Below are positions 1-64,000 of a DNA stretch of 64,000 nt, one piece after another. The translations under genes and the position numbers were made by a program. Within the stretch, counting starts at the first letter, position 1; each line of letters begins with the position of its first letter. Below the pieces are notes generated by a model. That model ran no database searches. It had not been told where the DNA came from and saw nothing but the letters and a program-made list of their open reading frames with translations. The stretch is taken from positions 10,769,505-10,833,504 of the forward strand of contig NC_064434.1 in assembly GCF_023343835.1 (NCBI RefSeq), in the 5' to 3' direction. This stretch comes from Lagopus muta. Lineage: Eukaryota; Chordata; Aves; Galliformes; Phasianidae.

Positions 1-1012
1 TTCCCTTCCTTAAAGTCAATATTCCACATCTCATTTTCTACGGAGTCCTACATTATTCCCATTGAAGAACTTTTCCAACAAGTACAATAAAAACACATCG
101 GTAGTTTATGTCACCATTAAAGGTCAAAAACTCCGGATACATGATCCCAGATCCCTGATACTTTTCCCCAAAGGAGAAATTTCATGGAATAAAGGTACAT
201 TGGTATATTTCTTACAAATAATTCTTCATTCTCATTGTATTTCACTTATAAAGATAGCTGAGATTTGAAAGGTTAGCTACCTGAGTAAATAAGATGATGC
301 AAATAGCCAAGTGGGGAAATAAATAAATAAACTTAACAAAAAGAAAGAAATAACAACAAAACACGTTTAGCTACAGTAGAAAATCTAAATATCACTCGTA
401 CATTCATAGTGCGGTGCAGTGTGTTGGCAGAGATGAGAAACTGCACATCTATCCAACCACTGCAACCTCTTAGGCCTGACATAAAGGGGTAAGCAACTAG
501 ACATATTTTCTTTCTCTAATGCAGAGGTCTATACACCACTTAAGACTCTCCTGAGTTTCCAGTCTGAGTATCAGTTGCTCACAAGCCTCTGCACCAAGGC
601 AAGTTACACCTGCAATCAGCTATTACAATTCTCCCATGTTAAGAAAGGAAGTAGGATTTTGATGAAATTCAGATCATTTTTACCCCTTTTAGAAGGGGAA
701 CAGAGAGTTAAAAATAAGAATCAACTCACTGCCAGGAAGACTGACCTTAATATTCAAAACATCCACTCATTCGTCCATCCTAGAGTTTGTAATTGTAAGG
801 AAAAACTTATATTCTTCTTCATTTTGAAGTCTCAGGAATTGTCCTCTGCTTCTTAGTGTGGATGACTCCTGACACCACAGAACTGTTGCTCATTTATCCT
901 CTGTGAGATTAACTCTTCCTAATCTTCTATTTTTCAGAAGCAAGACAATGTTTCTAAAGTGCACAAAGTCAAATTGCAACAGTCAGTTGCTCTAAACAAT
1001 GACAAATCTATG
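1..1012. other. Non-coding stretch, no gene seen
   Basis: AT-rich sequence without a credible coding exon. The short reading frames show neither family resemblance nor a run of exons with matching splice sites. By synteny it may be intron of the minus-strand gene that starts in the CpG island near 11 kb, but nothing in the bases proves this. Confidence 0.5.
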
Positions 1013-1480
1013 CACAGAATCATAGAACTGTGAGGACTGGAAGGGACCACTAGAGACTGAGTCCAACCCCATGGTCAAGCAGGTTCCCTACAGCAGGTCG
1101 CTCAGGGAAGCATCCAGATGGACCTCGAATATCTCCAAAGGACTCCACAACCTCTCTGGGCATCCTGTTCCAGTGCTCCATCACTCTGTCAGGGTCCTTA
1201 TCAGAGCAGAGTAAATGGGGAGGATCATGTCCTTCGACATGCTGGCCACATTCCTTTTAATGCACCCAGGAAACCATTGGCCTTCCTGGCCACAAGAGTA
1301 CGCTGTTGGCTTGTGGCCAACCTTCTGTCCATCAGAACCCTCAGGTTTTTTTCTGCAGAGCTCCACTCCAGCAGATCATCCCCCCTAACCTGTACTGATG
1401 CATATACTATAAAGCATGCACCCCATAAAACAAGGTTTTCCCTCCTTATGCTGGGAAGAGGCACCAATGAGCATAAAACC
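1013..1480 (-). mobile_element. CR1 LINE fragment (3' tail plus reverse-transcriptase C-terminal piece)
   Basis: The left edge reads AGAATCATAGAA, the reverse complement of a CR1 3' end, followed by the usual 'ggaagggacc...gtccaacccc' block. From about 1180 the minus strand encodes a decayed part of the CR1 ORF2 C-terminal region, with pieces resembling SSAEKNLRVLMD and LVARKANGFLGALK and then ILPIYSALIR. The piece is internally deleted and frame-shifted, so it is a dead 5'-truncated copy. Confidence 0.88.
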
Positions 1481-2064
1481 CAAGACCATGTTGCAGGACA
1501 TCATAAAAGAAAACCTCTTATGAGACATCTGCAGTAAGTCCTGCCTGAGCTAGCAGTCACACCTTCACTAGTACTTAGCCACAGCATCAAAATACCAAAA
1601 AGGACAGTTCAGCTGTGGATGGCATTGCACTAAACTACTGAACTGACTACCTGTACCCTTTGAATCCATGTTAGTTTTATTCTATTCTAAATTCTAGCTT
1701 TGGGATAAAGTATTTTAAATAGTCTCTCCTTACAATATTTCTATCAGTATGTCCCTTTTTTATTTATGAATAAATGGTTGTGTTAGTAATATATCAGCAG
1801 TTACAGAAATTCGGACAGGAATGAACCTTGAAGAGTTACCTAATTCAAATCCTCCCATCCCTCTAGGTAGGATCAGATATTCCTAAACAATTTTTAACAG
1901 ATGTTTATTTAATCTTATATGATAAAGACAATCCACAGTGACTGTGGATTCTAGTCCACCACTCTGCTACTGGACATCACTGGACATCACTTTGTTCCCC
2001 TCTCCTAGACTTTCCAAGTAGCATCACAAACTAATTTGCTTTGAAGTGGTACTTTGGAGGCTAT

Positions 2065-2180
2065 CTTGTCCGACCCAATGTTCAGAGCAAGTCCAGTTAT
2101 AGCAGGTTGCACAAGGCCAAGTACATTTTTAATATCTCCAGGGACAGAGAATTCTCAAACTTGCTGGGCATACATTGTGC
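2065..2180 (-). mobile_element. Degenerate CR1-like fragment
   Basis: Wording such as 'tcttgtccgaccc', 'atatctccagggacagagaattc' and 'ttgctgggca' follows the minus-strand CR1 consensus loosely. The terminal repeats are gone. Old and weakly supported. Confidence 0.4.
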
Positions 2181-2349
2181 CGATGTATGATTCCTCCTAT
2201 AATGATATTTTTTTTTTCTATTGTCTAACCAGAAGCTCTTTCTTTCCAATTTGGGTACGTTGGTTGTGCCCTAGACTGTACTGCTGCATGGGATTATTGA
2301 AGCCTGGATGGAATTTCTCCAGGCAGCTGAAATCCCTTTTAAAAGCATC

Positions 2350-3940
2350 CTTTCAGCATATTGGTGTAGTATTATACACCTCAGTCCTGATTACTTCAAC
2401 TTGGCTGTCCTCAAATAGCATTTAACAACAGAAAATATTTGCCAGAAAAGGTGTGAAGCAGGTATATGACAGCCTAAGATATAAAACTGCATCACTGCAC
2501 AAGTGTTCAATTGACTATTCAGAGAAATAGCTGAGACATTGTTCCTGCATGCAAAAAAATGGGATAGCCAGCAAGTAAGTTTTTCTCTGAATAAGCATTA
2601 GCCTATGAGTGCAATCCATCTCAGCACCTGTCAGCATTACTATCCATCTTTTTTTTTTTTTTTTAAGGAAGTGTTGAGTAGCTACTAACACTTGGATTTG
2701 CATATGAAAAATTATATCTGACATTGGCACCACTTGTGAAATACTAGAGGCACTGTGTGAACGGGCTGCATTCTAGCAACACTAACAAATGTGTTTACAC
2801 AGCTCATAGCAGCATCACCATCTACTCAACCCACGACTCAATGTTGAGCCCTTTAAAGTTACTCAGGAAATTTTTACCATTGCCATTCAATGGCAGAAAG
2901 TTTGGAACAAATGAAGACAACAAACCAAATCAGAAAGAATTTCAGTAGACTGAAGCATCCCTTCCCTGCCTGCGTACTCCTGCCCTATTTCTACAAGCAG
3001 TTTTTTAATGCCTAGGATAACCCATACAAATGGCTCGGCAAAATCCTTAATCAGCAGAGGTTTTGCTGAGGACTGTAAAAAGACAAGGGGTTTCCCAGGT
3101 TTTTGACTGGGTTACACTTTAGCTAGACAAATTCATAGCCTCCCACAAAGAGCACCAAGGATTTCAAAGGAGCCATGCCAGGGTGGCAGCTCTTTAGCAA
3201 CAGATCCAGAAAGAGATCTGAGAACCGGGCTACTTATCCCCCCACAAGGAGATAAATCTTCCATCAGTGTTTTGCTTAACACAATTTTTGTGTTAAATTG
3301 AGCAGTGTTATGTTCCTGCTTCACTACCCACATCCACGAGTAAAGCAGACACAAACTTTTGTGGGATCAGTGTCTTCCATCTTCAGTCTCAGCTGAAAGA
3401 ACTCATATTTCAGAGATTTTTCTTGAAGTAGAAGTCTTGAAGTCTTGAAGTAGAGAATAGCTTCAAAGCAAGAACTAAATTTCATTAAGCACATTCAATG
3501 CATCAGAAGAAACTAAGAACAATACACATTTGTTTTCAGTTGATAGTTTCCCTTCATAGGCTGCTGCTTAAAGCAAAGCACCACCAAGCACCACTTTAAG
3601 CAAAAACCCTTTGGTTTTTTTGGCCTTAGCAGCAGAACAAATTTACAATTCACTAGGAGGAAGAAGGCGAATGACATTACCTTTCTTGTGGCTTACATTT
3701 GAATGAAGCACTTCACTATGTACTCAATACAGTTTTAATTCTATTAACAATACCTCAGATGAAAACAAGACCTGTAAAGTTCAGACTTTGAATCTGAATA
3801 CATAAGCACTTGCTACAGGCTGCAATCACTAGGATTTATTGCTGAGAGAAAAATGCCTGAATGCCTCTGAGATCCAAGTCATGAGTCCAGAGCCAGCAAC
3901 CATCAGAGATGCCAGAGGAATCTCATGTGATTGCACGGAA
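2350..3940. other. Non-coding stretch
   Basis: No exon chain, RNA gene or clear repeat recognised. It contains a T16 run near 2650 and a short tandem duplication of 'gaagtcttgaagtcttgaagta' type near 3425-3450. Confidence 0.45.
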
Positions 3941-3941
3941 T

Positions 3942-4440
3942 TATAAAATCATACAATCGTAGAATGGTTTGGATTGGAAGGGATCTCAAAGATCATCTAG
4001 TTCCAAATACCCTGCCATGGCAGTGTTGCCAACCACTAAATCAAGAGCAGATCATAGAATCATAGAATCGTTTGAGTTGGAAAGTACCCTTAAAAGCACC
4101 CCACCCAACTCCCCTGCACCAAACAGGGACATCTGCAGCTCCATCAGGAGCTCAGGGTCCTATCCATACTGATCTTGGTTGTCTCCAAGAATGGGGCATA
4201 CAAAACATCTCTAGGCAAGCAGTGCCAGTGCCTCACCATCCTTACTGTAAAAAACTTTTTTCTTATATCCAGACTTTAATTCTCCCCTTTTTTAGTCTGA
4301 AACCACTTCCCTTTGTCCTATCGTTTTGTCAGTTTGCTCAGGGCCCCATCCAACCTGGTCTCAAGCACATCCAGGGACAAGGCATCTATCACCTCTTGGG
4401 GCAGCCTTGCCAGAACATTAGGCTCTTTTAAGTTTCACAG
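3942..4440 (-). mobile_element. Two abutting CR1 fragments
   Basis: A first minus-strand CR1 3' end begins near 3942 (ATAAAATCATACAATCGTAGAATGG) and runs about 100 bp. A second starts at about 4053 with AGATCATAGAATCATAGAATCG and continues through 'ccctttgtcctatcg' and 'atccagggacaaggcatc' to about 4440. The two tails show either two insertions or a rearranged copy. Confidence 0.88.
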
Positions 4441-5203
4441 GTTTCAGTGTATGCCACAGACTACTTGTGTCAAATACACTTGGAAACTCAAGGAACTGGC
4501 TTGTCCTTGCACTTTTTTGTCATCCTCACCAATTAATTGGAATGAGGGGGAAATAGTTTTGTGCCTGGTATAACAGAAAACGGTAAGAGAAAAAGCACAA
4601 CTCATTGAAATTAGCATTTTACAAGAAAACGTGACCATAAACATTATTACTATTTCCAGACTGAAGACAAAGAGATAAAATATCTCTGAGGACCCATGCT
4701 ATCCTTATTGCTCAGCTCAAACTTTTACCGGTTTCACAGATGAATTAAAAGAGCAGTATTGATCCACACTGGCTGTCCTTTTCAGTGTCAACATTGTGCT
4801 GGACAGGGAGGTACATCGAGTTTCTTAACTTAAGAAGAGTGCAATAGGCAGTAACCATTCCGCAGCTCATTCAGGGAAAAGGTATTACTAAAATGTCATG
4901 CTGAAGCTATCACTCAGTGCTTGTCATTAGCTAGTGCTAAACACCAAGGACTGATCTAAATTTGGGTTGCAGTAGTGACTTGGCTATCTTTAAAATCAAA
5001 GCCAAACTTATGGCTCTATTTGTTCTTTCAACTGGAAATAAACAGAGTTCATAAAATTACAAAGCAGCTTCGGAACTGTGATCCAGTGAAAACAGCAGTT
5101 GCAGTGATTCAGATATCTGCAGAGAGAAAATATATAATAAAACCTCCTATAAAATAAATCTTCCTCGGGACATATCTGATCCTCTGCACCACAACTTAAA
5201 TTA

Positions 5204-5790
5204 TAGAATTCATAGAAAATTGGCCTTTTGGCCAACCTAATTTGAGGAGACATGCCATGGGCAGGGTTGCTATCCTCTAGACCAGGCTGCCCAGAATCCC
5301 ATCTGACCTGGCCTTGAATGCCTCCAGTGACAGGACATCCACAACTTCTCTGGGCAGCCTGTGCCAGCACCTTACCACTCTCTAAGTAAAAAATTTCTTC
5401 CAAATACCTAACCTAAATCTCTCCTCTTTCAGTTTAAAGACATTTCCCTTTGTCCTATCACTGTCAGACCATGTAAAATGTTGGTTCCTCTCCTACTTGT
5501 TATCTCCCTTCACAGGTACTGGAAGGTTGCAATGAGATCTCCCCAGAGCCTACTCTTCTCCAAGCTAAACAAGCCCAACTCCCTCAACCTTTCTTCACAG
5601 GAGAGGTGTTCCAGCCCTTGTTCTTCATCACCCTTCTCTGCACTCACTCCAGCAACTCCTTCCTGTGCTGGAGGCCCCAGACCTGGATGCAGTACTCTAC
5701 ATGGGGCCTCACAAAAGGCAGAGAAGAAGGGAACAATCACATCCCTCTCCCTGCTGGCCACAAACACACCAACTGATAGCAACTGTACAC
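5204..5790 (-). mobile_element. CR1 LINE fragment, about 0.59 kb
   Basis: Minus-strand CR1 from a worn tail (TATAGAATTCATAGAA) through the 3' UTR into the ORF2 end. The minus strand encodes recognisable CR1 pieces, such as EQGLEHLSCEERLRELGLFS and a YFS-like upstream part, broken by substitutions. 5'-truncated and non-functional. Confidence 0.92.
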
Positions 5791-5799
5791 TAAAGTAAT

Positions 5800-7180
5800 A
5801 TTGTACAATAATCACTGCATCTCACAGACTGTGAGGTCAATCCTTCTCCCACTGAAGCCAGGAGTGAGAGTCACTTCTGCAGTACCTCCTCCCCCAGCAT
5901 CAGAGTTTCCAAGCTGCAACCTGTACAGTTAGCATTGCTGGAAACAGCATCAATTCAAGGGAAGGAGGTAGAAAATAAGTACAGAGTTATCAGAAGTGTC
6001 CCCAGTTATCATCAAACTACCCAGACTGTATCTTAACTCCTCCGTGCAAACCAAAACTGTTCATAGATTTTTTCTTGGTTCTCTGCCTCCCACAGGTAAC
6101 CTACCTATGGTTATATCAACAGCAGCAATCAATTTGTTAGGCTCAAACGAAAATAAAGCACAGAGAAACATAAAATGCTCCCTCTATGGGACATCAAAAT
6201 TGCTAATATGAAGTTTTACAAGACTACTTACATACAAGACACTTTCTGTCCATAAATCCTGTAGAACTTTATTAACTTAGAAGTGCTGGGAGGCAGATGC
6301 CTTCAGCTCCACTCTTTGGAAGCAGAACATCAGACTTGAGGGGTGACCTGTTCAGTGTCACACAGCAGGTCAGTGTGTTCTACTTCAGCATTCCCAAAGC
6401 TACAAAGCCTCTGTCTTTGCTTTGCTTTCAGTTACAATTGTAGGAGGGAGGCCAGCCACACACTGCACAGGTTGAGCTCTGAGTCTTGTGTGCACTGCAC
6501 TGGAATAATTAAACACAGTTATATGGAATAATTAAGTTATATGGAATGTATATTTCATATTTCATTTCATATTCATTCATAAAATTTCATATTAATTATA
6601 TATAATTATGTAATAATGAAGTTATATGGAATAATTAAGCATAGTTAACCAGCTCCTAAGATATCAGCTGGCATCTAAATTTCTTGTCTGAACTGATGAA
6701 CAAAGGACAAGAATGCACAACACTGGAGAAAAGAAAGGGGAAGCAAAACTCTATTTTAAATGATAAACAACCCATGATAAACAACCAGTCCTCCTTAAAG
6801 CAGCCCACTCTGTTTTGCCCATGTGCCTTTTTTGTTGTTTTTATTAAGAGACTGGCAAGACCAAAACATTTCCAAAAATAAGGGGGAAAAAAAAGAAAAG
6901 TTCGTTGATTAGCCTTTATTCCAAGAGTCTTATCCAGAGCTCCCAGTGCTGGCTGCTCAGAACAGCAGGAAATCCTAAGGGCTGGTGGAAGCACTGCAAG
7001 AGCTGAGCCATCAGGGCCTCCCCATGGGCCATCTCCCAACTCCTCACATCTGTAAGAGGGTAACTTCGGAGCTCTCAGCTCAGACCTCCCAGAAATGTGA
7101 AGGCAAAATGGGTGAGACATTTCACTATGAAGGATGAGAAAATGAGCCGGAGAGCTTGTGGATAAAAAGATGGAGAAGAG
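5800..7180. other. Non-coding stretch
   Basis: No gene recognised. The only structure seen is an AT-rich local repeat at 6518-6640, listed separately. Confidence 0.45.
6518..6640. repeat. AT-rich local direct repeats
   Basis: The 19-mer GTTATATGGAATAATTAAG occurs at 6518-6536 and again at 6621-6639, and its first 12 bases recur at 6536-6547. The interval holds repeated TTTCATATT words. It looks like a local duplication in AT-rich DNA rather than a known element. Confidence 0.8.
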
Positions 7181-7184
7181 AAAA

Positions 7185-7437
7185 TCATAGAATCATAAAA
7201 TTATTAAGGTTGGAAAGAACACCAATATCATCAAGTCCAACCATCAGCTTATCACCACCATACCACCAAACCACTTCTCTCAATACCACATCTCCACATT
7301 TCTTGAACACTGACTCCATCACTACCTTGGTCAGTCTGTTCCAATCTTCACCACTCAATCTGCAAAGAAATTTTTCTTAATATCCAACCTGCACCTCTTC
7401 TGGCACAAATTAAAGCCACAATCAACACCCTCTCCCT
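7185..7437 (-). mobile_element. CR1 LINE fragment
   Basis: Starts AAATCATAGAATCATAAAATTATTAAGGTTGGAAAG-like, then 'catcaagtccaacc', 'accacatctccacatttcttgaacac' and 'aagaaatttttcttaatatccaacctg'. This is the standard minus-strand CR1 3' UTR order. Confidence 0.9.
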
Positions 7438-7439
7438 CG

Positions 7440-9140
7440 ACAAGCAAGATAAATATTTTAACAGTCATCTAATGTAGAGCAGAATGAAAAAGAAAGCAAA
7501 ACCATTACACACAACTGTCATATACAGAATCTTCTTTTTAAGAAAAAAAATGAATTAGTTATCCACAAATAAAAGATGACAGCAGTTTGGCACACTACTG
7601 TTCAGACTTCAGATATGCTATGAATGATAAGAAGACACAACAAAACAGAACAGAGTCAAATATAATGGAAAGTAGAGTGCAAAGAGAAGAAGTATTAGTA
7701 AAATATAGAAAACGAAACAGGCACAGAAGGAAATGAATGAGGTATAGCAAAGAATGAATGATGGAGAATGGAGAAGCAAACGAGGGTCGTGTCTTGGTGC
7801 AGCTGATGACTTGGTGCAGAGCCATTGAGTGCAGAGCCTGCAACAGGTCAGTGACAAATCTCAGCTGAGGATTTGTCCCTCTGCACAGAACCAGAGAAGG
7901 GTAATCAGACACCAGACTGCCCAGGTGTTCTCCACTCAGAAAATAAAGAGGCAACATAGCAAGGGAATAAGATGATATCAATAACAAAGGGGAATGCAAA
8001 TTCCAGAAAAGAAGAAAGAAGCTAAACAGAAAAGTATGGAAGGAGAACAAGAAAGAAGAATATATAGAGAGGGCAATGGCAAGATTAGAAGAAAATATCC
8101 ACAGGTTAGTGGAATACATTTCATTTATTCATGAGGTCTGTTTTATTATGTGTCCTTGGCAGGGATCCCGTAACTGAAAATTTGCAAAGCAGAGAATGAT
8201 GCGAGTTTGGAGACTTGAGTCTTGTTTCTAGTCATTAGCCTTGGGCAGGGCTTTTTAATATATGTGCCCCAGTAGCAAGTAAACAAGTTCTTTAAACCAA
8301 GAGCCTTTAGGACGCATGCTGCAAACAAATGAGCTTAGGCAGAGCCAGAGAGGGATTCCAGGAGAATAAGCAAGCCTAGCCACAACCCACTTGCAAGTAA
8401 CCAGGAGGATGGACAGGCTGCTAGGAAAGATGCTGCCCAACTCTGCTGCTCGCTCCAACTCCAGCTCAGGTCAGCTTACACAGAGCATCTGTCTTTCACA
8501 TGCACTCCTTGCTAGCTGGCATTTGCTACACTTGGGAGCATGTGGGGCTCAGTGCGCTCAGCTGGCAGAGGAAGGGCTGCACCCGGCTCCCAGCACACAG
8601 CATGCAGTGGCAGCAGCACTGGCAGCTGTCCTAGTGCAGGGCAGCACCATGCCCAGCACAGGCTGTGCTGGGGGCTTGCCAGATCCTCAGGACAGGGAAA
8701 GCCCAGCCGTCTCCCTGTGAGTTTCCCTGCAGCTGAACTCAGACACTGCTGAACTTTGTTTTGCTCCGAGGCTGAACCTGTCCTGTGATCCTAGAGAGAG
8801 TGAGCAAATAAATGCTTTACTTAGGAATACTCTGTTTGTATAAAGAACATTTTAAGAAAACATCCAGACTGCATTTCCCTAGGGATCACAGTGAAGTCTG
8901 CATCAATTCCACCTTTATTGATATCTGCTTCTTTGTCCACAAACACAAATGGGAAGTTGAAAGGTTCCTACTATTTTTGTTGGTTGTCTCAGCACCAGAT
9001 ACAGTGTTCAAGGAGGAAAGGCTCTTCAAAAAGAGCTGTAACATCCTCTGTTGTCAATACATATAGATTTCACTTATTTTAAGATCAATTTCAGCAAATC
9101 TTTTCATCCGGTATAGGCAAACAACCAGGCAACTTGGATA
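7440..9140. other. Non-coding stretch with a GC-richer patch
   Basis: No coding exon chain. The part at about 8430-8720 is richer in GC and CAG/CTG words and includes a perfect 10-bp-arm inverted repeat at 8652-8672. The open frames there lack splice context and resemble no family I know. Confidence 0.4.
8652..8672. repeat. Perfect short inverted repeat
   Basis: Arms CCCAGCACAG (8652-8661) and CTGTGCTGGG (8663-8672) flank one G. It could form a hairpin or be a protein-binding palindrome. No T tract or gene end lies beside it to support a particular function. Confidence 0.85.
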
Positions 9141-9143
9141 TTG

Positions 9144-9202
9144 GAACTGGATGGTCTTTGAAGACCTTTCCAACCCAAGACATTCTATGATACTATGATA
9201 TT
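9144..9202 (+). mobile_element. CR1 3' tail fragment
   Basis: Short plus-strand CR1 end: 'ggaactggatggtctttgaagacctttccaaccc' followed by ATTCTATGATACTATGATATTATT. Confidence 0.85.
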
Positions 9203-9587
9203 ATTTCTGGAGCCTTCCCAATCTTCAAATCCTGCAATTGAGAAGAAAAAAAAACCCACCAGCAACAACAACAAAAAATCACAAAACTAGTGATACTGTA
9301 CCTCTATAAACATAAATGCTTTCAAAAGCATGAACCGCCCAAAAGCCAGGTATAGATATTGCCAGTGAAAGCTCTTTTATCATCATTTAGCTGCCAACAC
9401 ACATATAAATCATTTACCCAGTTTCAGAACATAAAATTCTCTTTGCCTATCCACAGTGCTGTCTCAGCAGAAGCTCAGATACATAATCCATGATGTTTTT
9501 CCCCAGTTTGCCAATTGTCTTCCATTGCCCCAAGTGCAACCTTTCCGAACAGTGAAAACTGGACAAGTATAAGTTAACAAAGAGAAG

Positions 9588-9710
9588 ATCATAAAATCAT
9601 AAAGGCTGGAAAGACCACTAAGATCATCTAATAGAACCACCATACCACTAAACAACACCACTAAACACAGTGTCTACCCTTTCCTTGAAAACCTCCAGGG
9701 ACAGTGAAGG
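9588..9710 (-). mobile_element. CR1 3' tail fragment
   Basis: Minus-strand copy: GATCATAAAATCATAAAGGCTGGAAAGACC-like start, then 'aagatcatctaatagaacc' and 'ccttgaaaacctccagggacagtg'. Confidence 0.86.
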
Positions 9711-10426
9711 TTTTGAAAGATGCAGTTCTGTGTTAAAACAAAGTCAATTCTCATCACAAATGATTACTGCTCTCTACATCACTGCGATGGGCAGCTTCTT
9801 CTCAGCAGGAGACAGCAAATGCAACTTACAAAGTTAAAAAGTCACCACTGCACCAAATACTCAGGCTCTTGTACAAAGTGTATTCCTACCTCCTCGATCT
9901 TCTTGGGATGTTAGTCTGAATAACTTATGCCATCTATTGGCCTCAACCAGAGACAGATGCTCCGAGGAGAACTTTAATTCTGCAAAAGCAACTACGTTAC
10001 AAGGGATCTGAGGGTAGATGTGCAAGTTCTGCTAATGGAATCAATACCTTGCCACTACTCTGATCCTGAGGTTCACCTCTCCTGGCTGAATGTGCTTCAG
10101 AGTGCAGCTCCCAGAATAACCAGTTAGGTAAAAAAGAGTATTGGCACAAGGCTAGCTCACACTGCTTGGGAATCCAGAGACGGAGCAGCGAGGATTTGCA
10201 CTCTTACAGAAGCACTTAGGAAAAGTCCTTATTATGATAAGATCCACTTAGATCTAAAATCAGGGAAACTATCTCCAACTCGGTAACTCTGCCTCACATT
10301 GGCCATGCAAAGAGACTTCTCTCCCATTTCTGCACCCATAGCGGCTATTTAGTGATCCACGGCTCCTCAAAACGACTTCATTTTTCTATCTAAATGCATT
10401 TTTAAAAGGCAAGGCAGAGCTCTGCA

Positions 10427-11350
10427 ATGCGAAAGAGACTCGGAGACGTTCCCTATCGATCCGCTCCCGCACAGCCCATTAGAAGCGGCCGCCCGGCATC
10501 ACCTCGTCCCCTCCGAGGAGCCGAAGCGGTGCTCACCGCCGGGGCCGCCTCTTTCGTGAGGGAGACGGGGAGCTGCGGGCGTCGCTCGGCTGGAAGCGGG
10601 GCTCCCCGACACCGAGCTGCAGCCTCCCTCTTCCTCCTCTTCCTCCTCCTCCTCCTCCTTCTCCACGCCGGCCGTTCGTCCCGCAAAGCGCACAGAGAAG
10701 CCATCCGAACCGTTCGGGACTCTGCCTACCTGGGGCCGCGGGGCTCCGCCGCGCTCCGCCCGCCTCCGCCGCGCTCCGCGGGAACTGCCGGGGGAGGCGG
10801 GAAGGCGGCGGGCGGGCTCCAGCGAGTCCCCACCCCGGCCTCGGGCATCCCCGGCACCTTCCCGGCGGGGCGGGCGGAGCCGCGCTGCCGCCGTCCGTGC
10901 GGGTCCCGCACCGCGTCCCGGTGGGTCCCGTCCCCAAAAAGCGCGTTCCGCCTCTCCTAGTCGCAGCCCACCTACCGGCAGTCCCCGCGCTCTCACGCTC
11001 CGCGGGTCGGGGGTGCTGCCGGGCGAGAGGCGCAGGTTGCGCGCTCCGCCGCGGGTCGCTGCGAAGTGAGCGCTCGGCTCTCACCTCCCCGCTTTTGTGC
11101 GGCGGCAACGCGCGCTGGGTGACACCGGGAACGGGATTGATCCGCTATCGATTCGCCGCCGCTCATTTGCTGGAGTGGCGAATAGACGGCTGGGCTGTGA
11201 GGTGTGATGGGTCCCCGCGTGCTGCGGGGGGAAGTGGTTCCTCTCGGTGCTGTGCCACCAAAGTTGTTTTATTTCTACCTCACCCGAAGCCCAGCGGCAG
11301 CGAGAAGTGAAGGCAGCTCCCTGTGTAACAGCGGAGCACAGCCCCGGACC
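10427..11350 (-). promoter_or_regulatory. CpG island; probable promoter and 5' exon of a minus-strand gene (KCNS3 inferred)
   Basis: About 0.9 kb of very CpG-rich DNA stands abruptly in AT-rich surroundings. It holds GC-box sequence (GGGGCGGGCGG at 10867-10877) and a 20-bp step duplication (CTCCGCCGCGCTCCGC at 10744 and 10764). On the minus strand there are several good splice donors: GAG|GTGAGAG with exon end at 11085, CCCAG|GTAGGC with exon end at 10730, and GCG|GTGAGC near 10530. Plus-strand donors are weaker. The island is therefore probably the start of a leftward transcript with a non-coding first exon. In vertebrates KCNS3, a modulatory Kv channel alpha subunit, follows MSGN1 in the same orientation. 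MSGN1 is on the minus strand at 47 kb, so KCNS3 would lie here reading left. The CpG island is seen; the gene identity is inferred. Open frames across the island reflect GC richness and are not called as genes. Confidence 0.6.
10627..10662. repeat. Pyrimidine/purine tract inside the CpG island
   Basis: A run of CTCCTC triplets on the plus strand (GAGGAG on the minus strand). Low complexity, strand-asymmetric, within the presumed first exon or intron start of the leftward gene. Confidence 0.8.
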
Positions 11351-11377
11351 CCGAAGAGTGGTAAACTGCGGCATGAA

Positions 11378-11442
11378 GGAATTGGACCCAGCGATCCTTA
11401 TGGGCCCCTTCCAACCCGGGGTGTTCTGTGGTTCTCTGGTTC
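11378..11442 (+). mobile_element. CR1 3' end remnant at the edge of the CpG island
   Basis: 'ggacccagcgatccttatgggccccttccaacccgggg' followed by GTTCTGTGGTTCTCTGGTT is the plus-strand CR1 3' end with a degraded octamer tail. Confidence 0.72.
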
Positions 11443-11749
11443 CATCTCCTGTCAATTCCAGTGTTGGTTTGAAAAATGCTGTGGAGGTTTATGCCTCACA
11501 AATGTTGATGGAAAAGGAAAAAAAAAAGGAGATGGGAAAAAAAAAAAAAGAAAAAAAGACGATTTTCTGTACTTTTCATAAACTTTTCCAAACCTTTCCT
11601 TAAGGAAGCCCCCTAAGTCTGTGTTATCATAACTCATCTGGAAAACGACAAAAAAAGTAACTATTTCCTCCATTTTTTTCCTAATTAATAAGGAAAAAAG
11701 AAAACAAACATAAAAACATAAAAAATGTTGCAGTGAATCTTTTTTTCTT

Positions 11750-12051
11750 TCTTTCTCCCTCCCTTTCTCCCTCCCTCCCTCCCTCCCTCCCTCCCTCCTT
11801 CCCTTCCCTCCCTCCTTCCCTTCCCTTCCCTTCCCTTCCCTTCCCTTCCCTTCCCTTCCCTTCCCTTCCCTTCCCTTCCCTTCCCTTCCCTTCCCTTCCC
11901 TTCCCTTCCCTTCCCTTCCCTTCCCTTCCCTTCCCTTCCCTTCCCTTCCCTTCCCTTCCCTTCCCTTCCCTTCCCTTCCCTTCCCTTCCCTTCCCTTCCC
12001 TTCCCTTCCCTTCCCTTCCCTTCCCTTCCCTTCCCTTCCCTTCCCTTCCTT
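11750..12051. repeat. Long pyrimidine microsatellite, mainly (TTCCC)n
   Basis: A homopyrimidine plus strand begins with CTTT/CCCT steps (about 11745-11811) and becomes an almost perfect TTCCC array from about 11812 to 12049, close to 48 units. All bases are C or T, so the strand pair is homopurine-homopyrimidine and mirror-like. The open frames seen through it, of GREGK or PSLPF type, are products of the repeat. Confidence 0.97.
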
Positions 12052-12201
12052 TCATGCTTTAAGCCAGATAATTCCATTTATCAAGGTTATTTAACAGCAT
12101 GTCCTCTTGCTGTTGAGTCAACCTAAATGCTCACCAAGCTCTCATGCTGTTGTGCTCCCAGTGATAATTCTGAAGCCTTACAAGTGTCCTCAGTTGTAAA
12201 T

Positions 12202-12262
12202 CACAGAATCACAGAATGGTCGAGTTTGAAAGGGACCTCTTAGGGTCCAACCCCTAAGATTG
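12202..12262 (-). mobile_element. CR1 3' tail fragment
   Basis: ATCACAGAATCACAGAATGGTC-like start followed by 'gaaagggacctcttagggtccaacccc'. Confidence 0.84.
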
Positions 12263-12913
12263 AGGAGGGTGGGGATCTTAAGACAATGTGCATATTTTTC
12301 TCTGCTTGTGTTTTCCAGTGTTCTCTTAAGTTGCTATGCAGAAAGGGTTCTTTTTCTTCCATGTCATGGTATAAAATTGCATTAATAAAAGAATGTTTAT
12401 CATCTTCTTGATCCATTAATCAGAAAAGTTTCTAAACAACTTCTAAAAATCACTACAGAATATGGATTTCCAAAAACGACGTGAACCCTTCAATGCTGTG
12501 CACAGCAATTTGCATTTGTCTTACTTTTTTTTTTTTCTGAAAAACCAGATTCTCCAGCAGTATATTAAATCAAAAGCAATGAGCTGCACAGACTGACATT
12601 TAGTTACACAAAGTTTATAAGAAATTAAGGCACTGAATACAGAGTGACTTTCTTGGAACTATCCAAACACAGGCAAATGTGAATAGAATTCTTGAAGATG
12701 AATGAGGCCATCTCAGTGGGTCACTTAGGGATCTCAGAATAAAATCTGAAAGAGCCTGCAGAAATAGTGTCACTGCCTTTGGAAATGATGCGGTGGCATA
12801 GCAGTCTGTCAGAAGGATACACAACCCAAATCATTACAGGTGAGGATGTAAGAGGCTGGAAACTGCTCAGGGAGGGGAGCAGCTTCCCAGACAGCATGAG
12901 TACTGGCCTTTAT

Positions 12914-13243
12914 AGAATCACAGAATCATGGAATCACTGTGGTTGGAAAAGACCTCTAAGATCATCTTGTCCAACTGTCAACCACCTTGCCCTTAAACCA
13001 CATCCCTCAGTGCCACATCTCCACAGTTCTTCAACACCTCCAGGGACGGCGACTCCCCCATCTCCCTGTGCAGCCTGTGTCAGTGCCTCACCCCACACTT
13101 TCTGAGAAGAAATTTTTACCTAATATTCAACCTGAACCTCCCCTGAAGCAACTAAAGGCCATTCCCTCTCATCCTATCACTGTTACTTGGGAGAATAGAC
13201 CAACCCCCACCTTGCTACAACCTTCTTTCAGGGAGTTGTAGAG
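12914..13243 (-). mobile_element. CR1 LINE fragment
   Basis: Minus-strand CR1 3' UTR in full order: AGAATCACAGAATCATGGAATCAC, 'tggaaaagacctctaagatcatc', 'tgccacatctccacagttcttcaacacctccagggac', 'tgagaagaaatttttacctaatattcaacctgaacctcccc', ending near the 'cttctttcagggagttgtagag' block. Confidence 0.93.
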
Positions 13244-13249
13244 ATATTC

Positions 13250-16200
13250 GTTTCCCTAATGCCTGCTGAGGTCTGTGTGGCAAAGGGGGATATGGTGGGC
13301 TCATTGCTCAGGTCCACTGATCCTTGTCCTCAGCCATTGCTGTGACTTGCTGGTACATCCCATGGTTGTGCCTGCTGTGTTCTCTCTTGGCATCTCACCC
13401 ATTCTGCCAAGATGCAACCTGCATTATCATAACTCACAGCTCCTTGCATCAGCATCGTCTTGTACTGTTCTTTTCTGGACAACAAGCCTAGTCCCTTGGG
13501 GGCAGCACATTTAGAAATGTCAGTTCTCTCCTCCCAGTATTCTGCAGATCCAGAGATCTTCTCCTTCTCATTCACATCAGGAAATAACACAAGACTTAGG
13601 AACTGCGTTTATTTTTGTATTTGATGCATCATGGCTCATTTCCACATAAGCAGTACTCAGGCACTGATCTTTCTGAAGGAGCATCTTCCCTTACAAAGCA
13701 GTTTTTTCACATGCTTCCACTACAGCACCACAAACACCCCTGAGCTGTGCTCATGTTGTTACGCAGAGGGCTGACTTGAGGGCTTTGGCAGGTTTCTGCA
13801 TCTTCATTTGAAAACATTCTCTGGAATTTGCTTGACTCGCTCCTCTGGAAAAGGAGAGAGGTCATTTCTAGTTTCCCAATGGAGGAAAATTTATTGGCAG
13901 CTGTTGGTGGTGGGCATGAGCTTAGCTGGCAGCAATGGGGAAAGAGATGGAGGGAAATCCAGGCTGCAGTGCTATCACCGTCGTAGCACTGCAGAGGTTT
14001 GTAATAGTGTAAATAGTAGTTACTGTTGTTTATTGGATTAAAAGAACAATGAGATGAAGACTGCTGGGGATGAGTGACATATATAAGGCTGGCCCACAGT
14101 ATCCTGTAATCTAGCCAAAGGCCAACCAGAAGGGCTTGTATTCTGAAGGAAATCATTATCAATTGTCTGGACTCGTTTTTACAAATATTAACTCCTTCAA
14201 AGCTGCTGGTAATAAATTAAGACTAAAACATTGTTTTGAATCCCTCTTAAGATGAAAAGATTTTCACGAGTGGAGGAAATTGAGTGAAAATTTGCACTAG
14301 AGAACATATGGCTACATTGCAAGAGATTGTGAGCCCCATAAAATGACCTATTTCCTCTTTATGGCTCTCTGAACCACGTAGTGAGCTCATCCTATCAGGC
14401 TGCCAGTGGCTAAACTGAACTGGAAACAGCAAAGCCCTGAGCATTGTTGTGCAGGAGTTTGTTGTTTGTGTAACTCTGCCATCCCAGGGGGGCTGGCCAT
14501 TTATTCCCCTATTTGTTTCCTTCCCTGAATTGCCTTAATTCAACTAAATTCTGTCAGCACTTAAACCAAGGGGACCCTATTAAAGGCAAATGGACTGCGT
14601 GTTCTTCCTCCACAAATGCTCATCATTCAAACTGCCCAGCTGTGGGATGAAGTGGGAGTCACATTGCCCTAGGTTGTCTCTTGGAGAAAAAAAAGAAAAG
14701 AAAAGAGGAAGCAATTACAATGTCAATCCCTCTGTCAGCGAGAGTCAAATTTGATCTGCCCTGCTCCACACAATCCCACCCACTCTGCTCCAGCCTGCAA
14801 GGAGACACGTGGGACAGGCACTGCAGCATGGCTGCTGCTCCATGGCCACCACTAGCCAGCACAGGGGATTCCCACTTGCTGCGCAAGAACCCCTACAGAT
14901 CACAGCTTATCACTCTCCTATTGGCTGTCATGTTTTTGAGGGCAGGACTTCAGATTTCATTAGCCACCCCAGTTGGATGCAGATTGTTTCCTTCCACTGA
15001 GTTCTGTGTGTGGTTTGCATTTACACCCACAGAGATTTGGTCCTCCTGCTCATACCAGTCAGAGGAACTACTGTTGTAAGATGTTTTTACATCATCTTCG
15101 TGGAGAGGTAGATTGGGAACAGAGCATTTCTGTGCTTGTGTCCCCAGTCTGGGGGCTGCCTACAATCCTGTGATTTAAGAAAATCAGTGTCTATTTATAA
15201 CTTCTGCTATTTAGTTTGTGCAGACAAACTCTTTGAGAAAGCAGCATCATATGGTGCAATGCAGCTCCTTCAATTCATTAATTGCATATTTCCAGTGATA
15301 ACAAAGTACCACCAAAAAATAAAATTTTAAGAATTTGTGAGGCTGTGACTTGAGGAAATGTTAAATCTGCTGCAGAACCAGAACTTGGAGCTCCAGAGGT
15401 TTTGCTGTGTTTTGAGTGCTGATTTCGGTAATGGTCAGAGGGGAACACTGCTAACATTTCAATTTAAAAGTATCCATAATTGTTTCTAGGAGTATGTGAA
15501 CCATCCCAGGCCTTCAGTCTAGCAGAAGGAAGAAATTTATCGGCAAGCTTCTCACAAGTTACTGTGCTATTGTAAGACACACGTCTTAGGAAGAGAAGTC
15601 AGACGTACGTGTGCTTGAAGCATCTTCCATTTCTGGAAAGTGCATTTTTCTGTATGTTTTGAAAACATATTAATGCAGAAGCTTGTTTGACATAAAGTGA
15701 TGGACTGCAGGTTCATTGAATCACTGTTCACTGAGATAGACATGAAATTCCTGGTATTCTTCCTAACTTAATCTGAAATTATAACGCGACCTCTGGTAGA
15801 ATAGGTCAAAAGTAGGGCCATAGATATAAATGACGACTCACATGAAGTTTTGACTCTGGCAGCTATCATTACACAAACTATTAATATAGAAATTACACAC
15901 TGGATACACACACATCTGGCTTGTCTGTCACAGATGAATTCTTGCTTACAAGAAATTCACTGAGCTTTACAATGCTATTCCTTTCTAAAAAACTAATGAG
16001 AAAAAGTGTAGCTATTTCAAGTGAAAGAAAATAGGCTCTACCAGTGAGAGAAGCGTGTCTGTAAAGAATGGTGAAGACCATATATAATCTTTTCATTTCT
16101 TCTACATTTTTATAAAGAGCTTTGGGTTGTTTCTGTTGGAGTTTTTCTGTTTGTCTGTCTTTGGGAAGGGGGTTTGTTTGGTTAGTTTTGGTGGTTGGTG

Positions 16201-19200
16201 GTGGTGTTTCATGGTTGGTTGTTTTTTTGTTTTTTTTTGTTTTTTCCTTAAGAAGATAAAGGAGAAGTTATAAAAGCATTGTTTGGGGTTCTTTTTTTTT
16301 TTGTTATTTTTGTTATTTTGTTGTGCTGTTTCTTCTCTTCAGTCTTGTTTCTCTTCCCTTTGCTTCTTATTTCTCCTTCGCTGTCTTTCTTCTTGGTTTT
16401 CACCTCTACTACTATTCAGTATTACTGAGACTGTCCCAGAGCAGGCATATAATTTTGTTTTGGTTGTTATCACACAATCAAGCACAAAGGAAGAAATCCT
16501 GAAGATTGAATAATACAGACAAGGCTATAGAGAGAATAAATTGAAAAATAGAGTTTGAAAAGTGAATATTAAAATGAATGGAACAATATGAAACTTATAG
16601 GATGTCTCAATTTATTTCTCTTTTTCAAATCTATAATACTTCTAGTTCAACTTAGTTTTCTTACCTTTTTAGGATTTGTCCTTACTTTGCATTTCTGCTT
16701 AGCTCTGAAGTCCTTGACGTGTCCATTGCTCTGACTTGCCATCAGTCACCAGCTGTGTGGGCGAAAGATAGAATTGCAAGGATTTCCTTCAAGACCAGAG
16801 AAAAACGAGCCAGGAATCAATACAGCTATATAAGCATATAGCTCTGATTATTGAGATGTAAGGGTATTTACATCTGAAAGCATTCCACTGTGCTCTTCTG
16901 ATGAATAATGAAAGCAGCTATATAATTCTTGTTGGTCTGGGTTAGCCAAATAAAATCTTTGGAGAGTATGAAGGAGCTTCTTCATTACTGTCCTGTGTTT
17001 ATTTAATGTGTTTGGGAAAAACAGAGCACTTAAAGCTCAGAACTTTTTTCACATTTTGGAATAGTCATAATCTAAAGAATCTATGGATGCAAACCATTGG
17101 TGCAATTATTATATAAATGCCAAAGAATATCCATACAGACATCTTTCAGCTCTAGAGGTAGTTTGTTTTGCGTAGTGGTATGAAGCTCACCCGTTTGTAT
17201 CCCTCCCAAGATTAGGTCTTCAGTCTAAAATAATAAGCTAAGGCACTTTTTTTTGTCAGCAATGGGTGTTTTTTCCATGTATCTTAAACACGAAATGGGG
17301 TATTTTACCCTCTGTTGCTATAAGCTCTAAAGCACAGCTTTGCCAAAGCCTTTTTGGGCTATTACCTAATTTTCTGTCTAACAGCAGTGTGTTGCATTAT
17401 GCTAGGCAAGCGCTATGGTTTCTACCCAAAAATCTGTCTGAACCCAGAACAGAAATATCTTTGAAACCCCAGCTTAGAACTCATCTCAAGTCCAATGCCC
17501 AGCAAAAATGATTAAGCAGGACAGCCAGTGTTGGTTGTTAAAAACACATGTAAACTGGCTTACATTTACATACGTACTGCATGTACCTTTCTTGTGATGC
17601 TTCTCTGCTCTTTCTTGAAGTTTGTTGAGTGTAAGCAAGTTCCATACCATACAGCTGTATTAACAAGGTATAATGTGATAAGAAGTTTTGCACTGTGTAG
17701 AGTTGGGAACCATTTCACAGCCAGCAGTTCAGACTCACCAAGGAAATGTGCTTTTTACTCATCATTATCAATAGTGAGAACAGAGAAAGATGTCATCACA
17801 ATAAGTGGTCACAGCATGATGATGAGCCATAAACTAGCCGTAAAAACTAACCAAAATATTTTCAGTACAGATAGAGAAGCATTTGCATCAGCATGTGTGT
17901 GCCAGTGAAGCCTCATCTGCATTCAGTTCTAATCACCCATAATACAGAAAGATACGTCAAAATGGAATAGATGCTACTGAAGTGTTCAGATGAGTGGAAA
18001 GCCAAGCCTAAGAGACGGAAGGAGAAAGAAACAGACGCTTCGGTCTGTAAAATGAAGAGTAATAGTGAGTATGATTTCTCCCTTTAAAAATGAGAAATAA
18101 AAATAATTTAAGCTCAAGTTGTACATAACAAATCAATATAAACTGCTCAAGAACTCTGGATAAAATTTAAAGTATTTCCAAACATCAAAGAAGTAAAGAC
18201 CTGGAACATTCTTTCACTGGGGAGTCTGGGGAGGTAAGCAAATGAATGTTTTGGAGAGGATTTTAATCAGCCCATGAAAATGATTGTATAGAGGATTGCC
18301 TGTAATATGGGAGACAAGTATATGGATTTATAGACTCCTAAACTTTTTCCCAGTCCTGAGATTTTCAGGATACAGCTGCAAGTAAATCAAATAGGAACAG
18401 ATGGGCTGATTATAAAGCAGCTATGGAGTAACCTGATTGCTCAGTAGAAAGATATATAAATCCCATAGTGATCTTAGGCTTAATGGCACTGCAGCACCTC
18501 CTTGCACAAATGTAATAAATGGTACAGGGCTTGGTAAAATATTTATCTAGATTAATTATGAAGGTTTTAACACAGTGCAAAGACCTGAGATTTTTGACCC
18601 CTGCAGGTAGATGAAAATTTGCTAGATGATCCCTGTAGTACTTGTATTTTCCTAGATGTCTGTGTTGAAGTAGATGCAGAAGAATCTGTTTTTATTAATA
18701 TTAATTTTTATAAATTGATATTTATTAATTTTTATTTTATACCACTCCCTGCTCTTTGCAGTGCAAGAGGGAAGGACAACACTCATTGCCTTGAGGAGCA
18801 GAAGACACCCAAAGCACATATTGCTTCCCCCATAGAAAATCAACACCGGTGTTGCCTCCTAGTCTTGTGCTATAAAGAGATTGCAAAGGATTTTGAAACA
18901 AACTGCTTTGCAGACACTTGCTACGCACAGGATCACTAAAAGTAGTCCTGGGACATCCTGTGGATGTAGTATTATTAGGCTGACAAGCCGTTTTAAAAGC
19001 TTCATCACTACTTCTCTAATGATAGCACAGTGCTGCTCCTTAAAAAACAAAATATGAAAAAAAAAAACAACACTGATTGTGGTTCCCTTCAATTTATGTT
19101 TTTAATGATTTCAAAAGAACAATTTCTAATTTTCTGTGATGAGAGTAAGATCATAATCTTGCAGTCAACAATTGGATAAGTTGCTGTGTTTTCAAAAAGA

Positions 19201-19485
19201 ATCTGTTTCTGTACAGCCTTTAAAAACGGAGGCAAAAAGAACTCATAGCATCTTCTGTAGAAAATATCAAGCTTTCACATGAAATCATAAGGATCAATTT
19301 CTGAATTTTTTACTAGACTCAAAGTCTGATATCCTAGAAAATAATTCTTTTTCGTCAGCAAAATGAAATTAAGAAGCAAAACAGCATATAAATCGAACAA
19401 ATCAAATCAAAACAGTCGTCAGAGAGGATAAGTTGTTACGCCTGAATGGCTTATAGTTGTCCCAATTAGTGTTACGTAAAGATGA
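13250..19485. other. Intergenic stretch, no gene seen
   Basis: About 6 kb of AT-rich DNA between the CpG-island gene and ZPAX. I found no chain of exons, no RNA gene and no dense CpG. Low-complexity T/G-rich sequence (about 16130-16330) is the only notable texture. Enhancers could lie here but cannot be told from one sequence. Confidence 0.5.
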
Positions 19486-19487
19486 TT

Positions 19488-19605
19488 TAGAATCACCAAA
19501 TAACCAAGGTTAGAAAAATCCTCCAAGATCATCCAGTCCAACCGTTCATCCACCATCAATATTTCCCCACTAAACCATAGCCATAATCCTTCCTGGGAAC
19601 ACATT
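19488..19605 (-). mobile_element. Degenerate CR1 fragment
   Basis: 'tagaatcaccaaataaccaaggttagaaaaatcctccaagatcatccagtccaaccg' and a following 'ccactaaaccatagcc' block match the minus-strand CR1 end with several changes. Confidence 0.78.
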
Positions 19606-19609
19606 CTCT

Positions 19610-21890
19610 CTCTGACACTTTCACCTGTTGTTCATTACTGTAGAGTAAATCCTTTCAGCAAGATGACAACAGCACCTGTATTAAAACTTGCCAGTACTAA
19701 CTGCCAAACTACCAAGTGCCCACAGCCTATACTGCAGAGTCAGTTGGAGTATAAGAAGCACCAAAAAGATATGAGCAGTATCTTCTTATGCCACAAACTT
19801 CTCCCTTCTCTGTAAAATACTTTGTCTAGGGCCAGCTTTCCCTGCAGTCACTGAACTATGTAAATCCAGATTTATTGTATCTAAAATGGTGTATCTATAG
19901 TAACACTCAATCTTCCATGTTTACATGGCCCTTTCGCACACATATTCTGTAGTGTATGAGTAATTTATAAACTTTTCTTATATCTTGCTTAACAGTTCAG
20001 TGAAGGAGGGTTTGGAAGAGCTGGCATGGCTTTTCATTGGCATTGCTTTTTCCACAAACTGCTGTGGAGATGAAATGGAGGTTGTGTCCTTTCTGTTTTG
20101 CTTCATTCACCTTATCCACAAAGCATTCTCCATAGATTGACTGGTATTTCCTTATACAATTCATCATGCAAAATGGTGATATTCCAAGTTACCTCCTCCA
20201 TATCTTTCATGATCTTTACAATTACAATCTGTTTCCACAGAGAAAAAAAAAATATTTCTCAAAAAGACAAAGTTGCACCCCAGCTGTTATAGGAAGTGTT
20301 GTGAGACCTTTAACTTAGTGTTGGATGACTACCAGCTCTGGGGAGATTAGATGTGCAACCTGAATTGAATTTACATTCTTTCCCAAAAGGCAATATGGAG
20401 TTCTACGAGCAGAGCAATGTAGTCAAACATTGATGCAATTGAACATGCTCCCAAATTTATAAACATACCAATCTTAAATAAATTTCAGTTTGCTTTATAC
20501 TGAGCATCAAGAGAACCTCATTCCCCAGGTTCTGGGAGTCTAATCCAAAGGCCACTGAAATAAAATAGGATCAGGTTATTATCCATTCAAGACTGCAGCA
20601 CAAAACCTTAGATACTTCAATAAACAAGCATAAAATTGCATTTAAATAAATCACAATTAGACTTACAAATCAGATTTTATAAAGATACTCTAAAAAGATT
20701 TCTCTTGGTTCTGAAGTGCCTTAGTTGGACTGCTAATAAGACATCATGTGGGATTATTTAAACAGAACAAATCTGTTTATTTGCTGAAGTTAACACTATT
20801 TTCGCTTGATACTTCTGTTGCTACAGATTCTAATTCTGACTAGCCCATAGTCTTTCGTTAAAGAAAATTGATGTCATTCTTGTAACACTAAGACTTACTT
20901 TCTGATAAATAAAGGATATTGTAAGATCTAAAAAACTTTACTTAAAAATGAGGAAAGATTGGACTACAAAGGAGTAAAATAGTGACTATTAATCCACAGA
21001 ATATCTGAAGTGACCAACAGAAGAGAAATCTGTATGTCTGTCTGAAGAGAAGCCTGGCTTGTGACCATAGATCTGAGCATTTCAGGTTCTTCATCACCAT
21101 GAAAATGAGCTAAAAATACAAGAGGATTTTATTTGTGTGACCCATCTGCGTGACAGGAGCTATTATATCTGTCCATTACTTTGAGGAATATAAAAGTGCA
21201 AAAACATCTTCAAATGCGAACAAAGGGGGAGAATGGGAGGGAAGAATAAAATCTGTTGTCTGTATTTGAAATAGAACTAAGTCACAGATTGCATTTTCAA
21301 TTTAAGAAAAAGTAATTCTCTCCTTGTTTATTAGTGATGTCAAGTGACCATATATAACTGTGTATAGACAAAGAGAGGGTTGTACAGGGGCAGCAATTAT
21401 TAATGGACATCACGAAATGATAAATAAAGAGCTTGCTTGAAAGCAGTATTCACTGCACACAGATGTCTGGACTACGGACAGATGTCTTAAATTGTCTACT
21501 CAAAGCGCTTTTGTACTATCACAGTAATCTAAATTGCTTTGCATTTGGTTCCAGATACTTCCACAGACTGTTCTCCACTGCACATAAATTCCTATCCTCA
21601 AATTTTTACTGGACTTTAAGGACCAGATTACTTCCTGGTGTATCTCTTTGTCTTAATTCACTTCGTTTCTATTGAGCCAATTTGATGCAGCCAAACAGTT
21701 GAAATGATATTCCCAGTTATAGGAAATCTCATCCCTAACTACATGGGTTATGGCCCTGGTTCAGAGGAAGACGTGCACTGCCCTTGAGCCACCACAATGA
21801 AGGACATGACACTCAGAAAGCACAGCAGGAAGAAGATGAGGTGGAAGCATGGCTTTAAACAGGAAAAAGGTAGGTTTAGACTACTGCTAA
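19610..21890. other. Intergenic stretch, no gene seen
   Basis: AT-rich, no exon chain or recognised repeat. Confidence 0.45.
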
Positions 21891-21894
21891 GTAG

Positions 21895-22102
21895 TACCCT
21901 ACTGAGGGTAGGTTGAGACACTGCAACAGACTGACCAGTGAGGCTGTGGATGCCCCCTCCCTGGAAGCACTCAAGGCGAGGCTGGATGGGGCTGTGAACA
22001 ACCTGGTCTAGAGGGAGGTGTCCCTGCCTATAGCAGGGGGTTGGAACTGGAGGAGCTTAAATGTTCCTTCCAACCCAAACCATTCTATGATTCTATGATA
22101 AA
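21895..22102 (+). mobile_element. CR1 LINE fragment
   Basis: Plus-strand CR1 end: 'gaggctgtggatgccccctccctggaagcactcaaggcgaggctggatggggctgtgaacaacctggtctag', then 'gttggaactgg' and the tail ATTCTATGATTCTATGATA. Confidence 0.95.
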
Positions 22103-22109
22103 CTATAAT

Positions 22110-23810
22110 TGAAGTAGTAGTCTAATCTTTTTTCTAAGAACCTTTGCTCACTGAAGAACTCCTTTCACTGGATTCCCCAGGACATCGGTCCCAGATCTGA
22201 GCTCTTTCATGCCTAGCTCCTAATACTGTAAGTGCTGTCTGTGCAAAACACTGTTCTCAAGGTCACAGTTGACACTTCTGGTGGGAGGCTTGTTTCAAGT
22301 CTCCTTCCTGTACCCTATTCAGAGAATAAAAGACTACCATAGCATGACTTATAAAACTTTAATATAGGAGCATTTCTTCTTTTAAACCTGCCAGTCCCTT
22401 GTTTAATCTGTGAATTAATCTGACAGCCATAAGTACTGCCCTATACAGGGGGGAGACCCAAGAAAGCTGCCCATAGCTCTGAGACAGATGGCTTCTAGCT
22501 CTCTGGGGATCTGAACTGTACTGTACTCCCAGAGCAGGACTGTGCCTAGCAGAAAATCAAGTCAGTGATGATTTAGGAAATCATTCATATTCCCAGAGGA
22601 GGAATATCTTGCAGCAGAGACAGCCCAGGCTAAGTTGCTAAGTTCTGGTTAATGGCCTCATTCTATCTAATGTGTCTGTTCTTGCAGTTAGTGCTAACAG
22701 ATGAAACGTGTACTTTCTATCTCCCCATACACTTATTTATTTAGCTATTTTTACATGGAAAATATTTGAATTAGCCTAGCACTTAAACACAGTCTGGGAA
22801 CAGATTCATGGTGGGACAAGGATATAGGGTGAGACAGATAGGGTACTACATTGAATAAATATTATTTTACATTGTAACCCTGTAAAGAAAATGAGCAATA
22901 AATTTTCTGGTGGATGTTTTACGTGGGTGAGACTGCAGAATCTTGGTTTTATTATTCCTATCAACAATGAATTATCTATTATCAAATATGAGAAGTACTG
23001 TTAGTTGTATTTTATTTATCATGTATTTTTGCCTTCAAAATGAGAAGTCAAAACAGCTTTCGAAGAACAGCTAGCATATAGCCCTACTAAACTGAACAGA
23101 CAGACAGTCATTAAGATCTTCTTAACACAAGTGTCTTGACACTATATGAACTCATCCTACAGCCCAGTTACTGCTTGCTGTGGGAGAACTATCAGTTACC
23201 AGGCAGGATGCTGGCAATGCTAAGCCATGCTGATACTGGACAATTAAATGCACTTATCTGCACACAGTAGTTATCCCAGGAAGTAACTTCTTCCTGTTCT
23301 TACCCTGACACTAATGAAAGTGCCAGAAGGTAAGCTTTGTCATTCTTAAAGATTTTGGCCATAGAGTTTGAGTGAAGTCTTCTTGATTTCAAATTGTTAG
23401 AAATAAAAATTGTGACAGACAAAATGTCTTCCTTTTTAATTAAGTCAGCTGACAATTTAGGCTTGACTGGGTATAAATAGTCTTAGATTGATACGTGCTC
23501 CTTTACAGCCCAGAGTCACAATTACAAATTAAGACAGGAGTGTACATTAACAAAATAAATTTAAAATAAATAAACAGAGAAGTAAATATCACTGGGAATT
23601 AATCTACAATTGAATGGTAAAAAACAGAGGGAAAAAAAAAGAATGGAACAATCAGACAGAAACTGTGCAAATAATCTAGATGTGTAATGCTTTCAGTATT
23701 TCTGTGATAAACCTGAGGTGTAGCAGGACCGCTGTAATTCTCCTTCCACTCCAGTATGCGGTTATGAGTCACCATGACCCTAAATTCCCTAAACTTTTTT
23801 AGGAAAAAAA
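22110..23810. other. Intergenic stretch, no gene seen
   Basis: No supported feature. Confidence 0.45.
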
Positions 23811-23814
23811 AAAA

Positions 23815-24010
23815 AAACCATTCTCAGAAAGCGTGGTGAAGCATTGGCACAGGCTGCCAAGGGAGGTGGTGGAGTCATCATCCCTGGAGGGGTTCAAGAA
23901 CCGCGTGGTTGTGGCACTGAAGGACATGTTTAGTGGGCATGGTGGAGATGGTTGGACTAGGTGATCTCAGGAGTCTTTTCCAACTGTAATGATTGTATTA
24001 TTCTATGAAT
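23815..24010 (+). mobile_element. CR1 LINE fragment
   Basis: Plus-strand copy: 'gtggtgaagcattggcacaggctgccaagggaggtggtggagtcatcatccctgg', 'ggttggactaggtgatctcaggagtcttttccaac', tail ATTATTCTATGAAT. Confidence 0.93.
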
Positions 24011-24014
24011 CTAT

Positions 24015-25595
24015 TAAAGCTGCAAAAACTGAATGAGGTGCCACCAGGATCCTGCCTTGTGTGTGTATTGGCAAGTGGAAGGATTCATGGAAACCCGGCT
24101 GGAGTTTAGGGTAGAAAAGCAGAAACAGCTTGGACATCTAGTATAAAACTGATGTAATAGGTATGCCAACAGTGCAGATCTGCTTAAATGTCAGATAGAT
24201 TTCAGGCAAGCTGGAGGAAATCTCAGGCACATCCCCAGTGGTACTTAAATCAAGTTTTGGAAAAATGTATTAACATTTTCTTAAATATTTTAAATATTGA
24301 CTGCACTGAGAAAATAGGCTTAATTATAACATTAATTAATCAAGCAATAATAAACACAATTTGCAATGCAGTGCTTAAGTCCTGACTGCACAATCATGGT
24401 TTTGTCTTTTAATACAATAATTAGTGGATTCTATATAAATAGTGAGGACTCTCAGAAAAACTCCTTCTAAAGTTAAAAATTCATCAGATTAGGTAATTTC
24501 AAAGGGAAATAACAGGAAAACAAGCCAGGTGGGAATAAACTTTTTTTTTCCTGAGGTAAAATCGAGATCTCAGAGCAAGCTAAACTTTGTTTTTACATTT
24601 GATTTTATTGTCTTTTTAATACTTTTGAAGTGGCGCAGTAAGGATAGCTGCAACATTTAGCTCCAGAATAAGTGCATCCATTTGTCTAAAACGATCTTGA
24701 TCAATAGTTATTCATTTTAAGAACAAACAGTGAATAAACGTTGAAGAAGATGCAGCCGCCCAAGGGAGCAGAGCAGAGCATCCCCCATAGGAGGGTCTCA
24801 GGCTCCCTCTCCAGGATGCTGTTGTTAATTACAAACCCTGCAGCTCTGCCCTCTGCCTTCACGAGTGCGGAGGGAGGAACAAAACCGGACTGTCACAGCA
24901 TAAACCTAAGACAAACGGATCCCCAGTATAAAATACATAATAGAGAGAGGGGTTTTTTGCACATCTCACCTCTCAAAGAGTGTTACAAAGTCAATATTCT
25001 TTATTCCCAGTAAAGTTATTTGAAACTACAGAAAGAAAATAGGGAAATAGCACCCAAAAAAGTAGGAAAATCAAATTTTGATCGCAAAAGGGGAGAAATG
25101 AGAAATGCCACAGGGGAACTCTGACTCTAACAGTTAGGAATCTATTTGCACAGAGTGACTGACTGCTGGACTAAATGATGGCTGTCCTTGAAGACAAGGA
25201 ATGCTGAATTCCTGCTCTCAATTACGTGCAGTAATCAAGCAGTGATGGATTTATTATCCTTTATGCTATTAATATTGCTGTAGTAAAGCACAAGCTGGCT
25301 ACATTCTGGCCACCAGCATCTCAGCTCATCAGTCCCAGAGGTATCACAAATCCATGCATCACCCACAGTGATCTGAACGCACCCAAAGTGGTGATGGTGC
25401 ACCCACAGAACCATCTGGACCCAAAACCAGAGGCTTAATTTCTCTGCCTTCAGCAAGCAGCAGATGCAGGGTCCTCATTTCTGATCTGCTTGCAGTCAGA
25501 TCCACTCTTACACAGTTTTGGTGAAATTTTTCCCAAAACTGGCTGACCACCACTAATAGGAATTACTTTTGATTTAAGAGTGCTACAGGCCACCA
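24015..25595. other. Intergenic stretch, no gene seen
   Basis: No supported feature. A moderately GC-rich patch near 24750-24910 has an open frame without splice context or family resemblance. Confidence 0.4.
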
Positions 25596-25599
25596 AGTC

Positions 25600-25810
25600 T
25601 GATAGTTCAGAAGAAATTCTTTACTCAGATGGCACTCAGCCCTGGCACAGGCTGCCCAGAAAAGCTGTGGATGCCCATCCCTGGAGATGTTCAAGGCCAG
25701 GTTGGGTAGGGCTTTGACTAACAAGATCCAACAGGAGATATCCCTTGCCCACTGCAGAACAGTTGAAAATAGATTATCTTCAGGTCTAAACCATTCTGTG
25801 TTTTGGTTTG
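25600..25810 (+). mobile_element. CR1 LINE fragment
   Basis: Plus-strand CR1: 'ctggcacaggctgcccagaaaagctgtggatgcccatccctggagatgttcaaggccaggttggg', ending 'aaaccattctgtgttttgg', a worn tail. About 0.4 kb upstream of the ZPAX TATA box. Confidence 0.88.
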
Positions 25811-26185
25811 AGATATCCATCAGATTCTGCTATATGGTACCTACAACACTAGTTGCAACCAATGACTTCAACAGTCAAGAGTCCCTTCTTTCTTTATTAC
25901 GTCTACTGCCTTAAAGCTATACTTTTGTTCAGATGTAACCCCACTTCTCCAGGAAAGGCCATCAAAGCTTCTCTACAGGAAAGACAAAGTGAAAATGAAG
26001 CAACTCAGAAACAATAAATTACCATATCCTACCAGAACAGCACTTCTTACCGAAATGCCTCCTCCACCACCACACAGAAACCTACAGCCATTCTGGAGCC
26101 AAAGGAACCTGGATAGAAATGGATTTAATCAACAAAACAAAAAAGCAGGTGACATGGGATATAGGTTTGTAATTAGGAGGACAAA

Positions 26186-26342
26186 CAGCTGAAAATTGTT
26201 TTCACCACTATAAAGAGGGCAGCATTTCCTCTTAAGGTGGTATAGACAAGAGTCTTTTAATTTTATGGAAAGTGGATGGTAGAAATTTGTATTTTTCTTG
26301 TGACTAGTGGAATTAAAGATACTGAAGCAACACAAGTGCACA
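26186..26342 (+). promoter_or_regulatory. Probable ZPAX core promoter and 5' UTR
   Basis: A TATAAAG box at 26209-26215 predicts transcription start near 26240 and a 5' UTR of about 100 nt before the ATG at 26343. An E-box, CAGCTG, sits at 26186-26191. Zona pellucida genes in other vertebrates are driven in oocytes through E-boxes bound by FIGLA with TCF3/E12 partners, so this box is a natural candidate. Its spacing to the TATA box is shorter than the roughly 200 bp described for mouse Zp genes, so its role is inference. Confidence 0.5.
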
Positions 26343-26643
26343 ATGAAATTGGGTTTGGTGCTGAGGTGAGAATTTCATGGTAGTTAAATGTTAACTGTTT
26401 TTCTCAAGGCATCAGTGCAGTGAGCTTTTTCTTTGTTACACCTAACTTTCCAATGGTAACCAAGGCAGTCTTATTTTGTAGTATCTAGGCTTGTAATTCC
26501 AATACCCAGGCTTAAGTTTCTGTGCATGAAAACTTGTAGATTCTACTAATCCTTGTTGTTTTATTTGTTGTTGTTGTTGTTTTTGTGCAGGATATTATTA
26601 ATAGGAATGCTCATCTCTACAACATGGACCCAAGTGGCATCAG
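26343..26643 (+). other. ZPAX: Split signal-peptide coding region of ZPAX (exons 1-2)
   Basis: Exon 1 contributes only 23 coding nt (ATG AAA TTG GGT TTG GTG CTG AG) before donor AG|GTGAGA. Exon 2 starts after TTTTTGTGCAG at 26591 with G, completing an Arg codon and continuing ILLIGMLISTTWTQVAS. The joined 25-residue leader has a basic N-end, hydrophobic core and small residues at the cut, as a signal peptide needs. This phase fit chose the start. An in-frame ATG inside exon 2 would give a leader with little hydrophobic core. Confidence 0.85.
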
Positions 26644-29600
26644 GTAACACTACTGTGAGCAGCATTTACCTAAAAATTTCTATGATCATTTTTTCATTTA
26701 TAGAAATAACTAATAGATTAATAGATTTTTTATCATTAATTTTCTTTTTTTTTTTTAATCATTAATAGATTGGAGAATTTCTTGTCTCTCGTTTTATTAT
26801 ATTCCAGTTTAAAAGTTCAGTTTAGAGCAGCAAACTTTGCTCTCTTGACCCTATTGTAGAATCCTGTTTCCATCACTGGCTGCTCAAAGTAGCAGTGTCA
26901 GCTCACCAGTCACAATTACTATTGGAATACATGTTCATGGCTGTGTTGGAAATACTGGCTGGTGATTTCTTCATTTATTTTGTTTGTTTGTTCTTGTTTT
27001 TGTGCTTTGTTTTTAAATCTAATATCTCTTGTTAGAAGATACAGATATAATTCCTGGTATAAAACTGTGTGGGAAGTAGAGGGTTTCTATTTTTTATCTT
27101 TAATTCTGTATTTTTGTCTTTCAATGCCTTCAATATAGGACTCATGACTTCAGAGTGCTTGAAGAACTTTTTGCATTTAACCCTGAGTATGGAGCACTTT
27201 AAGGAGAAGTATTTATCTTTTTCTGCTGTTGGTAAGTTGACACAAAAGAAATTAGAGGGGGGAATTGTAAATGGTGAAGTCTTCAAAATCATTTGAGTTC
27301 TTCCTACTAGAATTTGCAGGATTGTATTAAGCTAATAGAGTTGTGGAAGTAGGTTATTTCTTGTTTTTAAAGCTACCTTTATTTTTGTGTAAATTATAGC
27401 CTTGTTAAGTTATTACTTAGTATCAAGGCTAATCATGACTGCCTCTGAACTGAAATTGAAATGCACTCTGTAGGGAAAATATGGTAGCTGTTGGCATGTT
27501 GATGCCGATGGATATTGTTTGTGGTACACAGACTTTCTTTAGTTACCACATATCCTATTCTCAAAATGGAGTAGCCTTAGCTGGTGCTGTGTTAGTGGTT
27601 TTGCACTGACAGTCATCCACTTTCTTGCTTACAACTCACGGACCTTGTAGATGGGTATAAATTCTTAATGAAGCAGGGAAACTAGCTGGGCCTTCTCTGG
27701 CTTAGTAATCAACAAGTGATACTTTCAAGTGAGAAATGCCACAGATTGTACTAGAAGGTCAGAGTGAGATAACTTGAGAACAATAGACATTAAGGCTAAG
27801 TTTGTGTAATCTTTCATCTGATGAATTAGCTTTCAATGCTAGTTGGTTGTCTGACTAGGTGCAGTCAATTACACAGCATCTGTTTTTCAAGAACATTACA
27901 TTTATGTCAAATCCTTCTTACTGTATGTTTCTGTGCTTAAGCATCTTCACCCATATGTTAACAGACTCTGCATTGAGGTATGTACAGCTTGAAAATATCA
28001 TATTTTTAGCCAAAAATAATTACTTAATAGTTCTGAAGACTGAGAGATTTGATCTAAGCATTAGGTTTTGTTGTCCCGGTTAAGATTCCCAAAGAGTCTC
28101 CATTGGCTAAGCAGGCATTAGAAAGAAACATGGAGCTGTGCCAACCCTGGAGCAGCACCCTGATACTGCAGACTATCATCGTCAATCAACCATGACAACT
28201 GTGACACTGATCTGTCTGTTCTGTATTTACCCAGGCTTTCTCTCCGATTAGGATTTCACATCCTGCCATACTGGTCATTTATTATCTTTGGCCCTTCAGC
28301 TACTAGTGTTTCCTGTCGTAGTCTGTTTGTAATCTTGTTCTACTTCCCTTTTCATATAACTCCTTGCAGAATTTTATCTGCAGTTCTCTCTTACCTCTTA
28401 GCACGTGGTATGTAGTCAAGCCATAGATGATCTAAGACAGCTGAACCCTAGGGGCAAAGGTAGGTTTCTAAGAGCCTACACGGAAGGGGTTGTACTAATT
28501 AATGCTGATCCCAACTAATTGCTCATAGATCGATCTGGTATAACCTGGGAGCTAGATGAGGCCCTGGCATCTCAGTGTGGCTACACAATAACTTACAGCA
28601 GCAGGAATAGCATTGTATTTCGTGCTTCAGCGCTAAGTTGTCATTCTCACTTGGAGGTAAGTCAAACCAAGATGCAGTGCTGTTGTGTATAACCTCTAGG
28701 TGGAAGATGAAGAAATTATTAGTAGGTGTTTATTGAGGGGTTGTTATGTGTTGAACATTGACTAGCAGAAAATTATTTAATTCCCCTCAAATCTGCCCGG
28801 AGGTTTGAAAATAATTCTTGGTATTGACGTCCAAATGTACTACATAGTAGCACAGATGAGCATAGGAAGAAGCACATCACATGTCCTTGAAGGACAACTG
28901 CCTTTTCCTGGATAAAAACAGGGAATCCATCTGGCTGTTGTTCTGCTCTGCTGTAGCGTTTTGTGTCTGAGATGGCGTAATGGTTAATCTCAAAACTTTC
29001 TCTGCGTGTGTTCCATGCCCACTGCTGCTATGCTGTAAAACACAAGATCAGGTACATCTCGGGATGTGTTTTCTCCTCTCAAGCTCTGAAGCTGTATGAA
29101 AGCTTCATGAAGCTCCTCCCCATTGTATTTGTGCGGCTATGTAGTTATACGCCTCCATGTGTACAAGGTATATAGTTAACCAAGTAGTAAACAATCTCAG
29201 CAATGGAGTTGCACTTCTGTGGAAAGATTGATGGGTGGATTTCCTGAGTTAGGTCACAAGAAGAGCTAATGTCCTGCTTGGGAAAATCAGTTTAACATGT
29301 GTTTCCTGTGTCCATGCAGAAAGATGTGTTCACAGTAACTATACAGATCAAAGTGTCCCATACTTCTGATATGAAAAATGCTACAACTCATCTGAAAAGT
29401 GCAAGTTGTCCTTATGGCCCATGGAGTCCAAGAGAGTTAGTATGTGAAACCAACTACATGGAGGTAAGCATTAGAAGTTTCTTATGGTAAAATACCTTGA
29501 GGTGAGGGGGTGAATATTAGAAGATACTGCATTTGGAAGCGGATCAAATGATAGGAATGAGTATCAGAAACAAAGCGTATACCTACTAAGCTTGCTGCGG

Positions 29601-32600
29601 AGAACTCTTGAGGGAAGAACTCTCTTGACTCCTATTGTCCTCTCCAAAATAATTTTCTGGCTTTAAATAGAAGTGAAAACACTAAAACTAGATAATAGAT
29701 AAGCTGAAATCAAGAGACAAGGAAAAAGGGCCACCAATACTTAGAGCACCTTTTTCTATTCAGGTTTCTGTCTGGAGAGATGTTCCCCAAACTGAGAAGA
29801 ATATTGTTTTGAATGAACCTGAGGATTGGATTCTTTCTAATCAGGAGGTAAAAAGCAGGTTTTTTCTTGCTAGTAAAAGCTAGTGCTACTTCTAACACTA
29901 TCATCGTTCAATGTCCACACAGTATAAATTGTCCTTCTCAAAGGAACACTTCAGTAGAGCTCCTTTACCAACTGGTTTTTAGGAAAGAAGTATTCCATAT
30001 TAGAAATATAGAAAGCTGCAGGCCTAATCTCCAAGGAAGAAATGGAGGCAAGGTTCTCAGCTTAAAAGTCATTTTCTCTGACAAGAGGTTGTGCAACAAA
30101 ATCTCTAAGACCTTCGTGGCCCAGGAATGAGCTGCAGATAGGCTTTTTTCTTTCTTAGACCCTATGATTTTAGCACAGCAGTGCTGCCAATATTCTGCCA
30201 CATCATCTTCAAACCAGAAGGGATGCCTGTTTTTTTTTTTTTTTTTTTTTTGTTTTTTTTGTTTGTTTGTTACTCCTGATACAGAAAGCTTTCTTCATGT
30301 AAGAGGATGAGCAAGGCAAAGCTTAAGGGCTATCACATGGCCAGCACTTAGAATAAGGCAACAGAACTGCTGGGCAGCTGAATACAATAAATCATCCACT
30401 GTAGTAAATAACTCACTTTAAAGAGCTTGTTCAAACTGTTAATGAATTTCTCTGGGTAGGCAAAAGCAGGGGAAGCCTCAATATGGCAGATAGTATTTCA
30501 TCAACCAGAAGAAAAAAGAGCTCTGCTTGTAAGTGATGCTTGGAGGGCTGGCTATGGACTCAACACCACAGAAACCAGAATTCTGCTGCGAGTGCCATAT
30601 AGCACTGCACAAATTCAACTGGTCAAGGTTGGTACACTGCCTTCAACCTAGGAAGTTGTCAGACTGTACAGGTCTAATGAGATCTCGTTCTGCAGGCTCA
30701 GGGAATTACCTTTTCTGCAGTGAGATCAAGTACATTTTACAAACAGCAGTGGATGATCCTGATGGTGGATACTGCTGTGGCATGTCCTGTAGGTGAGAAA
30801 TGTGGTACCTTACCCCACTGCTTAAATATACGGAGTCTGGCTTGCAACTACAGTAATGAGCTGACAGCTTTCTTATCTTGTCCCTAAGATGGTGTGAATT
30901 ACATTAACAAAACAATCATCTGGACTGTTCCAAAATATTTTCAAGCACTCTGTGCTGGAGCAACTGGCTTTAAGGATGTGCTTGTTGAAGCTGGTGTGAA
31001 TCTACACAAACTCTCTGCTGAAGAAATGGCCTCCAGGAAATATGTGTTATCTAATGACTTAAATACAATTACAGTGAAGATACCTATAGGTGCAGAAGGT
31101 GGCTTTTACAAGGTTAGTCATGTTGGATGGCAGGCAAAGTAGATTTTCTGTTGAGTCGTTTTTGTGGGGTGTTTTTGTGGGTTTTTTTGGTTTTTTTTTT
31201 TTTTTTTTTTTTTTTTGTAGTTTGGTCTTTTTTTAGGGTTTTTATTTTTTGTGGTGATCGCAGGATGGTGATATATAGTATTCAAATGGTGATAGAATAG
31301 TGATGCATCCTGTATTCCTGGGCAGGAGTAATTGTTCATTCTGTTCCTTCCAAGTGATAAGGGAGGGGAAGAAGTAAGGAAAGGAGGGAAAAAAGGGGAA
31401 ATCAAAGGTATACAAATAGCTCTTGTGTGCACTGCATTGTGAAGACTCTTACTAACAAGCAAAGATGGACACAAATCTATAAAGGAATATTGATCTGTCT
31501 CCTACCTCATGTTAACATGTTCTCTGATGTTGCATTCCAAAGCTATAAAACATGTAGCTCTTATCATATTTTACCAAAAAAAAAAAAAAAAAAAAAGGCA
31601 CTGAAGAGAATGAGAGCACATGATTTGTTTACAAGATCACGTGGTATTGGGATGCCTTGAGAATGTAGCTCTAAATCTAGTAGCTCTTGAAGTGAACTGA
31701 GTCCTGGGCAAATGCTGTAACAACTGAGCTTTAGAGAAGTTGAAGGAGGAGCCATTTCCCTGATTAAACAGTCCCCTGCTTCTTTGGAAGCAACATGTGG
31801 GGGATGACTTCAGAAGGTAGTCTCTTGAGTATCCTGTGAATCCAGGCTTTAGAGAACTACTGCCCATAATAGTGATATAGGAAGCACCACATAAGAGGTC
31901 AGCTCCTCACAGATGTTGATTGTTTGTTGTTTTTATTGTTCCCAAACTTCCAAGCATAGAAGTGGCCTCACAGAGCAGAGGAGGACAACTATTTGGAGCT
32001 ATAATTCTAGCAGATTCTGTAATGCTATGGTATGACTTTGATTGTAACGTAGAGTCATATTCTACTGAAGGGTGTTCATAATGAAATTGCAGACTTCCGT
32101 AAGCAGTGGAAAGCATGGGGTAAAATACTCCATCAACCTGTTCTTGGAACACCAGTGGGAGGATAACAAATGGGGACTAACCAAGTATACCATCATCAAG
32201 GAAATAGAAACACCGTTTGAACAAGCAGAACTTGCTGTAACTAACAGTAAGTAGCTTAACATTGTTTACTGAAGGTTTTGGTACTGATGAGAAAATAATG
32301 TTGGCTTATGCATTTTCAGACTCCAATCTGAGTGCAAGGCTAATGAATGTTACAGTGGGAATGTTTCTCCTGGATGTGGAGCTCGTGAACTTGACCATTG
32401 AGGGGACAACTGTAACTGTACCTGAAGCTATTCAGCATGGATATTTAACATATGAAATTCAGTATGCTAATGGAAGCAAAATTTATGTAATACAAGTGTC
32501 ATTTGATGCACCAGGCATTAAGAAAGAGGTGTGTACGAAAAGTACGCACTGCAGTTTACCATCGTGTAGAAATTGTATCACTCACTGTTTCTTCTAAATG

Positions 32601-35600
32601 TGATTTTCCTAGTATGTAACTGATGACACAAGAGAATACACACTGAATGTCACCCTGAAGTTCATCATCCTTCCAACAAATGACACATTTGCTGTCCCTG
32701 TCATAACAGTGTCTGCTGTTAAAGATGCTGGTAAGCTAGTAGAATCTGAGCAAAACTTCTTTATCTGGCTGCAACTAACCTGATGAACTCAGCTGTTAAC
32801 TGTGCTACATTCATCCAGTGATGCTGTCAGTGCTAAATAGCACTTTTAAACTCTGATAGTAGCAAGCATGTTGGCTGACTCTTAACTGTATTACAGTACT
32901 ACCCAGTGCAAGGGGATACTGTGATGAGGATGACTTCCATCTCATTATCACCCGTGGGAATGTGGACCAAAACTGGCTGCCCTTCATCTCAGATCAGCAC
33001 CTGATGCCAGAGGTTGCTCAGAAAGACTACTATAGCCTGAATGACAATGGCACTCACTTGTTTGTCTCTGTCCCTTTTCTTTCCTCCCTTGTGGACTATA
33101 AGGTAAGGTTACTAGTCTGCATCAATTAAAATACACACTCTATCATCTATGAGATATTTATATGATACACTGTGTCCAACTATACAATATGGTAAAAATA
33201 AAGCATCCATTTGGGATAGGCTTCGAATAATTAATGGAGGGCATTTTCTACTCTGGAAGAATGCTTTACAGTTAAGAAAAGCACTTTACAGCCACTTAAA
33301 GGCTGAACAACATTTTAATGGAAATTGTACAGGCGATGATATTTAAGTTGCATTGTAAAACTACTGAAAAAGCTCTTTGTGTCTGTCTCTGGATTAAAAT
33401 AAAAACTCTTGTGGATGTGGTTTTGGTCAAGGATCATTACCTTTGGCTTGTGATAATCTGCTGTCTGAGTATTTCTAGAAAAGTAGTGGATCTTCATTCT
33501 CTTGTTTAATCTGTATCATCCCTAGGATATCCATATTTCTGGAGTAATGGCTTCACTTCACTTAAACTTGAAGGATGGCATCACCTTGGCTAATAAGAAG
33601 GACTTCTTGATCTCCTGCAGATTTCCACCTTCGGAGCTAATTCGTAAGAGCATTACCTCTAATGCACTGGGTTTAGCTCCTAAATGCTATACACTGAGTT
33701 GCATAAATAATCACAAACCTACACAGTTTTAAAGGCTTATAGTATTTATGCTTCTGTGACACCTTATCTGCTTGTCAAATCTTATTCCAAGTAATATGCT
33801 GCAAGACAAGTGAAATTACAGTGTGAAGAGACTATCCTGTTGGGTCTGGATTTTGTGAAGGAGTCAGTCTTCTCGCTCTCTCACTTCCAAAGCAAAACCA
33901 TTTGTCAGAAGGGTTTGGGCTTGTTTGGGGCCTTTGTTGTTGTTTGTTTTTTTTTGTTATAATTATGAAGATGGGCCTTGATGGGGGGAGGGGGGGGGGG
34001 GGGGGGAGGGTAGGTCAGCTTATAAACTCTTCATTGAGAAACATACTCATCTGGATTGACTGTGCTGAAATATATTGGTTAGAAAAATCTTTTGGTGAAA
34101 GGAGGCTTTCTAAGAATGTGTGAAATCACCACTATTCCATGTATTGCACACAGTAAAGATGCTAAAAAAAAAAAAATTAAAATTAAGGACAATTTAAAAA
34201 GTCTGGCTCAGATGTTTGCTCTCATGAGCTGCCAAAAGCCTTGCTAGCAGTCCATAAAGAACTTCACTGTAGCCTTCCAGCTCCTTCATTTTGTAACCTC
34301 GTTTGTACTGAAAAATGTATTTTTCTCTTTCAGAGTGCCTTCCCAATGGCACTGTGGTAATTACTGCAATAAAATTAGTAAGACTTGCAGATCTGGACAC
34401 CAGCCTGCTTGTCTTAAGAGACAAACAGTGTAAACCCGGTCTAGTGACAAAGAAGTCTGCAACCTTTAAATTCAATGTGAATACATGTGGAACAAGTAGA
34501 AAGGTAAGGGCTTAGTAATATTTACTTCCTGTTGGGATAGGTTCAGCACTAGAAATGGCAGAGATTCAGAAGCTGCAAGAAGGTTGCAGCTGACAAGTGG
34601 TCACTTCTGAAAAGCAGTATACCTACACTCCAGTTCTGAGAATGCAAAATTCAGTTAGGTAGAATTTTTTAGTTAAAACAACTTTTAGAGCCAGAAATGC
34701 TCTCTGAAACAGAACTTAGTTTGACAATGTTGACTGTAACAGACTTGAATGTGAGCTTATGTTGTCAATATGTACTCAGCTTCCTTGTAGAAGCTGATTA
34801 GTAGTCACTAATGAATGCCTAGACTGACTTAATTTACATAAGTAGAAAATAAAGAGAAAAGAACAAAAGATCTAATGTTAAAATTCCAGTTGCATCTAAT
34901 GCAACTTAATTCTGTGAATGCTAAGTACAAATTCTACTGACAGAATCAACTGTATGTATGTTTCAGTTCAACAGCACATCTATAACATACGAAAATGATG
35001 TACTCTATTTCAGACCTGGAAATGATATACCAGTATACCAGTAAGTACTGTTCCCTAGAAGGAGAATGTCAAAGGTGGTTTTCATTTCTAAAATCTAATC
35101 CAGAATGTTTTCCTTCAGATTAAAGTTTGTATGTGTTTACACAATCAAGCACTCAGCTGATGTCAAGTATGAAAATAAGAAGAACCTTCCATCAAATATT
35201 AAGCCAGGTTTTGGCTCTTTAGATCTCTCACTGAAGCTTTTTAAAGGTAACTTTTTCTGATTAGGCTTTTTATCAAGGATAGGGTTGGAAAAGCTGCTGA
35301 TTGTTTTCTTGTTCAACTCTGCCTCCAATGGGGAACGGGGTGACTCAGAGCCAGTTGCTCAAGACCATGTCCAGGCTTTTGAATAACTCCTAGGGCAAAG
35401 TGAAAGACTTTTTGAAGGCTTCATAGGTTTTGCCTTCAGGATGTAACAAATGGCCAGGAATCTACAGTGGATCATATCATGTGCAACCAAGATGTGGGTT
35501 TTCTGCTGGGGTAGTCATGTTATCTTGTGTAGTGGTTGGTATCTCTCTGTATCAGCCCTTAAAGTGTGACTAAGCAGAGGAATTAGTTTATGATTATTGT

Positions 35601-37617
35601 GACCAGTGTGTGCCAAAGAAAGAAGCTGCATTGATGCAGTTTCTAGGAGGAAGTTTTTCACACAGTGGGCGGTGACACGCTGGAGCAGGTTGCCCCACGA
35701 GGTTGTGGATGCCCCATCCCTGGAGGCATTCAAAGCCAGGCTGGATGTGGCTCTGGGCAGCCTGGGCTGCTGGTTGGCGACCCTGCACATAGCAGGGGGG
35801 TTGAAGTTAAATGACCACTGTGGGTCTTTTTCAACCCAGGGCATTCTGTGATTCTTTGATAATGCTGCTGCAACATGGTAACCTGGCAGAGGAGGCAACT
35901 GAAGCCTGAACAAAACTATCACCCTGTTTGGAATGGCTCGGCTCTGATTTTTCAGTGCTTTTCTAGAAGTTGTTTTGAACAAACATCTCATTGCAGTGGA
36001 TTTCATGGAAGGAATTGTCACTTCCTCCTCTGGATCCTCAGATCTCTTTCTTCACTTAGTTCTTATTTTCTGCCATCACAGCCCTATTTGCTGACACTTA
36101 AATACTCTCCCAGTTCTGGTACTGTATCAGAATGAATGATGATGAAAAAACTGAGTGACTCGAAATTGGTGAATATTTACCCTGTAAAAAGGAAACTCTA
36201 ACATTTCTTCTAGAGAAATCCTATTCTGAGCCCTATCAGGAGCTGGAATATCCTGTGGTAAAATATCTGAGGGAGGCACTGTACTTTGAAGTTGAACTGC
36301 TCCAGCCGGCAGACCCAAGACTGGAACTGAACTTGGAAGACTGTTGGGCTACCAATTCTCGAAGCCAAGACAGTCTTCCACAATGGCCAATCCTCATAAA
36401 CGGGTAAGAAGAGCATCCCTCTCATGGCTGATGACTGTTCAGCCCAAGGCCCCTATTCTTAACTAGAAGGAATGGGGAACAGGTTAGAAGTTGCCTAAGA
36501 AGGTTTGCTCTGTCCTAACTCTGTATCTGTTGAAGTACGTGAAGGTGCCTGCACAACAGCTATGGCTTTTGGTGTCAAGAGCACCTGGTGCTTCTAGCTA
36601 TCACTAATGAACATCTAAGAAGCAACTATTACCGTGGCCAAAGGCAGGAACCCTGAATGGGAGGGGCTCTGTCCATACTGCTATGCTCTGAGGAAAACAA
36701 GTTCTCTGTCATTTCACATCCATAGCTTGTGGAAGGAATTCACTGAAATGAAGGCTTGGATTATGTTTGCTTTCTTTTATTTTTGTTTTTTTCCAAAAGG
36801 TGTGAAAATAGTGAGGACTCTTACAAAACAGTCTCTCATGAAGTTAATATCAGCCATAGAGTAAAATTTCCTCAGCACTTCAAGAGATTTGAAGTGACAG
36901 TGTTCAGCTTTGTACAAGGCACAACTCTATTACAAATGCAGGTGAGGAATCTCTCTTTTGTCATGTTGGCAATCCCAATGTGTAGAGCAGATCATGCAAC
37001 AAATGCTGTAGAGGAGCTAGGAGCTCAGTTAGCCAGGTACTGATGGGGGCTGTTATCTGCCTTCAAGGCATAACCTTAGGAGTAGTACATAAAGACTAGC
37101 CTAGCCATACAATAGCATTCACTTGATTTCATTCAGAGTTCTGCGTATCCAATTTTTACTAGACTCCCCTGTACATGCTGCAATATTTTTTTTCGTGTAG
37201 TTATATTTCCACTGCAGTGTTGTGATCTGCAGCACTACACCGCTGCCTTCAGATGTGATTTGTCAGAGGAGATGCAATCCTGGGACACATCGCCTTGGTA
37301 AGAAAACTGATATTCCTCAAGTTGTTCCTGGAGATTGCTCAGCAGCTCACTGCATGCTGGTTGGAGTTCTGTCAATTGACAGACTCTTCCTGGTGTGTGC
37401 TATACAGAATATTAACACCTGAAATGTCTCACTAGACCGCAGTGCAGAACCACATCGACAGGGGCAAGTGTCATCTGGAGCAGTGCTTATTAGAGAGGAA
37501 AAATTGGTCAGAAAAGGTTGGTACTGCTCCCAGATCACATTACTGATACACCAAGTGTACTGCGGTTTTAACGTGAGGCATTTCTCTCTTCCTGTAGGTG
37601 AATGCACAGATTTCTGA
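26343..37617 (+). CDS. ZPAX: Zona pellucida egg-coat glycoprotein, ZPAX type (22 coding exons)
   Basis: Secreted structural glycoprotein of the oocyte coat (perivitelline layer). Coding exons: 26343-26365, 26591-26643, 27139-27231, 28529-28656, 29320-29463, 29764-29847, 30460-30627, 30696-30792, 30889-31112, 32093-32246, 32320-32528, 32613-32730, 32897-33102, 33526-33643, 34334-34503, 34967-35040, 35119-35246, 36214-36403, 36800-36941, 37201-37297, 37436-37516, 37598-37617. All junctions are GT-AG and phases match throughout: 2721 nt, 906 aa plus stop. Residues 1-25 form a signal peptide (MKLGLVLRILLIGM, cut near VAS). Residues about 26-606 hold ZP-N-like repeats; 608-866 form the ZP module. 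No transmembrane segment or GPI signal follows. The long ZP-N extension resembles ZP2, but chicken ZP2 maps elsewhere to my knowledge. Position beside MSGN1 and size favour ZPAX, a family kept in birds, frogs and fish and degenerate in mammals. Family is certain; the ZPAX name is likely. Confidence 0.88.
30230..30270. repeat. Poly(T) tract in ZPAX intron 6
   Basis: T-rich run with few interruptions, followed by GTTTGTTTGTT. Simple sequence. Confidence 0.9.
30628..30695 (+). other. ZPAX: Very short intron 7 of ZPAX (68 nt)
   Basis: Donor AAG|GTTGGT, acceptor TTCTGCAG. Reading through meets TAG after nine codons, so splicing is needed. Other short introns here are intron 10 (73 nt), 16 (78), 21 (81), 11 (84) and 8 (96), so the gene is compact although introns 3, 9 and 17 are near 1 kb or more. 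Confidence 0.82.
31191..31216. repeat. Poly(T) tract in ZPAX intron 9
   Basis: 26 uninterrupted T, preceded by T/G-rich sequence from about 31150. Confidence 0.92.
31576..31596. repeat. Poly(A) tract in ZPAX intron 9
   Basis: About 21 uninterrupted A. Together with the T tract 360 bp upstream it makes intron 9 able to fold back on itself. Confidence 0.92.
33983..34010 (+). repeat. Poly(G) tract in ZPAX intron 14
   Basis: GGGGGG A G16 A GGG on the coding strand. It meets the simple G-quadruplex rule and would be transcribed into the pre-mRNA. Length is likely to vary between individuals or assemblies. Confidence 0.93.
34334..37297 (+). other. ZPAX: ZP module of ZPAX (exons 15-20)
   Basis: ZP-N half: C608, C639, C658, C693 with the ITYEN...VLYF and LKFVCVY landmarks. 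ZP-C half: ALYFEVELL, then C774 (LEDCWATNS), C795 (PILINGC), and the late cluster C846, C851, C862, C866. These landmarks and ten cysteines are those of the ZP2-like class of ZP modules, which polymerise coat proteins into filaments. The piece between the halves (about 696-750) would be the linker. Confidence 0.9.
35625..35862 (+). mobile_element. CR1 LINE fragment in ZPAX intron 17
   Basis: Plus-strand CR1: 'gttgtggatgccccatccctggaggcattcaaagccaggctggatgtggctctgggcagcctg' through 'ggtctttttcaaccc' to the tail ATTCTGTGATTCTTTGAT. A frame reads LPHEVVDAPSLEAFKARLDVALGSL, the decayed end of CR1 ORF2. Same orientation as the host gene. Confidence 0.96.
37436..37617 (+). other. ZPAX: ZPAX C-terminal exons with an optional 81-nt intron
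   Basis: Exon 21 (37436-37516) may join exon 22 (37598-37617), ending the protein in LVRKGECTDF. The 81 nt between them are a multiple of three and contain no in-frame stop, so reading straight through gives the same stop with 27 extra residues (WYCSQITLLIHQ and on), 933 aa. The donor is GTTGGT, weaker than most in the gene; the acceptor CTCTCTTCCTGTAG is good. Either way, no 20-residue hydrophobic anchor follows. The AVLI stretch at 889-892 may be the external hydrophobic patch. Confidence 0.72.
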
Positions 37618-37778
37618 GGAAATATCCAAGGACTGCTTAGTTCCACAAAATTGCAGTTAAATGGCCCCTAACCAGGGCCTTTAGGCCTGTAGTCTGCTTG
37701 GACTTGCAAGGAAGGGCATCTTAAAAATATCTGCCAGGAAAACACATTCTCAGTGCCTATGAGGAAAAGGGTCAGCTA

Positions 37779-37784
37779 AATAAA
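37779..37784 (+). terminator. ZPAX: ZPAX poly(A) signal
   Basis: AATAAA 162 nt after the stop codon, followed within 40 nt by G/T-rich sequence (CAGTGTGTTCC, TTGTGTTTC). Cleavage is expected near 37800, giving a 3' UTR of about 180 nt. Confidence 0.75.
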
Positions 37785-37804
37785 CATTGATGTAATCTCT
37801 TAGT

Positions 37805-40800
37805 AAACTTCAGTGTGTTCCTCTCTTGTGTTTCTCTAGAGCTTTGAAGTTGTGTTTTTTGTGTGTGACTTGCATCTTACCTAGTCTTACCAGCAAACAT
37901 TTCTGCAACTCTTCTAGTCATACTGCAGTTGTAAACATCTGTTCCAGAGCAGAGGGGTGACGGTAGCAGCAGGCATCAAGTCAGTCATTTAGGGTGGGTG
38001 GTTGCTCTTTTTAAAGACTTAAGATGAATTAAGCAGGGAGCTTAATATCAGTAAGCCTTTCTGAAGCAAGGTGGGCATGACCATATTTGATCCTGTAAAG
38101 GAACTGACAGAAAATCTGTGAGCTGTGGAGGGCTGTGGCTCTGCAATGTCAAGTTGTTGCTTTCCTTGGAGTGGGGAAGAATCGGTCACAGATTGCACCA
38201 GTAACTCTGCTATGCAGAGTAAACAGCTGCACTAGAGGAAAATAAGCTTTTAGTGGAGACTTGATGTAATATCATGACAACTATTACTAAACTCTATCTA
38301 CAAAGTGTTGAGGGTTCTTCCTAATATTAGGAGTTCCTGTTAGATTACCTTGTCTTTTTTTTTTTTTTTTTTTTTTTTTAGTAGAAGCAAAAATGTCCTT
38401 TCTTTTTTTTTTTTTTTTTTTTTTTCCCTCTGCATCTGAACAGAGCCATGAAAGCTGCTCAGATTCAGTACTGTATTTTCCTGTTGTAAGGAAAGCTGTT
38501 GCTTGGCATGAATCATTATTGCTTAGGGCTAAATCTACAACAATGGGTATAAAATGCAGTTTTCTTTTTAACTTTATTAAATAGAATTCTACTACAGGGG
38601 ATTTCTGTGAAAGCCACCTTGAGCAAGATACTATTTCATGAATCTGTTTGTACCTTGTGAAGAAAAACAATGAATAATTGATTTGTAGCTCTGTTGTAAT
38701 ACCTGTGCAGTGGCCTTGTTAAACCAGTTTGTGCTGTAACTTAGAGCTCATGTTTGCAAATCTTGTCAATCTTACAATTTCCTGTGAAGTTGATATGTAG
38801 CTAATAGATTTTTTTGCTAGAAAGGACAATAAAAGATGTGTAGACTTCCTGATGAACAACATATGAAGTGCCTCAAGACTGTTTTCCTATGGAGACAGCT
38901 AAAATGCTGAAGGAGTCTTACTTTACCACTGCTTACTTACAGCTTACTGCTGTGCTCAATGAACGACACTGAAATGTGCATCTTGTTCTTCAATAAGGGA
39001 ATAAAAGGAAAGGCAAAGCACAAGCTTGACAGACCATTTACTCTGTGTTTAGTGATTATTTCTCCTATGTTAACCCAGTGGTTAAGTGTCATCTATCCCT
39101 GAGTCTGTGGGTACAATCCAGTGAATTCACAAGGCACATCCATGATATACTTGCTAGGGTTTTGTGTCTAATAGGTTCCAGTTTTGTTTCTATACAGAAA
39201 TATATGACCACTATATAGGTACAGTGATGTCCCTGTATATCTCTATATCATGCTGAGTTTCTCCCAAGAAATAAGAGTAGTATGCAGTTTTTTTTTTCCA
39301 GATGGAGCTGCAATTTTCATCCGCTATGATGGTGTTTTAACAGTGCACTGTAGGCTGCCATGGGCATCCTGAACCACATTCATCTCTGGGAGTGCAGGAG
39401 CTGGGAGGAAACGTGTAATAACTAGGAACTAATGTGAGTATTAAGCAGAAGGTAGGGCAGTCTATTTTAACGTTGCTAACTTTGTCTCTGCTGTGGCTTC
39501 CTGGGTTTTATGATCTTTTTCTTCAAACCAAGACACAAATTGAAAATCACTTAATAGAAAACACAGTATTTACAATCTTTCATCTATGGATTGTTCGTTC
39601 CCCAGGATAGTCAATATCTTGTTCTTTTCTACTATTAGGGACTTAAGAGATGTTGAGAAGCTAGATGATGCCCAGTCTAAATTTTGTTTCTACTCTTTAG
39701 TCTTAAACTCTGTTTAGCACTGTCCTGCACAATGAGAGTTCTAATAGATTTGTGGTCTTTACTGAAAATTCATGAGATTCCTATTTCAACCTTGGAAAGG
39801 TTTTGAATGAACTTTGTCAGATTTTTCAACACTGTGTGAGACACAATCTATTTCAGTGTCAGCAAAATATTAAATTTGAAGAAGACATGACAATACTCTC
39901 TGTGCCTCAGAGGTGCCTGTTTATACTAAAACTGTATAACTCCCTTCCTGGTTTTATATATCTAAAAAAAATATATATCCTCTTCAAGTGTTGATTCAAC
40001 ACCTCTTTGCCTTTCAAGTGGATTTTTTATGACCACATGCTTTCCCCCCGGTATTTGGAATGTTATTTTTATATCCTTGTTAACACAAGTTGAAAGGAGA
40101 TCAATCTTATTTGTTTATGCTTTATGTCTCCTGCAATTTCAACAGGTGAATGATAAAAGTCTAGGGGAAGAGAGAAGTCTGGTGTAATTTGTTTTTATAA
40201 GAAAATAAAACAATACTGGAAGCCCACTGCAGACAGATATTTCCACTTGAAATAAATGACAGTAAGTCATTGCTATAGCTAGCTCTATCTGGCTCTTGAT
40301 AGAAACAGTTTTTTCACTTTTACTGTACTTTATTATCAATTGCATGACTACTCTTCTTGAAACTGCTGCTTTTGTTTCTTAAAGCAACAACACCTTACTC
40401 TTAACCAAATTTTGAAAGGTAAGAAAACTGATGTTTGTTCACAGCTCAATTAATTTTAGTACACTTATTTTGTTCTTTGTTATTAATCATTAATGGCTTA
40501 AGTGGAAGCTTAAAGACCATGCTTCTGTCTGGAGGAAAATGCTCTGACAATGAGTTAATGATTTGGGAAACTCTGGTTTCTACCACAAACCTATTGATAG
40601 TCTGCAGCTAGTAATCTCCATAGAAACTCTCCTTCTATTTGAGCATGCCAGTTCAAAAACATCTGAGAGCCACACTAACAAGGCAGGTACTTATTTCACA
40701 TTAAATGCTTTAAAGCATAATTAAATTGAACTAGTTTCCTTACAGTACTTAGCATAGTGATAAGAGTAAGTCTAGGTTCGTGCTGTGTAAAGACCAAAGA

Positions 40801-42550
40801 GATCTTCCAGATAGATGGAGGAAAATGGGTCTTGCTCACTGCTGAACTTTCTCCATGCAGTCATGTTTTTCTATCTGTTAAATGAGGAGAAAACAAATAA
40901 CATTTGTGGCTGTATAACCATTAAGTTAGGGGCAAATGGAAGTCAGATACCTTATCCTCAGAAATTGAGGTGCACGTTTCTTTATATATAAATATGTACA
41001 GATGCGTTTGAATGAATCTTTTGTATAAAAATTTCTGCTATGCTGGCAGTTCCCCTTAGGAACAGACTGAAGTGCCTTAACAAGAGGTTTTCTTCCCATC
41101 AAACGCACCTATGTGTAGCCCAAATGTGTAACTATAAAAGTTCTTGGCACCTATGTGGTGCTCCTCAGTTTAGAATTTCAAAGTGCTGTGTGGGGGCAGG
41201 CAGCCACAAGCTCCCCTGTTTTGCTGCTCACAGAGCCAGAGCTTTCCTGGAGATCTTCTTCCAAGCAAGGTTTCAGTCACTGAGGAATACTCTCTCTCTC
41301 TCTGAGGGAACCTGGTCTTCTTACCAAGAGGGAACTTGCCTTCCCTGTCATCTTCAGCATGTACCCGTAATTCTGAGCACAAATTGCAGCTCAGGAAAGC
41401 AGAGGGTAACGTCTGGCCTTCCTCATGTCTCTTGCCTTTCTCTGAAGGTCTGAGAGCATTTACTTAAAAGATAAACCACTTGTGTGCAGCATCTGACAGC
41501 AAGGTGGTGTGGTGGTTTCATTTGTAAACTAACATTTCAGGGACAAGTATTCCAAACATCTGTCGAGTTTCTTTATCTCAAGGCTTCTTCCAAAATTGTA
41601 ACATCTACAGAAATAAATTAAACAAAAATGAATTAACTGAAACATTTTAGAATATTCTCCATTTGTCATCTTTGGTATTAGCCCTTGCCCTGATGGTGAA
41701 TGAATCAAGTTCTGACTCAGTCTACTAGTTTCTTGCATTAGAAAATCATTAATGCAATAGAACAATGTCTTTGTGGTGGAGGCTTTTGGTGCTGTTTTTC
41801 TCTTTTTAACTCTTCTTTCTAGCCTTCTTCAGTACCTGTGTTAATGAAGGAATTTCAATGATGCTGCCCCGGAAAAGGCAAAAACGTGACTTGGGAGGGA
41901 TTTTAGGACTGGAAGAGTTCAGTTCATTGGTTGGATCCTCTTTTATTCTCCTGTATCTCTTTTTCTTCAGCATGATGGACAACTCTGTCCCTTAGGCAAA
42001 ATGTAATATAATTCCTCAGCCACAGACTTCCAGTGATAGCTGTGCTACTCCTACTGTAGTTTTACTTCCACCTGAACTCTTAATGTATGTTAAAATGTTT
42101 GTATGTGAAAGATTTTCTTTAGTTCTGTGTCTTTTACAATTTCTTCAGATTGTAGAACTTTTTTTTTTTTTTTTTTTTTTTTGCCTCTGTGCTATAGGCT
42201 ATCAGTTTTGCTATTGGACTTCAATACTGCCTCATGAATTTTACATACAGTCCTGAAAGTTGTTAAATCTTGTATTCTCACGTAGGGGACTTAATTCTTG
42301 CTCTCTTTCACACCAAATAAATATCCTACATCCTTGGGGGTAAAGAAATGGAAAACAATCTCAACTGTGTTTCACTTTACTTAAAAATTAATAGAAATAA
42401 GTATTTATTAACAGCAGTACTCGTATCATCATGAATACAACAATCTCTTCTCTTACAGTGAAATTTGTACACCAAGGAAAGAACTACAAAAGGAGAGAAA
42501 TGTTCAATGTCCTTGAAAGCAAAGTTGGCAGATCCTAGAAAGTCCTGGCC
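37805..42550. other. Intergenic stretch between ZPAX and MSGN1, left part
   Basis: No exon chain, RNA gene or CR1 copy recognised. It holds two long T tracts (38355-38379 and 38403-38425), another at 42161-42182, and a (CT)n run near 41290. Confidence 0.5.
38355..38425. repeat. Paired poly(T) tracts
   Basis: Two T runs of about 25 and 23 separated by about 23 bp of mixed sequence. Confidence 0.9.
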
Positions 42551-42552
42551 GC

Positions 42553-43625
42553 AGAATCATGGAATGGCTTAGATTGGAAGTGACCTTAAAGATCATCTAG
42601 TTCCAAACCCCTTGCCTAGAGCTCCATCCAACCTAGCTTTGCACGCTATCATGCGTGCGTGATCATGCGTGCGTGATCATGCGTGCGTGATCATGCGTGC
42701 GTGATCATGCGTGCGTGATCATGCGTGCGTGATCATGCGTGCGTGATCATGCGTGCGTGATCATGCGTGCGTGATCATGCGTGCGTGATCATGCGTGCGT
42801 GATCATGCGTGCGTGATCATGCGTGCGTGATCATGCGTGCGTGATCATGCGTGCGTGATCATGCGTGCGTGATCATGCGTGCGTGATCATGCGTGCGTGA
42901 TCATGCGTGCGTGATCATGCGTGCGTGATCATGCGTGCGTGATCATGCGTGCGTGATCATGCGTGCGTGATCATGCGTGCGTGATCATGCGTGCGTGATC
43001 ATGCGTGCGTGATCATGCGTGCGTGATCATGCGTGCGTGATCATGCGTGCGTGATCATGCGTGCGTGATCATGCGTGCGTGATCATGCGTGCGTGATCAT
43101 GCGTGCGTGATCATGCGTGCGTGATCATGCGTGCGTGATCATGCGTGCGTGATCATGCGTGCGTGATCATGCGTGCGTGATCATGCGTGCGTGATCATGC
43201 GTGCGTGATCATGCGTGCGTGATGAGTCGTCTACACTTTATCTGGACAACATGTTCCAGTCCCTCACCAGCCTCAGAGTGCAGAATTTCTACCAAATATT
43301 TAATCTAATTCTATCTTTGTTTAGTTTAAAGCAGTTATTCCTGTCTGGGTAAGGACTTCCTCCTCAATTTTCCTGTAGGACCACTTTTTAGGTATTGGAA
43401 GGCCATAATGAGGTTTCCCTGAAACCTTCCCTTCTCCATGCTAAACAAGCCCGATGCCCTCAGCCTTTCTTTGTAAGAGAGGTGCTCCAGTCCTCTGCTC
43501 ATCCTCCTGGCCCTTCCCCACGCCTGCTCCAACAGCTCCACATCTTTCCTGTACTGGGTGCCTCAGAGCTGAATGTGGCACTGCAGCTGGGATCTCACAA
43601 AACCACAATAGAAGGGAAGTATAAT
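42553..43625 (-). mobile_element. CR1 LINE fragment interrupted by a minisatellite
   Basis: The 3' end is at 42553 (CAGAATCATGGAATGGCTTAG), followed by 'gatcatctagttccaaacccc' and 'agctccatccaacctagc'. At 42651 the copy is broken by a 573-bp tandem array and resumes at about 43229 with 'ctggacaacatgttccagtccctcacc'. It runs on to about 43625, where the minus strand encodes the ORF2-like GLEHLSYKERLRASGLFSME. Without the array it would be a roughly 500-bp ordinary 5'-truncated copy. Confidence 0.92.
42651..43223. repeat. 14-bp minisatellite, about 41 copies
   Basis: Unit ATGCGTGCGTGATC repeated head to tail, to the eye without variant units, over 573 bp. Each unit carries two CpG sites, so about 80 CpGs sit in an otherwise CpG-poor region. 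Twelve of every 14 bases (CATGCGTGCGTG) alternate pyrimidine and purine, the pattern that favours Z-DNA. Each unit junction makes the palindrome TGATCA. Confidence 0.98.
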
Positions 43626-43895
43626 GTGAACTATACCCCAGCAAAGGGGAACAGAATCCACCTGTATTTCTTGTTCCTGTATCTTGATCACTTTTTCCAC
43701 ATCACCTGTAGGTGAAAGGAGAGATTCTCTGAAATGGGAATATCTGATAGTACCAAAAAATCAAACACTTTAAGAGTATGCTAGTAAATTAACCTTATCT
43801 TTGATGGGGACCTTGGTCCTATTGTGATGCAGGGTGCAATTTAGGACAGACCAAGGCCTATTTCCTAAGGCTTTCTTAGATACAGCCATCTTATC

Positions 43896-44055
43896 ATAGA
43901 ATCATAAAATTGCTCAGGTTGGAAAAGACCTTAAAGGTCATGAAGTCCTACTGCAACCTAATCATACTACCTGAACTCTAACAACCCTCCACTAAATCAT
44001 GTCCCTGAGCATCACATTCAAATGGTTTTTAATCACATTCAGGGATGGTTGCTCA
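43896..44055 (-). mobile_element. CR1 LINE fragment
   Basis: ATCATAGAATCATAAAATTGCTCAGGTTGGAAAAGACC-type start, then 'aaaggtcatgaagtcctactgcaacc' and 'aaatcatgtccctgagcatcac'. Confidence 0.9.
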
Positions 44056-44868
44056 TTCTATGCTAAAGCTCAAAGTATTTGAAAACATTTTAGCAGTTGC
44101 TGGACTTTTAAGACTACAGATTGAGTAAAGGCATGGTCTGGTTGACTAGCACAGGAACAGTGAAGCGGTCTGAAACTCAAAGCCTTGCTTCTGAGGTTAT
44201 TTAGAGTTGCTCTACATTGGACTTCCAGGGAGAGAAGAAATTAGCAAGCTATGGCCCATTACTTCAGGGCTTTTGGCTGCTACTTTCCTTGGGGCAGCTG
44301 GGAAAATCAGCCCTGATGCATGTCTACAGGCTACCTCCTACTACAGCAATCTTTTTGCATGCAGCGTTACTTAGCTTTATTAGCAGCAGCCTTCTGAAAC
44401 AGTTAGCTATCAATGTCTTCCTTTACAGTTGAGTAAACTGAAACAGTGATGCTGGAGGACCTGTTGAGGCCATAGATAAATTAGCAATAAAAGTGAATGC
44501 TCTCACATTCCTGATCCCTTTGCTTTAAGCACAACCCTATGGGCTTCCTTAGCTGAAAAGCATGCTAATTACATGCAGTTCCAGTAGTGAAAGATTTAAA
44601 GAGCAGGGTTTGATGATTTACCAAGCATAGATAATCTATCAAAACAGTATGGTAGTACAAGATGATGGTCTATAACAAAAATGACAATGATGGAACTAGC
44701 TTCTGTGTGTCTGCTGGTGCTTTGCCAGCACTAGTGAGCATGTACTCCTTTACAACTGTTGGCTACAGTGAGAATCTTTGTTAAAAGACTCAGGATCAAG
44801 TTCTCAGTTCTGTTTCAGTGTGAGATCCTGTGGCCAATGCACAATATCATCTCCTTAATCATTAAGAG

Positions 44869-45040
44869 ATCATAGAATGGTTTGGGTTGGAAAAGACCTT
44901 TAAGATCATGTAGTTCCAACTCCCTGTTATAGGCGAGGACACCTCCTCTAGACCAGGTTGCTCAAAGCCCCATCTAGCCTGGCCTTAAATGCTTCTAGGC
45001 AGGGGCATCCATAACCTTACTGGGCAACCTGTTCGAGATG
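44869..45040 (-). mobile_element. CR1 LINE fragment
   Basis: GATCATAGAATGGTTTGGGTTGGAAAAGACC-type start, then 'gatcatgtagttccaactccc', 'ctctagaccaggttgctcaaagccccatctagcctggcc' and 'gggcaacctgttcgag'. Confidence 0.92.
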
Positions 45041-45044
45041 TGAT

Positions 45045-46410
45045 CTGACTGATCTTGCCTATGAGGCTCTACATCTGCTCAAATCTGGATCCAGTACACA
45101 GGCTCATAGTGAGGAATGCTATGGTGAAATTAGTGCTGCCATTTCACATGCACAGGCAATTATCTCTATTTGGACAATTTTATAGGGCTTTAAAAAATGA
45201 TACTACTTACAGTCTTACTAATGCCCAAAAGTTTGTGAGAAATGTAATGTGGGTTAAAACAGAACAGGAGCATAGAGGATATGCTTAATTGTGAATACAT
45301 TTGAGTGACATTTCTACCTGCATAAATTTGAACTTCACTGCTTGTGAAGACAGTGATGGATTTCACACAGGTTGCTCCAGTATGCATATACCATCTGAGA
45401 AGAGTATTGAGTGAACTTAGGGTGAAGCAAAAGGGAAAAGGTCTTAGGGAAAAAAGTACAAAACCTATTTTACTATTATATATTACATATACCTATTTTA
45501 CCTATTTCATTACGAACAACCAGAAAGAGGAAAAAAAAAAAAAGAGGGAAATGCAGCAACGTTTCAGATTTTAGAGCTCTGCTGCAGGATGCATTCACAA
45601 ACCAAAGCCACTTGCCCCACACAGACATGTTGATCTATTCATCCCAGTGAGACAAGCCTGTTTTCTCTGCCTGCTGCTCTCCTGGTGTCTTACATTTCCC
45701 CACAAAGAAAAGGTTAATCTGCCTTAATGAATTCCATGCTGTTCAGCCTCGCAATACAGCAACTCTGTGTCAGATTTTGCTCCTCTCTGTCTGTTGCTGG
45801 GTTCGGTGTAGCCAAGCATTTGAAATCAGTCTGCAATGAGATTTATGAAGCTTTTGTTTTCTTTTTTTTCCTCCAGTTTGGTTAGACCTATGTGATCTTG
45901 GTCACATGAAAGGTAAAAGAAATTAAAGGTTTGTACTATGTTCTCATTTCTTTGGCTTTTGGAAGGTTTCATGTGTGTGTTTTATAGGACTGTTACTAGT
46001 TGTAAGAAACAGCTGATGTGACAGCTTTTAATAAGGACGTTACAGTTACTAGCATCCTCTTAAGTTTCAATACATCTTGAGGATAAAATTTTGCATCTTT
46101 CCGATATGTGAATCAATTTATTTCACACCAGAGAGAAGGAAGAGGAGGGACAGATCTCAGCCTAACCTTACTCCAGTAGTTTGATATAAAAATGTATTCC
46201 ACACTTTATCAGACTCTGAAGCAAAGTTTTTTTGGATAAAAACAGAAATACGATTTGTTTCTATATATATTAAAACAGAAGATAGACTTTAGCAGCAATT
46301 TATCTATACAAGATCAGTTGGTTTATATTTCATTTCCAGTGTTTAATTATCAGTTTTAGACTTTACTTATCTACCAGGTATGTAACACAAAGTACAGACT
46401 ATAACATTGA
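45045..46410. other. Non-coding stretch downstream of MSGN1
   Basis: No gene or clear repeat recognised. Short open frames lack splice sites and family resemblance. Confidence 0.45.
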
Positions 46411-46412
46411 TA

Positions 46413-46418
46413 TTTATT
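46413..46418 (-). terminator. MSGN1: Candidate MSGN1 poly(A) signal
   Basis: AATAAA on the minus strand (CAAATAAATA context), about 605 nt after the MSGN1 stop codon. I saw no nearer canonical hexamer on that strand, though ATTAAA-type variants could serve. Confidence 0.35.
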
Positions 46419-47022
46419 TGTTATGAGCAAAGAAGTTCCTGCTATTAGTTCCTTTCTTGATTTTTAAGTACAGAGGAAATGTAGACAAATAAGTAATATT
46501 TGAACTAGCTAAACATGTTCCCCCTCATCCTGATATTAAAGTGCCTACAAATCAATACACTTATAAATCCTATGTGGTTGTTGTTACTTTTTACAAATTC
46601 ACTTTAAAACCTATGGATTTACTGTTGTCTGCATTAAACAGAAAATCAGTCAGAACACAGATATGTAAATCCTAGAAGGTTCACATGGCTTTTTGGTTCA
46701 TATCAGATCAGCTTTAAAATTTGTCAGAAGCTTATCGTTAAAATAAACAAACAAAAAATGACAAAACAGGAGCATAAGAAAAACGAAAAGCAAGACTTCC
46801 ATCGCAGCAACTTGCAGCTCAGGCTTTAGGCAGCCCCACATCACCTTCCAGCATCGCGTCCTACATACGCAGAGACCCTCGCTCTCCCTCCCTCACGTTC
46901 CTCTGTCACCCCATGCAGCCATGCTCCAAGAAAGGAGAAATCGAGCTGGTTTCGTTGTCTTTTTCAAAGGGCCCTTCCACAGCAGAGCCTGGGGGTGCCA
47001 GGGCAGGTGTTCCAACTGGGCC

Positions 47023-47532
47023 CTACACCCGCTTGACGCTGTTGAGGAGCTCCGTCAGTTCGCTGATGTACTTGATGGTGTACTTGAGGGTCTGTATTTT
47101 GGTGAGGGGCTGTCCCCGCTGGCTGTAGGCGGGCGGCAGGTAGTTGCGCAGTGTGTGCAGCGCATCGGCCAGGGTCCTCATCCGCAGCTTCTCCCTCTCG
47201 CTGGCTTTCCTCCGGCGCTGAGCTGACATCCGCACCTTGGTGCCCTTGGGCAGCCGGGCCTGACCGGGGCTGGGCAGGTAGGCTGGGGGGAAGTCCACCA
47301 GGCCGTAGCCCACCAGGCCGCCACCGCTGTATGGGGTCTCGGCTGCTGCCGGGCACGGGGACGAGGAGTAAGACTCAAAGGACGGCGTTGGAGACAAGCT
47401 GTGTGGAGAGGAGACAGAGTGCAGCTCGAAAGCCCCAGTAGAGTTCTTCCAGTCCCAGGAGGATAAGCAGACAGAGTGCTCCGAACCCAAAGTGTCTTCC
47501 ATATTTATCAACGTCTCGTGCAATTTGTCCAT
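47023..47532 (-). CDS. MSGN1: Mesogenin 1, bHLH transcription factor of presomitic mesoderm
   Basis: Nuclear class II bHLH protein of 169 aa that drives paraxial and presomitic mesoderm fate downstream of Wnt and T-box signals. It binds E-boxes as a dimer with E proteins. The N-terminal half is Ser/Pro/Tyr-rich ([17 protein letters not shown]). The bHLH lies at about 104-158: basic part [15 protein letters not shown] (107-120), helix 1 [14 protein letters not shown], loop SQRGQPLTK, helix 2 [18 protein letters not shown]. This wording identifies mesogenin rather than MESP or TWIST. It ends NSVKRV and is slightly shorter than the mammalian proteins (about 190 aa). One intact exon, as in other vertebrates. 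The start at 47532 has a strong context (A at -3, G at +4) and lies 72 nt from a TATA-like box. The frame stays open 69 codons further upstream, but that part lies mostly beyond the expected transcription start. Confidence 0.96.
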
Positions 47533-47603
47533 TCTGGAGGAGCGCGCGGGAGAAGCAATTCCCGCTGCCCGCCAGCAAAGGCTGGAGCTGCCTGCTGCTG
47601 AGA

Positions 47604-47669
47604 CCTTTTTATGATGGAGGGAGGAAAGTGACAAAGTGGGAACGTGGGTTTGGCCAGGGGAGTTCAAAG
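47604..47669 (-). promoter_or_regulatory. MSGN1: MSGN1 core promoter with TATA-like box and candidate TCF/LEF sites
   Basis: Minus-strand CATAAAAAGG at 47604-47613 predicts transcription start near 47575 and a 5' UTR of about 45 nt. Plus-strand TTCAAAG (47663-47669) and GACAAAG (47630-47636) resemble TCF/LEF cores (WWCAAAG). The mouse gene is a known Wnt/TCF and TBX6 target, so these sites suit its control. Motif matches are seen; function is inferred. Confidence 0.55.
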
Positions 47670-47759
47670 GAGCACCACAAGTGCTAAGATGGAAAATGAA
47701 CTCCTGATGTGCTAGTTTCTTCTCAGTGATAATTATCAACCTTCAGCTAAAAAGCCTTT

Positions 47760-50700
47760 AAGCTAACAGGCAACAGTGAGGAAGGAGGAAAAAAAGATTA
47801 TCTTCTTGTGACTAAACCAATTAAGGCTGCGCATCAACATTTAACGCTGCACTGGGGGGATAAGTGATGGGAGAGGAAAAAGAAAATTAACCATTTTACA
47901 AAGCAGTTAACAGAGAGTTTAAAGATAGCGAGCACTGACATAGGGCCAGAATTTAAACTATTGAGCCCTGTTTTCTGTGTGACTGTTCGGAAGGAACTGC
48001 ACCGCAGCAGTGATCAGCTGATCCATGCTGACTGTGGCTGAGATTCTCTCACTAAATGCATCTTAATTGTGAAACCCAAAAATGGTTGTCTTGGACTTTG
48101 ATGTGTGTGGCTCTGTGGATTTCTCGTCTCGTTGGGTTGTAATTTCTCTTTGAATAATTAGCTTTTCAACAAGAGAAAGGGGAAAATCTAGATATTCCCT
48201 ACAGGGAACTGCAACTTAGTTTATCATTTCAAATCTTGAGTCAAAAGGCAAAAAGGAAATTTGTAGTTGTAAAGAAAGTCAGAGTCCTATTTAATAAAAG
48301 ATTTGGGAAGATGTAATTAAAAAGAAATAAACATGTAGGAAAATAAATCAACACAAACTTTGGGCCTGAGCAGTTGTCTTAGATAGGAATTTAATTCAAA
48401 GCTATATAGAGGTTAGAAATGTGTAAGAGAAGACTAGAAGATATTTATATAAGAATTTCTACCTCTATGAATCTGTTTTTCTGCTAAAAAAAACTTTTCC
48501 ATCCCTTACTGAATACAACAGTGACGTTAGATGTTAGGCATTTCAAATGAAAATATATATCCTAAAAATGAATAGCATTAATAATGAGCACTTTTCATCT
48601 GTAGGCCTCAGAAGAGTTTACAGTGATGATTAATGATCTTTATTCCCCAAGGAAATGGATAAGCGGAGTCAAGGAGGAACTTGCTCAAGACCACACAGCA
48701 AATCATTAGGAGGGAAAACTACTGAGCTCTGTAGCCACTGAGCAGCTCGGCTGCCAGCCATGGCTTCATATTAATCCATAATAAAGCAAGATATAATATA
48801 CAATGAAAAGAAAGAGAGAGCAAGTGCTAACCTGAAGGACCAAGAAAAGTAGGGTAGGATTTAATTTAGAGCTTCAGTGTAATGACCTCTGTGTGCTTAG
48901 TAATCCACTCTGAAAAGAAAAAGGAGAAAGGCTTTTAGATGGCACATAGTCAAAGCAAGCTGGAAGATACCATTTCTTTGTGACTACAACATCCTCACTA
49001 CAACCACTAAGAGGAAAATCCTATGTGCACTGAAAATAGGGGCTGATCCAATATTCACTGAAGTCTCTTATGGATTTTTGTTGAGTTTGGAATCAAAACA
49101 TTTGGAAGCTGCTTGCAGGAGAATTACTGATTTTATCATGAGGTGAGTAAGAAAGAACCACAAAGTGAATGTGAAGGGTTTTAGCATTTCAAACCAGTCT
49201 GAGATGATTTGGCTGTGATGAAATATATCTCATGCTCAGGGAAACTCAGGGCACACCTTACCTCAGTCAGGATTGCTTTGGGTTTTCCAGTTATCCTGTG
49301 TTGTTCTGATCTTTTCTTTTTTCTTTAAGGAAAATGAGTTGCAATAGTCCAAAGAACAACAAATTCCTGCTATACATTAAAATTAAGAGAAGATTTACGG
49401 CAGGTATTTTTGTGACTAGAGAGCTGAGTGAGCACCATTTCAGAGGTCACCAAGTCACAAGTCAGACTCAAAAAACTGATTTAGCATAAAAATGAGTAAC
49501 TTTTGTCCCAGTTAAAATCTCCCATTCTCTTTTTGTGTTTTCCTCATATTTGTATTTATAGTACCTTCACAGTGCATATATAAATGCATATTTATATATA
49601 TATATGACCCTTTCTTCTCATTAATTTTGATTTTGGAATCAAAAATTTACTGCCATTGAAGGCAGTCAAATTTGGAAGCAAAAATTTCAACAAATCACTT
49701 GTTTGCTATCTCTAACCAATGCATAATAATGGTAAATGTCAAAAAGCCAAGAAGCAATGTAAGGTCCATGATTCCTGTATGTTCTACAGACTATTTAATT
49801 CAACAGAGGATCATGGTTTTTAGTTTTTCTTGTATTCATTCCATGATTCTGTCATTCTGTAATTAATTTTTGTCTGCAACTACATCTCTACCTGCAATGT
49901 GTGAATCATCAGTTGGGAAATGATCTCACAAATTAGGGACAGTTACAATAGGAAAAAAAAATACTGGAAATGATAGAAGTGTTCATGGTGTTCCACTATA
50001 GCAGGGTTGAAAATGTGATACAGAGGAGGGTATGGCTATGTGGTGGATACCAGGTATATTCTCATATATTCTAGGACTGTTTGATGCTCATCCATTAAAG
50101 AACTAAGAAAGTCTAGTGCTTCAAATGTCACCTTCCTAAAGTTTAAATACATGGGAAAAAAAAAAAAAAAGAAGAAGAAGAAGAAATTTAAAGAAGCATT
50201 GCAATCTTTATTTTATTCGACCTTGAGCAGATTTGGAGAAGTCCCTTTTGTTCTCCCAGTAATGCCAAAAGATTGCAAGGCAGTAAGAAATGAGGCTAAC
50301 GCCAATGACGTACTCACACTTACAAAATGATGAGGGATTTTCTGCTTGACTGACAGTTTTGATTTCCATTCCAGTAATTTATTCAGCAATATAAAGGCTA
50401 ACATCTCCATCTTCATCTCTTTTAAAATGAAAGGTTCCCTAATCAGATTTCTGTATTTATAACAGAAGGAAGGAGAAGCATGGATGGAGCAAAAATTTTA
50501 TATCTAAAAGAAAAGCATAAAATTGAATTTTTTTTAGCTTCTCTGTGTGTCTGATTCAGGGTTTACATTTAAAATAAGATGTCCAGGTAGTTTGTCACTC
50601 ACAGGTACGGTAGGTGATTATGTAGATATTTAAGGATTGACATACATTTTCAGTCTGTAAAAATTCCAGATCATATTTCCATCAATCTGTGAGGTTTGGA

Positions 50701-52625
50701 GAGTAAACAGACTTGAAATAGTGAGGAAAAAGTCATATGAAATGGCTGAATATATTTCAGTAGCACTTAGCAGTCCACCTCCTTGAGAGTTGGGACAGAA
50801 GTCTGGTCTTACTGCACTGACAAGCAGTACATTATACAAACAGAGCTCTAAGATGACATGTTTTCAACTTTATTCTACATCTGCAAAGCTCTTAAAAGTC
50901 ACTTCATCTCTCACTTAACATGGTTTTCCAAGCACTCTCTGCTTTGCCTCCCACTCTCCGTGCAGCTGGCTGTTGATGATCCTGCTTTGCACAGACCCAG
51001 CCGCACAGATGTAAAACGTGGTGCAAGCAGCTGCAGGTCTCCCTGGTTTCAGTAGACGCAGCAGGTGTTCAACACTTCCGAAAAGTAACACTGGACACCT
51101 CTGTTTACGCCTAAGCTGGCAATAAAGGAAGAAAAGGATCTAGCCCATTTGTTATCCAGAGTCCCATTAGCCACTGGGCGATGCTTCTCTCTTTTTTAAT
51201 GCTCTCCCTTAATTTGGAGTAGAAGTGTTTTTTTTTTTTAATGAATTTATTTGAGTTTTTTTTAATACTTCTGGAAGAGGGTCTATCTTGAATTCAATCT
51301 CAGCTGAAATCAGTAGGATTTGTAGATAAGTAAGCTGCACTGTACCAGCAAATATCCACGTCTTTTTTTCTGAGGTCATTATTCCAAATATGGATGAACA
51401 ACTATCTACAATTGCTAGGGGGAAGCAAGGCAGTAAGAACTGGAGCTGATCCTGAGTTCCCCTAAAAAGTAACTGCAACTCCTTACTACGATCAGTGAAA
51501 ACCATGTGCAAATTGGATCCCTAATTGTTATCACCACCTTTGGTGGCTAGGATGAGAGAAAATACTGCTATTCATTTGTATTAGGACCAGAAACTGGTGA
51601 GTTGCAGAGCTGCTAAAAATCCTGCCTTAGACATTTAAACTCTTCAGCGCTCTCTACTCCAAAATACCACGCCAAAAGCCTGCTGATGAAGGACAAGTAT
51701 TGTGGATGTCATGCTAAGTATCATAGATTTCACCAGTGCTTTGGATGGTGGCAGGCACCTCTCTGCAGTTGCCCTGGCAGGAGCAGGACCTGTCTACTTG
51801 CTTTACATCCTCACATCTATTTGATCCTCCAAATAGTGGCAGTCTCTGTTGACTGAAAAGTGACATCAGCTCCGCAATTCATTTAAAACATCTGATCTCC
51901 AAGCAACTGGCTTCCTAGATGAAAAGGCCTACGTGTGGAATTTACACCTATCCACCTTTTAAGTAGGGAGTTTATTACCTAGTGGCTTTCAGCTGATTTT
52001 TCAGGAATGTCTTTTTAATACCTCTGTTAACAGAAGTTGAAAGGAGATTAGGCTATGTGGTTGGTCTTTAATGTCTACTGGCTACTTCAGCCAGAAGGAA
52101 AGGGCAAAGCTGAGGGGGAGGGGGCCCTAACAAGGCTCATTTTGCTCAGAAAATGAGAAGTTTTAGATATTATCAGAATAATAGAAGTCATTTAGGTGGG
52201 AGAACTCCGTTATCTCTCAGTGCATATTTATTGTATTAACTTTCACATGTTTTTAGAACAAAATGACTACTGAAATTGACTTGATTTATTTCAAAGCTTT
52301 TCGTGGGAGAGCTGGAAGAATACCTGCTGTAAACATTTTAATATCCTAAGCAGTGCCTCCTTTTCTACTCAAAAGCATAGGATCAAGTTTCGTAAAGTAC
52401 AATATAGTTTATTTCCAAGTTTTTCTTGTAATCTTTTTGTAAACACCCAGATGTTTCATTTTGCCATGTCTGGGGCAGCACAGAATTGTCCCAGACAAAG
52501 TTCAAGGTTGGTAATCCCGTTTTCCTGCCACTGCACTGATCCTTTGTGCCCTGTGCTCCAAATGCTTCATTTTGCAGCGTGACAGATTTTCTAAACCTCA
52601 CTAATTCTTCTGAGAAATTCCAATG
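47760..52625. other. Non-coding stretch upstream of MSGN1
   Basis: No coding exon chain. A CCAAT word lies at about 47816. Mesoderm enhancers of MSGN1 could be here, but I cannot mark one from a single sequence. AT microsatellite sequence lies near 49585-49605 and an A/GAA-rich patch near 50158-50186. Confidence 0.45.
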
Positions 52626-52629
52626 GCCA

Positions 52630-52785
52630 GGAAATTTTCCCTGAATGTGTTTAAAAACCGTTTGGATATGGTGCTCAGGGACATGATTTAGTGGAGTTAG
52701 GGGAGTATGATTAGGTTGCGGTTGGACTTCATGACCTTTAAGGTCTTTTCCAACCAGCGCAATTCTATGATTCTGTGTTTCTAAA
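52630..52785 (+). mobile_element. CR1 LINE fragment
   Basis: Plus-strand copy: 'gatatggtgctcagggacatgatttagtgg', 'gcggttggacttcatgacctttaaggtcttttccaacc', tail ATTCTATGATTCTGTG. Confidence 0.94.
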
Positions 52786-53464
52786 TTTGAATTAAAATCT
52801 CAGTTGTGCTTATTTCAATTCCAGTTGCAGAGCTGAAGCTGAGTGTTTGTAAAGGAGACTATTTTTCAATTGCTCTGAGTTCATCTCAGGCTGTTCCTTT
52901 CCATCCAGTGAACCCCATCAGGACCTGCTCATTTCTCCCTCCCTCGTGTCTGAGCACTGATGTGCAGAATTGCTGCTCGCTGTTAATAGAAACTATATTT
53001 CATCTAAATGAAGTTATGCTATGAACAGAGCCTGCAGCTCAGTTTAATAATTATAAAATGGATCAATAGTCTAAGGTAAGAGGCAACAAACAGGTGTTAG
53101 ATTATAAATATTATTTAGCACTTACATATTTCCCCTGTTCTGAAATAGAGTGCTGTGTGCATGTTGCAGGCTTCCTTCCCCAAACACTTGGTTAACCTGT
53201 GGGTGAGGACTTTAAATCACAAGTTGCCAAATCTCAATTTTAATCACATTCAGTTCCACAAAAAGCAAATCAGTCTTTCGGTCCACTGATGAATGCGAAT
53301 TGTACTAAGTACTTCGCTTTTTTTTTTCCTTTTTGCTCCAGATGCCTTTGTAATTTGCCTGACAAATTAAACTCAGTGTTATAATGGTTCCACAAAAGTA
53401 TTTGAGCAAAGCTGCTGCTATTTTTAATAGCTAAACTTTGAACACATGTCAGGTTTCCAAATGA

Positions 53465-54020
53465 TACCAAACTGGGAGAGAGTGATTAATGTATTGGAGG
53501 GCAGAGGTGCCACTCAGAGGGATCTGGGCAGAGAAAACTGTTTGAGAAGACCCTCAGGAGGTACAGGGACAGCAAAAGCAAAGAGTCATGGAATCATCAT
53601 GGTTGGAAAAGAACTTTGAGATTATCTAGTCCAACCATCAACCCAGCCCTACCATGCCCCCCACTAACCATGGCCCTCAGTGCCACATCTCCATGGTTCT
53701 TGAACACCTTCAGGGGTAGTAACCACACCACCTCCATGGGCAGCCTGTGCCAATGCCTCACCACTCTTACAGTTTTCCAGGGGCTGGGAGAGCTTCACGC
53801 AGCACAGGAGCAGGATAACAAGCCAGGAAGCAGCTTGACTACTTCCCCTGAACAGAAGACCGATGGAAGCAGATGGGCTGACAGGCTGGAGAGGGTCCAG
53901 CAAAGTGACCCTGAGTTGGAGCATGTGGTGTGCAGGGAGAGGCCTGGAGAGGTGGGTCTGTCCACCCTGGGATTGAGAAGGCTCCAGGTAAACCTGGTGG
54001 CTGCAGCCACGTGATGGCAG
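53465..54020. mobile_element. Composite CR1 block (plus / minus / plus pieces)
   Basis: About 53465-53580 resembles plus-strand CR1 ORF2 text ('gtattggagggcagaggtgccactcagagggatctgggcag'). 53583-53780 is a minus-strand CR1 3' end (CATGGAATCATCATGGTTGGAAAAG through 'cctgtgccaatgcctcaccactc'). About 53790-54020 is again of plus-strand LINE type ('gggctgacaggctggagagggtccag'). The order suggests one CR1 inserted into an older one, with the two halves of the host copy on either side. Confidence 0.7.
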
Positions 54021-54376
54021 AGGGAAAAGAAGAACATTCAAACTCTCTGCAGAGGCTCCCAGTGGAAAAAAAAAAAAACCCACAATGAGCACCTCAAGTG
54101 CTGAGTTTTATGGGCTTTCAGTCTCTCAGTGATTTCTTACAGACTTCTTGCTATACTTTTGGTTATACAGGACACCAATACATTTCCTTTCCGATTACAT
54201 TTTTAGGCAGTTGGACTGATTTGAGACAGCTGAGTGACAAGTGTATGAGCACACAGGAATATTCGCAACAACTGTAGACCTCGTTCCCTTTCTTTGCCTT
54301 ATAATCAGGTTTTACTGTCTGTCTCGTCTAAATGTCTCTAATTCCATCTTCCTCTCTATGACTAGATAGTATATCT

Positions 54377-54485
54377 TTTTATTTTTTCCTTTCCTTCCTC
54401 CTTTTCTCCCTTCCTTTCGTCCTGCTCCCTCCCTCCTTCTTTTCTCCCTCCTTCCCTCCTTTCCTTTCTTCCTTCCTTATTTCTT
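54377..54485. repeat. Pyrimidine-rich tract
   Basis: CCTT/CCCT/CTTT words with only a few purines on the plus strand. Older and less regular than the array at 11.8 kb. Confidence 0.85.
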
Positions 54486-54489
54486 AAGA

Positions 54490-55950
54490 TTTGATCTGGT
54501 TGTATATTTAATTTTCAGACTCTTTCCTATTCTCCTTCTGTTTTTCTTGGCGGAACAAGATGCCTTCTTAAAATCTCCTGCCTGTACAAATCATACATCT
54601 TTGCTTACCTGCTCAGCTATGTGGATAAACCTAATGTTAGAAGTAGAAAACACTTCATTATCCACTTGGAATTGTCCAAAGCATAGGTTATAGAATAAAT
54701 AAAATAAATATCTATAGTAATTATTAAGGTTGCAAAGATGCAAGAAGCCATTACTTGAGGCCAACTTTTACTTGAGCAAACTCTTATTATTTTCTATTTT
54801 TTTAAAGACAAGGGAGAGCAAAAAACCCTAAATTCTGGCTAGGAAAATTTATCTATGGGCCAGTAAATTAAGCTTATTCTTATCTATTAGGTCAAAAAGC
54901 AAGGAGATAACTTCCTTCACACTGGCACCCCATTTCACCGCACGCTGCTGGCTGCCCCATCACTCTGATGAGACATAGGTTTCTGGTGTGTGCCCTAAGT
55001 TCCTGCATAGTTAATGGCAATTGATGTGTGCATGCATGGATGAGCAGGTAGCTCTTACACCAGCAGATATGCACATCTTGAGGGCAGATTGTCTTTACTA
55101 AGAGTCTGTTATTCTGGGGGCAAACCAAGGAGAACAGTAAATCACTGCTGCCTGCAGAACCCCAGAGCCCCCATCTCCTGCTTCCTCAGACAGTGATTGT
55201 GCCAGGGTAGGGATCCCTCTCTGATAAGATCTTCATGGTGCCTACCACAAGGGTTGAATTAAGCTGCTGGCACTTTCCTATTGCAAAACACTGCATAAAA
55301 TGGGGACATGATCAGAAAGCCTAAGTCTAAATTTTCTAAGTCTAAATTTTCCAGGCAATATCACTTTAAAGCTTTTGACCCCCCCACCCCCTTCAGGGAA
55401 GTAGTCTTCTAAAGTAAATACTAGCAAATGGGTTGTATTCAAAAAAAAAAAAAAAAAAAAAAAAAAAGGGAGAGAAAAAAGGGAATTGTAATTTCCCCCT
55501 GACATTGACCCGACCTGTCAGGCTTGGGTGCACGCTCATCAGTCTCCTGCTCTGATCTGATAGCTGACATTCTGTGATGTGCTGAAAGCAAAGTAACACA
55601 GATGGATAGTGCTCTCTTTTGAAGAGCAAAATGCATCAGTAACTGAATTTTCAAGTACATTCAACATGAAGTTAACTCTTAGATTGTAGGAGCATCTTCT
55701 AGTTGAAAGGGAACAAAAAGACTCTGCAGACTTAGTAGGGACTCCCTATTATAATGCATATAATGTAAGCTAACATTTACATAGTCCCTGCTTCTTTCTA
55801 TATACTTCAGACACTAGCTTATCAACATTCATTACACAGCTTTAAAAAGACTTCTAAGCGTTCCTTAGGGCAGCCAGAACCTCCCAAACACAACATGCAG
55901 CGTGAAGCCAGCTCCAAGCATCCCCAAGCTCCATCGGGCTTTCTTCCTCC
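54490..55950. other. Non-coding stretch
   Basis: No gene recognised. It contains a 27-base poly(A) run at 55441-55467. Confidence 0.45.
55441..55467. repeat. Poly(A) tract
   Basis: 27 uninterrupted A followed by GGGAGAGAAAAAAGGG; simple sequence. Confidence 0.92.
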
Positions 55951-55957
55951 AAGAACC

Positions 55958-56360
55958 TCCATGTGTCCCTATGAGGACAGGCTGAGAAAGCTGGGGCTGT
56001 TCAGCCTGGAGAAGGCTGTGAGATGACCTGATAGTGGCCTTTCAGTATCTTAAGGGGAGCTACAGGAAAGAGGGGTACAGACTCTTTAGCAGGGCCTGTG
56101 GTGATAGAACAAGTGGAAATGGCCTCAAGCTTAAAGAGGGAGATTAAGATTAGTTATAAAGAAAATGTCTTTTACAGTGAGGGTGGTGAGGTACTGGAAC
56201 AGGTTGCCCAGAGAAGTGGTTGATGGAGACTTTCAAGGCTCAAACCCTGGGCAACCTGACCTAACTGTTGTGTCCCTGTTCATTGCAGGGGAGTTGAGTT
56301 AGATGACCTTTAAAAGTCCTTTCCAATTCTAAGAATTCTCTGATTCTCTGATTCTATGCG
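55958..56360 (+). mobile_element. CR1 LINE fragment, about 0.4 kb
   Basis: Plus-strand copy starting in the ORF2 end ('gaggacaggctgagaaagctggggctgttcagcctggagaagg') and running through 'gcccagagaagtggttgatgg' to the tail ATTCTCTGATTCTCTGATTCTATG. Frames are broken. Confidence 0.95.
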
Positions 56361-56364
56361 TTCT

Positions 56365-57830
56365 CTTCTGTCAGAAGGAGAGCTCAGCTTGGAGAAATAA
56401 CATGTATTATTTGGACAGGAAGAAATTTCATCCCAGAACTTTTTAGTTAGTTCCTCCGTTAGGAATCAGTTCTGAGATGAGAAGAAAATGAATTCCTAGC
56501 ATGTGGATCTGGAATTCACCATTAATACAGCAAAGGAAACAACTGTTATATTCAATTTTACAATCATGAAGGATAGAGTGATCTCATTTCAGATGTTCAG
56601 ATGAGTTCCTGCTGAATCCTATGAGTCCCTTCTTACTTCAGGGTAAGACAGTAAACACTACTATGAACATCCTTTATATTTCCTATGGTTTACTCTTGAT
56701 TTTGCTCACATGCACTCATGATCTCAATAAATCTCTGATTTTATTTCCAGGCTTCCTCTTCCAGCTGGAGATTGCTTTCACACCCAGTTGATCACCTTCC
56801 CTTTCTGGTCTAACAACCAAGCAAAAAATATTATTTAAGAGACAACTCCATGGCCATCTTTTCTCAGGTTTGCTAGGTGACAAAATTCTCAGTGTCATAC
56901 ACTGAGATGTGCCCTGTTAAGAGTAATTTCACCCAGACAGAAGCAGCCAATCCTCCTGTCTGGATGGCCATTATATCAGAATCTCTAATTGTTCAAAATT
57001 TCCCATGAGGACTTGCTCTAGCTTGAAACGAAATCTAATAAAATAAGTTAAACATACTTTTTTTTCTTGCATGGTATTAGGGCCACTCAAATTCAGCAAC
57101 AGAATTGCAATTTTGGGTGACTTTTGGCTAATTTCTGGCTATTTTTTTCTAGTGTATTTCTTCCCAGTGACTTTCAGAGTCGTGGGAGCCCCTGGATGCT
57201 CCACCTGGCAAAACGTGGGTGTAGGTGTCTGCCAGGAGGGAGAGACAGCACTGGAGGGAAAAGATCAAAGCCCTATAAATGTGTCAAACTTTCAAATGCA
57301 AATCACCTGCCATAACTCTGCTGAGAACAAATCCTTCATTATCACCATTCTGTGAAAGGCTTAAATTAGCCTGAATTGGCTGGCAAGAACAAGAAAAAGA
57401 AAGCCATTTATCTTCCTGTGAGCTTTATTACCTTCGGATTTATTTGGCTAATGGTCCAATAACTCACTGATCTGCATAACGAATACTTCAGATGATCCAA
57501 AAATACAATTTTTGATCACATGAGGTTGTTATTAAAGTTAAAGCGAGACCTGTGGCAATGGGTTATTACAGTGTCAAAAAGAGTCTTCACAATATGTTAT
57601 TCTTTTTAATTGACAAACTATGAGCTGCTGAGATTTACACACTAACAATTATCCTCTGGCTTCTTTGCTATGGGGTTGAACTAAAATTAGGGGATTCCGC
57701 TAATGTGCATTTCCTAAGCATGTTCTCTGGACACATACCATATCCATTCTTATTTTAGACTGCCATTATTTTGAAAACCTAACTAATTTCTTAGTGAAAA
57801 AAAAATACATTTCTTTCCTTCCTACTTTTT
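56365..57830. other. Non-coding stretch
   Basis: No gene or repeat recognised. Around 57360-57500 the sequence is AT-rich and rich in homeobox-like TAAT/ATTA words, but I have no second sequence to show conservation. Confidence 0.4.
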
Positions 57831-57836
57831 AAAATA

Positions 57837-58170
57837 GAATCATAGAATCATTAAGGTTGGAAAGACCACTAAGATCATATAGTCCAACCATCAACCCATG
57901 CCTGTGACTGCTCTAGCCCATGACCCTCAGTACCACCTCTCCATGGTTCTTGAACACCTCCCTGGTGACTCCATGAGGATGGTGACTCCACCACCTCCCT
58001 GGGCAGCCTGTTCCAATGCATCACCACTCTTTGTGAGAAGAAATTTTCCCCAATAACCGATTTGAACCTCCCCTGTGCAACTTGAGGCCATTACACGTCA
58101 TGCTGTCACTGTTACCTGGAAGAAGAGGCCCACCCACACCTCGCAACAACTTTCCTTCAGGGAGCTGTAG
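57837..58170 (-). mobile_element. CR1 LINE fragment
   Basis: AGAATCATAGAATCATTAAGGTTGGAAAGACC-type start, then 'tagtccaaccatcaaccc', 'ccacctctccatggttcttgaacacc', 'gtgagaagaaattttccccaataacc' and 'cttccttcagggagctgtag'. Confidence 0.95.
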
Positions 58171-58174
58171 TTTA

Positions 58175-59570
58175 AAAAATAGACTAAGACACATTATTTG
58201 ATTAACTGACTTAAAGAGGAAGAGTTTAAGTACTGCACAACATTTAATGCTGATTCACAAGGGGAAATTCTAGCACTTCGCTTTGTTAAATTAACAACTG
58301 CAGCGAGGTTTTCTTAAGAGAGCATTATTGGGATCCTTGGAAGAAGATGCACCCTGATCAGGAAAATCTTGGTCAGGGTAGAGAAAGGTCTGAGGGGTGC
58401 TGAATGGAGACCACTCAGCAAGCACCTCCATGAGGGTCAGGTGAGGCTGACCAGAGCATCCGGGGTGGTAATTTCTGCACAGATATCTTGCACCTCGCTG
58501 GTTCTTCTGTTGGTCATAGTTTGGATATATTCCCCAACTGATACATCCCCATCACCACAGTGACCCACATGGGTCACACTCTGAATGATCAGTTAAATAC
58601 AATATACAAAACATGTCTTCTCCCCAAAGGAAAGTAACAAGATTATATGTGTTCAAACAAGAAGGCTTTGTAAGGTGATACAGATACTTACATGCATGCC
58701 ACAACAGGAGGACTCAGCTGCTCTGAAGCTTTTCCCTGTTCACTGTCACTAAGTCTACCACAAAGTCTTGGGCTTGCAGTAAATTGGGCCTGGCAGTTGG
58801 AGGATATTTGTGACCGTTGAGAGTAATTTATGTTGAATTTGTGTTTAACGACTTCCCAGCACAAAAGGTGGTGGGTTTTTTTTTTTTTGTTTGTTTGTTT
58901 CTTTGTTTGCTTGTTTTTAACACACTGGTTAAAAAAAAAAAAAAAGACAAAAACCTTCACTTACTGATGTTTTACAGGATGAACACCCAGTCATGAACAA
59001 GTTGTAGTAAGATACACAGATACACATCACAGTTGTTCTAAGGAATATAATTTTCTTGAAGGAATTTTTCCGTACAATAAAATCCCTTCAGGCAAGACTT
59101 ACAAGCTCATTTTATAGTTACATTCTTCAGATTGTCAACATGGGGAGAATATCCTGCCTGTAAGACTTTAGTGCAGAACATACAAAGGGTGATTTTTATT
59201 TGTTCATGCAATTTGTTAGGCTGCTATATGGAAATCAATCAGTTATTTATAGGATGCTCTAAAGCCTACCTTTCATAGCACTAACACCAGAGATAGTAAC
59301 ATGGAAGGTGCTGGCAGAGTGATGCTGGAAAAGGCATTTTGGGGGGGGGAAGAAAAGCAAAACCTGACTTTTACATCTTAAAAAAAATCAGCATGTGATT
59401 TGTCATAGTGTTTTCTTGTGGTACTGCAAAAAAAGAACATCTTAAATCAGGACAGCTGAGGAACACATGCTCTATGCTTTTTTTTTTTTAATATGCTAAC
59501 AACTGAAAATAGTATGTCTTTACAAACCACAGACAAAAAACGAACGGAGTTTAATTCTGCTGGCAACTGA
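58175..59570. other. Non-coding stretch
   Basis: No gene recognised. T-rich and (TTTG)n simple sequence lies near 58873-58918 and an A-run near 58930-58944. Confidence 0.45.
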
Positions 59571-59574
59571 TCAT

Positions 59575-60515
59575 CAGTGGTATTCGTCAGGGGTCAGATC
59601 CTGCTTATTGGTGATCTGGATGAGGGAACTGAGTGCACCCTCAGTAAGTTTGCAGATGACAAAGTTGGGAGGAGGCGTTGATCTACCTGAGGGTAGGAAA
59701 CACTCCACAGAGGAATCTGGATTCCTCTGAGTTGATGGACTGAGGGCAGCTCTAAAGGTTCAGTAAGACCATGTTCCTACACAACAACCTCATGCATCAC
59801 TACAGGCTCAGAGCAGAGTGGCTGCAAAACTGCAGAGGGAAAGGCTCTAAGGGGTATTAACAGCTGCCTAACCATGAGCCAGCAGTACACTCAAGAAGGC
59901 CAACACCATCCTGGCTTGTATCAGCAACAGTGCAGTCAGCACACCAAGGAGATGATCATGGCCCTTGGTGCAGGTGAGGCTGCACCTCAAGCACTACATT
60001 CAGTTTTGCACCCCTCATTACAAGAAAGACACGGAGGCCCTGGAGAAAGGCCATGATGCCATGAGGGGCCTGGAGCATGTCTTATGGGGAGCAGCTGAGG
60101 GAATTGCTGAGACAGAAGAGGCTCAGGGGAGACCTTAGTGCTCTGTACAACTTAGTTGAAAGGAGGTTGTGGTAAAGGAAGTGCTGGCCTCTTCTCCCAA
60201 GTAAATGCAATAGGACAAGAGGTAATGGCCTTGAGTTTTGCCAGAGGAGGATCAGGTTGGAGTTTAAGAAAGATTTCTTCTCAGAAAGTGGTAATTCATA
60301 GGAACAAGCTGCCCAGGGAAGTGGTGGAGTTGCTGTCTCCAGAGGCATTCAAGAAACTAGGAAATGTGACATGGTTGAATGGGGATAGGTTTATGGCTGG
60401 ATGATATGAAATGATGGCAGGGGGGTTGGTCTCAATGGCCTCTAGAGGTCCCTTCCAACCCCTACAATTCTGGGATTCTAGAGGTATTTTCCACCCTTAG
60501 TGATTCTATGATTCA
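59575..60515 (+). mobile_element. CR1 LINE fragment, about 0.94 kb, with reverse-transcriptase remnant
   Basis: The longest CR1 copy here. Near 59645 a frame reads KFADD, the catalytic FADD box of the CR1 reverse transcriptase. Further on come 'aacaccatcctggcttgtatcagcaac', 'cattcagttttgcaccc' and 'ctgggatt' pieces in ORF2 order, then the 3' UTR ('gttggtctcaatggcctctagaggtcccttccaacccctac') and the tail ATTCTGGGATTCTAG with a further GATTCTATGATTC at about 60503. Many stops and gaps: inactive. Confidence 0.9.
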
Positions 60516-60519
60516 TCTA

Positions 60520-63500
60520 GTAAATTTGCACACCAATTTATTCAGAACAGACTGTGATTGAAGTTCCCCCTTCCTGTACCTGAGAATACCAACAGCCTGA
60601 CAAAAAGCCCTTTCAAAAAGAATGTTTGTAGCAGCACACGCAATTTGGCTGAGCAAATAGCATTTTAAAATAAAACAAATGCTCACACACAGCTACTTCA
60701 ACACCAATTTACTTTGCATTATAATTACCCATGAAGCTAGCTTGTTGTATTTCAGTCAGGCATCCAATTTGCTTCAAATATCCATCAGTACATGAGTGTA
60801 GTCAGCAGTTTCCTTTGAGTGAAATTTTCCAAGGATATCTGCCTTCCCAGTTATGCTTAGTGAACAAATCTCCCCAAACCCTACAAGGAAAATTCTTTCA
60901 GGAGACAAAGCTTTGGTTTACCGAACTTTTAAAAGTTTTCTGGTTTTATTTATTAGTCTTAAATTCAGTTCAGTACCGGCAGTAACCACAGTGATGGATA
61001 GGAGGAAGAGAACTGTGCGAGTGGTTCTGTCACCTGCCATCATTCTGTTTTTCTTTTAACAGTTGTTTTCTTTCCTGAAGGGAAAAGCGCTAAATCTAGC
61101 GCTGAGTTTAGCCAGCAGCACTTAAGTTTGCAACAACTCCCAATAATATTCTAACTGCAGTTTCCCTTTTATCTACTGATACAACATGGCAGTGTTTGAC
61201 ACCTTTTTAGACTTGAAAAGACTTTATCTTGTCTCAAGTAGCAGCTGCCATTAGTCTCTTTCACCCCATCTTCCCAGTTTCTTTGTTATATAATAGCATA
61301 CAGCCAAGCCCATGCTAATCCTCAAAATTCAGTTTAGATATCTCATTCTCAAATTAGAAAATATTTCTGTCAACTGCATATTGATTTCATTGATCAATTC
61401 TGTTAAGATAAACACAATGATTTTGAACAAAATTCTTGTTAGCAGCATTTGTGAACATACTCGAGTATGTCAGTAATACGCCCCAATGAAAAAAAGTAAA
61501 AGCAATTGCAGCTCAATAGTGGGCTATACAGAAAATAAGGATTTTTTGATCATTTTCCACTAATATATATATGTATATTTTTCCTATGTATACATTCCCT
61601 GTATCAGTACTTCATGACTTTCTGGTTGATTTCCCCATGGAACTGAAATAGAATCACACGAAGACCCCTAAACATTCCCCCTCGTTAACATATGTTATAT
61701 AAGTGTTCTATGTTAAAGTAGATGTACAATATTGCTTTTAAAATTGAAATAATGGTATTTATACTGCTAAGACAGAACCTAGACTTCTGGTCCGTGTTAC
61801 TCCAGGTTATCAACTAAGAGTGACACCCTCATCAGGAGTGATACACCTGATACAGCTGAGGGAGTGCTTTCATAGGAAATCTTTCAGAGAAGTACTTAAA
61901 GAATGCATCTTACCTGCTCCATCTTCACAGCAGATATAATTTTATTGCTTTGTATGAAGCATCCTGATACAGATTGTTTTGGCTGACTAGGATGGATAAA
62001 TGAAAACATATTCAGTGGTAACAGGCAGATGTGTTACATTCACTTATACTTGCAACCAGTTCAGCATGATCTTTTAGGAATATTTTCTGCAGAAGTTATC
62101 TGTTACACTGATTCAATATGTTTAAACATTTTCTTCACAAATGTTAGAGCCTGCAAAGCAGTCAGCATTGACACTCAGAACAGCTCCAAGGTAGAGAAAT
62201 TGGCCCTAATCCTCGCATTGAGTAAATTACAATAAGGTGAGAACTCCAAATGCATTTAAACTGTGATCTCCCCTCTGCAGAGAATCACAAAGCTGATGAT
62301 ACCCCCCAAGGATAAATGTCCCTATGTTGATTTGCTGCAGTGAGCAGAAATAGTGTGAGAGGTGGTATCCTATGCAGTTATTTTCAAATCTATTGCTGCT
62401 TCTAACTTTCTTCCACTGCAGTTCTTACAAGATCATGAATGCACCTCATTTCTGACTTTCACAATCCATAAAATACAAGTTTGTTGTTAATTATGGCACA
62501 GTATTTTTGGAAAATCCTTCAGTAAGGCAGTCTTTCCAGAAATCTGAAAAGCAACAACTACAACAAAAACTCCTCCAAAAATATAGCTTACCACCAGCTT
62601 TAAACAAAAATCTAGAGCACAGAAATTCACAAAGTATGGGTAAAAATTTATGATCCTTCCAGTAAGTACAGTGCTGATATTTTATTCCTGAAAATTCAAG
62701 CTGCTGATTAGAACCTTCAGTTTTCAAAAATCAGCAGCAAGAAAGAAACAGGATCAAACAAATGTGTTTTCCACACACACACACAGTCTGTCCACAATTG
62801 ACTAGAACATCTGGAATCTCTCCCTTTCTTATTTGCAGGTGACTGCTACTCTGATTCTCCATAGCGTTTCTGTTCTTTCAGCTGTATGCTCACATCATCT
62901 GGGTGGTGAGCCTCCAGAAAGAGCCGTTTCCAATAGTTTTGGAAGTTTTGCTCATCTATACAACTCATTTTTCATTTAGAAAATTTACTACAGATCAGCT
63001 TCTGCTACTTGCCAGAGGCCAAACTAAGAAGTTACCAATTTTACTAACGACAGATTATATTATCTATTTCTTTAAACACAGCTAGAGTTTTGCTTCTTAA
63101 CTTCTAAGGTTTCTGCCTTTGTAAGAAATAATTGACTTTTTCATTAGTGCATGAATAATATAAACCAAGGAGAATATAAACCCTGCACTTATGATGGGCC
63201 TTCATTCTGGCCAGAACAAAGAAAAATTATGAATTAAGTACAGGTAAAGAAGAATTTTCTAATAAGCTTGAGAAGACGATTTTTTTGTTTGTTTATGAAC
63301 AGTTTGCTTGACTATTAAGAGGAAAGAAAAAGCACCTTCAAAAATCAATTGCATTTAAGTTCTCGCTGTAAGATCAAACATTTACAGTACATGATACTCT
63401 TCAGAGAGCCTGCAATACTGTTATCATATTTTGATTTTCTGTATTTAACCTTTCGCTTCATATACATGAACATAAGATGAAATTGCATACCCTGTGTAAA

Positions 63501-64000
63501 TTAAAAATGCCCTAGCTTAGAAACGTGGTTAAAGCTGATATCAAATTTTCTTTAACAGCAGAAGTGACAGCCACAGAACCAGAATATTCTTATATGGCTT
63601 ATTCATTTGGAAGGTGCAAACATTCAAAGAGGTTTATTATAGGGCACAGCATATTATAAATTTAGCTATGCTCAAACATACACCGCAGCATGTCTTCAGA
63701 TGACCTGCTAGAGATAATCAACATATCCAGCATCCCATAATTTGAAAAGCACAGTTTAAACTAGCAGAATTAACTCAGTGGGGCAAATTTGAAAGTTCCA
63801 GCTATAAAGTGCTGTGCTGATTTGCCTTATTAAACACATCCAATAACAGGCATTTTTTACTAAGTTTGTTTGCATAAGCAGAAGGACTAATAGCCTTAAC
63901 AACCTGGCAGGGAAAAAAAGACTTCATAATTCAAAAGTACCAATCCTGCTCCCTTGTATACCAGAGTCTGTTGTTTACTCATTCAGAACATAACCAAGCC
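60520..64000. other. Non-coding stretch to the right edge
   Basis: AT-rich, no exon chain or recognised repeat apart from a short (CA)n near 62774. GEN1 is expected further right by synteny, but no GEN1 exon is seen. Confidence 0.45.

Follow-up and report, generated by a model that had tools for sequence, protein, structure and literature searches.

The window (the whole 64-kb stretch of DNA that was analysed) contains a perfect tandem array enclosed on both sides by parts of a repeat that we take to be CR1. The array lies between a partial gene of the ZP-domain type and a bHLH open reading frame. The features of the locus are as follows.

34336..36410, plus strand: partial ZP-domain gene (egg coat type), with ZP-N at about 34336–34665 and the first part of ZP-C at 36201–36410
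42552..42647, minus strand: 3'-end part of the presumed CR1 copy, on the left side of the array, with a KARLDGA-like reading-frame end (BLAST, alignment and translation)
42648..43223, no strand assigned: perfect tandem array with a period of 14 bp, 41 copies and 2 further bp, unit ATGCGTGCGTGATC in any register (TRF and exact script)
43224..43618, minus strand: part of the presumed CR1 copy right of the array, lying further 5' in CR1 (BLAST within the window)
47023..47742, minus strand: bHLH open reading frame, taken from stop to stop (Pfam PF00010, E = 2.1e-12)

The ZP-domain gene was located by a Pfam search of the three plus-strand frames of 32001–41902, with stops read as X. The ZP-N part matches PF23344 (E = 2.7e-5; 24.8 bits against a cut-off of 24.7) and the ZP-C part matches PF00100 (E = 9.7e-20) over positions 10–77 of the 133 in the profile. 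As the latter match ends at position 77, more exons must follow; the search, which extended to 41.9 kb in these frames, showed none beyond the ZP-C part. We assume that this gene is perhaps ZPAX, and that the bHLH frame is MSGN1-like. To the left of the array the distance to the ZP-C match is about 6.2 kb, and to its right the bHLH frame ends 3.8 kb away. The ZP gene runs to the right and the bHLH frame to the left, both towards the array, which therefore lies on the downstream side of the located parts of both. The initial annotation had placed the array between an oocyte gene and a mesoderm gene; the two flanking genes are consistent with these types, with the qualifications that the array is on the downstream side of their located parts and that the identity of the MSGN1-like frame is presumptive. 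The presumed CR1 and these two genes also point to a bird genome. No promoter was seen near the array within the window. A study of how ZP genes evolved (PMC6262864) contains none of the names MSGN1, GEN1, KCNS3 and SMC6.

TRF describes the array by a period of 14, 41.1 copies, 100% matches and 0% indels (score 1152), and an exact script put the full extent of the period-14 repetition at 576 bp (41 × 14 + 2), without a mismatch. The array is thus a minisatellite, composed of head-to-tail units within the range of about 10–60 bp, and the initial count of about 41 identical units is borne out. There are 40 consecutive full units at 42651–43210 in the register first used. The unit and the count hold for the interval originally given, 42651..43223, while its start is 3 bases late, the true start being 42648. 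Among the 20 tandem repeats that TRF listed for the window, mononucleotide runs aside, no other combines more than three copies with 100% matches, and an origin by chance is out of the question. The exact 14-mer in the same register and its reverse complement have no further occurrence in the 64-kb window. A two-unit pattern gave no match in IMG/VR or in GTDB genomes, which is expected for bird DNA and carries little weight. The unit, searched for as a word in several registers and on both strands, was not found in the papers searched, and topic searches, judged by titles and the first lines of abstracts and, for some of them, on part of the results, gave no publication on this array. Coding by the array was considered and ruled out, because the 14-bp period passes through all three frames of one strand within 42 bp and because TGA, as read from the sequence, is present once per unit on both strands.

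Consensus building can produce perfect arrays, and the length or the homogeneity of this one could in principle be an artefact of an assembly that was collapsed, expanded or polished to a consensus. We regard this as very improbable, however, given that 576 bp is far below the usual length of long reads and that the edges of the array are clean. In addition, a TCCCT array at 11756–12053 of the same window retains imperfections (94% matches). All three arguments come from the assembly itself and not from reads.

Both flanks of the array were compared with the window by BLAST. The left flank matches seven other places, with 78–84% identity over 44–62 bp, and the right flank matches three pieces in two places, with 71–87% identity: 71–73% to pieces of the copy at 5338–5733 and 87% over 38 bp to 56178–56215. 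The flanks on both sides thus match other copies of one repeat, in agreement with the proposal that the array splits a CR1 fragment in two. The whole host copy spans about 42552–43618 on the minus strand. In the copy at 21890–22094, the corresponding stretch translates as EAVDAPSLEALKARLDGAVNNLV followed by a stop, a reading-frame end which is presumably that of CR1 ORF2. The left flank of the array translates as CKARLDGALGKG, in the same sense as this frame, and the array therefore interrupts the last codons of that CR1-like reading frame.

Ten copies of the repeat were extracted, and four of them, picked by eye, were aligned with the host copy cut to a single unit, the remaining six being left unaligned. 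Three of the four span the joint, and with all three the host copy is colinear across it. The only interruptions in this region are a 7-bp gap at the joint, opposite TGCGTGC, in each of the three spanning copies, and a further 1-bp gap near it in one. As colinearity is obtained with one unit left, the array corresponds to the addition of about 40.5 units to a pre-existing copy. This colinearity suggests that the array was probably born inside its host copy after the insertion of the latter. The origin inside a CR1 copy, as initially put forward, is supported by the BLAST of the flanks, the one-unit alignment and the translation, the assignment to CR1 itself being presumptive. A stretch of about 34 bp present in other aligned copies is missing from the host copy, at some 36 bp to the left of the array. 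A second CR1-like 3' end lies at 43898–43941, about 280 bp past the host copy and in the same orientation.

Minisatellites born inside transposable elements are known, among others for Alu, B1 and MaLR (PMC6947457). The present array likewise interrupts a single element copy, with colinearity kept on either side; it shares with these cases the short-unit tandem array within one copy and the element-continuous flanks, and differs by its CR1-like host and by its CpG-rich, perfectly uniform unit. In the parts of that paper on element-born repeats, CR1 is listed for chicken satellite DNAs, and not for minisatellites. The satellites concerned, HinfI and Cen, have in common with our case a tandem DNA associated with CR1; they are listed as satellite DNAs, whereas here there is one array of 576 bp, built of 14-bp units of which one half was not found in the other CR1 copies. 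In a survey of the chicken galGal4 assembly (PMC4992247), 12 310 minisatellite arrays are tabulated with a stated minimum of 50 units, so that the present array is one of many, its 41 units being below that limit. Its interest is that it would be a clean case of a minisatellite soon after birth: the parent transposon is readable on both sides, and the starting state can therefore be deduced.

The units of the array are 100% identical, whereas the flanks of the host are 13–29% different from other copies in the window. On this basis, the array looks younger than the CR1 insertion, and the two appear to differ in age. Perfect homogeneity had been read as a sign of recent expansion or of active homogenisation, and the complete identity of the units supports that statement; recency is judged here from homogeneity, which gene conversion or an assembly consensus could mimic. 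With no change in 576 bp, the 95% bound on the time since the last homogenisation of the array is 0.7–1.0 My if CpGs mutate ten times faster, and 2.6–3.5 My without this acceleration, both calculated with assumed rates of 1.5–2e-9 per site and year.

The best reading of these data is an ordinary young minisatellite born in a transposable element and uniform because it is recent. We estimate at about 0.8 the probability that a young minisatellite arose inside an old CR1 copy, and we infer both the order of events and the slippage. Where the CR1 reading frame ends, a few bases would have mutated and about 7 bp would have been gained, yielding a 14-bp seed; this seed would probably consist of CR1 sequence with point changes and the 7-bp gain, perhaps including a doubling of GCGT. 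The seed would then have been duplicated and brought to about 41 units by slippage or unequal exchange, a multiplication too fast for point mutations to build up. No function of the array beyond repeat growth is indicated. In the model of Haber and Louis, as told in PMC6947457, slippage takes place between flanking direct repeats of 5–10 bp. No direct repeats of this size flanking the seed were found at the edges of the array, which overlap by just 2 bp (by our own arithmetic, this is expected by chance in about 16% of cases, or one in six), and the model is therefore without support here; slippage on matches shorter than 5–10 bp is possible.

Slippage may have been favoured on one of the strands. 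When single-stranded in replication or repair, the plus strand could fold into a continuous hairpin of Watson–Crick and G–T pairs. If G–T pairs are allowed, all seven unit positions of this strand self-pair, against five of the seven on the minus strand; this self-complementarity of the whole plus strand, and not of the minus strand, is newly seen here. The predicted energies of ten units are −48.7 (plus) versus −27.3 kcal/mol (minus) when folded as DNA, and −104.8 versus −54.3 kcal/mol when folded as RNA. Compared with dinucleotide shuffles, ten plus-strand units have z scores of −4.5 (DNA) and −8.2 (RNA), none of 200 shuffles being as good, and the minus strand has z scores of +1.3 as DNA, where 177 of 200 shuffles are as good, and −2.6 as RNA, where 2 of 200 are. 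Four plus-strand units folded as DNA reach a z score of only −1.28 (26 of 200 as good). Dinucleotide shuffles break the tandem order, and shuffling of the unit itself is a fairer and much weaker control. Full pairing is reached by 7.3% of 200 000 composition-shuffled units (0.7% of random 14-mers of even composition), and 13 out of 300 arrays built from shuffled units reach at least the same stability when folded as RNA. Because so many shuffled units do likewise, the plus-strand self-complementarity may have a chance origin; the significance of the hairpin under this control is suggestive at most, and the much weaker result of the fairer shuffling is the reason why no selection for the hairpin is claimed. 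Hairpin-forming CTG/CAG expansions are similar in that folding is more stable in one of the two strands; they differ from the present case, with its 14-bp unit, its pairing dependent on G–T and an instability that is hypothetical.

The alternating purine–pyrimidine runs and the TGATCA at the joints of the units, both pointed out in the initial annotation, are present: each unit holds a 12-bp alternating run, CATGCGTGCGTG, so that 12 of its 14 bp alternate, and the array has 40 TGATCA joints. Since the window holds eight further alternating runs of at least 12 bp, the longest measuring 16 bp, a single run is not unusual; their regular repetition is. A B–Z energy scan was carried out by a simplified method with an assumed energy table. 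The lowest score of a 24-bp segment in the array is 18.64, below all of the 63 353 segments compared outside it (best 21.7), a set that omits the 47 segments immediately to its left and those with a start within its final 24 bases. When the unit is shuffled, only 6 of 5000 arrays have an energy as low, and the score of the array is higher than those of repeats of pure CA (16.8) and of CG (7.9). The combination of alternating sequence with the lowest computed energy of the window is in line with the predicted Z-DNA proneness.

Short motifs resembling protein-binding sites are also frequent in the array. It contains 82 GCGTG, all on one strand, and 41 CATGCG matches, words which resemble the core recognition motifs of AhR/ARNT-, HIF- or Myc-type factors. 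Selection of the array as a regulatory element, for example through clustered GCGTG sites that would control one of the neighbouring genes, nevertheless appears extremely unlikely: any word within the repeated unit recurs about 41 times, and the array is downstream of the known parts of both genes.

The CpG richness reported initially, with two CpGs per unit, is confirmed, whereas the methylation hot spot, fragile site or hypervariable locus proposed with it are putative. There are 82 CpGs in the array (14.2 per 100 bp) out of 608 in the window, in less than 1% of its length, and the observed/expected ratio is 1.87 versus 0.20 in the rest of the window. CpG islands are recognized in sequence by a length of at least 200 bp, a G + C content above 50% and an observed/expected ratio above 0.6, and the array, with 576 bp, 57% and 1.87, has the sequence properties of such an island. 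These numbers would also suit an older array at a CpG-rich site prone to recombination, where gene conversion or unequal exchange would maintain its uniformity, all the more as crossovers in a flycatcher pedigree are associated with CpG islands and Prdm9 is absent in birds (PMC4878770). Recency by itself suffices, however, to explain the identity of the units, and we consider an older array unlikely. A more speculative possibility, to which we attach very little weight, is that repeat growth in a dead CR1, within a CpG-poor stretch, built an orphan CpG island. If unmethylated in the germ line, this island might attract meiotic breaks which, together with the one-strand G–T hairpin, would keep the array uniform and variable in length, as a self-made recombination hot spot in a bird without PRDM9. 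Its support is limited to the base composition, the computed folding and the link between flycatcher crossovers and CpG islands (PMC4878770). Were the young minisatellite that we favour found to be unmethylated and polymorphic, it would offer a test of the idea that in birds a CpG island and a crossover site can result from nothing but the growth of a repeat.

Elsewhere in the window, the segment 47001–48000 is CpG-rich (G + C 54%, observed/expected 0.56) and coincides with the bHLH reading frame. The TCCCT pentanucleotide array, with 61 copies by TRF, lies just right of a further CpG-rich stretch, in which the 1-kb segments starting at 10001 and 11001 have G + C contents of 61% and 53% and observed/expected ratios of 0.91 and 0.68, respectively, giving it the look of a promoter island.
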